From positions 124,001 through 188,000 of the forward strand of contig JAUQPE010000029.1 in the NCBI GenBank assembly GCA_030550515.1: a stretch of DNA of 64,000 nt. Direction: 5' to 3'. The notes under the pieces are model-generated. The model was not told where the DNA came from. It searched no databases and worked only from the letters and a program-made list of their open reading frames with translations. Source of the stretch: Thermotogota bacterium. GTDB lineage: Bacteria; Thermotogota; Thermotogae; Thermotogales; Thermotogaceae. The position numbers were made by a program, and so were the translations under genes. Positions 1 to 64,000 of this stretch are shown here, piece by piece; position 1 is the stretch's first letter; every line of letters starts with the position of its first letter.

Positions 1-815
1 ATCGACTTTGTCTGCGCGTGGTACATGGGATAGAGAACCAACCTGACGATCACGGTGAACAGGATGATCGCCCATCCGAAACTTCCCGTGATCCCTTTCA
101 GCCACCAGAAGAACCACACCAAGGGGTAAAAGACAGGATCGTACCACCTGTTAAACCCTGGGATGCTCCCAAGTGTCTTGACGAGCGAGTCGTAATCTTG
201 AGGGAAAGCCTTCTTCAGGAGGACCTTCTTGGCTGGACCAAGGTAAACGTTCACCCTCCAATTCCCCAGAACGTCGACGACGTCGTCCACTACCAAACCT
301 TTCCCGTGCTGAACGACCACCAACCCTCGCGTTTTTGGGTTGAACGAGACAAAGTAATTTTCGACAAACCTATCGGTCGTAACGTCAAAAGATATGCGTG
401 GCAACGTGATCTTTAAGGGAACAGAAGTCTCCACGGATACCGTGAAAGTGTAGTTCTCATCGTTTTTGATGATGAAGGTCTTCTTGGCGATCCCGTAGTT
501 GTAGATCAGCCAAACCTCTTCCAAGAAACCATCCTTCGTCCTCCCTGCCCCACTTACCAGCGGTTCCTCCACGACTTCCAAAGTACCTTTGTCCCAGAGC
601 AGATCGAAACCATCCCCCGCATGAGTGAAAACGTGCTTTCTACCGTCGACAAGCGAGTAGAAGTCCTTCAAAACGCCGTGTTTCAAATCGAAATGATACT
701 CCTCGAAGCGCGTCAGTACGACGATCCCATCGCTCGTTTTTGTGACCCTTATGGGTTCCACGCAGAAGGCAAAGATGGTCATCGTTATCGCAAGGACGAA
801 AGCTATCCTTTTCAA
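1..815 (-). CDS. yidC: Membrane protein insertase YidC/OxaA (3' part beyond the window)
   Basis: Inserts and folds proteins in the inner membrane, alone or with SecYEG. The frame is open from base 815 to the left edge, 271 codons without a stop, so the C-terminal transmembrane core is missing. The TTG start is chosen because a GAGGAGGCGG ribosome site lies just upstream and the next residues (KRIAFVLAITMTIFAF) form an N-terminal membrane anchor. A periplasmic domain of roughly 190 residues follows, then a Trp/Phe-rich hydrophobic segment and the start of the next helix (LVLYPMYHAQTKS), typical of the entry into the conserved YidC domain. It starts 2 bases after the yidD stop, so the two are translationally linked. 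The rpmH-rnpA-yidD-yidC order supports the call. Confidence 0.92.
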   Translation of the reverse strand, partial: MKRIAFVLAITMTIFAFCVEPIRVTKTSDGIVVLTRFEEYHFDLKHGVLKDFYSLVDGRKHVFTHAGDGFDLLWDKGTLEVVEEPLVSGAGRTKDGFLEEVWLIYNYGIAKKTFIIKNDENYTFTVSVETSVPLKITLPRISFDVTTDRFVENYFVSFNPKTRGLVVVQHGKGLVVDDVVDVLGNWRVNVYLGPAKKVLLKKAFPQDYDSLVKTLGSIPGFNRWYDPVFYPLVWFFWWLKGITGSFGWAIILFTVIVRLVLYPMYHAQTKS

Positions 816-817
816 AA

Positions 818-1063
818 TCACCGCCTCCTCAACTTAAAGGTGAAGGAAAATTCCTCGGGAACCGGGTCGTAACCTCCTCGCGAAAGCGGGTGACACCTGA
901 GAAGGCGCCTGAGGCCCAAAAGCGTTCCTTTCATCAGGCCATGCTTCTCCAGGGCTTCTATGAAATAACTTGAACACGTAGGAATAAACCTACACGTGGG
1001 AGGTTTAAGGGGAGAGATGTACTTTTGATAAAACCTCACGAGAGAAATTATCAACCCTTTCAT
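818..1063 (-). CDS. yidD: Membrane protein insertion efficiency factor YidD
   Basis: Small (81 aa) membrane-associated protein thought to assist YidC-dependent insertion. Family marks are all visible: [22 protein letters not shown], then an EAL segment, [18 protein letters not shown] and a basic tail ending LRRR. The conserved Cys residues in the [10 protein letters not shown] and RCHP motifs are present. Its start overlaps the rnpA stop by 4 bases, and its own end carries the ribosome site of yidC, so it sits in the usual rnpA-yidD-yidC module. Length is normal for the family. Confidence 0.95.
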
Positions 1064-1413
1064 GCCTCGACCCTTTCCAACAACTCCTCGATGAGCCTTT
1101 TCACGAACCAGTAATCCATCCGATCGAAACTTTCAGATAGCCTCTTTCTCGGAAGAATCACGTAATCGTAGCCTTCTTTAAACTTCGCTTTGTTCCTCCT
1201 GAAAATCTCTCTTACCCATCTCTTCAGCTTGTTCCTTGTCCACGCTTTTCCGAACTTCCTTTTCACCACAATCCCCAACCTAGGGTAACCAAGACCGTTC
1301 TCCGTGTAAAATAACACAAAAAAATCGTTTTGAACCACTTTACCATTTTCGAAGACATTCTCGAAGTCTCTTTTGAGCCTCAGGCGCTCTCTCTTGGGAA
1401 ACCTCTCGCTCAT
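1060..1413 (-). CDS. rnpA: Ribonuclease P protein component
   Basis: Protein cofactor of RNase P, which matures tRNA 5' ends with the catalytic RNA. The family core [29 protein letters not shown] is intact ([10 protein letters not shown] is the RNA-binding motif), as is the C-terminal VILPRKRL strand. The start at 1413 gives 117 aa, the length I recall for the T. maritima protein, with a similar beginning ([10 protein letters not shown]). It overlaps the rpmH stop as TGATG, a classic coupling junction. The same frame stays open upstream through all of rpmH to a GTG at 1554, which would give a 164-aa protein; that GTG directly abuts the Shine-Dalgarno sequence, so I prefer the short form but cannot exclude the long one. 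Confidence 0.88.
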
Positions 1414-1547
1414 CACACCGTCAGTCTCCAGCGACCTTTCTTCCTCCTGTTCCTGAGGACCCTTCTGCCTCCGGGTGTACTCTTTCTGGCCAAAAAGCCG
1501 TGGGTCTTCTTTCTCTTCCTCCTCGAAGGTTGGTAGGTCCTCTTCAT
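1413..1547 (-). CDS. rpmH: 50S ribosomal protein L34
   Basis: Translates to a 44-residue, Arg/Lys-rich L34 beginning [20 protein letters not shown] and ending [11 protein letters not shown], a full match to the family pattern and length. The ATG at 1547 is 6 bases after a GGAGGAG ribosome site. Its stop overlaps the rnpA start by one base. The whole gene lies out of frame inside the longer open frame of rnpA (1060-1554), the geometry described for Thermus, where rpmH is embedded in rnpA. It follows psuG by 18 bases, with no visible dedicated promoter in that gap. Confidence 0.96.
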
Positions 1548-1565
1548 CAGCCACTCCTCCCTTTC

Positions 1566-2477
1566 TCAGTTTTTCTCGACAGAGAATATTGTACCACAGT
1601 TCCTCGCCATACCAACCGATATCTCACCGGCGAGCAGGAGGTTCTCTTTCAAAAGCGCCACGTTCGCTGCGAGCGTCTTCCCCCTCGATCTTTCAGAGAG
1701 TTCCTTCAAAAGGTAGGGTGTCAACTCCTTTCCCCTGACCCCTTCGATCTTCACTTCCGAAAGGTATCTTTCCACTTCTTCCAGAGGTACTTCGAACTCT
1801 GCGGGCACAGGATTCAAAACCAGAAGTGTCTTTTCGAGCTCAAGTTCTTTCATCGTCGCCGCGATCCTCAACACTTCCTCAACCGAGTTCACCCTGGGAA
1901 CCCTTATCCCACTTCTCCTGGAGTAAAACACCGGGAATTCGTCGGTTCCGTATCCTACCACCGGAACCTGCAAGGTCTCGAGGAGTTCGTTTGTGGCCTC
2001 GACATCCAAGATCGATTTCATCCCGGAACAGACAAGTACCGCTCTTCCGTTCGCCAGTTCAATTAGGTCCTGGGAGATGTCACGTCCCCCAGGATGAACA
2101 CCGCCTATACCGCCGGTGACCACCACCTCGATCCCAACTTTCCTGCAGATGAAAAGAGTAGCGCTCACCGTGGTAGCACCATGGCACTCCTTCACCACAA
2201 CGATCGGGATTTCCCTGGTTCCAACTTTCTCGGCACCTTCTTTTATCATTCTTAACAGTTCTTCCTTTCGTATTCCGACGACGATCTCCCCATCCAAAAT
2301 GCCGACGATAGCCAGGTGAAATCCCTTCCCTTTGGACACCTCCATCAGTTCGTCGAACAACCCCTCCGAGACTTCCCGGGGGAGTCCTTGGACGAACACG
2401 GATGTCTCCATTCCCACCACGGGTTCCCGCGTTTCGATGGCCTTTCTCACGTGCTCAGCGATTCTCAAACCCACCAT
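1566..2477 (-). CDS. psuG: Pseudouridine-5'-phosphate glycosidase
   Basis: Reversibly splits pseudouridine 5'-phosphate into uracil and ribose 5-phosphate. Diagnostic stretches are visible: VVGMETSVFVQGLPRE near the N-terminus, VGTREIPIVV, GATTVSATLFICRKVGIEVVVTGG, GGVHPGG and SQDLIEL. Length is 303 aa (family about 285-310). The frame is open for 32 more codons upstream, but that part lies inside cobO and is unlike the family; the ATG at 2477 overlaps the cobO stop as TGATG and was chosen. I recall T. maritima TM1464 as the direct homologue. No psuK kinase is next to it, so uptake or phosphorylation of pseudouridine would have to be encoded elsewhere. Confidence 0.9.
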   Translation of the reverse strand: MVGLRIAEHVRKAIETREPVVGMETSVFVQGLPREVSEGLFDELMEVSKGKGFHLAIVGILDGEIVVGIRKEELLRMIKEGAEKVGTREIPIVVVKECHGATTVSATLFICRKVGIEVVVTGGIGGVHPGGRDISQDLIELANGRAVLVCSGMKSILDVEATNELLETLQVPVVGYGTDEFPVFYSRRSGIRVPRVNSVEEVLRIAATMKELELEKTLLVLNPVPAEFEVPLEEVERYLSEVKIEGVRGKELTPYLLKELSERSRGKTLAANVALLKENLLLAGEISVGMARNCGTIFSVEKN

Positions 2478-2986
2478 CAGTACTCGATACCCCTCCTGGC
2501 GGTGACACCTCTTTGGAAGTAGTGTTTTACCTCTCTCATCTCTGTCACCAGATCGGCCCTTTCTATCAGCCAATCTGGGGCGTACCTTCCGGTGATCACG
2601 AGTTCCACGTGTTCCGGTTTTGAATCCAAGAGATCTTCGACTTCTTCTCTTGACAAAAGACCCAAGTGTATCGCCACGTTGAACTCGTCGAGTACCACGA
2701 GGTCGTACTTCCCCGAGCTCAACCTCTCTTTCGCATCCCGAAGACCTTCTCGTGCCAACCTCCTGTGTTCGGGATCCGTGGGGTCTCTCACAAATTTCCC
2801 GTTACCATAGAGCACGATCTCTATCGGAAGGAACTCCCGTATCTTCACCTCAGAGCTCTCCATCCCTTTGAGAAACTGTCCCACGAAAACCTTCAGGCCG
2901 GCACAAGCAGCCCGCACTGCCAGACCTATAGCAGCCGTCGTCTTACCCTTACCATCTCCCGTGTAGACTTGGATGTAACCTTTCAT
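2477..2986 (-). CDS. cobO: Cob(I)alamin/corrinoid adenosyltransferase (CobO/BtuR type)
   Basis: Transfers the 5'-deoxyadenosyl group from ATP to cob(I)alamin or precursors. The 169-aa protein has the family P-loop GDGKGKTTAAIGLAVRA near residue 10, the VVLDEFNVAI Walker B-like segment and VVITGR-like ELVITGRYAPDWLIERADLVTEM, followed by a His/Tyr/Arg-rich C-terminus (KHYFQRGVTARRGIEY) typical of BtuR/CobO. First gene of a minus-strand run that continues into psuG, rpmH, rnpA, yidD and yidC. It is divergent from engB with only 49 bases between the starts. Confidence 0.93.
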   Translation of the reverse strand: MKGYIQVYTGDGKGKTTAAIGLAVRAACAGLKVFVGQFLKGMESSEVKIREFLPIEIVLYGNGKFVRDPTDPEHRRLAREGLRDAKERLSSGKYDLVVLDEFNVAIHLGLLSREEVEDLLDSKPEHVELVITGRYAPDWLIERADLVTEMREVKHYFQRGVTARRGIEY

Positions 2987-3005
2987 CTTGTTACCACCCA
3001 GCTAA

Positions 3006-3017
3006 TATGCTAGCATA
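3006..3017. promoter_or_regulatory. 12-bp palindrome between divergent cobO and engB
   Basis: TATGCTAGCATA is a perfect palindrome in the middle of the 49-base gap. Each half reads TATGCT, a fair -10 match, on its own strand, so it could be a shared bidirectional -10 or an operator. I see no convincing -35 on either side, so this is a weak call. Confidence 0.3.
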
Positions 3018-3035
3018 AACGGGAGGGGTGAAAAC

Positions 3036-3617
3036 ATGTTGATAAGAACCGTTGAACTCGTGAAAGTGACCACGCAACCAGGTGATTACCCTCCTCCCTT
3101 AAAAGGGGAAGTGGCGTTCGCCGGTAGGTCCAACGTGGGAAAATCTTCCCTTCTGAATCGACTCTTCAACAGAAAAATAGCTTACGTGAGCAAAAACCCA
3201 GGGAAGACCAGGTCCATAAACTTTTACCTTGTGAACTCGGAGTTCTACTTCGTGGACCTACCAGGTTACGGTTACGCCAAGGTTTCGAAGGCGGAAAGAA
3301 TTCACTGGAAGAAGCTTGTTGAAGACTATTTCGAGAACAGGTGGTCCTTACAGATGGTCTTCTTACTCGTGGACGGAAGGATACCACCTCAAGAGAACGA
3401 CTTGATGATGGTAGAGTGGCTGAAAGAGCTGCGGATTCCTTTCACCATACTTCTTACGAAGATGGACAAGGTGAAACCTTCGGACAGGAAGAAGGTGTTG
3501 GACGAACGTAAAAGGGTGTTCGAAGAGTACGGGGAGTACACGATCATACCCACCTCAGCCATCACAGGTGAAGGAATTGACAAAGTCTTGGATTTGATTT
3601 TCACACTTTTCAGGTGA
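3036..3617 (+). CDS. engB: Ribosome biogenesis GTPase EngB/YsxC
   Basis: GTPase needed for late 50S subunit assembly. The 193-aa protein has the family order: [14 protein letters not shown] (G1), [11 protein letters not shown] (G2), [12 protein letters not shown] (G3), LLTKMDKV (G4) and [10 protein letters not shown] (G5). The Shine-Dalgarno GGGAGGGGTG lies 6 bases before ATG. It is the first plus-strand gene after cobO. The end of its coding region contains the -35 of the next promoter (3594-3599), so the downstream peptide/HD-GYP unit can be transcribed separately. Confidence 0.96.
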
Positions 3618-3623
3618 TAAAAT
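3594..3623 (+). promoter_or_regulatory. Sigma-A promoter for the peptide/HD-GYP unit
   Basis: TTGATT (3594-3599), an 18-base spacer and TAAAAT (3618-3623) preceded by TG, an extended -10 (TGATAAAAT). The same TGATAAAAT block is used in the lysine riboswitch promoter at 44146-44174. It overlaps the engB stop codon. Transcription would begin near 3630, at the left arm of the inverted repeat. Confidence 0.6.
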
Positions 3624-3627
3624 CAGC

Positions 3628-3871
3628 GGTAAGGGGGCAAGGGGTGAACTCTATCAAAGCGAAGACTCGCTAAATGTTGTGGTGAGCGGAGATTTGGCAG
3701 CGAGCGGAGCCTTGAGATTCAGCAATGAAAAGGGGGGGAAATTATGAAAAAGATCCTCAGAATGATCCTTGTGCTTGGAAGCCTCTTCGGAGCTTTGATA
3801 GCAATGGTAGGAAGCAACAAAGTTTGGTAACCTTATCAACGAATCGTCCACCCTTGCCCCCTACCCCTTAC
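3628..3871. repeat. 240-base segment bounded by imperfect inverted repeats
   Basis: The left arm (3629-3646, GTAAGGGGGCAAGGGGTG) and the right arm (3849-3871, CACCCTTGCCCCC then TACCCCTTAC) are reverse complements over about 17-18 positions, apart from a 5-base insertion. Between them lie a small hairpin (AGCGA/TCGCT, 3658-3671), a duplicated GAGCGGAG and the 28-codon gene. The arms could close a long RNA stem ending just before the ribosome site of the HD-GYP gene, or could be terminal repeats of a small MITE-like element. Only one copy is present in this window. Confidence 0.6.
3744..3830 (+). CDS. 28-residue hydrophobic, signal-peptide-like protein, unknown
   Basis: ATG preceded by a very strong AGGGGGGG ribosome site at a good distance, then 28 codons and TAA. 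The product starts with two lysines (MKKILRM), has a hydrophobic stretch of about 15 residues containing SLFGALIAMVG, and ends SNKVW. It looks like a secretion signal followed by only five or six residues, as in short exported signalling peptides, or like a tiny membrane protein. No Cys suggests a thiolactone. It is read from its own promoter at 3594-3623 and lies 57 bases before the membrane HD-GYP gene. I do not recognise a family; function unknown. Being a chance frame is the main alternative, but the ribosome site argues against that. Confidence 0.5.
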   Translation: MKKILRMILVLGSLFGALIAMVGSNKVW

Positions 3872-3887
3872 AGAAGGAGAGAATGTT

Positions 3888-5171
3888 ATGGTTGTAAAAC
3901 ATAAAGAAGAGAAAGCGTTCTTTGTTTACTCCTCAATTCTTCTTTCAGTCTTTTTGTTTCTCATGATTAAGGATATGAGAGCCATTCTCACTCTAAATCT
4001 AAATCTTTTCCTCACACTTTTCTTAATAGATCTTTTGTTTGAATGGATTGAAATTCCCGCATATAAATTCAACAGAGGTTATGTGGCCACATCCGCAGGT
4101 TTCATTGTCAACACCCTCATAGCTGCCATTCTGAATCCAGTTGAAGCTTCCTTGATAAACGCCTCCGTAGCGATAATACCGAAACTCACAAAAGCCTTTT
4201 TTGGGGAGAGAAGTCCGTTCAGTCGGTACGTCTTCAATTTCGCTCAGATAGGTTTAAGTTCGTACCTTACAAGTTTTCTGTTTCACTCTCTAGAAAATGA
4301 AAACTATTTGTTGAACATTTTTGTGATCCTCCTCTGTGGTCTTGTTTTTTTCATTCTGAACAACTTCTTCATGATAATTGCAATATACATTTTATCCGGA
4401 ACAGATGTTCAAGAATTAATTTCCAAAGTCATCTCCGGTCCCGTCCTTGGTTCTGCTCTTCTGATTCCTGTCATTGCGGTAATCTACATCCTCTACGTTT
4501 ACATGGGGTTCATAGCTATCCCGGTGTCCTTGGCGGTTGTCTTTTCAATCCAAGTCGGAAACTTTTACAGGTACAAGTACTACGAAGCGAAACTCGAACA
4601 CTTGAAGCTTCTGGTGAAGAGCCTAGAAGAAAAGGACGAGTACACGAGGGGACACAGTGAGAGGGTAGCTGAGCTGGCGAAAAAGATCGCCAAAAGGTTG
4701 AAACTCTCCCCTAGATTGGTGGACAGAATATACAACGCCGCCCTCCTTCACGACGTTGGGAAGATAGGTATACCAGACCACATCTTGAAGAAACCTTCTA
4801 GCCTCTCAAAAGAAGAGATATCGATCGTCAAGACGCACCCCGAAAAAGGTGAAGAGATTCTGAAAGAGGTTGACATATTCAGAAACCGTGAAAGCAGATG
4901 GGTGAGACACCATCACGAGAGGTGGGATGGGAAAGGTTACCCCGACGGTTTGAAGGGGGAAGAGATCCCTCTTCCGTCTCGGATAATAGCCGTTGCGGAC
5001 GTTTACGAAGCTTTGAGGAGCAACAGACCTTACCGGAAAGCCCTCTCACACGACGAAGCCAAAAGGATCCTGATGAACGAAATGAAAGGGACAGTTTTGG
5101 ATCCCAGATTGGTGGATATCCTCTTAGAAATCGTTGAAGAAGAGATGAGACCGGAGGAAGTGAGAGTGTGA
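3888..5171 (+). CDS. Membrane sensor with HD-GYP cyclic-di-GMP phosphodiesterase domain
   Basis: 427 aa. Residues about 10-225 are strongly hydrophobic with six to eight membrane segments and no recognisable extracytoplasmic domain, like a MASE-type sensor. A short linker (YRYKYYEAKLEHLKLLVKSLEEKD) leads to a complete HD-GYP domain: H256, HD at 288-289 in LLHDVGKIGIPD, H317 in KTHPEKG, HHH at 341-343 and GKGYPDGLKGEEIP at 348-361. HD-GYP proteins hydrolyse c-di-GMP. GC content changes inside the gene: sampled 60-base lines in the membrane half are 30-35% GC, the HD-GYP half about 50%. Preceded by the 28-aa peptide gene; its stop overlaps the next start (GTGA). The ligand is unknown. Confidence 0.9.
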   Translation: MVVKHKEEKAFFVYSSILLSVFLFLMIKDMRAILTLNLNLFLTLFLIDLLFEWIEIPAYKFNRGYVATSAGFIVNTLIAAILNPVEASLINASVAIIPKLTKAFFGERSPFSRYVFNFAQIGLSSYLTSFLFHSLENENYLLNIFVILLCGLVFFILNNFFMIIAIYILSGTDVQELISKVISGPVLGSALLIPVIAVIYILYVYMGFIAIPVSLAVVFSIQVGNFYRYKYYEAKLEHLKLLVKSLEEKDEYTRGHSERVAELAKKIAKRLKLSPRLVDRIYNAALLHDVGKIGIPDHILKKPSSLSKEEISIVKTHPEKGEEILKEVDIFRNRESRWVRHHHERWDGKGYPDGLKGEEIPLPSRIIAVADVYEALRSNRPYRKALSHDEAKRILMNEMKGTVLDPRLVDILLEIVEEEMRPEEVRV

Positions 5172-5674
5172 TCGTTGAGGTCTTTTTGATAGGTCTCTTC
5201 CTTTCCTTGCTTCTCAGAAACCTCTGGAACGTGCTCAAATATGAGTACAAGATGCTTTACCTTTTCCCAATACCATTTCTCCTACAAGTTCTGCCCTGGG
5301 AGAGGATCCTTGTGCCCTTGTCTTTTTTTCTGTTGTTCTTCATCTGCTACGCGAACAGGAAATTGCCGGGTTTCAAGTTGATGGCGATAGGTGCGGTGAT
5401 GAACGGTTTCGCGATGTCCGTGAATGGTGGAAAAATGCCGGTTTGGCAACCCGTGCTCGAGGCTTTGAGAATGGATCTCGATTTCAAACACACGGTTTTC
5501 CAGGAGTTCTCTTGGAGAACCTTCTTGGCTGACTACATCCCCGTCTCCTTCCCATGGGGTAGGAGGTTCATCATCAGCATAGGTGACGTACTCATCTTCA
5601 TCGGTATCATCCTGTTTTTCGTTCTAAAACCTCGACACCAAAGCCAACGGTTTCAGGTCCGACGTGAGTCGTGA
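5168..5674 (+). CDS. DUF5317 family membrane protein
   Basis: 168 aa with four or five predicted membrane helices and the NGFAMSVNGGKMPVWQP segment that I associate with DUF5317 (asparagine, Gly-Gly-Lys/Arg-Met-Pro). Starts at GTG overlapping the HD-GYP stop by 4 bases, so it is co-translated with the phosphodiesterase and may work with it in the membrane. No biochemical role is known to me. The last 68 bases overlap the 3' end of convergent degV, so the two mRNAs are complementary there. Confidence 0.75.
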   Translation: MIVEVFLIGLFLSLLLRNLWNVLKYEYKMLYLFPIPFLLQVLPWERILVPLSFFLLFFICYANRKLPGFKLMAIGAVMNGFAMSVNGGKMPVWQPVLEALRMDLDFKHTVFQEFSWRTFLADYIPVSFPWGRRFIISIGDVLIFIGIILFFVLKPRHQSQRFQVRRES

Positions 5675-6482
5675 TCACCTTTCCCATGGGCGATATTATC
5701 TCGTCCACGATCTCGTACCTCTGTCTTGCGGCGTTCAAGAGGTCCACCACACCGGTTTCACAGTCGGCGTGCACACCGATGACTCTTATCTTGGAACCAG
5801 CAGGCGTGTCTTCGGCGAGCTTCTCGAGTAACGCCTCTATGGCGTTCTTGTCCCCGCGGACTTTCCTGTAGGGAATGAGTTTCCCATCCTCGATGTCCAG
5901 ACACACCCTCACTTTCAACAGGGTCCCCAAGAAACCCTGTACTTTGGTAACCCTTCCTCCCTTGACAAGGTAATTGAAGTCAGAAACGTAGAATATAGCC
6001 TTGAAATCACCCTTCTTCAGTCTTTCTTCTATCACTTTCAAAACTTCTTCAGGACTCTTTCCCTCGTTCAACAGCTCTCGCGCCACACGAGCGGGGAGCG
6101 GGACCGCCCCAGATGCGAGCTTGGTATCGAGAACGTGGACAGGTATCTTGACTTCTTTGGAGGCTTGAACGGCAGAGTTGTAAGTTCCCGAAAGTTCAGA
6201 GGATATGGTGAAGACCATCACCGCATCGTACCCTTCCTCTTCGTATCTGGTGTAGTACTTCTTGAAATCCTCCACGCTCGGCTGGGAAGTTTTCGGAATC
6301 GTAGGCGTTTTCCTGATTCTTTCGTAGAAATCTTTTATCGCATTCTCGTCCCTGACGTCTGGTTCCATTCGTCCGTCTTCCCAAACAACGTACAACGGTA
6401 TGCTGTCTATATCGTATTTCTCAAACCACGAGAAAGGAAGATCCGCCGTGCTGTCCACCAAGATCTTGACTTTCACCCTCAT
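5607..6482 (-). CDS. DegV family fatty-acid-binding protein
   Basis: 291 aa with the DegV/FakB pattern: KILVDSTADLPFSWFEKYDIDSIPLYV at the start, the TSQPSVEDF motif, FTISSELSGTYNSA and a C-terminal THVGPETVGFGV. Family members hold a fatty acid between two domains; FakB proteins present it to the FakA kinase. No fakA is in the window. The ATG overlaps the glk stop (ATGA), making it the last gene of rho-glk-degV. It shares 68 bases with the convergent DUF5317 gene. Confidence 0.92.
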   Translation of the reverse strand: MRVKVKILVDSTADLPFSWFEKYDIDSIPLYVVWEDGRMEPDVRDENAIKDFYERIRKTPTIPKTSQPSVEDFKKYYTRYEEEGYDAVMVFTISSELSGTYNSAVQASKEVKIPVHVLDTKLASGAVPLPARVARELLNEGKSPEEVLKVIEERLKKGDFKAIFYVSDFNYLVKGGRVTKVQGFLGTLLKVRVCLDIEDGKLIPYRKVRGDKNAIEALLEKLAEDTPAGSKIRVIGVHADCETGVVDLLNAARQRYEIVDEIISPMGKVITTHVGPETVGFGVEVLERKTG

Positions 6483-7423
6483 CCCCCCATTCTCTCTCTG
6501 ATTATTGAGGCTGCCCCAAGGATACCCGCATCCTCTACGAGAGGGCTGGGAAGGATTTGATAGGTTCCAAGGAAAGAAGGCATCAAGTAGTCTGGTACTC
6601 TCTCTCGAAGCGGTTCGAGGAGAACATCACCAGCCCTCGAGATACCACCGCCGATGATGACCACCTCTGGGTTGAATATGTGAATGTATCCAGCTATAGC
6701 CCTCGCAAGTGCGTCGACTATTCTATCTCGCAGCATCAGAGCGAACCTGTCACCCATTCTTGCCGCGTCGAAGAGATGCTTTGCATCGGCTTTCTCTGGG
6801 GTTTCGGCTAGCTTGTACACGAGTGATCCGCCGTACTTCTTGTAACTTTCCTTCAAAAATCTCCTGATCGCGGTAGCGGAAGCGATGGCTTCCAAACACC
6901 CCCGCGTCCCGCAGTTACACATCGGCCCATTCGGTTCAACCACCACGTGTCCGAGTTCCGCGCCGATGCCATCCTTACCCGTCAAAAGTTTACCATGCGT
7001 GATCACCCCTCCCCCTATGCCCGTTCCAAGCGTCAACGCAACTATGTGCTCGTAACCCCTACCTGCTCCGAACCACTTTTCACCCAAGACAAAAGCGTTG
7101 GCGTCGTTCTCCACGAAAACCTTCTTTCCCGTTCTCTTACCGATCTCCTCAGCAAGACTTACATCTTTCCAATCAGGAAAATTGGGTGAAAACCTCACCA
7201 CACCTCTTTCTCTATCGATGGAACCCGGAGACCCTATTCCCACGAAGGGCGCATTTTCCCTCTCAGATACCTCCAGGATGGCTTCAGAAAGCCTCTCCAG
7301 AACGTCCTCTTTTCCGTTCTCAACGTGAGTTTTTTGAGTGATCTTTTTCAAGATCTTTCCTTCCTCTGAAACGAGGCCAACCGAGAAGGTCGTCCCTCCG
7401 AGGTCTACCCCTATGAGTTTCAA
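6479..7423 (-). CDS. glk: Glucokinase (ROK family)
   Basis: Phosphorylates glucose with ATP for glycolysis. 314 aa with IGVDLGGTTFSVGLV (ATP site), VGIGSPGSID, FVENDANAFVLGEKWFGAGRG (catalytic Asp in END), TLGTGIGGGVITHG and the ROK zinc motif GHVVVEPNGPMCNCGTRGCLE. The TTG at 7423 is chosen over an upstream GTG because AGGAGG is 8 bases before it and the resulting N-terminus, LKLIGVDLGG, matches what I recall for T. maritima TM1469 (MPKLIGVDLGG). It lies between rho and degV. Confidence 0.94.
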   Translation of the reverse strand: MKLIGVDLGGTTFSVGLVSEEGKILKKITQKTHVENGKEDVLERLSEAILEVSERENAPFVGIGSPGSIDRERGVVRFSPNFPDWKDVSLAEEIGKRTGKKVFVENDANAFVLGEKWFGAGRGYEHIVALTLGTGIGGGVITHGKLLTGKDGIGAELGHVVVEPNGPMCNCGTRGCLEAIASATAIRRFLKESYKKYGGSLVYKLAETPEKADAKHLFDAARMGDRFALMLRDRIVDALARAIAGYIHIFNPEVVIIGGGISRAGDVLLEPLRERVPDYLMPSFLGTYQILPSPLVEDAGILGAASIIRERMGG

Positions 7424-7461
7424 AGCGCACACCTCCTGCGACTACTCTTGTGATTAGTCGA

Positions 7462-8772
7462 TCAATAACGTGCCTTTTCCTTGTCTATGAGGTTCAAAAA
7501 CTCTTCGTTAGAGGATGTCTCAGCCAACTTTCTGAGGATGAGGGTCAACCCCTCTTCCTCGTTCATGGCAGCGAGCATCCTTCTCAAAACCCAAACTTTC
7601 TTCATGGTGTCTTCTGGCAACAGCAGCTCTTCTTTTCTCGTGCCGGAAAGAAGCAAGTTTATGGCCGGGAAGATCCTCTTGTTTGCGAGTTGTCTCGAAA
7701 GAACGAGTTCCATGTTACCGGTTCCTTTGAATTCCTCGAAGATCACCTCATCCATTTTCGAACCGGTTTCGACGAGGGCGGTCGCTATTATGGTCAGACT
7801 TCCACCTTCCCTGGTGTTGCGAGCAGCTCCGAAGAACCTCTTTGGCTTGTAGAGAGCAGCGGGATCCACTCCTCCCGTGAGCAGTTTTCCACTTGGTGGT
7901 ACCACGATGTTGTAAACCCTGGCGAGCCTCGTCAAACTGTCCAGAAGGATCACCACATCGTAGTTGAACTCCACAAGTCTCTTCGCCATCTCCAAGGTGA
8001 GCTCTGCCACTCTCACCTGCTTGTCGGGCGGCATATCGAAAGGAGCTGCGATCACGATCGCGTTGGTGGATTCCTTTATATCCGTGACCTCCTCGGGTCT
8101 TTCATCTATGAGGAGGATAATCCTTATCGTGTCTGGATGGTTTTCGGCGATGCCGTTGGCTATTTCTTTCAAGATGGTTGTCTTCCCAGCTTTTGGAGGG
8201 GCAACGATCATGCCCCTTTGACCTTTCCCAATGGGTGCGAAGAGATCTATGAGTCTTGTGGAATATATGTCTGGCCTTGTTTCTAGGATGAACCTCTCCC
8301 TTGGATAGTCTGGCGTTAGGTTGTCGAAGTTTACCCTTTCGCTTGCCACTTCGACTGGTCTGTAGTTTATAGCTTCTATCTTTATCATAGCAAAGTACTT
8401 TTCGCCCTCTTTCGGTTTTCTGATCACACCGGAGATGATGTCTCCCGTGTTCAGGTTGAATTTTCTGATCTGCGAAGGAGAGATGTAGATGTCGTCGTTA
8501 CTCGGTAGAAGGTTGTCTTCTATTCTGCGAAGGAAACCAAAACCTTCTGGGTGTATTTCCAGAACACCTTCTCCAAAGAAGTAGCCGGAAGATTCCGTTT
8601 GGGCTTTCAGTATAGCAAATATGAGATCCCTCTTCCTCATCGAAGTGTAACGAGGAATCCCGAGCGCTTTCGCTATGTCGTAAAGCTGCTTTATGCTCAT
8701 GGACTCAAGCTGGGATATGTTCACGGGTTCTTTTATTTCTTCCTTCATCTCGTTCATCTCGTTGTCTGTCAA
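7462..8772 (-). CDS. rho: Transcription termination factor Rho
   Basis: RNA-dependent ATPase/helicase that ends untranslated transcripts. 436 aa: N-terminal helical domain (ISQLESMSIKQLYDIAKALGI), cold-shock RNA-binding domain (GVLEIHPEGFGFLR...NDDIYIS), RecA-like core with PPKAGKTT (Walker A), LLIDERPEEVTD, VVILLDSLTRLARVYN (Walker B) and the Q/R-loop segments down to GTGNMELVLSR. No large insertion in the RNA-binding domain. The start is TTG at 8772, with GGGGGTGAAACG as ribosome site; an ORF to 8811 is open but unsupported. The leader between rplQ and rho is a remarkable C/U tract (see 8786-8828). Confidence 0.93.
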   Translation of the reverse strand: MTDNEMNEMKEEIKEPVNISQLESMSIKQLYDIAKALGIPRYTSMRKRDLIFAILKAQTESSGYFFGEGVLEIHPEGFGFLRRIEDNLLPSNDDIYISPSQIRKFNLNTGDIISGVIRKPKEGEKYFAMIKIEAINYRPVEVASERVNFDNLTPDYPRERFILETRPDIYSTRLIDLFAPIGKGQRGMIVAPPKAGKTTILKEIANGIAENHPDTIRIILLIDERPEEVTDIKESTNAIVIAAPFDMPPDKQVRVAELTLEMAKRLVEFNYDVVILLDSLTRLARVYNIVVPPSGKLLTGGVDPAALYKPKRFFGAARNTREGGSLTIIATALVETGSKMDEVIFEEFKGTGNMELVLSRQLANKRIFPAINLLLSGTRKEELLLPEDTMKKVWVLRRMLAAMNEEEGLTLILRKLAETSSNEEFLNLIDKEKARY

Positions 8773-8785
8773 CGTTTCACCCCCT

Positions 8786-8828
8786 GACGAAAGGAAGAGA
8801 GAAAAGAACAAACGGAGGGGAAAGGAGG
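8786..8828 (-). promoter_or_regulatory. A-free, G-poor C/U tract in the rho leader (rut-like)
   Basis: The RNA here is 43 nt with 18 C, 22 U, 3 G and no A by my count, between the rplQ stop and the rho ribosome site. Rho binds unstructured C-rich, G-poor RNA, so this is a plausible rut site for autogenous control of rho at the end of the ribosomal operon. It is adjacent to a hairpin at 8829-8860. This is inference from composition and position. Confidence 0.5.
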
Positions 8829-8860
8829 GGAGGCATCAGCCTTGTTCTCCCGATGCCTCC
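8829..8860 (-). other. Hairpin across the rplQ stop codon
   Basis: GGAGGCATC and GATGCCTCC form a perfect 9-bp stem with a 14-nt loop. The stop codon of rplQ lies in the stem/loop. No U-tract follows (it runs into C-rich RNA), so it is not a simple intrinsic terminator; it may mark an mRNA end, a cleavage site or part of the rho control region. Confidence 0.45.
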
Positions 8861-9231
8861 ACGAGTTGGACCAGCGACATCTCCGCTGCATCGCCTCTCC
8901 TGTAACCGAGCCTCAAAACCCTCACGAAACCGCTCTTCCTTCCAACGTACCTCTTCGCAATTTCATCGACTAACTTGTTCGTGAGCCTCCTGTCGCCCAG
9001 TACCGCATTTATCTGTCTTCTCAGATGAACGCTTTTGGCTCTATCGTCGGTTGTCACAGCTTCAACGGCTTTGGCCATGAGTTTGTCCATGAAGATCTTC
9101 ACTGCTTTTGCCTTGGCCGTCGTGGTTACCACAGCTCCGTGTTCCACAATTTCTCGAGAGAGGTTCCTGAGTAGACTTTTCCTGTGACTACCGTATCTCC
9201 CGAGTCTGTGCCTCTTCACACGGTGCCTCAC
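8836..9231 (-). CDS. rplQ: 50S ribosomal protein L17
   Basis: 131 aa starting [20 protein letters not shown], the invariant L17 beginning, with the [18 protein letters not shown] segment and [13 protein letters not shown] near the end. Last ribosomal gene of the run, directly after rpoA, as in most bacteria (alpha operon). Followed by rho after a C/U-rich leader. Confidence 0.97.
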
Positions 9232-9234
9232 CGC

Positions 9235-10257
9235 TCATTCCCCCTTCCTGAACTCAAGCCCGAATTTCTCTCTCAACTTTTCTTTCACTTCCTCTAAGGA
9301 CTTCTGACCAAAATTCTTTATTTTGAGTAACTCTTCTTCGGTCTTTTTGAGGAGATCTCCTATTGTCTCTATCTTGGCTCTCTTCAAGCAGTTCAGAGAA
9401 CGAACGGAAAGTTCCAACTCTTCAATTTTTCTACCGTACACATCGGAGTTGTCCGCTCGAACCTCTTGCTTTTGTTCTTCTGTTTCGACGTAGGCTTCTT
9501 CTTCCTCTTCTTCCGGAGGGGTGATGATTACTTCCTCGGAAATCTTGAACTCGGGCAAGCCCTCCATGACTATCTTGAAGTGGTTGATCAGGATCTCCGT
9601 GGCCTTCCTGAGTGCTTCTTCGGGTTTTATGGATTTCTTCGTCCATATTTCGAGTATGAGCTTGTCGTAGTCGGTTCTCTTCCCAACCCTCACGTTTTCG
9701 GTGAGGAAGTTCACCTTTACAACGGGACTGAAGACTCCGTCTATTGGGATCCACCCGATCTCGGGTCTTTCTTCCCTTTCGGCAACTGGCACAAAACCCC
9801 TTCCAACCTCTGCGTAGATCTCAAAGTGAAGGTCAGCTTTCGAATTCAGAGTAGCGATGTGAAGGCTTGGATTAGCCACCTCGATACCCGCAGGGGTCTT
9901 TATGTCACCAGCCACCAACTCTCCCGGCCCTCTCTTTTCGACTTCCATCTTCACCCTTTCCCTCACCGGAACGCTGACCCTGAACTGAACCTTTTTCAAG
10001 TTGAGTATGATGTCCAAGATGTCTTCTTTTACACCCTCTATCGTGTCGTACTCGTGGTATTTCTCCGGCTTGATGAACCTGATCCCCACGATGGCCAGGG
10101 ACGGGATGGAGGAAAGCAGCACCCTTCGAAGGGCGTTGCCTATCGTGATGGCGTAACCCCTTTCGAGGGGAGCGAGGGAAAATTTGGCGTAGTAGTAATC
10201 TTTTTCTTCCGCCTCTTCTTCCAGTTTCAATCTCTTGGGCATCACAAATCCCACCAT
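9235..10257 (-). CDS. rpoA: RNA polymerase alpha subunit
   Basis: 340 aa. The N-terminal assembly domain ([34 protein letters not shown]) is followed by an acidic linker with seven nearly consecutive Glu (around residue 235-260) and the C-terminal domain with [24 protein letters not shown] and [16 protein letters not shown], which contacts UP-element DNA and activators. The ATG at 10257 is chosen because GAGGTG is 6 bases upstream and the start [11 protein letters not shown] mirrors MIEFVIPKKLK that I recall from T. maritima; a GTG at 10266 overlapping the rpsD stop is the alternative. Confidence 0.96.
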
Positions 10258-10262
10258 TTTGA

Positions 10263-10892
10263 TCACCTCGAGTAGAACTCGATAACGACTTGCAGATCAA
10301 CCGGCAGATCGGTGACTTCTTCGAGTTTTGGATACCTCAAGAAGACACCTTTGAAACCATCACGATCCACTTCAAGCCATGGTGCCACATTTCTCTCCTT
10401 GTTGAACTCCAAGGCCTTCTTTATCACTTCCAAGTCCCTGCTGTTCTCCCTCACTTCCACCACATCGCCTGGTCTCAGAAGGTAACTGGGTATGTCGACC
10501 TTTTTGCCGTTTACCAGGAAATGGCCATGGTTCACAAGCTGTCTAGCTTGCCTTCTGTTTATAGCGAACCCCATTCTGTAGACGACGTTATCCAACCTTG
10601 CTTCGAGAAGCTGTATGAGGTTTTCTCTCGTATCGCCAGCCTTCTTCATCGCTTTTTCCACGTACCTTTCAAACTGTCTCTCGAGTATACCGTATATCCT
10701 CTTGACAGTTTGTTTGGCGCGAAGCTGTATTCCGTACTGAGTCAGCTTCCTTCTTGCTTGTCCGTGCTGACCGGGTGCGTAAGGTCTTCTTTCGAAAGCG
10801 CACTTGTCCGTGTAGCACCTTTCGCCTTTCAGGTACAACTTCATCCCTTCTCTTCGGCACAATCTACACAAAGGTCCCGTGTACCTCGCCAT
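10263..10892 (-). CDS. rpsD: 30S ribosomal protein S4
   Basis: 209 aa primary 16S rRNA-binding protein with an S4 RNA-binding fold ([30 protein letters not shown]). The N-terminus keeps a four-Cys zinc-binding pattern (CRLCRREG...CYTDKC), the C+ form of S4. In many bacteria S4 autoregulates this operon. Sits between rpsK and rpoA, the normal alpha-operon order. Confidence 0.97.
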
Positions 10893-10904
10893 TTCAGTCC
10901 CTCC

Positions 10905-11294
10905 TTACACTCTTCTTCTCTTCTTCGGTCTGCAACCGTTGAACGGAATGGGTGTGACGTCCTTGATTTGGTTGATCTCCAAACCCGCTCCCTGAAGCGT
11001 CCTGATCGCCGGCTCTCGCCCAGGGCCAGGTCCTTTCACCAAAACATCAACTCTTTTTATCCCCATCTTCAGGGCTTCTTTCGCCACCTTGTCAGCTGCG
11101 AGTTGGGCTGCGTAAGGAGTCCCTTTCCTTGTACCTTCGAAACCAACGGTTCCCCCGCTCGCCCAAGCGAGGGTGTTGCCGTCTCTGTCGGTGAGGGTGA
11201 TTATCGTGTTGTTGAAAGAAGACTTTATGTGCACGATCCCATAATCACCCACAACTCTCTTTTTCTTTTTCGTTTCACCCTTCTTTCTTGCCAT
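10905..11294 (-). CDS. rpsK: 30S ribosomal protein S11
   Basis: 129 aa with a Lys-rich N-terminus ([13 protein letters not shown]), [51 protein letters not shown] and the C-terminal [18 protein letters not shown], all highly conserved S11 stretches on the 30S platform. Ribosome site GGAGGGAAG precedes the ATG; 13 bases from rpsM. Confidence 0.97.
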
Positions 11295-11307
11295 TTTCTT
11301 CCCTCCT

Positions 11308-11688
11308 TCACGAAGAGGACTTCTTCTTGGTCTTTATCCTGCTGGGGCGTGGGCCTTTCCTCGTTCGCGCGTTCGAACGGGTCCTCTGACCTCTGACCGG
11401 TAGGCCGAGTTTGTGCCTGATCCCTCTGTAACAACCTATCTCTATGAGCCTCCTGATGTTTCTCTCCACTTCACTTCTGAGTTCCCCTTCCACTTTGAAG
11501 TGATCTTGGATGTATTTAGTTATCTTGCTGATTTCCTCGTCGGTGAGTTCTCCTACTCTCTTTTCAGGGTCTACACCGGTGTTGCGGAGGATTTCGAAAG
11601 ACCTACTCCTTCCTATGCCGTAGATATAGGTCAACGCAACCCAAACTTTTTTGTTGCTCGGCAACTCGACTCCAACGATACGGGCCAT
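11308..11688 (-). CDS. rpsM: 30S ribosomal protein S13
   Basis: 126 aa: [30 protein letters not shown], the helix-two-turn-helix region and the basic tail [20 protein letters not shown] that reaches the decoding region and P-site tRNA. Head protein of the 30S subunit. Placed between rpmJ and rpsK in the alpha operon. Confidence 0.97.
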
Positions 11689-11701
11689 TCATTTCCCTCC
11701 T

Positions 11702-11818
11702 TTAACCTTGCTTCTGATTGTGTTTGGGGTTCGCTTCACAAATCACGTAAACTCTCTTCTTCCTCCTCACAACTTTGCAGTATTCGCACCTCTTCTTCAC
11801 GGAAGCTCTCACCTTCAC
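11702..11818 (-). CDS. rpmJ: 50S ribosomal protein L36
   Basis: 38 codons, GTG start, reading [20 protein letters not shown] and ending [14 protein letters not shown]. It is the zinc-binding C+ form: two Cys in CEYC, one Cys in VIC and a His near the end. AAAGGAG lies 8 bases before the GTG. It sits exactly where expected, between infA and rpsM. Confidence 0.97.
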
Positions 11819-11823
11819 GGTGA

Positions 11824-12060
11824 TCACTCCTTTCCTTTTTCGGGTTTCATCCTGTAAATTATTCGTCCCCTCGTGAGATCGTAAACGGAGAGCTCCACAA
11901 CTACCCTATCTCCAGGAACCAAACGGATGAAGTTCTTTCTCATTTTCCCAGAAACGTGAGCGAGGACTTTATGACCATTGTCTAATTCTACTCTAAACAT
12001 AGCGTTAGGTAAAGCCTCCACGATGGTCCCTTCCATCCTGATCACGTCTTCCTTCCCCAT
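11824..12060 (-). CDS. infA: Translation initiation factor IF-1
   Basis: 78 aa OB-fold protein ([53 protein letters not shown]), which binds the ribosomal A site during initiation. A few residues longer than the 72-aa norm, at a Lys/Glu-rich C-terminus. Located between map and rpmJ, the common adk-map-infA-rpmJ order. Confidence 0.97.
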
Positions 12061-12061
12061 T

Positions 12062-12814
12062 TCATCCCTCCTTGGTCAATATCTCCACACCATCTTCGGT
12101 TATCAACAACGTATGTTCGAAGTGCGCGCATCTTGAACCATCGATCGTCACAGCCGTCCAACCATCGTTCAACACCTTCGTTTCCCATCTTCCCTCGCTG
12201 ACCATGGGTTCCACGGCTATCGTCATCCCCGGTTTTAAGATCGTACCCGTCTTCGGTAACCCGTAGTTCGGAATTTGGGGTTCTTCGTGAAGCTCCACAC
12301 CTATCCCGTGACCAACGTAATCCCTTATGACGTTGAAACCGTTGTTTTCCACAAAAGTCTGTATGAAATGGGAAAGGTCTCCTACTCTGATGCCAGGTTT
12401 GATAAACTTTATAGCCTCTTCGAGTGCGGTTTTCGTTACCTCCACGAGTTTCCTTCCTTTTTCGTCCGTTTCTCCAACGATGAAGGTAACAGCCGCATCA
12501 CAATAGAGCCCGTCGTACACGGCACCGGTGTCGACAGACACGATATCTCCCTCTTTGAAGATCTTATCCTTTCGTGGAAGTCCATGGACGACTTCTTCGT
12601 TCACGGACACACAAGTTGCGTACTTATAACCGTTGTAACCCTTGAAAGCAGCCTTGACTTTGTAGAATCTGAAGACTTCAAGCACGACTTTTTCAACTTC
12701 CCAAGCACTCACACCTGCTCTTATGACCTTCTGAACTTCTTTGAGGGCAGCCGCTACAGCCCTCCCAGCTACGCGCATTTTTTCGATATCTTCTTTACTC
12801 TTCACACGTATCAT
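12062..12814 (-). CDS. map: Methionine aminopeptidase, type I
   Basis: Removes the N-terminal Met from nascent proteins using two metal ions. 250 aa from the ATG at 12814 (the open frame extends 16 codons further into adk, but [18 protein letters not shown] is the family start). Metal ligands are visible: the Asp pair in [18 protein letters not shown], His in [16 protein letters not shown], Glu in VEPMVSEG and the last Glu in ARCAHFEHT-like [12 protein letters not shown]. The first 20 bases overlap the 3' end of adk. Confidence 0.96.
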
Positions 12815-13466
12815 TCTTTCCCCGCCTGACGATTTCGAGGACTTTCGATACCACGTTTTCAATACCTATCGTGCCATCCACCACATGGAGAACGTTGTTT
12901 TTCGAGTAATAGTCTATCACTGGTTTGGTCTTCTCAAGGTACACCCTGTACCTGTGCCTCACCGTCTCTTCCTTGTCGTCGTCTCTCTGTATCAACTTCA
13001 CACCGCAATCGTCGCACAACTCATCCCTTTGAGGGGGGAGAGACACGAGGTTGTATATCCTCCCACATTTCGGACAGACCCTCCTGGAAGTGAGACGCTG
13101 CACCACAACATCTTCGGGAACATCAAATAAAATGGCAGCCGTGAGCCTCTTTCCAACCGTGGAGAGGTATTCGTCTAGGAAGATCGCTTGGTTGACCGTT
13201 CGTGGGTAACCGTCAAGTATGAAACCGTTCTCGCAATCTTTTTCGGACAACCTGCGCTTCACCACTTCGTTCACGAGTTCGTCCGGGACGAGTTCTCCTC
13301 TCTCCATGATCTCCCTTATTCTCTTGCTGAGCTCGTCTTCCTTCTTCGCAATGTCTCTGAATATGTCCCCAGTTGATACGTGAGGTATGTGCAAAATTTC
13401 GTGTACCCTCTGTGCGTACGTTCCTTTCCCCGCTCCTGGAGGTCCCAGGAAGATAAGGTACGCCAT
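12795..13466 (-). CDS. adk: Adenylate kinase
   Basis: ATP + AMP = 2 ADP. 223 aa, long-lid form: P-loop [14 protein letters not shown] at residue 6, [17 protein letters not shown], and a zinc-binding lid with CPKCG and CDDCG, common in thermophiles and Gram-positives. The ATG at 13466 shares its A with the secY stop (TGATG) and has a GGGGGAGAAGG ribosome site; the 44-codon upstream extension inside secY is rejected. Confidence 0.96.
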
Positions 13467-14761
13467 CACCTTCTCCCCCTTATTCTCCCTTTCTTGAGGA
13501 AACCTTCGTAGTGTCTCATCACCATGTGTGTCTCCATCTGCTGGACAACGTCCAAGGCCACGCCGACGGCTATCAAAGCTGATGTCCCACCGATCCATAT
13601 GTTGACCCGTATGGCACCTTGCACAAGATAAGGTAGTAGCGCTATCACAACCAGGAAGACCGCTCCTATGAAGGTTACCCTATTCAAAACCCTATGAAGG
13701 TGTTGTTCTGTCGGTTTACCCGGCCTGAGCCCTGGTATGTAACCTCCGTACTTCTGTATGTTCTCTGAGATCTCTTTTGGGTCGAATATGACGACGCTGT
13801 AGAAGTACGTGAAGAAGAAGACCAAAAGTCCATAAAGGGTAAGGTACAGGAAGTTCCCCGCCCTGAAGAGATTGTGCAAAAACTCGTTTCTGGTCATAAA
13901 AGCGATCGCCGATGGTATCGAAACGATCGCGCTTGCAAAAATTATTGGTATCACACCGCCTTGATTGACTTTGACCGGAAGGTACGTGCTGGCCCCACCG
14001 TAAACTTTCCCACCAGTTATTCTCCTCGCGTACTGTATGTTGACTCTTCTTTCAGCTTGTTGGACGAGTATAACCCCCAGTATCGTGATCAAGGAAACAA
14101 TCCCCAGGAAGACCCACTCCAAGAAGTTGAGACCTCCAAGATACGCTTGCCTCACGTAAGAAGGATATCTCGCCACTATACCCGCGAAGATCAAAAGGGA
14201 TATACCGTTTCCTATTCCTCTTTCGGTGATCTTCTCACCTAGCCAAAGGAGGAACATGCTTCCTGCCAGCATGGAGACCGTTGAGAGCAGCACGAACTGA
14301 AGGATGTTTATGTAAGGAGATACCATGTCTGGATAAGATCTGGCGAGAGAAAAAGAAACAAAAAATGCTTGAAACGCACTGATCACTATCGTCAACCTTC
14401 TAGTGTAAGTCGCAAACTTCTTTCTCCCTTCTTCCCCTTCTCTGATGGACTCCCTCAGAGAAGGTATGACGGAGGCAAGTAACTGTAGGATGATGGAAGC
14501 TGTGATGTAGGGTGTGACGCTCAGCGTGAATACGGAGAACTCACTGAGAGCTCCCCCCGTAAAGACGTCGTAGAAACTTAGAATACCGGCGACGCCCGCC
14601 GTTCCTGCAATGTTCTTGAAGATCTCGGCCCACGCCTGAAGGTTCAGCCCTGGAACCGGTATGTAGATCCCCGCTCGAAAGACGAGCAAGGCCAGAAAGG
14701 TGAAAAGAATTCTTTCCCTCAACTCTGGGATCTTGAGAGCGTTCTTGAAAGCCTGCCACAT
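13466..14761 (-). CDS. secY: Protein translocase subunit SecY
   Basis: Pore subunit of the Sec translocon. 431 aa with ten membrane helices, the plug region after the first helix ([17 protein letters not shown]), [46 protein letters not shown] and [16 protein letters not shown]. Gene order rplO-secY-adk is typical. T. maritima SecYEG is a classic structural model. A GAGGTGAT ribosome site precedes the ATG. Confidence 0.97.
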
Positions 14762-14762
14762 A

Positions 14763-15200
14763 TCAGATCACCTCAATCTTGCCACCGGCACCCTCGATCT
14801 TTTCCCTCGCCGTCTTGCTGAACGCATGTGCCCTCACCGTCAAAGGCTTTGTGAGGTCACCATCTCCGAGGATCTTAACACCATCTTTGAGATCCCTTAT
14901 TATCCCTCTTTCAAGAAGTTTTTGTGGGGTGACTTCCTCGTTAGCTTCGAACTTTTCGTTCAAGACGCCAACGTTCACAACGGCGTAGATTTTCTTTTCT
15001 AGACTCTTGAAGCCTCTCTTTGGGAGCCTCCTGTGTAAGGGAGTTTGCCCTCCTTCAAACCACGGGTGTACTTCTCCCCTAGATTTCTGTCCCATGTTTC
15101 CCCTTCCCGACATTTTTCCACAACCAGAACCAGGTCCTCTTCCAACCCTTTTCCTTTTCTTCATGGCACCGGGTGTTGGCCTGAGATCTTCCAATCTCAT
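14763..15200 (-). CDS. rplO: 50S ribosomal protein L15
   Basis: 145 aa: [41 protein letters not shown], the glycine/basic N-terminal extension of L15, then [16 protein letters not shown] and a globular C-terminus. Overlaps rpmD by 4 bases. Standard spc-operon position before secY. Confidence 0.97.
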
Positions 15201-15397
15201 CCTTCATCGCCTCCTTCGATCTCCTCGACCTCGATCAGGTGTCTCACCTTTCGAATCATACCCCTGATTTGGGGACAATCTTCTTTAACTACGACATGGT
15301 TAAGCCTTCTGAGTCCTAATCTCTTCACCGTGTCTTTCTGATCCTCAGGATAACCTATAGGGCTCTTCACAAGTTTTATTCTCAACTTCTTCGCCAT
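15197..15397 (-). CDS. rpmD: 50S ribosomal protein L30
   Basis: 66 aa: [36 protein letters not shown], a clear L30. The ATG at 15397 follows the rpsE stop (GGAGGGTTAAAG before ATG); an upstream in-frame extension within rpsE is unlike the family and was dropped. Sits between rpsE and rplO. Confidence 0.96.
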
Positions 15398-15399
15398 CT

Positions 15400-15939
15400 T
15401 TAACCCTCCTTCTTGACTCCCTTGAACACTTCGGCGACACTTATATCTCTGAGCCACGCAACCTTTCTAGGATCCATGAGCTGTTTCAACCCGTTGATGG
15501 TGGCGAGGGCCAGGTTGAGGGGGTTGGTGGAACCGAGGGACTTGGTGAGGACGTTCTGGATGCCGGCAAGTTCCACAATGGCCCTCACAGTCCCACCAGC
15601 GATTATTCCAGTTCCAGGTGCGGCAGGTCTGAGAAGCACTTTCGAAGCGTCCTGCTTTCCGATCACTTCGTGCGGTATGGTGCCGTTCACCACGGGGACT
15701 GTTATTATGTTCTTCTTGGCATCAGCTATGGCTTTTCTTATCGCGTCTGGTACCTCGCGGGCCTTACCAACGCCCAACCCAACTTTCCCGTTTCTGTTCC
15801 CGACAACCGCTATCACTCTGAAGCTCAAATTTTTTCCACCCTTTGTGACTTTTGCGGTTCTCCTTATCTCTATTATCTTTTCTTCGAACTCTTCGTATTG
15901 GACCTCTTTAGCTATTTCCTGAACCTCCACAGTGCCCAC
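15400..15939 (-). CDS. rpsE: 30S ribosomal protein S5
   Basis: 179 aa with the double-stranded RNA-binding-like N domain ([43 protein letters not shown]) and the C domain containing [26 protein letters not shown]. Contributes to decoding fidelity and mRNA entry. About ten residues longer at the N-terminus than E. coli S5. Spc-operon order rplR-rpsE-rpmD. Confidence 0.97.
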
Positions 15940-15953
15940 CCTCCTTGCTTTCC

Positions 15954-16322
15954 TCAGAATTCGAGTCCCGCTTCTCTCGCACCTTCTGCGAGTGCTTTCA
16001 CCCTACCGTGGTATTTGTAACCCCCACGGTCGAACACGACTTTCTTGATCCCCTTTTCCAAAGCCCTTTTACCTATGAGCCGCCCAACCTCTCTTGCTGC
16101 TTCCACATTCCACGTTTTTTGGAGTTTTCCCCTGAGTTCCGGATCCAGTGTAGAAGCGGCAACCAGCGTGTGACCAATGGTATCGTCTATGACCTGAGCA
16201 TATATGTGTTTGTTACTCCTGAAGACGCAAAGTCTGGGTCTTTCGGGTGTTCCAAACACTTTTTTTCTGATCCTCTTGTGTCTTCTGAGTCTTTTGACGT
16301 TTTTATCCTCTTTCTTTATCAT
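15954..16322 (-). CDS. rplR: 50S ribosomal protein L18
   Basis: 122 aa 5S rRNA-binding protein: [82 protein letters not shown]. Both ends match the family. Sits between rplF and rpsE. Confidence 0.97.
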
Positions 16323-16337
16323 AAATTACTACCTCCT

Positions 16338-16892
16338 TTATGCTTTCTTACCCTCCTTCTGTCTGACGACCTCTCCAACGTACCTGATACCCTTTCCGGT
16401 GTAAACATTTGGTGGCCTAATAGCCCTGATTTCCGCTGCTACTTGCCCTACTCTCTGCTTGTCAATCCCAGAAATGACGATCCTGTTTGGTGCGGGTACC
16501 TCAATCTTCACGTCTTTGGGGATTGGGTAAATGACCGGATGTGCAAAACCAAGTTGCATCACGAGGTTATTACCCTGGAGTTGTGCCCTGTATCCTATAC
16601 CGACGATTTCCAACTCCTTCTTGTAACCTTCGGTGACCCCGATGATCATGTTTCTTATGAGGGACCAATAGGTACCCGCGAACATCTTCAGTTTTCTCTC
16701 GTCGGCCTTCCTCTTCTTCGCTTCTTCGTTCGGACGGATCCAGATCTTCCCATCCACCACTTCGATGTTGACGTAAGGGAGGAACTCTTGCTGCAGTTCT
16801 CCCTTTGGACCTTTCACTTTTATCACGCCGTTCGAGACCTCAGCGGTGACACCTTTTGGCAAGTCTATGGGCTTCTTCGCCAGTCGCGACAT
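16338..16892 (-). CDS. rplF: 50S ribosomal protein L6
   Basis: 184 aa, two repeated alpha/beta domains: [33 protein letters not shown] and the C-terminal [20 protein letters not shown]...[33 protein letters not shown], the strongly conserved L6 signature near the factor-binding site. Between rpsH and rplR. Confidence 0.97.
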
Positions 16893-16905
16893 TCACCACA
16901 CCTCC

Positions 16906-17310
16906 TCACCACACGTAAGCGATGACTTCCCCTCCCACTCCCAACTCTCTCGCTTCTTTGTCCGTCAAAACCCCTTTCGAAGTTGTGAGTATAGCGATTC
17001 CGAGTCCATTCTTCACCTTGGGAATGTGGTCTTTGTCCACGTAAACTCTCCTTCCCGTGTGAGAAACCCTCACTATACCGTGAATGACCCTTTCCCTGTT
17101 TCGCCTGCTGCCTTTGTACTTGAGGTAAACCCTCAAGATCCCCTGTTTCCCATCTTCGATGTACTTGTAGTCAGCTATGAAACCCTCTCTCTTGAGGATT
17201 TCACAGATAGCTCTCTTCAGTTTGGAAGCGGGTATATCAGTGTACTCTTTGAAGACCATGTTCGCGTTCCTGATCCGGGTCAACATGTCAGCGATCGGAT
17301 CGCTCCACAC
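16906..17310 (-). CDS. rpsH: 30S ribosomal protein S8
   Basis: 134 aa: [35 protein letters not shown] and the C-terminal [33 protein letters not shown], the invariant S8 core that binds 16S helix 21. In E. coli S8 represses this operon at rplE; I did not find an obvious mimic of its target here. Between rpsN and rplF. Confidence 0.97.
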
Positions 17311-17325
17311 GACTTTCTCCCTCCC

Positions 17326-17511
17326 TTACCAGCTCGCCTTCTTGACGCCGGGGAGCTTTCCTTCCAACGCCATCTTTCTGAAGCAGACTCTGCAGAGACC
17401 GAATTCTCTGTAGACTGACCTAGGCCTTCCGCAGATCCTGCACCTGTTGTACTCTCTGACTTTGAACTTTTTTGGTTTTTTCCACCTTTCAATCATCGAT
17501 TTCTTGGCCAT
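17326..17511 (-). CDS. rpsN: 30S ribosomal protein S14, zinc-binding (type Z)
   Basis: 61 aa, the short zinc form: four Cys in [22 protein letters not shown] coordinate zinc, with a basic N-terminus ([20 protein letters not shown]). Head protein of 30S. Between rplE and rpsH. Confidence 0.97.
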
Positions 17512-17525
17512 TCACGCCACCTCCA

Positions 17526-18080
17526 TCATTCTCTTTTGAAAGGCATCCCAAACAGTTCCAACAGCCTCTTGGCTTCCTGATCGGTTTTGGCGGTAGTCAC
17601 AATGGTGATGTCCATTCCTTGTATTCGCTTGATTTCATCGGGACTTATCTCGGGAAAGACCAACTGTTCAGACAAACCGAAAGAGTAATTTCCTCTTCCA
17701 TCGAAAGAGTTGGGATCCAATCCCCTAAAGTCCCTCACTTTTGGCAAGACGATGTTTATCAACTTGTACAGGAAGTTATACATCCTAGCGCCTCTCAAGG
17801 TGACTTTGATACCTATCGGCATCCCTCGCCTGATCTTGAAGTTGGAGACGCTCTTTTTAGCTTTGGTTATGATCGGTTTTTGCCCCGTGATTTTTGCGAG
17901 TTCCTGTGCGTGTTTCTCGATGATCTCGGAGTTCCTCGCACCTTCTCCGACACCCATGTTTATCACGATCTTCTCGATCTTCGGAACTTGGTGAATGTTC
18001 TTGTAGTTGAACTCCTTCATCAGTATCGGAACGATCTCGTTCTTGTACTTGTCTTTCAGGGGGACGTAACCGTATCCCAT
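17526..18080 (-). CDS. rplE: 50S ribosomal protein L5
   Basis: 184 aa 5S rRNA-binding protein: [51 protein letters not shown] and [31 protein letters not shown]. The ATG at 18080 follows GGAGG by 7 bases; the 13-codon upstream extension within rplX is not family-like. Between rplX and rpsN. Confidence 0.96.
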
Positions 18081-18093
18081 AACGATTCCTCCC

Positions 18094-18411
18094 TCAATCC
18101 TTGTCAAGGATCTCACCACACTTTTTGCAGTATCGTACTTTCTTTCCGTCTTCTACGAACTTGTATCCAACGCGCGTTCTCTTGTCGCAAGAGGGGCAAA
18201 CAACCATAACTTTGCACGCGTAAATTGGGGCTTCCCTTTCTATGATTCCTCCTTCCCTCAACTGCGGTACAGGTCTTTGGTGCCTCTTCACGATGTTAAC
18301 TCCCTCGACTATCACCTTGTTCTCCCTTGGAATCACTCTCAAGACTTTTCCCCTCTTGCCTCTGTCTTTACCGGATATAACTTCAACAAGGTCTCCCTTC
18401 TTTATCTTCAT
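18094..18411 (-). CDS. rplX: 50S ribosomal protein L24
   Basis: 105 aa. KOW motif at the start ([38 protein letters not shown]) and a C-terminal four-Cys zinc-ribbon-like part ([12 protein letters not shown]...RYCKKCGE). Early assembly protein of 50S. The ribosome site of rplE lies in its last codons. Confidence 0.96.
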
Positions 18412-18422
18412 CTCGTCTCACC

Positions 18423-18791
18423 TCACAACACTTCGGGTGCCAGAGAAACGATCTTCATGAATCCCTTCTCTCTGAGCTCTCTGGCAACGGGCCCAAAGAT
18501 CCTGGTCCCCCTTGGTTCGTTGAACTTGTCTATCAAAACGGCGGCGTTGTCGTCGAACCTTATGTAAGTTCCGTCTTTCCTCCTGATCTCTTTTTTCGTT
18601 CGAACGATGACGGCTCGAACTATCTCTCCCTTTTTCACATCGGAGTTTGGGACTGCTTCCCTGACAGAACAGACAACGATGTCGCCTACCGTTCCGTACT
18701 TTTTGTGCTGCCCGCCTAGTATCCTTATGACCCTCAGTTTCTTCGCGCCGGAGTTGTCCGCAACGTCGAGGTAGGTTTCTGGCTGTATCAT
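18423..18791 (-). CDS. rplN: 50S ribosomal protein L14
   Basis: 122 aa: [57 protein letters not shown] and [25 protein letters not shown], textbook L14. Overlaps rpsQ by 4 bases. Confidence 0.97.
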
Positions 18792-19096
18792 ACTTCAACC
18801 CCTCCTTCTGACACTCCTCCTTCGATAGGTTCTTCCTTGATGACTTTTTCCGGTATACCGCGCTGCACTATACGCACAACCCTCCACCTCTTCAACTTGC
18901 TGAGGGGTCTTGTTTCTTCTATTTCGACGACATCTCCCACTTTACACTCGTTCTTTTCGTCGTGAGCGTAGCACTTCTTCGTCCTCTTGACGTGCTTCTT
19001 GTAGAGAGGATGCTCGACCATTTTTTCAACAGCTACAACAACAGTTTTATCCATCTTATCACTAACCACGACTCCTATCAGTCTCTTTCTGGACAT
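18788..19096 (-). CDS. rpsQ: 30S ribosomal protein S17
   Basis: 102 aa OB-fold protein: [76 protein letters not shown]. Carries an acidic C-terminal tail of about 20 residues ([15 protein letters not shown]), longer than in E. coli (84 aa); I recall a similar extension in T. maritima. Confidence 0.96.
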
Positions 19097-19100
19097 GTTA

Positions 19101-19301
19101 TTACCTCCTTATACCGAGCTCGCGTTCTCTGAGGATGGTTTTTATCCTGGCTATGTCTCTTTTCGTAAGTTTGATGAGTGATGTGTTCTTGAGTTGTCCC
19201 ATCGCGAGCTGAAACCTGAGTTCCATCAATTGTTTCTTCTTCTCTTCTAAAAGCCTCTTCAATTCTTCGTCAGTGTAATTTCTGAGTTCAGAAGCCTTCA
19301 T
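19101..19301 (-). CDS. rpmC: 50S ribosomal protein L29
   Basis: 66 aa two-helix protein: [57 protein letters not shown]. Lies at the peptide exit tunnel next to L23. Overlaps rplP by 4 bases. Confidence 0.96.
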
Positions 19302-19726
19302 ACCGCTTCACCCCCAAGGTGATGACGGGGAACGATCTTGGTGGCGATGGGGAGCTTGCTCGCCGCGTACCTCAGTGCTTCGTGCGCGACTTCTTCATCG
19401 ACTCCTGCCACTTCGAAGAGAATCTTTCCGGGTTTGACGACCGCAACCCATCCTTCTACGTTTCCTTTACCTTTACCCATCCTCGACTCGGCGGGTTTCT
19501 TGGTGTAAGGTTTGTCCGGGAAGACCCTTATCCAGATCTTTCCGCTTTTCTTCATCACCCTCATCATCGCGATCCTGCAAGCTTCGATCTGCTGAGCCGT
19601 TATCCACGCCGGCTCAAGTGCCTTCAATCCCCATTCACCGAAATGAACGAGTGTGCCGCCTTTTGCTTTTCCTTTCATCCTTCCCCTTTGCTGTTTCCTG
19701 TATTTGACTCTCTTCGGCATCAACAT
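19298..19726 (-). CDS. rplP: 50S ribosomal protein L16
   Basis: 142 aa: [90 protein letters not shown]. The ATG at 19726 is 9 bases after GGAGG; an ATG two codons further in is also possible. Binds near the A-site tRNA elbow. Between rpsC and rpmC. Confidence 0.97.
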
Positions 19727-19741
19727 CTCGGGAAACCTCCT

Positions 19742-20371
19742 TTAAATCTCAGCATCACCCTTGTATATCCAAACCTTCACACCGATGCTTCCATACTTGG
19801 TCCACGCCACAGCTGTACCGTAATCTATTATTGCCTTCAACTTTTGAAGAGGAAGCCTACCTCTCAGGTACCACTCTTTCCTGGCGATCTCCGCTCCACC
19901 GAGCCTTCCAGCAACCATGACTTTTATACCCTGAGCACCCTTTTTCATAGCGTTGATTATGGCTCTCTTCATTGCCACCTTGTAAGATGCCCTCTTCTCT
20001 ATCCTGGAGACGATGAACTCTGCCACAAGCTGTGCATCGAGTTCGGGTGTTTTTATTTCTTCGATGTTCACCACGAACCTTCTCTTGAACTTCTCTTCCA
20101 GTTCCTGCCTCAACTTGGTTATCTCCTCACCCTTCCTTCCTATGATCACACCAGGTCGAGCGGTTTTGATAGTCACGTTCACTCGTTCAGCGTCAGGCCT
20201 TTCTATGTATATCTCGCTTATTCCCGCAGGATAATACTTCTTCTTTATGATCTTTCTGATCTCCTCGTCCTCCAAGAGCCACTCTTTGTAGTTCTTCTCG
20301 TTGAACCATCTCGCCTGCCAATCCGCTGTGAGCCCCAGCCTGAAACCTCTCGGATGAACTTTCTGCCCCAC
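19742..20371 (-). CDS. rpsC: 30S ribosomal protein S3
   Basis: 209 aa: [28 protein letters not shown], a KH domain ([28 protein letters not shown]) and a C domain with [55 protein letters not shown]. Forms the mRNA entry tunnel. Between rplV and rplP. Confidence 0.97.
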
Positions 20372-20380
20372 TTTATCACC

Positions 20381-20857
20381 TCACCTTTCCGTAAGCTTCT
20401 TCTCCAATTCTTCCAGAGCCTTTTTGTACTCCTCTTCTTTGGTTCTATCTCTGACGACCACCGTGATGTGAGACATCCTCTTTTGGATGATGTCTGCCCT
20501 TCCCCTTCCTCTGGGCCAGACCCTCTTCAACCTGGGACCGTCGTCAACGTAGCATTCTGAAACGTAAAGGTTGTCAACGTTCAACCCCAGGTTGTTCTCT
20601 GCGTTCGCCACGGCGGATTTCAACACTTTGTAAACGATCCTTGCGGCCTTTTTTGGAGAGAACTCGAGGATTTGGAAGGCTTCTGCCACGCTCTTTCCCC
20701 TGATCGCGTTTATCACCGATCTAGCTTTCCTGGGAGATATTCGGACGAAGCGCGCCACAGCCCTCGCTTCTATTTTTGGAAGCGAAGCCAAAAGCTCCTT
20801 TCTTTTTTTATGAAAAACGGACCGTTTGAGTGATCCCCTGGGTATCTGGATCTTCAT
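20381..20857 (-). CDS. rplV: 50S ribosomal protein L22
   Basis: 158 aa with an N-terminal extension relative to E. coli (110 aa), as I recall for Thermotoga: about 35 residues precede the core [35 protein letters not shown]. The core continues [54 protein letters not shown]. The ATG at 20857 follows GAGGAGGG; an upstream GTG would make it 5 residues longer. Confidence 0.95.
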
Positions 20858-20873
20858 TGTTTCCCTCCTCACG

Positions 20874-21161
20874 TCACTTCTTCACTTCACCTTTTTTGGC
20901 CTTTTTGTCCGCGTGTCCTCCGAATCTCCTCGTTGGCGCAAACTCTCCCAGCCTGTGCCCTATCATGTTCTCAGTTATGTAGACAGGGATGTGCTTCATT
21001 CCGTTGTACACCGCGATCGTGTGACCAACCATTTCTGGAATTATCATGGACGCCCTACTCCAGGTTTTTATTATTTTCTTTTCGCCCGTCTCGTTCAATT
21101 TTCTTATCTTCTCGAGCAATTTTTTGTCGACGAAGGGACCCTTTTTCTTGGAACGACCCAT
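20874..21161 (-). CDS. rpsS: 30S ribosomal protein S19
   Basis: 95 aa: [78 protein letters not shown]. Head protein contacting S13. Between rplB and rplV. Confidence 0.97.
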
Positions 21162-21176
21162 TCATCACTCACCCCC

Positions 21177-22007
21177 TCACACCTCGTTTCTCCTTCTGAC
21201 GATGAACCTGTCAGAAGGTCTCTTGCCTCTTCTGGTCTTGTAACCCTTGGTCGGGAGTCCCCATGGACTGGTTGGATGGTGACCCTTTCCTCTTCCCTCA
21301 CCACCACCGTGTGGGTGATCGCACGGGTTCATTGCAACTCCACGCACATGGGGCCTCCAACCAAGCCATCTGGTCCTTCCCGCCTTACCAGAGACTTCGT
21401 TTTTGTGGTCCTCGTTACCAACCACACCGATCGTCGCGTAGCATTTGACGTGGATCTTTCTGAGCTCTCCAGAAGGCATCCTCAAAAGTGCGTATTCTCC
21501 CTCTTTTGCCATCACTTGACAGAACGTGCCAGCAGCCCTCGCTATTTGTCCACCTTTACCGGGTGCGAACTCAACGTTGTGAACTAGGGTACCAACCGGT
21601 ATCCTCTCCAGCGGCAGCGCGTTTCCCGGTTTTATCTCGGCGTCGGGACCACTCATCAAAACGTCTCCTACCTGGACACCTTTGGGCGCGATGATGTACC
21701 TCTTCTCACCGTCAGCGTAGAGGAGCAAAGCAATCCTCGCGGATCTGTTCGGATCGTACTCTATCGCGATAACCTTGGCGGGTATTCCTACCTTGTCGTA
21801 CCTGACGAAATCTATGATCCTGTACCTTCTCTTGTGACCTCCTCCCCTGTGTCTTGCCGTGATCCTTCCGTGGTGGTTCCTTCCACCTGTTTTCTTCAGT
21901 GGAGCCAACAACGATTTTTCAGGTTCCGCCTTGGTGATGTCTGAAAAGTCGGGTATGACCATGAAACGTCTGCCTGGAGTGACTGGTTTAAACCTCTTGA
22001 GTCCCAT
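21177..22007 (-). CDS. rplB: 50S ribosomal protein L2
   Basis: 276 aa with the conserved C-terminal [43 protein letters not shown], whose His is near the peptidyl-transferase centre, plus [50 protein letters not shown]. Required for subunit association. S10-operon position. Confidence 0.97.
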
Positions 22008-22022
22008 ACAGCTTCACCCCTC

Positions 22023-22325
22023 TCAGTGTTCACCTTCCAGTTCTTTGATGGTGTACCCTTCTTTGAGTGTCACGATGGCTTTTTTCCATTCCCTGGTCTT
22101 TCCTTCAAACCAACCCCTTCTTTTCGGTTTTGGTTTCATGTTCATGATGTTCACCTTTTCGACTTTCACGTTGAAGAGCTTCTCCACAGCTTCCTTCACC
22201 AAATTTTTGTTGGCGAGGGGATTTACTTCGAAGACGTATTTCCTTTGCTCTCTGAGGAACAAAGCCTTCTCAGTGATGATGGGTCTGATCAGTACGTCAT
22301 GCAGTGAGAGCTTTTCTTGATTCAT
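22023..22325 (-). CDS. rplW: 50S ribosomal protein L23
   Basis: 100 aa: [66 protein letters not shown]. Docking site for SRP and trigger factor at the exit tunnel. Its first 29 bases overlap the end of rplD; the start [11 protein letters not shown] matches the T. maritima protein as I remember it, so the overlap looks real. Confidence 0.96.
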
Positions 22326-23004
22326 TTCCTAGCACCTCCTCTATCTTGGAGACCACATCCTTCGTGAGAACGAGGTAATCGTATTTCAACATGTCGAAAA
22401 CGTTCAAACCATCTATTCTTACGTTTCTTTCACCTTCTTTACCGTTGTTGGGATTGTCCGCTATGATGACCTTGACGTTTGGAAGATTCTTCCCCGAAAG
22501 TTTTACGTTCACGTACTCCTCCTTCTTCCAAGGGAGAACGATCAAAACTTTCTGATCGGATAGGTTGAGGTTCTTGAGTATTTCTTTCAAATCTTTCGTC
22601 TTCGGTTTGTCCATCCTGAGGTCATCCACAACGATCAGTTTGTTCTCCCTGTACTTCACAGAAAGAGTCGACCTGAGAGCAAGTCTCTTCATCTTTTTGT
22701 TCAACCTTTTGCTCCAGTCCCTCGGCTTGGGACCGTGGGCAACACCACCGTGTCTCCATATCGGGGATCTTATGGATCCGTGCCTCGCCCTTCCCGTATG
22801 CTTCTGGGGCCACGGTTTCCTACCTCCACCAGAGACCTCTCCTCGCGTCTTGGTGGAAGCGGTTCCCGCTCTCCTGTTGGAGAGCTGCATATCCACGTAT
22901 CTCCACATCACATCGTAATTCGGGTCGATGTTGAAAACGTAGTCACTCAACTCGAGTACTCCTATCTTTTCACCCTTCACGTTGTAAAGATCCACTTGAG
23001 CCAT
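22297..23004 (-). CDS. rplD: 50S ribosomal protein L4
   Basis: 235 aa, a little longer than E. coli L4. The tunnel-lining loop ([61 protein letters not shown]) is intact. In E. coli L4 represses the S10 operon; no equivalent leader is recognised here. Overlaps rplW by 29 bases. Confidence 0.97.
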
Positions 23005-23025
23005 ATCCTAATTCCTCCTTCTTTG

Positions 23026-23649
23026 TCACTTCTTCGGGGCCTTAGCACTCCTTATCAATACCAAACTGCCCCTCGCTCCTGGGACACCACCTTTGATCAC
23101 TAAGAGGTTGTTTTCTGGGTCCACGTCGACGACTTGAAGGTTTCTAACGGTTACCCTCTCGTTACCATACCTTCCGGGCATCCTCTTACCTTTCCAAATT
23201 CTGGCAGGTTCCGTGTGTTGTCCCAAGGATCCAAGCTCTCTATGGAACTTGGAACCGTGGCTGTCGGGACCTCCACTGAACCCCCACCTCTTCATCGCAC
23301 CCGCAAAACCTCTTCCTTTCGACCACCCTGTGACATCGACGAGATCACCTTTCTCGAAAATATCAACTTTTATAACCTGCCCCACCTGGTATTCATCGGG
23401 ATTCTTCACCCTGAACTCTCTCAGGATCCTCATCGGTTCCAACCCGTTCTTTTTGAAGTGACCTTCCATTGGTTTGCTCGTCTTTTTTACCTTTTCGAAC
23501 CCGAGTTGCACGGCGTTGTATCCGTCCGTCTCCACCGTCTTCCTTTGAACCACAACACAGGGGCCCGCCTTTATGACAGTCACGGGTACCGCTTCGTTGT
23601 TGATGAACACCCGAGTCATTCCTATCTTTCTTCCTATGATAATCTTCAT
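23026..23649 (-). CDS. rplC: 50S ribosomal protein L3
   Basis: 207 aa: [98 protein letters not shown]. Matches T. maritima L3 closely but with many substitutions, showing a related but different species. Between rpsJ and rplD. Confidence 0.97.
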
Positions 23650-23669
23650 TTCGAGACACCTCCGAAGGA

Positions 23670-23978
23670 TTAGAGTTTGATCTCAACGTCGACGCCTGCT
23701 GGGAGGTTTATCTTCATCAAGGCATCGATTGTTTTCGGAGAAGGATCGATGATATCTATCAGCCTTTTGTGAACTCTCTTCTCGAAGTGTTCCCTGGAAT
23801 CCTTGTGTTTCATAGGTGAACGGAGCACGCAATAGAGAGTCCTCTCCGTAGGCAAAGGAATGGGACCGGAGACCCTAGCGTTCGTGGCCTTGGCAACTTC
23901 CACGATCTTTCTGGCGGATTCGTCCAGAATCTCATGGTCGTAAGCTTTGAGCTTTATCCTTATCCTCTGACCAGGCAT
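23670..23978 (-). CDS. rpsJ: 30S ribosomal protein S10
   Basis: 102 aa: [76 protein letters not shown]. Also known as NusE, an elongation/antitermination partner of NusB and NusG. First gene of the S10 part; separated from tuf by a hairpin with a short U-tract. Confidence 0.97.
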
Positions 23979-24001
23979 GTTTTACCCTCCCTCTGTTCTT
24001 G

Positions 24002-24027
24002 AAAAGAGGGGGAGAGGATTCCCCCTC
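24002..24027 (-). terminator. Hairpin with short U-tract between tuf and rpsJ
   Basis: On the minus strand GAGGGGGA and TCCCCCTC form a perfect 8-bp stem around a 6-nt loop, followed by only four U. The 5' arm contains the end of the tuf stop codon. Probably a partial terminator that lowers read-through from the str genes into the S10 genes. Confidence 0.55.
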
Positions 24028-25228
24028 ATTCTATGATCTCTGTCACAACCCCTGCTCCAACCGTCTTTCCACCCTCTCTGATAGCGAACCTCTGCCCCTT
24101 CTCGATGGCGACTGGGTATATGAGTTCTATCTCCATCTCAACATGGTCACCTGGCATGACCATTTCAACACCAGCAGGGAGCCCCACGATAGCACCGGTG
24201 ACATCAGCAGTTCTTATGTAGAACTGAGGTTTGTAACCTTTTGTGAAAGGTGTGTGCCTTCCTCCTTCTTCTTTTTTGAGCACGTAAACCTGCGCTCTGA
24301 ACCTCTTGTGGGGCTTTATGGTTCCGGGAGCGGCCAACACCTGCCCTCTCTCCACCTCGTCCTTGTCTATACCTCTCAACAAGCATCCCACGTTGTCTCC
24401 GGCGATTCCCTCATCAAGCTCTTTTCTGAACATTTCCACACTTGTCACTACCGTTTTCTTCACTTCGTAGCTGAGACCGATGATTTCCACTTCTTCACCG
24501 GATCTTATCCTTCCCCTTTCGATCCTTCCAGTAACAACGGTTCCCCTTCCGGTGATGGAGAAAACGTCCTCAACAGGCATGAGGAACGGTTTGTCAACTT
24601 CTCTCTGCGGTTCTGGGAAGTACGTATCCATCGCATCGAGGAGCTCCTGAATGGGTTTGTAGTCCGGATGGTTGGGATCGTTTGGAGCTTCCACAGCCTT
24701 GAGTGCAGAACCCCTTATAACTGGTACCTCGTCGCCAGGGTAGCCGTACTGGTTCAACAGGTCTCTGACTTCCATCTCCACGAGATCCACGAGTTCCGGA
24801 TCGTCCACCATGTCTACCTTGTTGATGAAAACGATCATGTACGGAACCTCGACCTGTCTCGCCAAAAGAACGTGTTCCCTTGTCTGAGGCATTGGTCCAT
24901 CCGTTGCCGCCACGACGAGTATGGCCCCATCCATCTGGGCGGCTCCGGTGATCATGTTCTTAATGTAGTCAGCGTGCCCAGGGCAATCGATGTGAGCGTA
25001 GTGCCTCTTCTCAGTTTGGTACTCGACGTGTGTGATGTTGATGGTGATTCCTCTTGCCTTCTCCTCTGGAGCTTTATCGATCTCTTCATAAGGAACGTAC
25101 CTCGCGAGCCCCTTCAGAAACAGATATTTGGTTATCGCTGCTGTAAGGGTGGTCTTTCCATGGTCAATGTGGCCTATCGTACCGACGTTGACATGGGGTT
25201 TGGTTCTCACAAACTTTTCCTTTGCCAT
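24026..25228 (-). CDS. tuf: Translation elongation factor Tu
   Basis: 400 aa GTPase that brings aminoacyl-tRNA to the ribosome. G motifs: [44 protein letters not shown]. Domains 2 and 3 are complete ([67 protein letters not shown]). Starts at ATG 25228 ([16 protein letters not shown]). Only one tuf copy is in the window. Order fusA-tuf-rpsJ links the str and S10 clusters. Confidence 0.98.
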
Positions 25229-25239
25229 ATTCTCCCTCC

Positions 25240-27330
25240 TCAAACAACCTTAATGATTTTCTCGGCGATTTTATCCGGTACTTCCTGATAATTCGAGAAC
25301 TGCATCGTGTAACTTGCCCTTCCCTGGCTGAGAGATCTCAACACCGTGGCGTAACCGAAGGTTTCAGAGAGGGGTACCTTGGCTATTATAACTCTCAGAT
25401 GACCTCTACTTTCAAGTGACTCTATCTTTGCCCTCCTGGCATTCAAATCGGCGATGATGTTCCCCGTGTATTCCTCGGGAGTGGTGATCTCCAACTTCAT
25501 GATCGGTTCCATGAGAACAGGCTTCGCCTTCCTCACCGCTTCTTTGAATGCCAAAGAAGCCGCGATCTTGAACGCTATTTCGGATGAATCCACTTCGTGG
25601 TACGATCCATCCAGGACTATCGCCCTCACCCGCACAACAGGGTAACCAGCCAACGGTCCTGTAGACATCGCTTCTTTTACACCAGCCTCAACGGCGGGCA
25701 TGTACTCCTTCGGGATGACTCCTCCAACGGTTCGGTCGATGAACTCGAAGTTCTTCCCTTCCTCTTCCGAGATCGGTTCTATCCTCAAGATGACGTGACC
25801 GTACTGTCCTCTTCCACCGGTCTGCCTTATGTACTTCCCCTCAGCTTCAGCGGCCACTTTTATCGTTTCTCTGTAGGCAACTTGCGGTTGACCAACCCTG
25901 ACGTTCACACCGAACTCTCTCTTGAGCCTGTCCACAACTATCTCGAGATGGAGTTCACCCATACCTGAAAGGATCGTCTCACCCGTTTCTTTGTCGACCC
26001 TCACCTGAAGCGTTGGGTCTTCCTCCGAGAGAGCAAGTAAAGCTTTGACAAGTTTCTCTTCGTCCGCTTTGGTTACCGGTTCTATTGCCAGAGAGATAAC
26101 CGGTTCCGGGAAGTCTATCTTTTCGAGTATTATGGGTTCTCGCTCGTCGGTGAGGGTATCTCCCGTCTGGGATACCTTCAGGCCAACACCGGCTGCAATG
26201 TCACCAGGCCTCACGTAGTCAACTTCTTCCTTCTTGTCTGCGTGCATGAAAACCAACCTGGAGATCCTTTCCCTCTGTCCTTTTGTGGCGTTGTAAACGT
26301 AACTTCCTTTTTCCAACCTTCCGGAGTACACCCTGAAGTAGACAAGCTTACCTATGTACGGGTCCACTTGAACTTTGAAGACGAGTGCGGTGAACGGCTC
26401 ATCTTCTCTTGGTGATCTATGGACTACCTCACCGTCAGACACCCTCCACCCCTTGACAGGAGGAAGATCCAGAGGCGAGGGCAAGTAGTCTATCACGGCG
26501 TCGAGCAAAGGCTGTATTCCCTTGTTCGCCTTAGCAGCTCCACAGAGAACTGGAACCGCTCTGTTCTCGAGAGTGGCCCTTCTCAAAACACGCTTTATTT
26601 CCTCTTCTGTGATTTCCTCTCCTTCGAGGTACTTCTCCAACAGTTCTTCATCCGATTCCGCTATCTTTTCGAGCATCTCTTCTCTTCTCGCCTCAGCTTC
26701 GTCTCTTAGGCTTTCTGGGATATCCACTTCCTCGAAGACTGCTCCATCTTCACTGATCCAATGGATTGCTTTCATCCTTATCAGGTCGATTACCCCTTGG
26801 AAATCCTTCTCCGCGCCTATCGGCATTTGTATCGGAATTGGATTGGCTTTGAGCCTCTTCACTAAGGTTTCTACCGCCGCGTAGAAATCCGCTCCCGTCT
26901 TGTCCATCTTGTTCATGAAAGCAATCCTTGGGACCCCGTACTTGTCGGCCTGCCTCCACACCGTTTCGGATTGAGGTTCAACGCCGGCAGTGGCATCGAA
27001 AATGGCTATGGCACCATCAAGTACCCGAAGTGCCCTTTCCACTTCGGCTGTAAAGTCAACGTGCCCGGGTGTATCAATGATGTTGATACGAAAACCTTTC
27101 CACAGGCACGTTGTGGCGGCGGCTTGGATGGTTATCCCTCTTTCCTTTTCTTGTATCATCCAATCTGTGGTCGCCGTACCTTCATCGACGTCTCCCAAGA
27201 AATGTTTTCTTCCGGTGTAGTAAAGGATTCTTTCGGTTGTGGTAGTCTTACCCGCATCTATGTGGGCCATGATACCTATGTTTCTGATCTTTTCGAGCGG
27301 CACATACAATGCCTCGACGTTCTGGTACAC
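25240..27330 (-). CDS. fusA: Translation elongation factor G
   Basis: 696 aa translocase GTPase: [25 protein letters not shown] (G1), [46 protein letters not shown]; domain IV with [28 protein letters not shown] and the C-terminal [19 protein letters not shown] start at 27330, giving [17 protein letters not shown]. Lies between rpsG and tuf. Confidence 0.97.
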
Positions 27331-27336
27331 ACCTCA

Positions 27337-27804
27337 TCACCACCTGTAGTGAGCGAACGCCCTGTTCGCCTCCGCCATCTTGTGGGTGTCTTCTTTCTTC
27401 TTGATAGCCGTTCCCGTGTTGTTGTAAGCAGCCATTATTTCCTCAGCAAGCTTTTCTTTCATCGGTTTTCCTTTTTTCGCTCTCGCCGCTTCGACGATCC
27501 ACTTGAGGGCGAGGGACGTTCTCCTTGGTTCTTGAACTTCGATCGGAACTTGGTAAGTTGCTCCTCCAACTCTTCTCGGCCTCACTTCGAGAACTGGCTT
27601 GACGTTCTCCACGGCTTGTTTGAAGACTTCAAGGGGGTCTTTCTTCATCTTCTGCCTTATGATCTCGAAGGCCCCGTAGACTATCTTCTGAGCTATCGAT
27701 TTCTTGCCATCCCACATCACCCTGTTTATCAACTTGGCCACAAGCACATCTCCGTAAACGGGATCTGGTGCTATCTCTCTCCTTTCAGCCCTGCGCCTGC
27801 GCAC
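27337..27804 (-). CDS. rpsG: 30S ribosomal protein S7
   Basis: 155 aa: [131 protein letters not shown]. Nucleates assembly of the 30S head. Str-operon order rpsL-rpsG-fusA. Confidence 0.97.
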
Positions 27805-27815
27805 CTAACTTCACC

Positions 27816-28190
27816 TCACTGTTTCGGCTTTTTCGCACCGTACTTACTCCTCGATTGTCTCCTTCCTTCGACTCCAGCTGCGTCCAGAGCACCTCTTATG
27901 ATCTTGTACCTGACACCAGGCAAGTCCTTAACCCTTCCTCCTCTAACCAAAACCACGGAGTGTTCCTGAAGGTTGTGACCTATACCGGGTATGTAAGCCG
28001 TGACTTCTATTCCGTTCGACAACCTAACCCTTGCTATCTTTCTCAAAGCAGAATTGGGCTTCTTTGGAGTCATCGTTGAAACCCTGATACAAACACCTCT
28101 CTTCTGGGGGTGTCCTTGAAGAGCGGGTGCCTTAGATTTGCGTTTTTTCGGCTTTCTACCGAACCTTATCAGCTGATTGATAGTTGGCAT
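27816..28190 (-). CDS. rpsL: 30S ribosomal protein S12
   Basis: 124 aa: [96 protein letters not shown], the decoding-centre protein. Lys at the PKKPNSA and wild-type residues in the streptomycin loop are present, so no resistance allele is obvious. First gene of the long translation cluster, 40 bases after the -10 of a strong promoter. Confidence 0.97.
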
Positions 28191-28229
28191 CTTGATCCTC
28201 CCTTCTTGGAAACTTCAAGCCAAGCTCTT

Positions 28230-28258
28230 ATTTTACTCCCAACATCCCCGTGTGTCAA
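28230..28258 (-). promoter_or_regulatory. Strong sigma-A promoter of the ribosomal gene cluster
   Basis: TTGACA, a 17-base spacer and TAAAAT on the minus strand, 40 bases before the rpsL start. A perfect -35 and five of six -10 matches make this the best promoter in the window. I saw no comparably good promoter within the 20 kb downstream, though internal ones cannot be excluded. Confidence 0.85.
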
Positions 28259-28403
28259 CACTCACGGGCTTTCATCCAAAATTTCACTTTTTCAAATCTA
28301 TCATATCTTCTTTAAACAAAGGTGAATGCGAGAAGAATTTTTTGGACGCTTGATAGTCGATTTTTGTTTCAATTACGGAATCTTCTTCGCAATATCTGAG
28401 TAG

Positions 28404-28409
28404 TATAAT
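28404..28409 (+). promoter_or_regulatory. -10 element for the phoH operon
   Basis: A perfect TATAAT lies 25 bases before an AGGAGGT ribosome site in the gap divergent from rpsL. No clear -35 is seen at 17-18 bases upstream, so only the -10 is marked. The rest of the 28191-28448 gap holds only the opposing rpsL promoter. Confidence 0.5.
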
Positions 28410-28484
28410 TCATATTACAGATCGTGGAAAGTCAGGAGGTGGGGAAAAACGCTTGCGGTAAGAAAGGTTAAGATCCCCGAAGAT

Positions 28485-29408
28485 GTGGGGATCATGGAGA
28501 TTCTCGGTCAGCACGACAGGAGGGCGAAATACCTCAAGAAAACCTTCAACGTGGAAATATCCGTTCAAGACAGTGAGATACTGATAAGAGGTTTCGACGA
28601 GGAGAATGTTGAAATCGCCAGACGAATCCTCGATGAGGTTATAAGCATAACAAGAGAAGGACACCTTCTGGATTGGATGGAGTTCGAATACCTCGTCGAA
28701 AAGGTAATGAACTCTGAAAGCGTTAAAGACGTTTTCTCCAACAAGGAAAGCGGACCCGTTCTTGGAAAGAAAGTCAAGCCAAAAACCTTGGGACAGAAAC
28801 GTTACTTGGAGGCGGTCGAAGAGAACGACATCGTGTTCGTGATTGGACCTGCGGGGACTGGGAAAACCTACTTGGCAGTCGCCGTGGCTTTAGATTATCT
28901 GAAATCAGGTCGAGTGAACAGGATAATCCTCACAAGACCCGCAGTTGAAGCAGGCGAAAAGCTTGGATTCCTTCCTGGTGATCTCATGGAAAAGGTCGAA
29001 CCGTACCTTCGTCCTTTGTACGATGCCATAATCGACATCACCTCGCCCGACAAGTTCAACAGTTACAGAGAACGTGGAATCATAGAGATAGTTCCCTTGG
29101 CTTACATGCGCGGAAGGACCTTGAACAACTCTTTCATCATTCTCGATGAAGCTCAGAACGCCACTTATCAACAGATGAAGATGTTCCTCACGAGGTTGGG
29201 CTTCAACTCCAAAGCGATCATCACGGGTGACATCACTCAAGTCGACATAGAAATCGAAAAATCGGGACTCATAGAGTGTCAGAAGATACTGAAAGGGATT
29301 CCGGGGATAGCATTCGTCTACCTGGACGAAAGTGACGTTGTGAGGCATCCTTTAGTGAAGAAGATCATCAAAGCGTACGAAGAGTACGAAAGGTCGAGGA
29401 AAACATGA
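28485..29408 (+). CDS. PhoH-like ATPase
   Basis: 307 aa or slightly more. N-terminal KH-like part (EILGQHDRRAKYLKKTF...RGFDEENVEIARRILDEVI), then the PhoH core: FVIGPAGTGKTYLAVAVAL (Walker A), ILTRPAVEAGEKLGFLPGDL, RGRTLNNSFIILDEAQNAT (Walker B) and ITGDITQVD. PhoH-like proteins next to ybeY are linked to RNA/ribosome metabolism. The start is uncertain: the GTG at 28485 has no ribosome site and lies in a small hairpin, while a strong AGGAGGT (28434-28440) points to about 28449-28455, where the frame is open but offers only ACG or CTT. Last codons overlap the next gene (ATGA). Confidence 0.88.
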   Translation: MGIMEILGQHDRRAKYLKKTFNVEISVQDSEILIRGFDEENVEIARRILDEVISITREGHLLDWMEFEYLVEKVMNSESVKDVFSNKESGPVLGKKVKPKTLGQKRYLEAVEENDIVFVIGPAGTGKTYLAVAVALDYLKSGRVNRIILTRPAVEAGEKLGFLPGDLMEKVEPYLRPLYDAIIDITSPDKFNSYRERGIIEIVPLAYMRGRTLNNSFIILDEAQNATYQQMKMFLTRLGFNSKAIITGDITQVDIEIEKSGLIECQKILKGIPGIAFVYLDESDVVRHPLVKKIIKAYEEYERSRKT

Positions 29409-30796
29409 GGAAGAAGAGGATCAGGGATTATCTCGTCGTTCTCGTTTTCCTTTCGACCATCGTCCTGGCTTCCAACGTGGATAGAAAATTGGCACCAAAC
29501 ACGTTTTTGTTCGAATTTTTGGTTGTGGTCCTCCTGTGGTTCTCGTTGGTGGACTTTTCGGTGAGGAATTTCAAGATATATTCCCTGAGCCCTGTGTTCA
29601 AATACACCCACTTGTCGCTGATGGTACTTGGAGGCGCGTTCATAGGTCTCTCCAGACCCGAAATAGGTCCTCACATGACGCCCCTCTACATACCCGTGGC
29701 GTTCATCTCACTACTCTTCACACCGGAGATAGCGATAACTTCTGGCGTAGTTCTAACTTTTCTTGCGGTCCAAAGATGGTACTCCGATCCGGCACTTTTT
29801 CTAACTTTTTTAGTAGTCGTTTATTCCACGGCAAGGACACTGTCAACGACCACTAGAAGAACGGATATCGTGCGATCTTCCTTCGCCGTTTCTACGCTTT
29901 CTTTTTCTTCAGCTCTCTTCGTGAAACTGGTTCTGGGAATATCGTATACCAAGTACGATCTGTGGGCGGCTTTCCTGAATCCGTTCGTATCCGGAATACT
30001 CGTTATAGGTATGCTACCCTACGTGGAGTACACGAGCAGGATATATTCGAACATGGGTCTGGAGGAATTTGGAAACCTCAACCATCCCCTCTTGAAGATG
30101 CTCTCCATGAGGGCTCCGGGTACTTACTATCACAGCGTGTTGGTTGCAAATCTCGCCGAGGCAGCCGCCGAGAGAATCAATGCCAACCCCGTCCTTGCAA
30201 GGATTGGAAGTTATTTCCACGACATAGGAAAAGTTAAGAGACCAAACTTCTTCACTGAGAACATACGCGACGACAAGAATCCTCACGACAACATAAACCC
30301 TTCTCTCAGCCACCTTATTTTGAACGAACACGTGAAGTATGGAGTGGAGCTCGCAAGAAAGTACAGGCTTCCTCTGCTCGTGGAGTTCATAATCCCACAG
30401 CATCACGGAACCAGATCACAGAAATACTTTTATTATAAAGCAAAACAGAAGTTTCCCAACGTTTCGGAAGAAGAGTTCAGGTACCCTGGTCCAAAACCGC
30501 AGTTCAAAGAGGCAGCGATCGTGATGCTTGCGGATTCGGTTGAAGCCGCCTCACGAAGCCTCAAAAATCCGTCCGTTGGGCAAATCAGGGAATGCGTCGA
30601 AAACGTGATCTCTTCCATATTTTTCGAGAGGCAACTCGACGAATCCGGAATAACTTTGAGCGACCTCGAGAAGATCTCCGACGCTTTCCTACAAGCCCTC
30701 GTCAGTTTGTTCAGCACGAGGGTTGAATACCCTGATGAAGAATCCACACCGAAGGCGGTCAGGATAAATGGCTCGTCTGGTAATGCTGGAATTTGA
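29405..30796 (+). CDS. Membrane HD phosphohydrolase, PgpH/YqfF type (c-di-AMP)
   Basis: 463 aa: about seven membrane helices in residues 8-210, then an HD domain with MRAPGTYYHSVLVANLAEAAAERI, IGSYFHDIGKVKRP and FIIPQHHGTRSQKYFYYKAKQ. These match the cytosolic domain of PgpH, which hydrolyses c-di-AMP. It lacks the large extracytoplasmic domain found in Listeria PgpH, so it is a minimal form. Neighbours phoH and ybeY are the usual partners of this family. Substrate is inferred from the family, not seen. Ends inside ybeY (29-base overlap). Confidence 0.85.
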   Translation: MRKKRIRDYLVVLVFLSTIVLASNVDRKLAPNTFLFEFLVVVLLWFSLVDFSVRNFKIYSLSPVFKYTHLSLMVLGGAFIGLSRPEIGPHMTPLYIPVAFISLLFTPEIAITSGVVLTFLAVQRWYSDPALFLTFLVVVYSTARTLSTTTRRTDIVRSSFAVSTLSFSSALFVKLVLGISYTKYDLWAAFLNPFVSGILVIGMLPYVEYTSRIYSNMGLEEFGNLNHPLLKMLSMRAPGTYYHSVLVANLAEAAAERINANPVLARIGSYFHDIGKVKRPNFFTENIRDDKNPHDNINPSLSHLILNEHVKYGVELARKYRLPLLVEFIIPQHHGTRSQKYFYYKAKQKFPNVSEEEFRYPGPKPQFKEAAIVMLADSVEAASRSLKNPSVGQIRECVENVISSIFFERQLDESGITLSDLEKISDAFLQALVSLFSTRVEYPDEESTPKAVRINGSSGNAGI

Positions 30797-31184
30797 AGAG
30801 AGAGCGAGGGTACTGAAAGGCAAGCTGGCCAAGCTGGAAGAGATAGTGGAGAAAGAACTTGGCGATGTAACGGTGAACGTCGTCTTCGTCGATAAGGAGA
30901 CGATAAGCAAGTTGAACTCGAAGTTCAGGAAGAAACGCGGAGCCACAGATGTGCTAACGTTCCCGTACGGAGACGAGGATCTATTCGGTGAGATATACGT
31001 GTGTTTGGATGTGGTAGAGGAAAACGCCAGGGCGTTCAACAACACCCTAGAGAGGGAGCTGGTGGAGGTAGTCGTACACGGGATACTCCATTTAGCCGGT
31101 TACGATCACGAATACTCGAAGGAAAATGAAAAAGAAATGTTCGAAAAACAAACAAAATACGTTGAGGAGGTAATGAGAGCATGA
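30768..31184 (+). CDS. ybeY: Endoribonuclease YbeY (16S rRNA maturation)
   Basis: 138 aa zinc endoribonuclease in rRNA 3' processing and ribosome quality control. The metal site HGILHLAGYDHE (HxxxHxxxxxH) and the TDVLTFPYGDEDLFGEIYVCLD segment are intact. Starts at ATG 30768, overlapping the preceding gene by 29 bases; another ATG lies five codons on. phoH-pgpH-ybeY is a conserved group. Confidence 0.94.
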   Translation: MARLVMLEFEERARVLKGKLAKLEEIVEKELGDVTVNVVFVDKETISKLNSKFRKKRGATDVLTFPYGDEDLFGEIYVCLDVVEENARAFNNTLERELVEVVVHGILHLAGYDHEYSKENEKEMFEKQTKYVEEVMRA

Positions 31185-32401
31185 CCATCAAACCTTTCCG
31201 TGGGTTCAGACCAAGGAAAGAGTTCGCGGGAAAATTCGCCGTCAAACCTTACGATGTCGTCTCCTTCAAAGAAGCAAAAGAAGAGATAAAGAGGAACCCT
31301 CTCTCTTTCTTTCGAGTCACGAAAGTTGAGGCCGAAATACACGAGATCGAGATGGATCCAACCCCTTTTGACATGGAACGAGCCAGAAAGAACCTGTTGG
31401 AATTCATTGAGAAGGGTATCCTGGTACAAGACGAGAAAGAATGTCTCTACATCTACAAGCAAAAGATGGGGGATCATCTACAGATAGGCCTCACCGGCCT
31501 TTTTTCTGTTGAGGAATACAAGTGTGGAAAAATAAAAAAGCACGAGCTCACTCGAAAGAAAACAGAAGACGAGCGGACTTATCACATCCTCAAAACCAAA
31601 GCGCATACCGGTCAGGTCTTCCTCTTCTACAGGGCCTTCGAAGAATTGGATAGGAAGCTAAAAGATCTCACCGAACGTCTGGAACCCGCTTACACCACTG
31701 TGGACGATCTTGGTGTGGAACACGAATTCTTCGTGGTGAAGAACGACAAGGATATAACGGAGCTTGTTGGACTGTTCGAAGTGATCGAAACGTTGTACAT
31801 AGCTGATGGTCACCATCGAGCCGCGGCTGCCGTGAGGGTCAGCGACATGCTCGACGAACAAGTGGGCAAAGGCGAACACAACTTCTTCCTTGGGACAGCT
31901 TTCCCACACAACCAGCTCCAAATATTCGAATACAATAGGGTTGTTCGCTCGCAGATTCCCCCAGAAGAGTTGCTTAAAAGAATCTCGGAGAAGTTCGAAG
32001 TTGTTCGGTGTTACAAGATACCTGCTCGCCCGAGCAAAGAACACGAAATCACCATGTACGTTGGAAACAACAAGTGGTACACGTTGAGACCCCGCACCGT
32101 TCCCGAAGATATCATAGAAGCCCTTGATGTGAACATACTTCAGAGAGAAATCCTCGGTCCCATCTTCGGTGTGGAGAATCCCCGCGAAGACGAAAGGATA
32201 GACTTCATAGGCGGGATAAAAGGGTTGTGCGAGCTGGAAAGACTGGTGGACAGGGGAGAATTCGATGTGGCCTTCGCCCTCTACCCGGTGAACATAGAAA
32301 CTCTGATGAAAGTCTCAGATAGAGGAGAGATAATGCCACCAAAATCGACATGGTTCGAACCGAAGCTGATGAGTGGGTTGGTCGTACACATCTTCGGATG
32401 A
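31181..32401 (+). CDS. DUF1015 family protein
   Basis: 406 aa soluble protein with the DUF1015 pattern: IKPFRGFRP and KPYDVVS at the N-terminus, ETLYIADGHHRAAAA in the middle (the ADGHHR motif resembles that of ParB/SerK-type folds) and a C-terminus ending MPPKSTWFEPKLMSGLVVHIF. A serine-kinase-like role has been discussed for related folds, but I cannot assign a reaction. Start overlaps ybeY (ATGA). Confidence 0.85.
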   Translation: MTIKPFRGFRPRKEFAGKFAVKPYDVVSFKEAKEEIKRNPLSFFRVTKVEAEIHEIEMDPTPFDMERARKNLLEFIEKGILVQDEKECLYIYKQKMGDHLQIGLTGLFSVEEYKCGKIKKHELTRKKTEDERTYHILKTKAHTGQVFLFYRAFEELDRKLKDLTERLEPAYTTVDDLGVEHEFFVVKNDKDITELVGLFEVIETLYIADGHHRAAAAVRVSDMLDEQVGKGEHNFFLGTAFPHNQLQIFEYNRVVRSQIPPEELLKRISEKFEVVRCYKIPARPSKEHEITMYVGNNKWYTLRPRTVPEDIIEALDVNILQREILGPIFGVENPREDERIDFIGGIKGLCELERLVDRGEFDVAFALYPVNIETLMKVSDRGEIMPPKSTWFEPKLMSGLVVHIFG

Positions 32402-32415
32402 GGAGGTGAAAGGGT

Positions 32416-33105
32416 ATGTTCTTCTTCGATCCCACAATCGTCATACTCATACCCGGTTTGATAGTGGCGTTGTGGGCACAGATACTGATACAGACAGCGT
32501 ACAGCAGGTATTCGCGCGTGCGCTCTTCCTTGGGTTACACGGGATACGACGTGGCTAAAAGGTTGCTTGAGAACGCGGGGCTCTACAACGTTGGAATAGA
32601 AGTTGTGTCTGGCACTTTAACCGATCACTACGACCCCATCAAGAAGGTCGTAAGAATATCCGCAGCGAACTATAGGAACAACTCCATAGCGGCTTTGGGA
32701 GTAGTAGCCCACGAAGTGGGGCATGCCCTGCAGGATGCGGAGAGATATCCCTTGCTTGTCTTGAGAAGTGCGATAGGTCCCGCCGTGGCCATAGGGTCGA
32801 ACCTTGCGTGGATAATCTTCGTATTAGGACTCATCTTCTTCACGCCGTTCCTTGTGAGGCTGGGGATCTTACTCTTCTCTCTCGTGGTGCTGTTCACCTT
32901 GATCACGTTGCCCGTCGAGTTGAACGCCAGCTCGCGCGCCATGAAGCTTTTGAAGAATTACCTCCTCATGCCCGAGGAAGAGCTCAAAGGTGTGAGGAAA
33001 GTCTTGAAGGCGGCTGCTCTCACCTACGTTGCATCCGTACTGACGGCAGTCCTTCAGCTTCTCAGGATGATATTCATAGCCAACATGTACAGCGATAGAA
33101 GATGA
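32416..33105 (+). CDS. Membrane neutral zinc metallopeptidase (YugP-like)
   Basis: 229 aa. N-terminal membrane helix (PTIVILIPGLIVALWAQILIQTAY), the zinc site VVAHEVGHALQDAE (HExxH) at about residue 98, then two more helices and ELNASSRAMKLLKN, whose Glu is a likely third ligand. AGGAGGTGAAAGGGT precedes the ATG. The family is widespread and poorly characterised; it is likely a housekeeping membrane protease. Its stop overlaps rsmB (ATGA). Confidence 0.9.
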   Translation: MFFFDPTIVILIPGLIVALWAQILIQTAYSRYSRVRSSLGYTGYDVAKRLLENAGLYNVGIEVVSGTLTDHYDPIKKVVRISAANYRNNSIAALGVVAHEVGHALQDAERYPLLVLRSAIGPAVAIGSNLAWIIFVLGLIFFTPFLVRLGILLFSLVVLFTLITLPVELNASSRAMKLLKNYLLMPEEELKGVRKVLKAAALTYVASVLTAVLQLLRMIFIANMYSDRR

Positions 33106-34391
33106 ACGTAAGAGCTTTGGCTTTCAGGATCCTCAGGAAATACGAAAGCGAAAAATTCGTAAGCAGAGAGGACGTGGATGACGTCCTCTCTGCTTTGGAA
33201 GACAGAGACAGGAGATTTCTCAAAGAACTCGTCTGGGGGGTTATCAGGAAAGAAGAGTTGTTGGACTGGTATATAGACCAGCTTCTGAAAAAAAGGGACA
33301 TCCCACCGGCCGTGAGGGTAGCCCTCAGGATGGGAGCCTACCAGTTGTTGTTCATGGATTCTGTTCCAGATTACGCGGCCGTCAGCGAAACGGTGAAACT
33401 GTTGGAGAACGAGAAATTCAAGAAACTTGTCAACGCCGTTTTGAGACGAATCAAAGATGTTCCCCCACCAAAGGAACCACATCTTCTGTACTCGCATCCC
33501 GCTTGGATCGTCGAGTATTGGTCTTCTTTCCTTCCCTGGGAATTGATTCAACGGATCATGGTGTGGAATCAAAAGCCTTTGCCTGTGACGCTCCGCGCAA
33601 ACACGTTGGTCGTTGACAGGGAGGAACTGTTGAAGGCTTTGGAAGGGGAAGGAACGAAAGCACGCCCGTGTGAACACTCCCCAATCGGAGTGGTGGTTGA
33701 GAAGGCAGGGATACCACTTCAGCAATCGAGAGCCATAAAAGAAGGATTGGCCACCGTTCAAGGAGAACCTTCACAGCTTGTACCACTACTTTTTGAACTG
33801 AGGCCAGGTTTGAAAGTCTTGGACGCTTGTTCTTCGCCCGGTGGGAAAACCACAGAGATAGCTGAGTTGATGAGGAACGAAGGTGACATCTTAGCCGTGG
33901 ATGTGAGTTTTGAGAAAGTAAAGAAGGTACAAGAGAACTGCCAGAGGCTGGGGATAAAGATCGTCCGCACCCTCGTCGCGGACGCGGAAAGACTCTCCCG
34001 GTTTTTGAACGAAGAATTCGACAGGATCTTGCTAGATGTCCCCTGCTCGGCACTGGGAACTGCGCGAAACCATCCGGAGGTCCTGAGAAGGGTGAAACCG
34101 GGACTTTTCGAAGAATATTCTGAAAAACAGCTGAGGATGCTCTTTGAAGCTTGGAAGTTGTTGAAAGAGGGTGGGTACCTGATTTACAGCACTTGCACTG
34201 TGACTCACGAAGAGAACAGGGATGTTTTGGAGCGCTTCTCTCGAGAAGTGCCTTCTGTGGAATTTATGGACATCAGAGAAAAGATGGAGATGTTCAAGGT
34301 GGAAGGCATTTGGGATGGATTTGGATTTCTGATGCTTCCTGACGAGACGATCACCCCGTTCTACGTTTCACTGCTCAAGAAGATAGGGTGA
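33102..34391 (+). CDS. rsmB: 16S rRNA (cytosine-967-C5)-methyltransferase RsmB/Sun
   Basis: 429 aa. N-terminal NusB-like helical domain (residues 1-130: VRALAFRILRKYE, LVWGVIRKEELLDWYI), then an SAM-dependent m5C methyltransferase: VLDACSSPGGKTTEIAEL, DILLDVPCSALGTARNHPEV (motif IV Cys) and GGYLIYSTCTVTHEEN (catalytic Cys in TC). A perfect 15-bp hairpin lies in codons 20-32. The last 31 bases overlap the 3' end of convergent tmcAL. Confidence 0.93.
   Translation: MNVRALAFRILRKYESEKFVSREDVDDVLSALEDRDRRFLKELVWGVIRKEELLDWYIDQLLKKRDIPPAVRVALRMGAYQLLFMDSVPDYAAVSETVKLLENEKFKKLVNAVLRRIKDVPPPKEPHLLYSHPAWIVEYWSSFLPWELIQRIMVWNQKPLPVTLRANTLVVDREELLKALEGEGTKARPCEHSPIGVVVEKAGIPLQQSRAIKEGLATVQGEPSQLVPLLFELRPGLKVLDACSSPGGKTTEIAELMRNEGDILAVDVSFEKVKKVQENCQRLGIKIVRTLVADAERLSRFLNEEFDRILLDVPCSALGTARNHPEVLRRVKPGLFEEYSEKQLRMLFEAWKLLKEGGYLIYSTCTVTHEENRDVLERFSREVPSVEFMDIREKMEMFKVEGIWDGFGFLMLPDETITPFYVSLLKKIG
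33161..33195 (+). other. Perfect 15-bp hairpin inside the rsmB coding region
   Basis: AAGCAGAGAGGACGT and ACGTCCTCTCTGCTT are exact reverse complements separated by GGATG. The stem starts 60 bases after the rsmB start codon. Such a perfect stem in coding sequence is unusual; it could affect translation or transcript stability. Confidence 0.6.
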
Positions 34392-35638
34392 GTGTAGAAA
34401 TCCACATCTCCTTTTCTTTCTTCCATCGCTGGAAGGAAGATCCTGTACAAATTCGTCGCCTTCACGTCTAGTTCCAACTGTTTCAAGAAGAGCCCCTTGT
34501 CCACTGAAAACTCACCTTTCTCCAGAATCTTTTTGTAGAGCGACAAGTTCGTGATCAAGGGTAGTTTCGCCCTCTTTTTTATCACCTTCAAAAGCTCTTT
34601 TCCCTTCTCGGTGAACCCCAACAACCTCAGGTATTGAGGTCCCTTTCTGTTGCACTCGTCCACGAACTCTTTCTCCAAACCAAAAACAGCGAAAAGAGCG
34701 ATCCTTCTCAGCCTGGAAAAGGTGAACCTCTTGCTCTTGACGCACTCGAGAAATTCCCTGTAAGAACGCGCCTCCACTGCGCACTCCACAAATCTCTTCT
34801 CCAAACCCTCTGAGAAACCGTGTATTCTGGAAAAGTATTCCTCATCCTTCAACCTGAAAAACCCCAGGAGGAAATCTCCCATCGATTCGAGCAAAACGGG
34901 ACCTCTCCCATGTTTCATTTCTCTCATCAGCACCTCGTAGGACTCCTTGGGTAACGCCTCTTTGAGCTCTTCCATGGATCCCTTTCTGATGAGGTTTCTT
35001 ATCGCGGTGGCGCTGGAATACTTGCCTTTGAATTCCGGGTCCCTTTCGATGGTACCAACCCTCTTTATCGTGTGGAAGGAAATGGTGGAATTGATCTCGA
35101 GGGCACTCCTTATGTATTCCAACCCGAGGATGTCGTTCGATTTTTCGAGCTTTGAAACCTCAGAAGGATCCCAACCCATGTGAGAAAAGTACCTCATCAG
35201 GGCGTACTTGCGGGCGTTCGGGAAGGAATAGCCTTTCTTCAACTCGACACGGAGGAATTCTTGGTACTCCTTTGGTTGCTCGTGAAGGATGGTGGCAACC
35301 CTCTTCAAGAACTCCACGTCGTCGGACTCGCTCCCGAAGACAACGTCTGTGACCACACCTGTGGCGTCCAGTACCGATATCGCTCCCTTCGCAAATCCCC
35401 CAGCGTCCTGCACGGCGAACACCACTGGAAGCTCGAAAACAACGTCTACACCCATTCTCAAGGCGATCTCGGTGCGGGCGAACTTGTCGACGATCGCCGG
35501 TTCTCCCCTCTGACAGAAATTCCCACTCATCACGGCAACCACGAAGTCCGGCTCCACCTTTTCTTTCGCCCTCTTAAGGTGGTAGAGATGTCCGAAATGG
35601 AAAGGGTTGTACTCGACCACGATACCCAGGACCCTCAA
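34361..35638 (-). CDS. tmcAL: tRNA(Met) cytidine acetate ligase TmcAL
   Basis: 425 aa (formerly DUF795/YlbM). In B. subtilis TmcAL acetylates C34 of elongator tRNA-Met using acetate and ATP. Nucleotidyltransferase marks: VLGIVVEYNPFHFGHLYHL (HxGH) at the N-terminus, VVAVMSGNFCQRGEPAIVDKF and KGKYSSATAIRNLI. The TTG at 35638 follows AGGAGGG by 7 bases and overlaps the upstream stop as TTGA; a 58-codon upstream extension is rejected. Convergent overlap of 31 bases with rsmB. Confidence 0.9.
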   Translation of the reverse strand: MRVLGIVVEYNPFHFGHLYHLKRAKEKVEPDFVVAVMSGNFCQRGEPAIVDKFARTEIALRMGVDVVFELPVVFAVQDAGGFAKGAISVLDATGVVTDVVFGSESDDVEFLKRVATILHEQPKEYQEFLRVELKKGYSFPNARKYALMRYFSHMGWDPSEVSKLEKSNDILGLEYIRSALEINSTISFHTIKRVGTIERDPEFKGKYSSATAIRNLIRKGSMEELKEALPKESYEVLMREMKHGRGPVLLESMGDFLLGFFRLKDEEYFSRIHGFSEGLEKRFVECAVEARSYREFLECVKSKRFTFSRLRRIALFAVFGLEKEFVDECNRKGPQYLRLLGFTEKGKELLKVIKKRAKLPLITNLSLYKKILEKGEFSVDKGLFLKQLELDVKATNLYRIFLPAMEERKGDVDFYTHPIFLSSET

Positions 35639-36045
35639 CTTCTGACCCTCCTGAGGGTTGTGAAGAGTAGTGAGAGGGTGAAGAAAGAGAAGGCGAAGAG
35701 AAACCAAAGGAGGCGCCTGAAGTCCCTTCCGGGAACGGTCGTGTAGAAAAGGAGGTACACTTGAATCAAAAAAGACAAGAAGAGCGATAGAAAACTTAAA
35801 AAGAGCAACCATCTCTTCAGGGAGGAGGAGTAGTAGTTCAAAAAGAAGGCGGACAGGGAAAACAAACCAAACACACCCATAAACATCCTCGTGTTGAGTC
35901 CCTTGAACTGGTACGACACACTTCCAACCACCTTCTCCGCTGCCTCAAGGTAAGGCGAGACAAAGTTCACCATAAGACATCCCAGGATACCCAAGATACC
36001 GATGACCAACATGAGTATTGAAAGAAACTGTAGAAAATATCTCAA
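35635..36045 (-). CDS. Small membrane protein of unknown function
   Basis: 136 aa with four hydrophobic segments (about residues 4-25, 52-70, 76-97 and 110-128) and basic loops. I recognise no family. The TTG at 36045 overlaps the Fur-family stop (TTGA) and follows AAGGTGGG; a GTG at 36066 inside fur is the alternative. Its own stop overlaps the tmcAL start in the same TTGA manner, so fur, this gene and tmcAL are co-translated. Confidence 0.7.
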   Translation of the reverse strand: MRYFLQFLSILMLVIGILGILGCLMVNFVSPYLEAAEKVVGSVSYQFKGLNTRMFMGVFGLFSLSAFFLNYYSSSLKRWLLFLSFLSLFLSFLIQVYLLFYTTVPGRDFRRLLWFLFAFSFFTLSLLFTTLRRVRS

Positions 36046-36452
36046 CTTCCCACCTTCTTGAGACACTCCTCGCAGATTCCCTTGACGACAACCTCAACCT
36101 TTTCCCTCTTTCCCTTGATCGGCCCTATCACCAGCTCCTTTAACTCGACATCCTCGATCCTACCACAAACCGAGCAGATGAAATGTGCGTGGGGTTCGGG
36201 TGAGAAATCGTAGATGGTCTTTTGACCGTCGGAGAAAGAGTACACTAATCCCAACTCCGAAAGGGCGTGCAGTATGTTGTAGAGAGTCACTATGGAGAGG
36301 GAAGGAAACTTTCGCGACAGGATAGCAAAGAGATCTTTCACCTCGAAATGCCCTTTCTTCACCTCGGAAATGAATTTTATAACCTCTATCCTTTGAGAAG
36401 TGATCTTCATTCCCCTCTCCTTCAAGTTCTTCAAGATTTCCTCAACTGTCAT
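36042..36452 (-). CDS. Fur/PerR family metal-dependent repressor
   Basis: 136 aa. Winged-helix DNA-binding part (MKITSQRIEVIKFISEVKKGHFEVKDLFAILSRKFPSLSIVTLYNILHALSELGLV), metal-sensing HAHFIC segment and structural zinc site CSVCG...CEEC. Whether it senses iron, peroxide or zinc cannot be decided by eye. It follows the lysine operon by 19 bases but has its own -10 candidate at 36471-36476, so it may be only partly coupled to lysine control. Confidence 0.92.
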   Translation of the reverse strand: MTVEEILKNLKERGMKITSQRIEVIKFISEVKKGHFEVKDLFAILSRKFPSLSIVTLYNILHALSELGLVYSFSDGQKTIYDFSPEPHAHFICSVCGRIEDVELKELVIGPIKGKREKVEVVVKGICEECLKKVGS

Positions 36453-36471
36453 CTCATCACTCCCGTTCGGA

Positions 36472-38726
<2,255 letters not shown>

Positions 38727-39932
38727 TCACAGTTCGAACTCCTTTATGACTTCCTTCAAAGCCTCCTCCGCTTTCTCCTCCGGAACAAGGCACGAGATCT
38801 TTATCTCGGAAGTTGTGACAAGCTCTGGCGTTATTCCAACCCTTTTCAACGCCTCGAAGAACCTCGCTGCGACACCTGGACTCGTTCTCATCCCAACACC
38901 GACTATCGAGAGTTTTGCGAATCCACCTTGATAGCTGGACTTCCACCCCTCAACCCCTTTTAAAGCTTCTTGGAGCGCTTTTTCCAGATCTTCCCTGTGG
39001 TCCTCCAGTATGGTGAAAGACAGGAACAAATCCCCGTTGGAAGGCACCAAGGAGATCATGTCGATGTTGACGAGCCTTTTCGCCACCTCGTTGAATATGG
39101 CCGTGAGAAGATTTGCATCTTTTGGAAGGTAAGAGACGGTGACCTTTATCTGTCCGTGAGAAATCGTGGCACCTGTCACCACAGGTTCTTCCAACCATTC
39201 CGGTAACCTCTCAACCACGAGCGTTCCCTCCTCTTCGTTGAAAGAAGATGCACAGTATATCGGGATGTTGTACTTTTTCGCTATCTCCACGGAACGAGAG
39301 TGCAACACCTTCGCACCCAAGGCGGTCAACTCCAAGGCTTCGTCGTAAGTGATGTACTTGAGCTTTTTCGCGTTGGGATGTATCCGTGGATCGCACGTGT
39401 ATATGCCATCCACATCGCTGTAGATCTCACATGGAACTTTCAATTTCGCAGCGAGAGCGACAGCCGTGGTGTCCGATCCACCCCTACCGAGCGTCGTGAG
39501 GTCGCCCTTTTCGTTCACGCCTTGAAAACCTGTCACCACAAGCACGTCGTGATCTTTAAGGTTCTCGAAGATCACACCGTCGTCTATGTCCACGATCCTT
39601 GCAGCTGTGTGTTCCTCAGTGGTCCTTATCCTCACCTGGAAGGCGTTGAAGGATTTCGCCCTCACTCCCAGGTCCTTGAGCGCCATCGCCAGAAGGGCAG
39701 CCGAGATCTGTTCCCCAGTGGCAAGCAGCATGTCGAGTTCCCTGGTGTCCGGTTTCGGTGAGACCTCTCGAGCGAGCTTGATGAGGTTGTCAGTGGTCTT
39801 TCCCATGGCCGAGACCACCACCAACACTTTGTAACCCTCGTCGACCTTTCTCTTCACCCTCTGTGCCACGTTCTTTATACGTTCCGGGGTGGCAACAGAG
39901 CTTCCTCCGTACTTTTGAACCACGATCCTCAT
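38727..39932 (-). CDS. lysC: Aspartokinase
   Basis: First committed step of the aspartate family. 401 aa: VVQKYGGSSVATPERIKNVAQRV, VSAMGKTTDNLI, VTGFQGVNEKGDLTTLGRGGSDTTAVALA and a C-terminal pair of ACT domains (ITVSYLPKDANLLTAIFNEVAKRLVNIDMISL; LSIVGVGMRTSPGVAARFFEALKRVGI), the site of amino-acid feedback. No internal beta-subunit start was marked, although the ACT part could be made separately as in B. subtilis. Confidence 0.96.
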   Translation of the reverse strand: MRIVVQKYGGSSVATPERIKNVAQRVKRKVDEGYKVLVVVSAMGKTTDNLIKLAREVSPKPDTRELDMLLATGEQISAALLAMALKDLGVRAKSFNAFQVRIRTTEEHTAARIVDIDDGVIFENLKDHDVLVVTGFQGVNEKGDLTTLGRGGSDTTAVALAAKLKVPCEIYSDVDGIYTCDPRIHPNAKKLKYITYDEALELTALGAKVLHSRSVEIAKKYNIPIYCASSFNEEEGTLVVERLPEWLEEPVVTGATISHGQIKVTVSYLPKDANLLTAIFNEVAKRLVNIDMISLVPSNGDLFLSFTILEDHREDLEKALQEALKGVEGWKSSYQGGFAKLSIVGVGMRTSPGVAARFFEALKRVGITPELVTTSEIKISCLVPEEKAEEALKEVIKEFEL

Positions 39933-39947
39933 CTCTCATACCTCCAT

Positions 39948-40649
39948 TCACTCTATTTTCCTCAACTCGTCGACGATTTTTGTCTTCTCACGAGTCTTCT
40001 CGTCCACTTTCTTTATCACCCTGGCGGGTACACCAGCCACCACCGTGTACGGAGGTACGTCCTCTATCACGACGGCACCTGCGGCCACCACGGCGCCTCT
40101 TCCAACGGTCACCCCCTCCAAAACTACGGCGTTCGCACCTATGAGCACATCATCCTCTATCACGACAGGCTTCGCGCTGGGGGGTTCTATGACACCGGCT
40201 ATCACGGCACCTGCACCTATGTGACATCTCTTTCCGATGATGGCGCGCCCCCCTATCACGGCGTTCATATCCACCATTGTTCCTTCACCGATGACCGCTC
40301 CAACGTTTATCACTGCACCCATCATTATCACGGCACCTTCACCTATCTCCACCATGTCTCGTATGATTGCCCCCGGTTCTATCCTCGCTTTGTACTTCGT
40401 GATGTCGGCGAGCGGCAGCGCGGAGTACCTGGCCTTCACCTCCACGTGGTAGTCTTCGATCTTGTCTTTGTACTTTTCCAGCAACTCTTTGAAGTCCTCG
40501 TAGTCTCCCACAAGCACCGCAAAATTCTCCGTTCCGAAGTGCTTGAATTTTGAAAAATCTAGGTCCTTCAAATCTCCTTTCAGAAAGGCGATCATGGGGG
40601 TTCTCTTCTTCGATTGCGCGATCATCTCTATTATCTTGTAGGCATCCAT
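39948..40649 (-). CDS. dapH: Tetrahydrodipicolinate N-acetyltransferase
   Basis: 233 aa, hexapeptide-repeat (left-handed beta helix) acetyltransferase: a short N-terminal domain, then repeats such as [51 protein letters not shown] and [30 protein letters not shown]. The length and N-domain ([24 protein letters not shown]) fit DapH, the acetyl branch of DAP synthesis, not succinyl DapD. The ATG at 40649 follows GGGGGTGA; the upstream 19 codons lie in dapB. Confidence 0.93.
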
Positions 40650-40650
40650 C

Positions 40651-42166
<1,516 letters not shown>

Positions 42167-42182
<16 letters not shown>

Positions 42183-42886
42183 CTCCTCACATCCCCCTTC
42201 AAGAAAATCTCTTCGTTCACCCTCTTGAGGAACATCTCTCCACCCGGAACGATAACCTTCAACTCCTTAACACCTTCGAGGCGTTCGAGAACCGCGAAAA
42301 CGGCCGTGACACCTGTCCCACAAGCCTTCGTTTCCCTCTCCACCCCCCTCTCGTAGGTGCGGACTTTGACGCAGTCGACACCCCTCTGATAGAAGTTCAC
42401 GTTGGCATCGAGTTTGTGTCTGAGGAGCCTACCGAGCTCTTCCACGTTCACCTCGTCCACGTTCTCAACCTCAAGAACAAAGTGTGGAACACCAACCACC
42501 ACGAAGTACCCCGATAAATCGTCGACACGAACTTCTTTCAACTCGGAAACGTTCGGCATCCTCACCCAAATACCGTCTTCCACAACCACTTTCACTTCTC
42601 CCACGCGAGAGATGAAGGTGAACGCATCAGCCTTTTCGTAACCACAGTCCATGAGGTACTTGGCGAAAGCCCTGGCACCGTTGCCACAGAAAGCGGCGGC
42701 GCTTCCATCCCGGTTGTAATAATCCATGAAGAACTTTCCATTCTTTTCCTCCACGAATATCACTCCGTCCAGATCTCCGACGTTTGCCAAGACAAAAGAA
42801 GGCTTTTCTTCGTCTCTTATGGAACGCTCCGTGTTGTCGACCATCAGAAACGTGTTCCCGTTCGCCGAGTAACACACCAAGTTCAC
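42167..42886 (-). CDS. dapF: Diaminopimelate epimerase
   Basis: Interconverts LL- and meso-diaminopimelate with two cysteines. 239 aa, shorter than the 274-aa E. coli enzyme. First catalytic Cys in AAAFCGNGARAFAKYL, second in ETKACGTGVTAVFAV; NGNTFLMVDN near the N-terminus binds substrate. The start overlaps the asd stop (ATGA). Confidence 0.95.
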
Positions 42887-43860
42887 AACCTCCCGTTGAG
42901 TTCTGCATGCTTAACCAGGATGCGGACGGCGTTGGTGGCGGCACCGACCCTTATGTTGTCCGCCACGTTCCAAAACATCACGGACCTCTCGTCGGCCGCC
43001 CTCAACCTGCACACAAAAGTTTCGTTCCTACCAGCCACATCTATTGGCGTGATGAGATCGTCCGTCACCACGACGTCTTCCCCGCTTGCTATGATTTTCC
43101 TGACTTCTTCCAAAGAGGCGTATGGCCTCTTGAACCTCACCATGACAGCCTCGGAATGACCGTAGAGGACGGGAACCCTGACGGTGGTCGGGTAAACCCT
43201 TATGGTGTAGTCGTTCAGTATCTTTCGCGTTTCGTTCACCATCTTCATCTCTTCTTGGGTGAACAGGTTGTCCTGTATCTCACCTATCAGAGGTATGACG
43301 TTCCTGTGGATCTTCTTCGCGAAAACCTTTACCACTTCCTCCCCTCTCTCCTGAGCGAGGAGCTCTTCGATTCCCTTGTGACCGGCTCCGGAAACGGATT
43401 GATAGGTCGCCACAAAGATCTCTTCTACACCGTAAGCCTCGTGCAGCTTGTAAATCGAGAGCACCATCTGGATGGTGGAACAATTCGGGTTTGCAACTAT
43501 ACCGGTGTAACCTTTCAAGAGGTGTGCGTTCACCTCCGGAACGACAAGAGGTATGTCTTTCTCCATCCTGAAGGCGGAGGAGTTGTCTATGACCGTAACG
43601 CCGTTCTGCACGGCTATCGGTGCAAATCTCTTGGAGACACTGGCACCCGCCGAGAAGAGGAAGTAGTCGCACTTCCACTTCATCGAGTCCTCCGTGAGGA
43701 GCTCCACCTTCACGGATTCGCCCTTGAACGTCAGCTCCTTCCCGACTGACCTTTCCGAAGCGAAGAGCCTGATCTCCGAAACGGGTACGTCAAACTCTTC
43801 CAGCACTTTCAACATCGTTCTGCCCACTTCACCTGTGGCACCAACCACGCCTATTCTCAC
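42883..43860 (-). CDS. asd: Aspartate-semialdehyde dehydrogenase
   Basis: 325 aa. NADP-binding GVVGATGEVGRTMLKVLEE, IDNSSAFRMEKDIPLVVPEVN, the catalytic Cys in VANPNCSTIQM, SVSGAGHKGIEEL and a catalytic His near GHSEAVMVRF. GTG start at 43860 after GGAGGAGGGA. First gene of the lysine operon, directly below the riboswitch terminator. Confidence 0.96.
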   Translation of the reverse strand: MRIGVVGATGEVGRTMLKVLEEFDVPVSEIRLFASERSVGKELTFKGESVKVELLTEDSMKWKCDYFLFSAGASVSKRFAPIAVQNGVTVIDNSSAFRMEKDIPLVVPEVNAHLLKGYTGIVANPNCSTIQMVLSIYKLHEAYGVEEIFVATYQSVSGAGHKGIEELLAQERGEEVVKVFAKKIHRNVIPLIGEIQDNLFTQEEMKMVNETRKILNDYTIRVYPTTVRVPVLYGHSEAVMVRFKRPYASLEEVRKIIASGEDVVVTDDLITPIDVAGRNETFVCRLRAADERSVMFWNVADNIRVGAATNAVRILVKHAELNGRL

Positions 43861-43881
43861 GCTTCATCCCTCCTCCGATAC

Positions 43882-43915
43882 AAAAAAGGCGTCTCTTCCT
43901 CCCCGAAGAGACGCC
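43882..43915 (-). terminator. Riboswitch-controlled terminator before asd
   Basis: GGCGTCTCTTC pairs with GAAGAGACGCC (11 bp, 6-nt loop) followed by six U on the minus strand, 22 bases before asd. Between it and the aptamer, a hairpin from GGTCTGA/TTCAGACC uses the 3' strand of the aptamer P1 helix, so the two states are mutually exclusive; the exact antiterminator pairing was not resolved. Confidence 0.85.
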
Positions 43916-43946
43916 CTATCAGGTCTGAAATCATCTTCTGATCTCA

Positions 43947-44126
43947 GACCCGACCGGCTCTCCACGGAGAGTCTTCTCCGTGACAGTGGTATGGGTGTTC
44001 CCCATACCCCCAGGCGTGTGGAACGGGAGGAATTCCACACCCTTCGGCGCCCTCGCCTTTCAGCTATCCCCGATTCCTCCCGTGATGGGATAGCTTACTC
44101 ATCTCGGGCGCGCCTCCGTTCGGGTC
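43947..44126 (-). promoter_or_regulatory. Lysine riboswitch (L-box) aptamer
   Basis: The 180-nt RNA matches the crystallised T. maritima lysine riboswitch from memory: GGAGGCGCGCCCGAGATGAG at the 5' side, the AGGCGAGGGCGCCGAAGG core, a long GC-rich arm, GGGGGTATGGGGAACACCCATACCACTGTCACGGAG and the closing GAGAGCCGGTCGGGTC. P1 forms between the GACCCGA at 44120-44126 and TCGGGTC at 43947-43953. Bound lysine should stabilise P1 and allow the downstream terminator to form, shutting off the whole lysine operon. This RNA and its expression platform account for the 331 bases between pyrBI and asd. Confidence 0.96.
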
Positions 44127-44145
44127 TTGGCCGTTTTTACATAAG

Positions 44146-44174
44146 ATTTTATCAGCTCGCGTAGGTTCGGACAA
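44146..44174 (-). promoter_or_regulatory. Promoter of the lysine riboswitch/operon
   Basis: TTGTCC, a 17-base spacer and TAAAAT with an upstream TG (TGATAAAAT) on the minus strand, just after the pyrBI stop. RNA would start about 12 bases before the aptamer. The -10 block is identical to that at 3615-3623. Confidence 0.75.
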
Positions 44175-44191
44175 TTAAGAAAAGGTAAACA

Positions 44192-45775
44192 TCATATGCT
44201 CCAGATCTCCTCGAACGTATGAGGCGTGTCGCAGTACTCGCACACGAACAATCCTTTCTCGTTTCTCACAAAAGACGGCTTCACGTCCTCACCGTGAACA
44301 GGGTTAGTTATGCAGTTTTCGTTCTTACACCTCAACTCTTTGAAGCCGTAGATCGTGGGCGGAAGCTTTATCCTGTACTTTTCCACCACTCTGCTATCTT
44401 TGATGATGTTCACCGTCGTGTTCGGAGAGATGGCGGCGAGCTTTTTTATTTCTCCCTTGGTGAGGTACCTGTTTGGAAGGCTGATGTACCCCTTGTAACT
44501 TCCATCGCTCGACCTGAATATACCGTCGGCGCTGTCCACGTCGTACAGGTGGAGGATCTTTCTTATCTTCACGATCGTGGAGTATATCTCTTCTGGTGTC
44601 TTTCCTTTCGCTACGTGGTCGATAACCGTCCCGTTCTCGATGGGCTTTATTCCCCTCTTACCGTCCTTTTGAACACCCTTTTCACCGTGCGTTATGGGGG
44701 CCGGTACTATGAAGTCTTCTTCGTACGAAGGTTCCCTTTTCGTCGTATCGAAAGGCGCTTCGAGTGCTCCACCAAACATGGACAGGAGGACTATCCTTAC
44801 CCAGTAGCCGTTCCGGGCTTGCTCTTCCCAGCCGTTCAGGGGCAAAGGATCGAGAAAAGTGGGGATCGTTGGATACAACTTGTGCCTGGGGAGAGGATGG
44901 TAGAACTTCACGCCCTCCGGGAGCCTGTCCAGGAACTCTCTTTTGAAAGTGACCGCTTCTCTCAGGATGTGTTCCTTTTCCAGTATGTCCTCTCCCATGC
45001 GCTCGAGCTGCAATCTGGTGAAGTACCAGATCTTGGCCACGTCAGGTTGTTTCAGGTACTGTTCGATGGATTCGAACGTCCTGACTTCGAAACCGTTCCT
45101 CACCATCTTCTCCACGTAATGATCCGGCATGGCGATTTCTCTTGGTGCGATCAAATCTACCCTCACGTTCTTGAATATCCTGAGACCGTCCACCTTGGAG
45201 TGAACGGTTCTACCGTGGAGCAAATCTCCCACGAGCGCGATGTGTATGAAGGAGTTGTCGAAGTTGTTCTTTTCCAAGAAGGTGTACTCGTCGAGTAGTT
45301 CTTGAGTCGGATGTTCGTGTTTTCCGTCGCCCGCGTTTATGAACGATGGAACCTCAAGACCGTTCCTTATCGCGTACTCTCCGACCTTTCTCTCCAACAA
45401 CCTACAGACCCCTTCCAGTTTCGTCCTCACCACGAAGATGGAGTAGTCGCTGTAACCCGTCAACATGCAGAAGGTATCCACGTAGCTCTCTTGTTTGTTG
45501 AAGGAGGAGTGCTCGGAATCGAACACGTTCACCTTCACGTTTTCACCGGAATGAAACTTCGCAGCGTTTATGAACGATTCCCTCGTTCTGGTGCTGGGTT
45601 CGACAAAAACTATGTAGATACCCACGTTCCTCTTTTTTATCTTGAACTCCGACACGTCTTCGTTGTTGTACCACTTCTGCTTCAACTCTCTCGTCTTTCG
45701 GTAGAGGAACAACTGCTCTTCGATGGAGAGATCCCGGATCACCGCGAGAGTCCTTCCGAGGAAATCCCTTTTCAA
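44192..45775 (-). CDS. pyrBI: Aspartate carbamoyltransferase, fused catalytic-regulatory chains
   Basis: 527 aa joining PyrB (about residues 1-345) and PyrI (about 375-527). Catalytic motifs: FVEPSTRTRESF (carbamoyl-phosphate site), GDGKHEHPTQELLDEYTF, VGDLLHGRTVHS and KFYHPLPRH. Regulatory part: nucleotide-binding GTVIDHVAKG at its start and four zinc Cys in CKNENC...CEYC near the end. Fusion is known for Thermotoga. TTG start at 45775 after GGGAGG; the frame extends 63 codons upstream through folA without support. A terminator with U8 and a folA stop codon in its hairpin sits just upstream, suggesting attenuation. Confidence 0.95.
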   Translation of the reverse strand: MKRDFLGRTLAVIRDLSIEEQLFLYRKTRELKQKWYNNEDVSEFKIKKRNVGIYIVFVEPSTRTRESFINAAKFHSGENVKVNVFDSEHSSFNKQESYVDTFCMLTGYSDYSIFVVRTKLEGVCRLLERKVGEYAIRNGLEVPSFINAGDGKHEHPTQELLDEYTFLEKNNFDNSFIHIALVGDLLHGRTVHSKVDGLRIFKNVRVDLIAPREIAMPDHYVEKMVRNGFEVRTFESIEQYLKQPDVAKIWYFTRLQLERMGEDILEKEHILREAVTFKREFLDRLPEGVKFYHPLPRHKLYPTIPTFLDPLPLNGWEEQARNGYWVRIVLLSMFGGALEAPFDTTKREPSYEEDFIVPAPITHGEKGVQKDGKRGIKPIENGTVIDHVAKGKTPEEIYSTIVKIRKILHLYDVDSADGIFRSSDGSYKGYISLPNRYLTKGEIKKLAAISPNTTVNIIKDSRVVEKYRIKLPPTIYGFKELRCKNENCITNPVHGEDVKPSFVRNEKGLFVCEYCDTPHTFEEIWSI

Positions 45776-45796
45776 GTGTCCTCCCTCCCCTTGGGC

Positions 45797-45823
45797 AAAA
45801 AAAATCGCACCTAACGGTGCGAT
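45797..45823 (-). terminator. Intrinsic terminator/attenuator between folA and pyrBI
   Basis: ATCGCACC and GGTGCGAT form a perfect 8-bp stem with a 4-nt loop followed by eight T on the minus strand. The TAG stop of folA (45811-45813) is inside the hairpin, and a U7 tract (45842-45848) lies 18 nt before it, a layout like the UTP-sensitive E. coli pyrBI attenuator. Confidence 0.88.
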
Positions 45824-46323
45824 CTTTCGACTGTGTATCTCAAAAAAATCGTACCCTTCTCGTTTAATCTCCTCTTTTCGATAAGCTTCAGAAACAAGCA
45901 TCCTTTGAAGCTTTCGAAAACGGGGACACCTTCCCCGAACACCACCGGCTCCACCGTGACGCACACATCGTCGACGATTCCCGCACGCACGAACTCCGTG
46001 AACACGGTCCTTCCTCCTATGACTGCCACCTCTTCGTACCCGAGGTCCCCCAGGTATTTTACCACTTCCGCAGGGGTCCCCCCCATGAAGACGAGGTCGG
46101 GAAGATGCGCTTCTTTCTTTTGATGGGTCAGCACAACGTTTAACCTTCCAGGAAGTGGTTTCCCTATCTCCTCGAACGTCTTTCGCCCCATCACGACGTT
46201 ACCGATCTTGGTCGTCAGCTCTTTGAAGAGCTCGCGGTCTTCTTTGGAATTCCAACCCTTCAGGTTCGTGGCGATCTTTCCCGACAAATCCATGGCGAAG
46301 AAGAACACTACCTTTGGTTCCAC
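45811..46323 (-). CDS. folA: Dihydrofolate reductase
   Basis: 170 aa, close to T. maritima DHFR (a very stable dimer) as I remember it: [78 protein letters not shown] and the end [10 protein letters not shown]. Makes tetrahydrofolate with NADPH. The GTG at 46323 gives the matching N-terminus and proper spacing from GGGGGA; an ATG at 46332 abuts the ribosome site. Its 3' end forms part of the attenuator before pyrBI and overlaps none of it downstream. Confidence 0.92.
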
Positions 46324-47717
46324 GGATCCCATTCCCCCGTCAGGTAGGAGTGTATGAACTGCGCCGCTCTCTTCCCGGCACCCATGGCGTTGATGACCGT
46401 AGCAGCACCGCTCACTATGTCCCCTCCCGCAAAAACACCCCTGACACTTGTAGCACCCGTATCCGGATCGGCCTTTATGTAACCTTTCTCGTTCAACTCG
46501 AGCTCTGTGAACTCGGAGAGCAAAACTCTGTTTGGACCTTGACCGATGGCTTCTATCACCATGTCGACTTCGAGGACGAAGTTGCTCCCTTCGACAGGAA
46601 CGGGTTTTGCCCTCCCCGATGCGTCTGTTCCTCTAAGCTCCATCTTCACGCACTCAATTGCCTCCAAGTTTCCGTTTGCGTCTCCGAGGTATCGAATGGG
46701 GAGCGTGAGCCAGAAGAACTCTATGCCTTCCTCGAGTGCGTGGATGTATTCCTCCCTCCTGGCCGGCATCTCTCTCTCCGTTCTTCTGTATATCACGTAG
46801 ACCTTTTCCGCGCCAAGTCTCAGAGCACTCCTTGCAGCGTCCATGGCCGTGTTTCCCGCGCCCACCACCGCAACCCTTCTTCCCACCTTCACAGGGGTAT
46901 CGTACTCGGGAAAGAGATAAGCTTTCATCAAGTTGACCCTTGTGAGGAACTCGTTGGCTGAATAAACCCCGTTGAGGTTGGTACCCGGTATGCCCATGAA
47001 TTTCGGTGCGCCAGCTCCGGTTCCCACGAACACGGCATCGAACTCCGTCAGGATTTCCTTCACGCTCACCGTCTTCCCTACCACCACGTTCGTCATCAAC
47101 TCAACACCGAGGCTGGTGACGAAACGCACTTCTCTTTCCACTATCCGCTTCGGTAACCTGAACTCCGGTATCCCGTAAGTGAGCACGCCCCCGGGTTTGT
47201 GCAGGGCCTCGAACAACACGACTCTGTAACCCAATCTGGCAAGATCCGCTGCCGCCGTCAAGCCCGCTGGTCCAGATCCGATCACCGCTATCTTCTGCTT
47301 CTTTTGCGGGGTCACCTCCACAGGATCGCTCACAGCGTTCTCGGCGGCCCAATCCGCTACGAACCTTTCCAACCTGCCTATCGCCACCGGTTCGCTGTCC
47401 TTCACTTTTCCCAACACACACTTCGCCTCGCACTGAGTTTCCTGCGGGCACACCCGCCCACAGATAGCTGGAAGGTTGTTGTACTTCTTCAAGATCGCGT
47501 AGGCTTTCTCGAAGTTACCCTTTTTGACCTCAGCGATGAAACCTGGTATGTCCACGCCAACCGGACAGCCAGAGATGCAAGGGTGTGTCGGACATTGAAG
47601 ACATCTGGTGGCCTCCTCAACCGCTTCTTCAGGCGAGTAACCCTGCGCGACTTCCTCGAAGTTCCTCTTCCTAACCTCCACAGGGAGTTCTCTCATGGGG
47701 GTTTTGTGTTTCTTCAC
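46308..47717 (-). CDS. nfnB: NfnB, large subunit of electron-bifurcating NADH-dependent Fd:NADP+ oxidoreductase
   Basis: 469 aa. N-terminal iron-sulfur domain ([34 protein letters not shown]) for two 4Fe-4S clusters, FAD site [30 protein letters not shown] site [19 protein letters not shown] and C-terminal [26 protein letters not shown]. It resembles the small subunit of glutamate synthase, but pairing with an NfnA gene makes the Nfn assignment clear. Nfn couples NADH, ferredoxin and NADPH pools. GTG start overlaps the nfnA stop. Confidence 0.93.
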
Positions 47718-48547
47718 AGGCCCTCACCTACCGCTTTCAAAAATCTCTCGTAAGACATCTTCTCCTGCTCTCGATACTGGGCCAACCTCTTCAAGAGTTC
47801 GTCCCAGTCCACGTCTTCGCCTCTGAACTCCGGCCCATCCACGCAAGCGAATTTGATCTCCCCTCTCACGTTCACCCTGCAGGCCCCACACATCCCAGTG
47901 CCATCCACCATGATAGGGTTCAGAGACACCCATATGGGAACCCCGTACTCCTTCGCCTTGAGGGTGCAAAACTTCATCATGATGGTTGGTCCGACAGCCC
48001 AACAAACATCGTAGTGCTTCTCCTTCAACAGGAGATCCATGGCATCCGTCACAAGCCCTTTCATTCCCCTGCTGCCGTCTTCCGTGACCAGAAACGTGTC
48101 GCAGAGCATTTTGAAATCTTCGACCATTATCAGGTACTCTTCACTTCTAGCTCCTAGAATCACCGTCACCTCGTTTCCAACCTCTTTGAGGGCCTTGGCG
48201 ATGGGATAGAGGGTGGCTATTCCCACACCGCCCCCCACCAACAGGACTCTCCCGTAACGTTTGATTTCGCTTTCCCTCCCGAGAGGTCCTACAACGTCAA
48301 GAAGTTCATCTCCTTCGTTCATCATCGAGAGCTCGTGAGTGGTTTTCCCCACAACCTTGACGACCATCCTGAAAATTCCTTCCTCTGGGTAAGTTCCCGC
48401 AACCGTGAGGGGGATCCTCTCGCCTTTCTCGTGAATCCTCACTATCACGAATTGACCAGGTTTTGCCTTCTTCGCAATCTGAGGAGAACGAATGAAGAAA
48501 TCGTACACGTCGACGGTTAGCTTTTCTTTCCTGACGATTTCGTTCAT
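47714..48547 (-). CDS. nfnA: NfnA, small subunit of NADH-dependent Fd:NADP+ oxidoreductase
   Basis: 277 aa ferredoxin-NADP reductase-like protein: FAD domain (GQFVIVRIHEKGERIPLTVAG), NAD domain (VLLVGGGVGIATLYPIAKALKEVGNEVTVILGAR) and a C-terminal 2Fe-2S site in DGTGMCGACRV...FACVDGPEF. Annotated in older genomes as sulfide dehydrogenase beta. GGGAGGGGAAG precedes the ATG, which overlaps the ABC gene stop. Confidence 0.93.
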   Translation of the reverse strand: MNEIVRKEKLTVDVYDFFIRSPQIAKKAKPGQFVIVRIHEKGERIPLTVAGTYPEEGIFRMVVKVVGKTTHELSMMNEGDELLDVVGPLGRESEIKRYGRVLLVGGGVGIATLYPIAKALKEVGNEVTVILGARSEEYLIMVEDFKMLCDTFLVTEDGSRGMKGLVTDAMDLLLKEKHYDVCWAVGPTIMMKFCTLKAKEYGVPIWVSLNPIMVDGTGMCGACRVNVRGEIKFACVDGPEFRGEDVDWDELLKRLAQYREQEKMSYERFLKAVGEGL

Positions 48548-49176
48548 CTCTTCCCCTCCCTCGATCCGTTGTAGAGCGCGTACGTTTCGTCACAAACCCT
48601 CTCCACCTCTTCCTTCAGGTGCGAGGCCATCACGATTGTCACGCCCTTTTCTTTCAACCTCAAGAGGGTGTTGAGTATCACTTCCGTTGATTCCGCGTCC
48701 AAACCACTCGTTGCCTCATCCAATATCAACAGCCTTGGTTCGCTGATCAAAGCGATCGCTAGGGAGAGCCTCTGTTTTATACCTTTGGAGACCTTGGAGA
48801 CGGGAACGGTCAGGAAGGGTTCCAGATTCAAGAGTTCCAGCACGTCTTCCTTGACTTTTTTCCTCCTGAGACTGGCGAAGAACTTTAAATTCTCCATCAC
48901 GGTGAGTTCTTCCATGACGGACGGGAACTCCGGTACATAAGAAATCTCCTTCCTCACCTTCTCCGGATTTCTCAGGGCGTCTTCACCGAACAAGATGAGA
49001 TCTCCTTCGTCGGGTTTCAGTATCGTTGCCAGGATCTTCAGCAGGGTGGTTTTTCCTACCGCGTTTGGTCCAATCACTCCCAGAGCTTTTCCTTCGTCTA
49101 AGGAGAAGGTGACACAAGAGAGAACCTTTCTTCCTCCAAAAGACTTCCCCAGGCTTCTGACGTGAACTCCGTTCAT
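48544..49176 (-). CDS. ABC transporter ATP-binding protein without adjacent permease
   Basis: 210 aa: GPNAVGKTTLLKI (Walker A), VSKGIKQRLSLAIAL (signature, typical of ABC-2 exporters), LLILDEATSGLD (Walker B) and VIMASH-like TIVMASHLKEEVE. No membrane partner is encoded next to it, so it either pairs with a distant permease or has another role. Overlaps the HEAT gene and nfnA by 4 bases each. Confidence 0.88.
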   Translation of the reverse strand: MNGVHVRSLGKSFGGRKVLSCVTFSLDEGKALGVIGPNAVGKTTLLKILATILKPDEGDLILFGEDALRNPEKVRKEISYVPEFPSVMEELTVMENLKFFASLRRKKVKEDVLELLNLEPFLTVPVSKVSKGIKQRLSLAIALISEPRLLILDEATSGLDAESTEVILNTLLRLKEKGVTIVMASHLKEEVERVCDETYALYNGSREGKR

Positions 49177-49802
49177 AACCCTATCTCCCTTCTTTTCTCT
49201 TCGTTGAGCAATCTCATCAACTCAGGCTTTTTGTAGACCATGAGTGTGATCGCTTTCCTCAGGAAATCTTTTTGATCCTCCGAGAAATCATCATCGTTCA
49301 GGGCTCTCAGGAGAATGGACAGGGACCTCTCCGAAGGGATGTGGGCGAGCACCATGGCCACCTGTTCGCAGAGCTCTCTCTTGTAACTGTCCTCAAGCAT
49401 CATGTACTCGAGTTCTGGTAGGAATTGCTCACCTTCCCCCAACTTTGCCAAAGCCTCGTATATGATCAACAAGGCTTCTTCCGAATCGTACTTTTCCATG
49501 AGCTCGTAGAGGATCTTCCTCATGCCCTTCTCGCCCATCTCCCCGAGCATGTCCACGATGTAAAGGACTGTGACATCGTTCTTCTCGAAACCTTTCTCCC
49601 TTCTCTTCATGAGTTCTTTCAAGAGGAAGTCCCTGGCCTTTTCCCCCATCCTCAGGAAGGTCTCAACGACTATGTCTCTGACCTCAGGATCTTCGTCTTC
49701 GAGGAGGGAAAGCAGCACAGGAAATGCTTCTTCACCCTTTTCCAATACGATTCTCTCTATGAGCGCTTCCCTTTCCTTTCTCTTTTCCTCCTCCATCTTC
49801 AC
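49173..49802 (-). CDS. HEAT-like repeat protein
   Basis: 209 aa, all-helical and highly charged. About five degenerate HEAT-like helical pairs can be seen, such as GEEAFPVLLSLLEDEDPEVRDIVVETFLRMG and ERSLSILLRALNDDDFSEDQKDFLRKAITLM. No catalytic motif. GTG start overlaps the rad50 stop (GTGA); ATG two codons later is possible. A scaffold role near Rad50 or the ABC ATPase is a guess from position. Confidence 0.75.
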   Translation of the reverse strand: MKMEEEKRKEREALIERIVLEKGEEAFPVLLSLLEDEDPEVRDIVVETFLRMGEKARDFLLKELMKRREKGFEKNDVTVLYIVDMLGEMGEKGMRKILYELMEKYDSEEALLIIYEALAKLGEGEQFLPELEYMMLEDSYKRELCEQVAMVLAHIPSERSLSILLRALNDDDFSEDQKDFLRKAITLMVYKKPELMRLLNEEKRREIGL

Positions 49803-52357
49803 GCTTTCCTTCCTCCCACCACTCTAATTCTCCTCTCGAATTCCTCAGAGAATTCCCTGTCATGCGTCACAAAAACGATCACTTTGTTCAACTTTTCCAA
49901 CTCCTTTAAAATGGCCGCCACCTTTCGTTTGTTGTCGGAGTCCAGGCTCGAAAATCCTTCGTCTATAAAGAATGCCTCCAATCTCCCTGCGATCGCTTCC
50001 GCGAAAGAAATGGCAAGTGCGATCGATATGAGTGCTCTCTCCCCTCCTGAAAGTCCTTCTGCGCGCCTTTGAACCCCGTTATCCAAAACGACAAACCCCT
50101 TCTCCTCGGTGAACTCCAAGCCGAATCTGCCATCCATCATGACCGATAGGTATTGGTTCGTCCGTTCGAGGATGTTCCTCAAAATCCTTGCCGTGCAAAA
50201 ACTCGGAAATTCGTCTTTTTTAAAGCTGTTCTTCGCAAGCTCGAGGAGCCTCTTCTGTCTTCCCACTTGCTCCAACCGCTTCTCCACCTCGGGTATCTCT
50301 TTTGCTTTAACCTCAAGATTTTCGATCAATTGGTCAATTCTTCCCATCTCTTGGAGAACCCTTTTCCTCTCTTCTTCTGTTCGTTCTATCTTTCGAACGA
50401 TCTCCTCGTATCTCCGTCGAAGCGTTTCGAGATCGAATTCCCTAATCTGACTTTCCAAACGTCCCAAATCGTTCGCTATGTGCTCTATCTTCGCATTCAC
50501 TTCTGCCAATTTCGAACTCGTGTTTTCATCGATATCCGTCTCGGAGAGTTCGATGAAGTCCTCGAAAGAAAGTCCTCTATCCGCCAAGGCTTTGAAAAAA
50601 GCCGTTTCCTCTTCGGAAAGACGCCTCATTATTCCTTCCTTTTCCGCTGAAACCTCAGAAAGGCTTCTCTCCGTTTCCTTCAGCTCAGCAGAGGCGTAAA
50701 CCGTCTCCCTTTCAAGCTTTACCATTTCATCCTCCAACCTTCGAAATTCCTCTTGTTTCCTTTTTCGCTTCTCTTCCAGGTCCTTCAACTCTCCTTCGAG
50801 TTCGGGGAAATAACCTAGTTTCTCCAACTCTTTCTGAAGTACCTCCAACCTTTCCAACGCATCTTTCTTTTCCTTCTCCCTTTCGGCAAGCTCTTCCTCG
50901 TATCTTTTAATTTCCCCTTCTCCGTCTTTCAGAACCCTCTCTAAAACAGCCTTCTTTTTCTCGAGTTCTCTTTCCTCTCTCAGCAAATCCTCGTAGAACC
51001 CCGATTCGATCGTGAGCGTCTTACCGAACTTCCCCTTGAATGTGCCCCCACACACCGGGCAAATTTCACCCACTTTCAACCTTTTGGCCACCTCGTGAGC
51101 CAAGTAGTTCAAATACCCCTCCTCGTTTTCCTTGAGAAGCTCTCTGACTTCCTCAAGTTTTCTTTCCACGAATCTCAACTCTTCCACTTTTCTCTTCAAA
51201 TCTTCCTCTTTCCTTTCGATCTTTTCTTCAATCTTTCTAATCTGGTAGTCGATGCCTCTCAGCCTGTCTTTCAACACGTTCGCCTCTTCCAACAAGGGTC
51301 GACTTGCCTCGACTATTCTTCTTTTTTCCTCTATCGATCTTTCGACAGCGTTCGATTCTTCCAGGAGGTTTCCAAGTTTTCCTTTCATGACTGAAATCTT
51401 TTCTTCAAGGCGTTTCACGTTTTTTTCCAGAGCCTCTTTCCTTTCGACGAGATCGAAGATTCGCTTTTCGAGATGTTTTTCTTCGTTTTTCAAATCCAGG
51501 ATTTTCCGATAAGCGGGGAGTAGTTCTTTTGCTTTCTTTATCCTCCCTTCGATCTCCACTTTTTTCTGCAAGACATCTCTGAGGCGTTTTAATTCCTCCA
51601 ACTCCCTCTTCTTCGACGAATAATCCTTCACGCTTTGCAAGATAGAAGAGAGCACTTTCTCTCTCTCGCGCAAATCGTTCAACTTTTTCTCCAATTCTTC
51701 CCTGTACCTTTCCAGCTTTCTTCTCTCCTCCCTCTTACTCTCGAGATCGAAACTCGAGAGTTCTCGAAGGAGCGAACTGTACCTTTCTTGGAGGGCTGCG
51801 AAATCATTGCTGACGCTTTCCAACCGTTCCTTGATCTTCTCGCTGACTCGCTCGATCGTGTCACCGTAGAGCACCTGAAGAACCGTCTCGGAGATCTCCC
51901 CCCTTGTCGCCTTCAGAAATCTATCTATCTCACCTTGAGGGAGGTAAACGGTCCTCCTGAACACGTCATCCGAAAAACCAAGAATCCTTTTGACTTCGTT
52001 GTTCACCTGATCCACTCTTGAGGCGAGCACGAGGTTTGCCCTTTCGTCCTTGAGCACCGCCCAATGGTTCTTCTTCCTTGCGTCGAGCACCCTAACCAAT
52101 TTGTATTCTCTTCCACCTCTCTCAAACAGTAACTCTATCCTCGCCTCTTTGTCAATTGAAGAGGAATTCACGTAATCGTACGGGTTCCTCCCTCCGTATC
52201 TGATACCGGTTCCAAAGAGGGCAAACATGATCGCTTCAAATATCGATGATTTGCCCGCACCGTTTGGTCCTTCCACAACCGTGATTCCTTCGACGAACTC
52301 CAGATCTATTTCCCTCAATCCCAAGAAGTTTCTCACGTACAGTTTCTTGGGCTTCAC
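49799..52357 (-). CDS. sbcC: Rad50/SbcC DNA-repair ATPase
   Basis: 852 aa SMC-like ATPase of the Mre11-Rad50 complex. Walker A VEGPNGAGKSSIFEAIMFALFG at the N-terminus, long coiled coils either side of a zinc hook CPVCGG in the middle, then LSGGERALISIALAISFAEA (signature) and AFFIDEGFSSLD (Walker B) near the C-terminus. Processes DNA ends and hairpins with Mre11. GTG start overlaps the mre11 stop. T. maritima Mre11-Rad50 is structurally known. Confidence 0.96.
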   Translation of the reverse strand: MKPKKLYVRNFLGLREIDLEFVEGITVVEGPNGAGKSSIFEAIMFALFGTGIRYGGRNPYDYVNSSSIDKEARIELLFERGGREYKLVRVLDARKKNHWAVLKDERANLVLASRVDQVNNEVKRILGFSDDVFRRTVYLPQGEIDRFLKATRGEISETVLQVLYGDTIERVSEKIKERLESVSNDFAALQERYSSLLRELSSFDLESKREERRKLERYREELEKKLNDLREREKVLSSILQSVKDYSSKKRELEELKRLRDVLQKKVEIEGRIKKAKELLPAYRKILDLKNEEKHLEKRIFDLVERKEALEKNVKRLEEKISVMKGKLGNLLEESNAVERSIEEKRRIVEASRPLLEEANVLKDRLRGIDYQIRKIEEKIERKEEDLKRKVEELRFVERKLEEVRELLKENEEGYLNYLAHEVAKRLKVGEICPVCGGTFKGKFGKTLTIESGFYEDLLREERELEKKKAVLERVLKDGEGEIKRYEEELAEREKEKKDALERLEVLQKELEKLGYFPELEGELKDLEEKRKRKQEEFRRLEDEMVKLERETVYASAELKETERSLSEVSAEKEGIMRRLSEEETAFFKALADRGLSFEDFIELSETDIDENTSSKLAEVNAKIEHIANDLGRLESQIREFDLETLRRRYEEIVRKIERTEEERKRVLQEMGRIDQLIENLEVKAKEIPEVEKRLEQVGRQKRLLELAKNSFKKDEFPSFCTARILRNILERTNQYLSVMMDGRFGLEFTEEKGFVVLDNGVQRRAEGLSGGERALISIALAISFAEAIAGRLEAFFIDEGFSSLDSDNKRKVAAILKELEKLNKVIVFVTHDREFSEEFERRIRVVGGRKA

Positions 52358-53517
52358 CTTTCCTCCACCTCTTTCAACATCCCACCGACAAGGTTGACCA
52401 AATCGTTTGCTTGCTCGCCGTACTTCTCGCGCACAAATTCCTTGTAAAGATCCATGAGGTTTGTGGGTCTCAACTCCTCTGAGCCCTCTCCAATCGAAGC
52501 CAGTTCCTGGCGCCTTTTACGCACCATCTCGACTTTTACGACCTTACCTCTCAACCTGTTCAACAACTCGAGCGCAAGGCCCTTTGGATCTTCTAGGTAC
52601 TGAACTCTCACGTATCCATCGAAGACTCCACACGTCCTTTCGAGCTGTTCCAGTGCTTTGTAATCCAACCTTTCGAAGACGAATGTCTTCAGAGGTTTAG
52701 GAGAGGTATCCAAAATCTCGTAAGTGTGGTCGCCGTTACTCCTGAGCGTGACAAGCACGGCTCCTTTTCTGTCTTTCTCTTCAGAAAAGTCCAATCTTAC
52801 GAGAGACCCTGCGTAGAAGGTGAGTGGTAACCCCCTCTCCTCCACCCTTCTGAGTTCGTGTATGTGCCCCAACGCGATGTAATCGACGCTGGTTGGCAAG
52901 AGTTCCCTTGGAACGATGATCTCTCTTCCCGTTTCCATACCGGGCGGTTCCAAGCCTCTCAACGTGAAATGCCCCATGAACACCGTGAACTCGCCTCGGG
53001 AGGTCTCCCTGTATTCCCGCAGTTTTTCTTCCACAAACTCGTTGATGCGTCTTTCGCCTTCCGCAAACACTCTGTCTTCGAGGCCCAACCCTTTGTCAAG
53101 GTAAGGGAGCGGAAGGATCTTCACCTTTTGACCTCTCCTCGCTTCCACTTCTACCGGATCGATACCGAGTACGACGACGTTGGAAGAAACTGGGGTGGTT
53201 TCCTTCAAAAACCTCCCAAGCGGTATCATCCCTTTCCAATCGTGGTTTCCCAGCAAAACGACCACGGGAGCGATCTTGGCCATCTTGGTGAGGTACCCGA
53301 GAACATGTCGTATCGTGTCGACGCCTGGATTGGTCCTCGAGTGAAACACATCGCCCGTTATCAGAAACAGGTCAACCTCTTCTCTCTCGGAAACTTCCAA
53401 GATTTTGTTCAGGATCGAACATATTTCCGGTGTCCTATCCGTCGGAACCGTCTGAGACCAGGATTCGATGCCGAAGTGCCAGTCGGAAGTGTGGAGAATC
53501 TTTAAAGTCTTCAACAT
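52354..53517 (-). CDS. sbcD: Mre11/SbcD nuclease
   Basis: 387 aa. Phosphodiesterase motifs in order: LHTSDWHFG, LITGDVFHSR, VVLLGNHDWKG, FMGHFTLRG and ALGHIHELR, which bind two Mn ions. The C-terminal helices (about 330-387) should contact Rad50. ATG at 53517 overlaps the stop of the upstream gene as TGATG; TTG codons flank it and are alternatives. Works with the following gene. Confidence 0.95.
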   Translation of the reverse strand: MLKTLKILHTSDWHFGIESWSQTVPTDRTPEICSILNKILEVSEREEVDLFLITGDVFHSRTNPGVDTIRHVLGYLTKMAKIAPVVVLLGNHDWKGMIPLGRFLKETTPVSSNVVVLGIDPVEVEARRGQKVKILPLPYLDKGLGLEDRVFAEGERRINEFVEEKLREYRETSRGEFTVFMGHFTLRGLEPPGMETGREIIVPRELLPTSVDYIALGHIHELRRVEERGLPLTFYAGSLVRLDFSEEKDRKGAVLVTLRSNGDHTYEILDTSPKPLKTFVFERLDYKALEQLERTCGVFDGYVRVQYLEDPKGLALELLNRLRGKVVKVEMVRKRRQELASIGEGSEELRPTNLMDLYKEFVREKYGEQANDLVNLVGGMLKEVEER

Positions 53518-53903
53518 CAACGCCCCCCGAGCTTCTCTTCACACCTCTCGAGGTAATGTCTGGCGAGCTCCCTCGTTTTCTGATCGGACGAGATCTTCAA
53601 AACCTCCCTAAAGCGCAAAAGTGCTTCACCATAGTTGGCCATCTTGAACAACTCTTGTCCCTCCACCAGGAGTGATTGCGCCTTTTTTTCCTTGAGCAAC
53701 TCAAAGCCTGGAATCTTTAAATTTTCCCTTTTCACATATTCTTCGAATCTATCGAATTCGGAAAAGATGTAGAGTTCGTAGGCTTTCAAAGTTTTGGTAA
53801 GGGTCTCGTTCTTCGTCTTCAATTCCCTGTAATTGAAGTATTGAACCAGCGTGAGAAGCGCGAACAAGGTGAGGATCGTCAGATAAAACGCTTCCCTTTT
53901 CAT
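53517..53903 (-). CDS. Membrane-anchored TPR-like protein
   Basis: 128 aa: one N-terminal membrane helix ([21 protein letters not shown]), a charged helical stretch, and a TPR-like pair at the end ([51 protein letters not shown]). Resembles T. maritima TM1634 by position and shape. Function unknown; no catalytic residues. Overlaps lon and mre11 genes by one to four bases. Confidence 0.75.
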
Positions 53904-56266
53904 TCAGCGATGGCCTCCTTGATCACCTGAGATATATCCTCACAGAACACAAGCGTCATACCTTCCAAATAGTCCTTCGGTATCCTCTCCACGTCACCTT
54001 CGTTTCCCTCGGGAAGGATCACCTTCCTCACACCCGCCCTTTTCGCCGCGAGGAGCTTCTCCTTTATACCTCCAACGGGAAGTATTTTTCCCCTCAGGGT
54101 TATTTCGCCAGTCATGGCGACGTCTCTTCTCACTTTTTTACCTGTAACCGCAGAGTAGAGAGCCGTTACCATCGTCACACCTGCGGAAGGACCATCTTTG
54201 GGGACCGCCCCTTCCGGAACGTGTATGTGGATGTCGTTCCTTTCGAAGAGTTCTTGACAGCCTTCGCCGCACATCTTTCTCACGATGCTCAAAGCGATGC
54301 GGGCTGACTCCCTCATCACTTCTCCCATATTCCCTGTCAAGATCAAACGTCCCTTTCCGGGGACCAGGAGGCTCTCGACCACCAGGACGCTCCCTCCCAC
54401 TGGAGTCCACGCAAGACCAGTGGTGGCACCTACAACATCCTCCTTTAGAAGCTCATCTTTTCGGAAGGGTGGAGCACCGAGTATCCTTTCCACATCTCCA
54501 GCAGTTATCCTGTACTCTTTCTTCCCCTCTTCCTTGACGAGGCACTTCCTCACCACTTTTTCCAGCGTTCTCTCTAAATTTCTGACGCCAGCCTCGCGCG
54601 TATAGCCCTCAATTATCTTCTTTATGGCTCCAGGCGTGAAGTCAAGTTTCTCAAGGTTGTAGAGGTTCGCTATCTTTGGGACAATGTAATCCTTAGCGAT
54701 ACGGTATTTTTCTTGATCCGAATAACCGGTGATTTCGATGACTTCCATTCGATCCCTGAGCGCAGGAGGTATCGTGTGGAGAACGTTTGCGGTGGTGATG
54801 AAAAGAACCTGAGATAGGTCGAAGGGTATTTCCAAGAAATGATCGACAAAATCCTTGTTCTGCTCTGGGTCCAAAACTTCCAGGAGTGCGGCGGCTGGGT
54901 CTCCCTGAAAACTGATCCCCATCTTGTCTATCTCGTCCAAAAGGATGACGGGATTTTTCGTACCCACACGCCTGATGAGCTGGATTATCCTCCCCGGCAT
55001 GGCACCAACGTAGGTCCTACGATGCCCCTTTATCTCGGCTTCGTCCCTGAGACCTCCCAGGGACATCCTTGCAAACTTCCTTCCCATCGCCTCAGCTATC
55101 GTCCTTCCGAGGGACGTCTTCCCAACTCCTGGTGGGCCCACAAGGCAGAGGATGGGGGCTTTCATGTTCTTGGAGTACTTTCTGGCTGCCAAGTATTCAA
55201 GGATCCTTTCTTTCACCTCTTCGAGCCCAAAGTGGTTCTTGTCGAGGATACGCTTGGCTTGCTCTATCTCCAATCTGTCTTCCGTGAGGGTATTCCAAGG
55301 AAGCCCTAGAAGCCAGTCCAAATAGGTCCGGACAACTGTCGCTTCCGCGCTGTAAGGCGACATTTTTTCGAGCCTTTGTATCTCTTTGATGGCCTTTTCT
55401 TTCACGTAATCTGGATAATCTTCCTTTTCAACTCTTTCGTAAAGCTCCTTTATCTCCAACTCTTCTTCTGCGCCGAGCTCTTCTTTTATGGCCCTGAGTT
55501 TTTCCCTGAGGAAGAACTCCCTCTGGCTCTTTTCTATCCTACTTTTGACCTTCTGTTCGATCTCTTCTTCTATTTCCAGGATCTCGATTTCCTTCACCAG
55601 TATGGACAGAACTTTCTCCAGCCTTTCCTGTGGGTGTAAAGTTTCCAGAAGCTGCTGCTTCGTCTCAAGAGGTGCCGGTATGATGGAAGCCACGAAATCT
55701 GCGAATTTATCAGGATCCTCCATTTCCTTCACCGTCGAAAGCGTTTCGGGTGGAAACTTCTTCGTCAGGTTGAAGTACCTGACCACCTTATCTTTGACGC
55801 TCCTGACAACGGCCTCCAACTTTCTCGTCTTTCTGTATTTGACCTTCAGAACTTCGATTTCCACCAGAAAGAACGGCTCTTCCTTCACAAAATCCTTTAT
55901 TTTGGCCCTTTCTAAACCCTCCACCAGAACTTTGAAGGTCTCGTCGGGGAGCTTCATGATTTGGAGGACCTTCACCACGGTTCCCACCCTGTAAAGGTCC
56001 TTCGGTTCGGGGTCCTCAACTGTGGTGTCGATTTGGTTCACAACCACCAGCAATCTATCGTATTTTTCCATAGATTCTTCCAAGGCCATAAGAGATTTCG
56101 TCCTACCGACGTAAAAAGGTACCACCGTGTTTGGAAAGACACCGAGGCCATTTCTGAGTGGTATACAGGGAAGATTGGAAGGTATTACTAAACTTTCCTC
56201 TTGTTCTTTGGCGAGTTTTTCAAGAGCTTTGAACTTTTTCTTCGAATTCCCTGATCGCTTCGACAA
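53900..56266 (-). CDS. lon: ATP-dependent protease Lon (LonA)
   Basis: 788 aa. N-terminal substrate-binding domain ([21 protein letters not shown]), AAA domain with GPPGVGKT at 377-384 and VILLDEIDK, and protease domain with Ser694 in [11 protein letters not shown] and Lys737 in [14 protein letters not shown], the catalytic dyad. TTG start at 56266 has the strong AGGAGGTGAG site and lies 47 bases inside tsaE, so the overlap seems real. Degrades damaged and regulatory proteins. Confidence 0.95.
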
Positions 56267-56714
56267 GATAGCTCACCTCCTCGGGGATTTCCAACTTCAC
56301 GGTTCTTCTATCCTCGCTCTCCACCTCTATCCTCACCCGTATCGAGTCCTCGGGCCAAAAATCTTCGTAGAGATCTCCCCACTCCACCACGATCACTCCT
56401 TCGTCCTCTTCGATTAGATTCTCCACATCGAAGAGAAGAAAGTCTGGCCTTTCCAGCCTGTACAGGTCCAGGTGGTAGATGGTGATTCTCCCCACGTAGA
56501 CGTTCATGAGGGTGAAAGTTGGGCTTCTCACCGCATCTTCGCTTAAACCTGTCCCCCCGACCATCCCTTTCACAAACGTGGTCTTGCCTGACCCCAACTC
56601 CCCCGTCAAAACCAACTTTTCCCTTCCCTTCAAATGTTTGGCCAGGGTTTTCCCCAACTCTTTCAATCTTGTCTCGTCCAGGCCACAAAATTTCGCGACT
56701 ATCACGTTCCACAA
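56220..56714 (-). CDS. tsaE: tRNA threonylcarbamoyladenosine ATPase TsaE
   Basis: 164 aa P-loop protein: [39 protein letters not shown] and [17 protein letters not shown], all standard TsaE motifs. Works with TsaB and TsaD to make t6A37 in tRNAs. The 3' 47 bases are shared with lon, which has its ribosome site there. Divergent from the DUF72 gene. Confidence 0.94.
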
Positions 56715-56752
56715 CCCCTCTTTCTGATAGAATTACCTCGGAGGGAACCTGG

Positions 56753-57538
56753 ATGATACTCGTGGGAACGAGTGGTTTTTCTTTCGAAGACTGGAGAGGA
56801 ACGGTTTACCCTGAGGTTGTGAGTCCCTCCCAATTCCTGAAGTATTATTGGGCCGTGCTCGGGTTCAGGATAGTGGAACTCAACTTCACCTATTATACTA
56901 GACCGTCCTGGAAATCTTTCGCTCAAATGCTCAGAAAAACTCCCCCGGATTTCTATTTTACTGTGAAAGTGCCTGGGGAAATCACCCACGCTTTTTGGAA
57001 GGCAAGGGAAGATCCTTCACAACTTGTTCGGGATTTTTCGGTTCAGATAAGTCCTCTCGTTGAGGAAGGAAGGTTCAAATGTGCGCTCGCGCAGTTTCCC
57101 TTTTCCTTCAAATACTCAAAAGAAAACTTGGATTATCTGGGACGCGTTCGAAGCACCTTTTCAGGGGCTCTCGCTTTCGAATTCAGGCATGCGAGCTGGG
57201 ACAGGGAAGAAACTTACGAGTTTCTGAGAGAACACGACATCACCTTCGTTGCGGTCGACGAGCCCAGTCTTCCGAACCTCTTTCCCTACAAGCCTCTCGC
57301 GACAAGCGATTTAGCCTACTTCAGGTTCCACGGAAGGAATCAAAAGTGGTTCGAAGTGGAAGGAGACGAGCGTTACAACTATCTCTACAGCGATGAAGAA
57401 CTCCTACTCTTCAAGGAGGACATATTAAAATTATCGAGGATGGTGAGGGAGACGTACGTGTTCTTCAACAACTGCTATCAAGGTCAAGCGGTCAGGAACG
57501 CCCAAACTCTTTTGAGATGGTTGGAGGGGAGATCTTGA
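56753..57538 (+). CDS. DUF72 family protein
   Basis: 261 aa: ILVGTSGFSFEDWRGTVYPEVVSPSQFLKYYW at the start, VELNFTYYTRPSW, YFTVKVPGEITHAF, ALAFEFRHASWDRE and YVFFNNCYQGQAVRNAQTLLRWL, the DUF72 TIM-barrel pattern. Biochemical role unknown to me. The ATG follows CGGAGGG; a TGATAGAAT extended -10 at 56725-56733 may start this plus-strand operon. Confidence 0.9.
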   Translation: MILVGTSGFSFEDWRGTVYPEVVSPSQFLKYYWAVLGFRIVELNFTYYTRPSWKSFAQMLRKTPPDFYFTVKVPGEITHAFWKAREDPSQLVRDFSVQISPLVEEGRFKCALAQFPFSFKYSKENLDYLGRVRSTFSGALAFEFRHASWDREETYEFLREHDITFVAVDEPSLPNLFPYKPLATSDLAYFRFHGRNQKWFEVEGDERYNYLYSDEELLLFKEDILKLSRMVRETYVFFNNCYQGQAVRNAQTLLRWLEGRS

Positions 57539-57834
57539 ACATCATAGAAGAACTCCTGAAAGATCTCGAAGACGATGAAGAGAATTTCTTTGAAAAGCTG
57601 GGCAAAAAGTACCATGCCCTCAGGAAAAAGTACTCCGAAGAGGAGATACAGAGAGCCCTCGAGGCGATTCTTTTTGCTTTAGAAGTTTCCGAGCGCACAA
57701 TCCTTCCTTTATTTTCCGAAGAATACGAGAGATCCAAGAGAGTCTTCGTGGAAGACGTGACCGCACAGGATATAGCGGATTTCTTGGAGGGAAAGATCGG
57801 GGAGGTAGAGTTAGAGGGGAAGAGGTGGTATTGA
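57535..57834 (+). CDS. Small acidic helical protein, unknown
   Basis: 99 aa, Glu/Asp-rich, predicted mostly helical (LNIIEELLKDLEDDEENFFEKLG, EIQRALEAILFALEVSERTI). I recognise no family. The TTG at 57535 overlaps the DUF72 stop (TTGA) and follows GGAGGGGAG; an ATG six codons earlier is the alternative. Between DUF72 and glmU in the same operon. Confidence 0.65.
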   Translation: MNIIEELLKDLEDDEENFFEKLGKKYHALRKKYSEEEIQRALEAILFALEVSERTILPLFSEEYERSKRVFVEDVTAQDIADFLEGKIGEVELEGKRWY

Positions 57835-57852
57835 GGAGATTGGGGTGAGAAG

Positions 57853-59193
57853 ATGAAAGCGTTGATTTTGGCTGCGGGTAAAGGTACCAGGATGAAATCG
57901 AAATACCCCAAAGTGTTGCACACACTCTCTGGAAAACCCATGATAAAGTGGATCATCGAAACCGTGAGCTCAGTTGTACAGGAAGTAGGGGTGGTGCTTG
58001 GTTTCGGTTCGGATCTGGTGAGGAAGCACTTGCCGGATTGGGTGAGAGTCTTTGTCCAGGAAGAACAGCTGGGAACGGCACATGCCGTTATGTGCGCAAG
58101 AAGCTTTATAGATCCAGGCGAAGACATCCTGGTACTCTACGGCGACACTCCCTTGATAAAGTCAAACACTTTGAAGAGGATGATCGAAGAACACAGAAAT
58201 GGAGCAGAAGTCACTTTGTTGACCGCAAAGCTCGACGATCCAACGGGTTACGGGAGGATCGTCCGAAGGGATGGCAGAATAGAAGTGATCGAGGAAGGAG
58301 AACTCTCAAGTGAAGAAAGGCTCGCCCTCAAAGAAGTGAACGCAGGTTTTTACGTCTTCTCTGGCGCCTTCCTTCTGGATGCACTACCCAGGGTTGGAAG
58401 AAACAATTCCAAGAACGAGTATTACCTCACAGACGTTGTGAAACTTGCGCAGAGAGTGAGAATCGTTGAGGTTTCGGATCCCATCGAGATCGTTGGTGTG
58501 AACACCAGGAAAACTTTGATTTCGCTGGAAGAGTTCCTGAGGAGAAAGAAGATAGAGGAACTTTTGGAGAACGGTGTGACAGTGATCGATCCCAACACCA
58601 CTTACATCCACTATTCAGTTGAAGTGGGAATCGATACCGTAATCCACCCGATGACCTTCATCGAGGGAGAGACCAGGATAGGGGAAGACTGCGAGATAGG
58701 TCCCATGACGAGAATCGTGAACTGCGTGATAGGAAACGGGGTGAAAGTGGAGAGGTCGGAATGTTATGGAGCGGTCATCGAAGACAACGTCATCGTGGGG
58801 CCTTTTGCAAGGCTCAGAGAAGGTACCGTACTGAAGAGAAATTCGAGGATAGGAAACTTCGTGGAAGTCAAAAAGAGTATCATTGGAGAGGAAACGAAAG
58901 CCCTCCACCTCTCTTACATAGGGGACGCCTTCGTTGGCAGAAACGTGAACATCGGCGCCGGAACGATCACCTGTAACTACGATGGGAAGAAGAAGAACCC
59001 CACGTTCATAGAAGACAACGCTTTCATCGGTAGCAACACTTCTTTAGTGGCACCCGTGAGGATTGGTGAGGGTGCTTTCGTGGGAGCAAGTTCCGTCATC
59101 ACAGACGACGTTCCTCCTTATTCGCTCGCTTTGGGAAGGGCGAGGCAGGTTGTGAAAGAAAATTGGGTTTTGAAAAGGAGAGGGGAGGAATGA
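57853..59193 (+). CDS. glmU: Bifunctional GlmU (UDP-GlcNAc synthesis)
   Basis: 446 aa. N-terminal uridyltransferase (LILAAGKGTRMKSKYPKVLHTLSGKPMI, YGDTPLI, EVNAGFYVF) and C-terminal left-handed beta-helix acetyltransferase (hexapeptide repeats, NFVEVKKSIIGEETKALHLSYIGDAFVGRNVNIGAGTITCNYDG). Makes UDP-N-acetylglucosamine for peptidoglycan. Followed by prs after one base. Confidence 0.96.
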   Translation: MKALILAAGKGTRMKSKYPKVLHTLSGKPMIKWIIETVSSVVQEVGVVLGFGSDLVRKHLPDWVRVFVQEEQLGTAHAVMCARSFIDPGEDILVLYGDTPLIKSNTLKRMIEEHRNGAEVTLLTAKLDDPTGYGRIVRRDGRIEVIEEGELSSEERLALKEVNAGFYVFSGAFLLDALPRVGRNNSKNEYYLTDVVKLAQRVRIVEVSDPIEIVGVNTRKTLISLEEFLRRKKIEELLENGVTVIDPNTTYIHYSVEVGIDTVIHPMTFIEGETRIGEDCEIGPMTRIVNCVIGNGVKVERSECYGAVIEDNVIVGPFARLREGTVLKRNSRIGNFVEVKKSIIGEETKALHLSYIGDAFVGRNVNIGAGTITCNYDGKKKNPTFIEDNAFIGSNTSLVAPVRIGEGAFVGASSVITDDVPPYSLALGRARQVVKENWVLKRRGEE

Positions 59194-59194
59194 T

Positions 59195-60142
59195 ATGTCT
59201 TTCTCCAACGACATGAAGATCTTCGCTGGAAACTCGAACAGACCCTTGGCTGAGAGAATCGCCAAGTATTTGAACATGGAATTGGGAGACTGCGAAGTTG
59301 GAAGGTTCGCGGATGGTGAGATCAACGTGAGGATAAACGAGACTGTCAGAGGGCACGACACCTTCCTGATCCAGTCTACCTCTCCTCCTGTCAACGAAAA
59401 CCTGATGGAACTCCTCATCATGATCGATGCCTTCAAGAGGGCTTCGGCGAATTCTGTGGCTGTGGTCGTTCCGTACTACGGATACGCAAGGCAAGACAGG
59501 AAGGCGAAAGGAAGAGACCCTATTAGCGCCAAACTCGTTGCCAACTTGATCACAGTCGCGGGTGCTTCGAGGGTCCTCACCGTCGATCTCCACGCCGAGC
59601 AGATACAGGGGTTCTTCGACATACCTGTGGACAACCTCTGGAGCTATCCCGTGTTCGTGGAAGAGCTCCAGAAAAAGGAAAACGTGATACCGGAAGAGAC
59701 CGTGGTTGTTTCACCTGATGTTGGTGGCGTTCGAAGGGCTAGAAGGTTGGCCGAACGTCTCGGAACCTCTCTGGCCATCCTGGACAAGAGGAGGCCAAAG
59801 GACAACGAAGCCGAGATAGTCAACATCATAGGTGACGTGAAAGACAAATTGGTGATACTCTTTGATGATATAATAGACACTGCCCACTCCATAGTGAAAG
59901 GTGCGGAAGTGTTGAAAGAAGCCGGAGCAAAACGGATAATAGCGTGCGCAACTCACGGGGTATTTTCTCAGGGAGCCTTGGAGAGGATAGAGGAGTCGTG
60001 CATAGACGTGGTTTACATAACCGACACCATACACCACCGACAGCTCCCGGAAAAGGTGAAGGTGTTGTCTGTGGCACCCCTCATAGGAGAGGCGATCATA
60101 CGCATCAGGAAACATCTGTCTGTGAGCATCCTGTTCAGATGA
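59195..60142 (+). CDS. prs: Ribose-phosphate pyrophosphokinase
   Basis: 315 aa class I PRPP synthetase: FAGNSNRPLAERIAKYL, QSTSPPVNENLMELLIMIDA, PYYGYARQDRKAKGRDPISAKLVANLI, VDLHAEQIQGFFDIPVDNL, VVSPDVGGVRRARRLAE and ILFDDIIDTAHSIVKGAEVL (PRPP loop). PRPP feeds nucleotide, His and Trp synthesis. glmU-prs-rplY-pth is a very common gene order. Confidence 0.96.
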   Translation: MSFSNDMKIFAGNSNRPLAERIAKYLNMELGDCEVGRFADGEINVRINETVRGHDTFLIQSTSPPVNENLMELLIMIDAFKRASANSVAVVVPYYGYARQDRKAKGRDPISAKLVANLITVAGASRVLTVDLHAEQIQGFFDIPVDNLWSYPVFVEELQKKENVIPEETVVVSPDVGGVRRARRLAERLGTSLAILDKRRPKDNEAEIVNIIGDVKDKLVILFDDIIDTAHSIVKGAEVLKEAGAKRIIACATHGVFSQGALERIEESCIDVVYITDTIHHRQLPEKVKVLSVAPLIGEAIIRIRKHLSVSILFR

Positions 60143-60167
60143 TGAAGCCACACAGGAGGGAAGAGCC

Positions 60168-60827
60168 ATGATAGTTCTGGAGGCGTACACGAGACAACCA
60201 AAAGGAAAGCGAGAAGCGAGGAGGTTCAAGAGAGCCGGAGAGGTTTTGGGAATAGTTTACGGTCCTGCGACAACTCCCATTCCCATAAGGATCAAACGGT
60301 CGGCGTTTGAAAAGTTCTTCTCCGGCGTCTCAGAAACGGAACCGATACAACTCATCATCAAAAACGAAAACGAAGAAGTTGTGAACCAGAAGCTCGTCTT
60401 TTTGAAGTCGATCCAAAGAGACAAAATAACGGAAGTTGTGGTGCATGTGGATTTCTACGAGCCGATGAAAGGTCACAAGATGCGCATCAACGTTCCCATC
60501 AAAGTGGTAGGAAAGCCTGTGGGCGTCGAAAAGGGAGGTTTCCTGGAGCTCGTTCACGAAGAACTCCCAGTGGAGACGGATCCCGACAAGGTACCAAAAG
60601 AGATCGAAGTGGACGTTTCCGAGCTGGATCTTGGAGACTCCATACACGTGAGGGACCTCAAGCTACCCGAAGATGTGAAGTGCCTCCTCTCTGAGAACGA
60701 GGTTGTAGCCTTGGTGATGGTACCAAAAGAAGTGGTGCTTGAAGAAAAAGCTGCAGGAGCGGAAGAGATAGAAGAACCGGAAGTGATAAGGAAGGGAAAG
60801 AAAGAGGAAGAAGAAGAGGAAAAGTGA
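60168..60827 (+). CDS. rplY: 50S ribosomal protein L25/general stress protein Ctc
   Basis: 219 aa, the long Ctc form: N-terminal 5S rRNA-binding L25 domain (LEAYTRQPKGKREARRFKRAGEVLGIVYG, FLKSIQRDKITEVVVHVDFYE) and a C-terminal TL5-like beta domain (VGKPVGVEKGGFLELVHEELPVE...DVSELDLGDSIHVRDLKLPEDV), ending in a Glu/Lys tail. Position before pth is typical. Confidence 0.95.
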   Translation: MIVLEAYTRQPKGKREARRFKRAGEVLGIVYGPATTPIPIRIKRSAFEKFFSGVSETEPIQLIIKNENEEVVNQKLVFLKSIQRDKITEVVVHVDFYEPMKGHKMRINVPIKVVGKPVGVEKGGFLELVHEELPVETDPDKVPKEIEVDVSELDLGDSIHVRDLKLPEDVKCLLSENEVVALVMVPKEVVLEEKAAGAEEIEEPEVIRKGKKEEEEEEK

Positions 60828-60833
60828 GAGGAC

Positions 60834-61403
60834 ATGGTAGTGGTGGGGCTCGGAAATCCAGGCCCACGTTATGCCTTCACAAGGCATAACGTGGGTTTCC
60901 TCTTTCTCGATCACCTCCTGAAAGGAAGAGGGGAATGGAAGCATTACAAGAACTTCCTTTGGACAAGTAAGAAGTTGCTGGAGCAACAAGAGGTAGTGCT
61001 GGTGAAACCTTTGACCTTCATGAACCTCAGTGGATTAGCTGTTCTGGAGGTTTTGAGGTCCTTCGATGTGGGAGTGGGTGATATAATAGTTGTGTACGAC
61101 GATGCGAGCTTGAGGTTGGGAAAAATCAGGATAAGGAAAAGGGGTTCAGACGGGGGACACAACGGAATGAAGTCCATAATAGAAGCCTTGGGAACGGAAG
61201 AGATCGCACGGATCAGGATAGGTATAGGTGAGAAACCAAAGGACGTGGACCTAGTAAGTTTTGTGCTCGGTGGGTTTTCTGAGGAGGAGTTCGCCGTCTT
61301 GCAAAAGGTGTTTGACGTGACAGAGGATGCTTTGAAGATGATCCTGACGGATGGGATAGACAAAGCGATGTCCGTATTTAACGCTTCAGAGGTGAGAGGA
61401 TGA
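60834..61403 (+). CDS. pth: Peptidyl-tRNA hydrolase
   Basis: 189 aa: [23 protein letters not shown] (catalytic His in RHN), [44 protein letters not shown] and [11 protein letters not shown]. Recycles peptidyl-tRNA released from ribosomes. The first motif is encoded by a perfect 15-bp hairpin (60863-60895). Overlaps the next gene by 4 bases. Confidence 0.96.
60863..60895 (+). other. Perfect 15-bp hairpin inside the pth coding region
   Basis: CCCACGTTATGCCTT and AAGGCATAACGTGGG are exact complements around a CAC loop, 30-62 bases after the pth ATG, encoding [11 protein letters not shown]. Two G-U pairs could extend it. Both arms encode conserved residues, so codon choice has made them complementary. 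Confidence 0.65.
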
Positions 61404-61828
61404 AATGTCTTGGGTGCGATAGAGAGGCTTTTCACATTTACAAAGTAGATTTCGATGGTGTTGAGAAATCGATCGCGTACTGCCCTGGCTGCTTGAAGAG
61501 AGCGGTCTTCGGTGGTTTGCCAACAGCGAGAGTCTCCACGAGGGTCCTTTTCAAAGATTCGTTTCGGAAGGCAAAGAACAGGAACTTGATCGCGGACACG
61601 TTCACGCTCGGCATGTTCTTGTCCTCCGAAGTACCGTTGTTCTTGCTCGAGAGCTTGTTTGGAAGTTTCTGGAACAGCGAACAGGAGAAGGAGAATTTCC
61701 TAAACGAAAGAAGGATCGCTTTCCTCGAGAGAAAGTTGAAGGAAGCCGTCAAGTCCGAAGATTACAAGAGGGCAAACCACATAAAGGAGTTGATCTCACA
61801 GATAAAGAACAGATCGGATGTGAAATAA
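61400..61828 (+). CDS. UVR-motif, zinc-ribbon-like protein
   Basis: 142 aa: N-terminal CLGC...CPGC (about residues 3-31, likely zinc), a middle with hydrophobic helices, and a C-terminal UVR motif ([31 protein letters not shown]) as in UvrB/UvrC/McsA. McsA-like arrangement, but no kinase or clp gene is adjacent. Function unknown. ATG overlaps the pth stop. Last gene of the operon. Confidence 0.8.
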
Positions 61829-61850
61829 GGGGGGCAACCCCCCTATCTTT
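61829..61850. terminator. Shared GC hairpin between convergent genes
   Basis: GGGGGG, CAA loop, CCCCCC right after the UVR gene stop, then TATCTTTT on the plus strand. Six G-C pairs with a U-rich trail suit an intrinsic terminator for the glmU-pth operon; the minus-strand side also ends the beta-mannosidase gene, whose stop codon lies in the arm. Confidence 0.7.
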
Positions 61851-64000
61851 TCAGATAATCGTAGAGGCTTTTCACGGCGTAGAATTCCCCGGGTAGGTTA
61901 ACCTTCCTCTCCTCAAAGGGTTTCAAGAACAAGAAATTGTCCTCCAGTTCTTCGTCGTTTTCCGAAAGTATCCTCACCCCGAAAGCCGGTTTTTTCGCCC
62001 TCAGCGTCAGCAAGCGTCCAGCTACCGTCACATCGATTTCTGGGTCTTTTAACTCCAGGTCCCTCCACTTTTTGAAGACCTTGTAGTTCGAAAAGACCCT
62101 CCCCTCAACCTCGACGTCCACGAAGAACGCCACGTTGTAATCCGACCATTCCAAGTTGTCGACGACCACCACACCGTCTTCCGGCAAAGTGACGTTGTAT
62201 TCCTTGACCAACCTTTCTTTCCCGTCGAAGCCGTACACCTTCAACACGCCTTTCGCGTTTACGGTTTTTCTGAGATCGTTCACGACGAGAAACACAAGTT
62301 CCTTCCCGGTTTTCTTCAAAACTGGTAACACGTCCGCGAAGAACCTTTTCGCGTAGTAATAGAGAGCCTTTGGACGCTTAAAGTAATCCACGGCAGACCA
62401 GCTGAAGACGGGCCAACTGTCGTTCAACTGCCAGAACAGCGTTCCAGCGGTCTTGTACTTCCTGCTTCTCCAGTGTTCAACCCCGAACTTTATAGCCTCT
62501 GCTTGGTTCAACTGGGAGAGGTACACAAAGCTCTCGAAGTCTTTGTACTCCCCGAAGTTACCAACGATGAACCTCACCAACCTCTCCTGTCCTTCCACCT
62601 GCTTGTTGTGTTTGAGCATCACGGGATGGAACACTCTCCTTTCATCTTCTTTCGCGAAGAACTCTATCGTCTTCACGTGTGGGGCCCCTTGGAAACCGAA
62701 CTCGCTGATGAACTTGCCTCCTTCCTCCTCGTACTGGTCGTAGTTCACCCATCCGCTCCACACGTTCCAAACATGCCTGTCACCTTCTCGTTCGCTGTTT
62801 GCGCGTTCTCCACCGTATGGGCTGGAAACCCAGTAAGGGGTTTTGGGGTCCTCCTCGGCACATATCTTCGGGAAATCGAAGAGGTACAACCTGTTGCCGA
62901 GGTTCAGACCTTCGACCTTTTTGTTCATGATGCCCCACTCTTCGAAACCCCAGTTGTTCTCGTTGTTGCCACACCACAAGACTATGCACGCGTGGTGCCT
63001 CAACTTCCTCACGATCTTTCGAGCCTCTTCGTTGGCCAGCCTTCTGAACCAAGGTAGATGATCCGGATACTCGAGGCAGGCGTACATGAAGTCTTGCCAG
63101 ACCATGATACCCATCTCGTCGCAGAGCGAGTAGAAAGCGTCGTGTTCGTATATTCCCCCACCCCACACCCTGAGCATGTTCATGTTGGCGTCCTTCGCCA
63201 TCTTGAGAAGTTTTTTGTAATCGTCCTCGCTCAACCAAGTCAACACGTTGTCCGCTGGTATCCAGTTTGCTCCTTTTGCGAAGACCTTCTTCCCGTTCAC
63301 CTCGAAAATGAAAGTTCTACCTTCTTCGTCGGGCTCTTGGATGATTCTCACCGTCCTAAAACCGATCCTCTTACTCTCCCTGTAGATTTCGTTCCCGTTC
63401 CTTTTCAAGACAAAGTCAAAACCGTACAGATGAGGTTCTCCCACGTTCCACGGATACCAAAGTTTCAGGCCTTTTATTCTCGCGAGCCCTTCGAAGTAGA
63501 GTTCTCCTTCCTTCTCCTTGACCTCGAATTCTCCCAAAAGTCCCCCATCAACAAAGACGGAGACGCTCAAACCATCTTTTCCCACCTTCGAGGTGATGTG
63601 GCCCGTGACCTTTATCGTACCGTCACCACCTTCGTACTCGAGAAGGTACGCCGTGGAATCGTGCAGGCGAGCCCCCTTGTGCAACTCGAGGTACACAGGT
63701 TTCCAAATGCCCGACGTGACGATCCTCGCTCCCCAATCCCAACCATACGAGTACTGGGCTTTCCTTATGTAACCCCTCACGCTCTCCTCGGGACCACCCA
63801 TTTTCCCGTAGTTCTGCTCTAGGGCCTTCGGGACCAGCACAGGAGACTTTATGTGAACCCGCAGCTTGTTCCCACTCTTGAGGAGGCGTTTTACATCAAA
63901 CCTGTACTCTAGGAACATGTCCTCGGTACTACCAAGAAAAACGTCGTTCAAGTACACATCCGAGAGCGTGTCTATCCCCTCGAACACGAGATCCACGTAG
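61843..64000 (-). CDS. Beta-mannosidase, GH2 (5' end beyond the window)
   Basis: 719 codons open to the right edge; the natural protein is longer (I recall about 785 aa for T. maritima TM1624), so the N-terminus is missing. GH2 jelly-roll start (LVFEGIDTLSDVYLNDVFLGST), then IPADNVLTW, NMLRVWGGGIYEHDAFYSLCDEMGIMVWQDFMYACLEYP, the acid/base Glu in WCGNNENNWGFEEW and the nucleophile Glu in FISEFGFQGAPHV. FWQLNDSWPVFSWSAVDYF is typical of beta-mannosidases. No signal peptide can be judged. Hydrolyses terminal beta-mannosides in mannan use; substrate is inferred from family. Confidence 0.93.
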   Translation of the reverse strand, partial: YVDLVFEGIDTLSDVYLNDVFLGSTEDMFLEYRFDVKRLLKSGNKLRVHIKSPVLVPKALEQNYGKMGGPEESVRGYIRKAQYSYGWDWGARIVTSGIWKPVYLELHKGARLHDSTAYLLEYEGGDGTIKVTGHITSKVGKDGLSVSVFVDGGLLGEFEVKEKEGELYFEGLARIKGLKLWYPWNVGEPHLYGFDFVLKRNGNEIYRESKRIGFRTVRIIQEPDEEGRTFIFEVNGKKVFAKGANWIPADNVLTWLSEDDYKKLLKMAKDANMNMLRVWGGGIYEHDAFYSLCDEMGIMVWQDFMYACLEYPDHLPWFRRLANEEARKIVRKLRHHACIVLWCGNNENNWGFEEWGIMNKKVEGLNLGNRLYLFDFPKICAEEDPKTPYWVSSPYGGERANSEREGDRHVWNVWSGWVNYDQYEEEGGKFISEFGFQGAPHVKTIEFFAKEDERRVFHPVMLKHNKQVEGQERLVRFIVGNFGEYKDFESFVYLSQLNQAEAIKFGVEHWRSRKYKTAGTLFWQLNDSWPVFSWSAVDYFKRPKALYYYAKRFFADVLPVLKKTGKELVFLVVNDLRKTVNAKGVLKVYGFDGKERLVKEYNVTLPEDGVVVVDNLEWSDYNVAFFVDVEVEGRVFSNYKVFKKWRDLELKDPEIDVTVAGRLLTLRAKKPAFGVRILSENDEELEDNFLFLKPFEERKVNLPGEFYAVKSLYDYLKR

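Follow-up and report, generated by a model that had tools for sequence, protein, structure and literature searches.

A short peptide gene family beside membrane HD-GYP genes: a candidate peptide-sensing c-di-GMP module in Thermotogota and other bacterial phyla

What is the role of a gene of 28 codons that lies directly upstream of the gene for a membrane-bound HD-GYP protein? The question arose from an earlier note on a stretch of 64,000 nucleotides (the window) of a Thermotogota bacterium (GenBank assembly GCA_030550515.1, contig JAUQPE010000029.1, positions 124,001 to 188,000, forward strand). The best reading of the comparative data is that the locus encodes a secreted or tethered peptide ligand for a membrane-bound c-di-GMP phosphodiesterase, which would read it with a DUF5317 protein as accessory. 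The locus is laid out as follows.

3594-3623, forward strand: predicted extended -10 promoter (TTGATT, 18 nt, TAAAAT with TG) that overlaps the last part of engB
3633-3643, forward strand: left arm of a long-range RNA helix, GGGGGCAAGGG, close to the predicted transcript start
3659-3670, forward strand: small hairpin GCGA-AGAC-TCGC, from sequence reading
3684-3691 and 3702-3709, forward strand: two copies of GAGCGGAG, from sequence reading
3732-3738, forward strand: G-rich Shine-Dalgarno sequence of the peptide gene, kept in relatives
3744-3830, forward strand: peptide gene of 28 codons, ATG at 3744 to stop at 3830, from profile matches and an in-frame pN/pS of 0.27
3851-3861, forward strand: right arm, CCCTTGCCCCC, which pairs with the left arm GGGGGCAAGGG
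3888-5171, forward strand: MASE9 + HD-GYP gene, a predicted c-di-GMP phosphodiesterase with a polytopic, possibly S-component-like sensor
5168-5674, forward strand: gene of a DUF5317 membrane protein, overlapping the stop of the HD-GYP gene; candidate accessory or processing factor

All parts of this layout that had been claimed in the earlier note were recovered: the extended -10 promoter, a predicted RNA start near the left arm, a right arm ahead of the HD-GYP gene, the small hairpin and the duplicated element between the arms, and the 28-codon gene with its strong ribosome site. The promoter search gave one match where 0.3 was expected from shuffled sequences, and the TAAAAT at the engB stop is kept in 8 of 8 leaders of the window's own family (f1). 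The peptide translates as MKKILRMILVLGSLFGALIAMVGSNKVW, with the leader part MKKILRMILVLGSLFGALIAMVG and the tail SNKVW, and within the window genome the matches to the peptide profile are confined to this locus.

A sensor-domain search over 103 Thermotogota genomes was used to locate HD-GYP loci, and at nearly every one of these a peptide of 25-35 residues was found directly 5' of the HD-GYP gene. The profile built from these peptides (A1) matched in 44 of the 103 genomes, MASE9 in 42 and DUF5317 in 42. The peptide was present in 41 of the 42 genomes with MASE9; in the remaining one (G101) the contig extends just 97 bases further upstream. Three genomes had a peptide match and no MASE9. In one of them (G065) the contig ends just past the peptide; the matches in the other two (G054 and G055), which covered positions 1-20 only, lay inside longer frames and were gone with a wider profile, are probably spurious. 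One scan of contigs for DUF5317 reached six Thermotogota loci only. Within a second family (f2) the DUF5317 gene is sited elsewhere in the genome and is still present in most members; at two loci (L123 and L124) it lies beside a pantothenate synthetase-like gene and not beside the HD-GYP gene.

Genomes outside the Thermotogota were picked by their match to DUF5317 and showed the same gene order, with peptides such as MKAKVLKALFVLASLLLAGGAHFRW, MKMKKLIARVLVLLGSLIALGLAAGAGFHWK and MNKWGVYVVRLALALTTLASLLVAGGAAGKWG. The phylum of genome G121 was inferred, by way of the control genome Thermus composti, to comprise relatives of Thermus. There, 47 loci were read and 43 had a peptide 5' of the HD-GYP gene, so placed ahead of every intact HD-GYP gene; the other four were L134 (no adjacent HD-GYP gene), L137 (assembly gap) and L149 and L176 (HD-GYP gene disrupted at its 5' end). 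At L112 and L114, also from Thermus relatives, an operon that by sight resembles pilMNO follows a few genes after the cassette, a neighbourhood that suggests a link to type IV pili. A wider, pan-family profile (A7) matched 51 of 390 genomes, almost all of which were carriers known beforehand. The new match in G203, a genome without a DUF5317 match, has the peptide directly 5' of a membrane HD-GYP gene and is an out-of-sample success for the profile. A match in G246 was rejected, being a long frame with no adjacent HD-GYP gene, and at L218 (G148) an orphan peptide, MIKILAILASCITLLLAGGANLKWW, has no HD-GYP gene alongside. The search for the peptide next to other HD-GYP genes that the earlier note had suggested was thus productive within the Thermotogota and beyond. 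Judged from these distributions, the 28-residue peptide represents a real gene family that spans several bacterial phyla and nearly always adjoins the gene of a membrane c-di-GMP-degrading enzyme; it is unannotated, and searches of Pfam and NCBIfam gave no family match.

The pattern of substitutions indicates that the coding sequence is under purifying selection (pN/pS 0.18-0.28). For family f1 the ratio was 0.27 in frame and rose to 0.59 and 2.49 when the frame was shifted, for family f2 it was 0.18, and for the leader part in the Thermus-like and Meiothermus-like groups 0.27-0.28. The likeness to a bare secretion signal with a short tail, noted before for the single peptide, holds across the family: a conserved, signal-peptide-like leader is followed by a variable tail of five residues, usually xxxWx. 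Mean entropy of the leader was 0.30 bits in the Thermus-like and 0.47 bits in the Meiothermus-like group, against 1.63 and 2.09 bits for the tail minus its Trp, and this Trp was invariant (40 of 40 in the two groups together). Among 25 diverse peptides, the position just before the last five residues was A or G in every one, and that at -3 was small or aliphatic in 24, the exception being the Met of the window peptide; the pattern agrees with a signal peptidase site ahead of a pentapeptide. A longer tail (NLTFWPARKGG) occurs in some peptides of the Thermosipho type, and one family member (L144) has a tail that lacks the Trp (GANFDP).

Several genomes carry the peptide gene in tandem. Three copies at L016 each end in LVGNVTWW, two at L019 in LVGSITWW and two at L021 in AVGNLEWW. 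The leaders of these copies are strongly divergent and the tails they share are spelled with different synonymous codons, so that the identity of the tails within a genome reflects selection and not recent duplication. The tail would thus behave like a ligand, constant within a genome and variable between genomes.

The putative receptor is the product of the adjacent gene. The protein encoded at 3888-5171 matches MASE9 (PF20972) with an E-value of 3.1e-45 and 155 bits (cut-off 24.3) and HD_5 with 139 bits (cut-off 27.2). The residues characteristic of HD-GYP proteins (H256, H288-D289, H317, H342-H343, D371 and G350-Y351-P352) are invariant, and with the metal and GYP motif residues intact the phosphodiesterase is predicted to be active. 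An AlphaFold2 model of the protein (mean pLDDT 92.9) matches HD-GYP domains. In Foldseek comparisons the membrane part of the model resembles the S-components of ECF vitamin transporters, with probabilities up to 1.00 and a target TM mostly of 0.5-0.65 at weak E-values (0.14-1.2). S-components take their ligands from outside, and the likeness therefore suits a receptor role for MASE9. The third gene, at 5168-5674, matches DUF5317 (PF17248) with an E-value of 6.5e-27 and 94.8 bits (cut-off 25), and its model showed no fold match in the PDB. A relation of DUF5317 to the lipoprotein signal peptidase LspA was considered on the basis of a D...SIGD likeness seen by eye; given an hhalign probability of 0.15 (108 against 31 sequences) and the lack of a PDB match, it is just a lead.

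The sensor evolves much faster than the HD-GYP domain to which it is fused. Among Thermotoga-like genomes, mean identity was 66.5% for the MASE9 part, 87.9% for its own HD-GYP domain, 88.9% for EngB and 84.3% for DUF5317. L003 and L004 have the tail ANKIW in common and sensors that are 93% identical, whereas the tails of L003 and L006 differ and their sensors are 82% identical, at 99% identity of the HD-GYP domain. A partial Mantel analysis of 40 Thermus relatives gave a correlation between tail and sensor, given the HD domain, of r=0.26 (p=0.0003), and values of 0.32 and 0.28 were obtained within the two main groups (p 0.0002-0.016 over these correlations). The correlations of tail with DUF5317 given the HD domain, and of tail with the HD domain given the sensor, were nil in the same 40 genomes. 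Given the HD domain, the leader part was correlated with DUF5317 in both groups (r=0.18, p=0.019 and r=0.67, p=0.0003).

At the level of single residues, one sensor position stood out. Among Thermus-like loci, all 8 with a tail ending in WE have Arg in column 80 (numbered after the window protein), and 13 of the 14 with a tail ending in WK, WR or WQ have Glu there. Over phylogenetically independent pairs, the charges of column 80 and tail end changed in opposite directions in 8 pairs and together in 1 (p=0.02, sign test), a figure to be read with the fact that the column was chosen after inspecting all columns. Column 80 tops 638 columns, the next being 109, 108, 28, 60 and 107, all within the sensor; outside the Thermus-like group alone, column 80 is not among the columns most anticorrelated in charge. 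For tail positions 1 and 3, the covariation over all Thermus relatives was no stronger with sensor columns than with HD columns, which makes these single-column pairs only suggestive. L142 and L143 have HD domains that are 96% identical, sensors that are only 56% identical and the tails SAEWR and GVDWG, a contrast that has the appearance of a switch in specificity. Part of the distance correlations could be due to peptide and sensor segments being exchanged together; the charge swap at column 80 is harder to explain by such block exchange. Two properties that serve to recognize peptide pheromones were found at these loci, namely a precursor gene of their own whose mature part is under selection and, by comparison of sequences only, a receptor specificity that coevolves with the peptide. 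That the last five residues evolve in step with the sensor of the enzyme suggests a previously undescribed peptide-signalling system.

The RNA upstream of the HD-GYP gene has features of its own. In an alignment of eight Thermotogaceae leaders (the window and seven relatives), 96.6% of the cells of the arm helix were paired, and the compensatory changes in relatives that the earlier note had proposed to look for occurred at 3 of the 11 pairs, with a covariation score matched in 0 of 500 shuffles. The fold of the whole leader is mildly better than that of shuffles (z -1.64), its energy being unremarkable. At L010-L017 (family f2 minus L018) an unrelated helix, TGCCGGGG/CCCCGGCA, occupies both arm positions, so that long-range pairing is kept with a changed sequence. 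AGCG[G/A]AG repeats also occur in the leaders of relatives (2-3 copies, L010-L018), with a further single copy between the peptide and the HD-GYP gene in family f2, and may be a protein or ribosome site. No RNA family was matched at the locus in a search of Rfam; elsewhere in the window a lysine riboswitch (RF00168, 110 bits) lies at 43947-44126 on the reverse strand. Searching the genome for further copies of the leader DNA returned a single copy, which excludes the MITE-like element that had also been suggested. The idea of a structured leader RNA stands insofar as the helix covaries in family f1; since its sequence is not common to other lineages, it stands outside the system's core, and the helix is real but secondary.

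The reading that we consider probable is that of a peptide-sensing c-di-GMP module. The precursor would insert as a signal peptide, N-in/C-out, leaving the five C-terminal residues (SNKVW here, xxxWx in most relatives) outside the membrane. The tail would probably be freed after the conserved G or A, by signal peptidase or with help of DUF5317, and would dock in an outward-facing MASE9 pocket of the neighbouring protein; docking would alter the phosphodiesterase activity of the HD-GYP domain and hence c-di-GMP, and the tail may serve as a population signal. The comparative data show a conserved coding family, a constant linkage to the sensor-enzyme, a tail that behaves as the selected unit and coevolution of tail and sensor, and at this level co-occurrence, coding selection, concerted tandem tails and coevolution give strong support to the proposal of the earlier note that the neighbouring membrane sensor reads a signal-peptide-like product. 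Coevolution fits a freed and a tethered peptide alike and does not separate them. The peptide might be a permanent, uncleaved single-span subunit (microprotein) of the MASE9-HD-GYP protein, with the tail as a tethered regulator in the sensor pocket. Size and N-in/C-out shape suit small single-span subunits in general, the linkage between the two genes is constant, and the distance of the leader part also tracks the sensor given the HD domain in Thermus-like genomes (r 0.38, p 0.0003). We nevertheless regard such a subunit as unlikely: tandem copies keep identical tails on strongly different leaders, one with a shortened hydrophobic stretch, so that the hydrophobic part looks generic, and the residues at the junction resemble those of signal peptidase sites. 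Divergent tandem leaders and junction together favour release of the tail over tethering.

Control of the HD-GYP gene by a structured leader RNA or a translated attenuator, with an idle peptide product, would be in line with the three compensatory pairs of the long-range helix and with the different helix at the same place in family f2; selection on the amino acids, conservation across phyla and coevolution of tail and sensor are not expected from it, and it seems very improbable. Scarcely credible is the view that the ORF arose by chance or encodes a hydrophobic peptide akin to type I toxins. Its product is indeed short and hydrophobic; what speaks against this view is that the polar tail is conserved, the partner genes are constant, the tail coevolves with the sensor and no known RNA family is matched at the locus. 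Returning to the peptide-sensing module, an extended form of it is put forward tentatively as a possibility: linear pentapeptide pheromones (xxxWx), in multiple phyla, would derive from bare signal peptides, possibly be freed by DUF5317 and be read by a c-di-GMP phosphodiesterase through its fused, S-component-like receptor, giving direct cell-cell signalling with species-specific pherotypes.

The Agr and ComX systems are known examples of peptide pheromones whose membrane receptors diversify. AgrD-AgrC and ComX-ComP likewise combine a small precursor gene with a neighbouring polytopic membrane receptor, and a variable signal with a fast-evolving sensor on a conserved signalling domain (pherotype-like). 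Their output is a histidine kinase, whereas that of the MASE9 locus is a c-di-GMP phosphodiesterase, and the latter has no adjacent AgrB or ComQ gene, no Cys and an apparently unmodified tail. Membership of these families was rejected, as the peptide matches no AgrD, ComX or lactone autoinducer model and lacks Cys. Enterococcal sex pheromones and inhibitor peptides and the Phr/RRNPP peptides are also short, linear and derived from the C-terminus of signal-peptide-like precursors, but they are imported and have cytoplasmic receptors, whereas the partner here is a membrane enzyme. In the DSF-RpfC/RpfG system a signal likewise controls an HD-GYP phosphodiesterase, but the signal is a fatty acid and the sensor kinase is separate, instead of a peptide and one fused receptor-enzyme. 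The ECF S-components (BioY, FolT, ThiT, RibU) may share the predicted fold of MASE9, which in contrast is not a transporter, is fused to HD-GYP and has low sequence identity to them. A literature search, with most subscription papers outside its scope, gave nothing on the peptide, on MASE9 ligands or on DUF5317, and neither Pfam, NCBIfam nor the literature searched yielded a c-di-GMP phosphodiesterase that reads a peptide directly.

Few cell-cell signals are known from deep-branching thermophiles; Thermotoga maritima reportedly shows a peptide-driven, density-dependent formation of polysaccharide that involves a different locus. The paired charge swap between tail end and column 80 is open to direct genetic and biochemical testing, for which pentapeptides are cheap. 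If true, the proposed reading would supply a ligand for the orphan c-di-GMP sensor domain MASE9, a partner for DUF5317, a family of unknown function, and a peptide-signalling system in deep-branching thermophiles.
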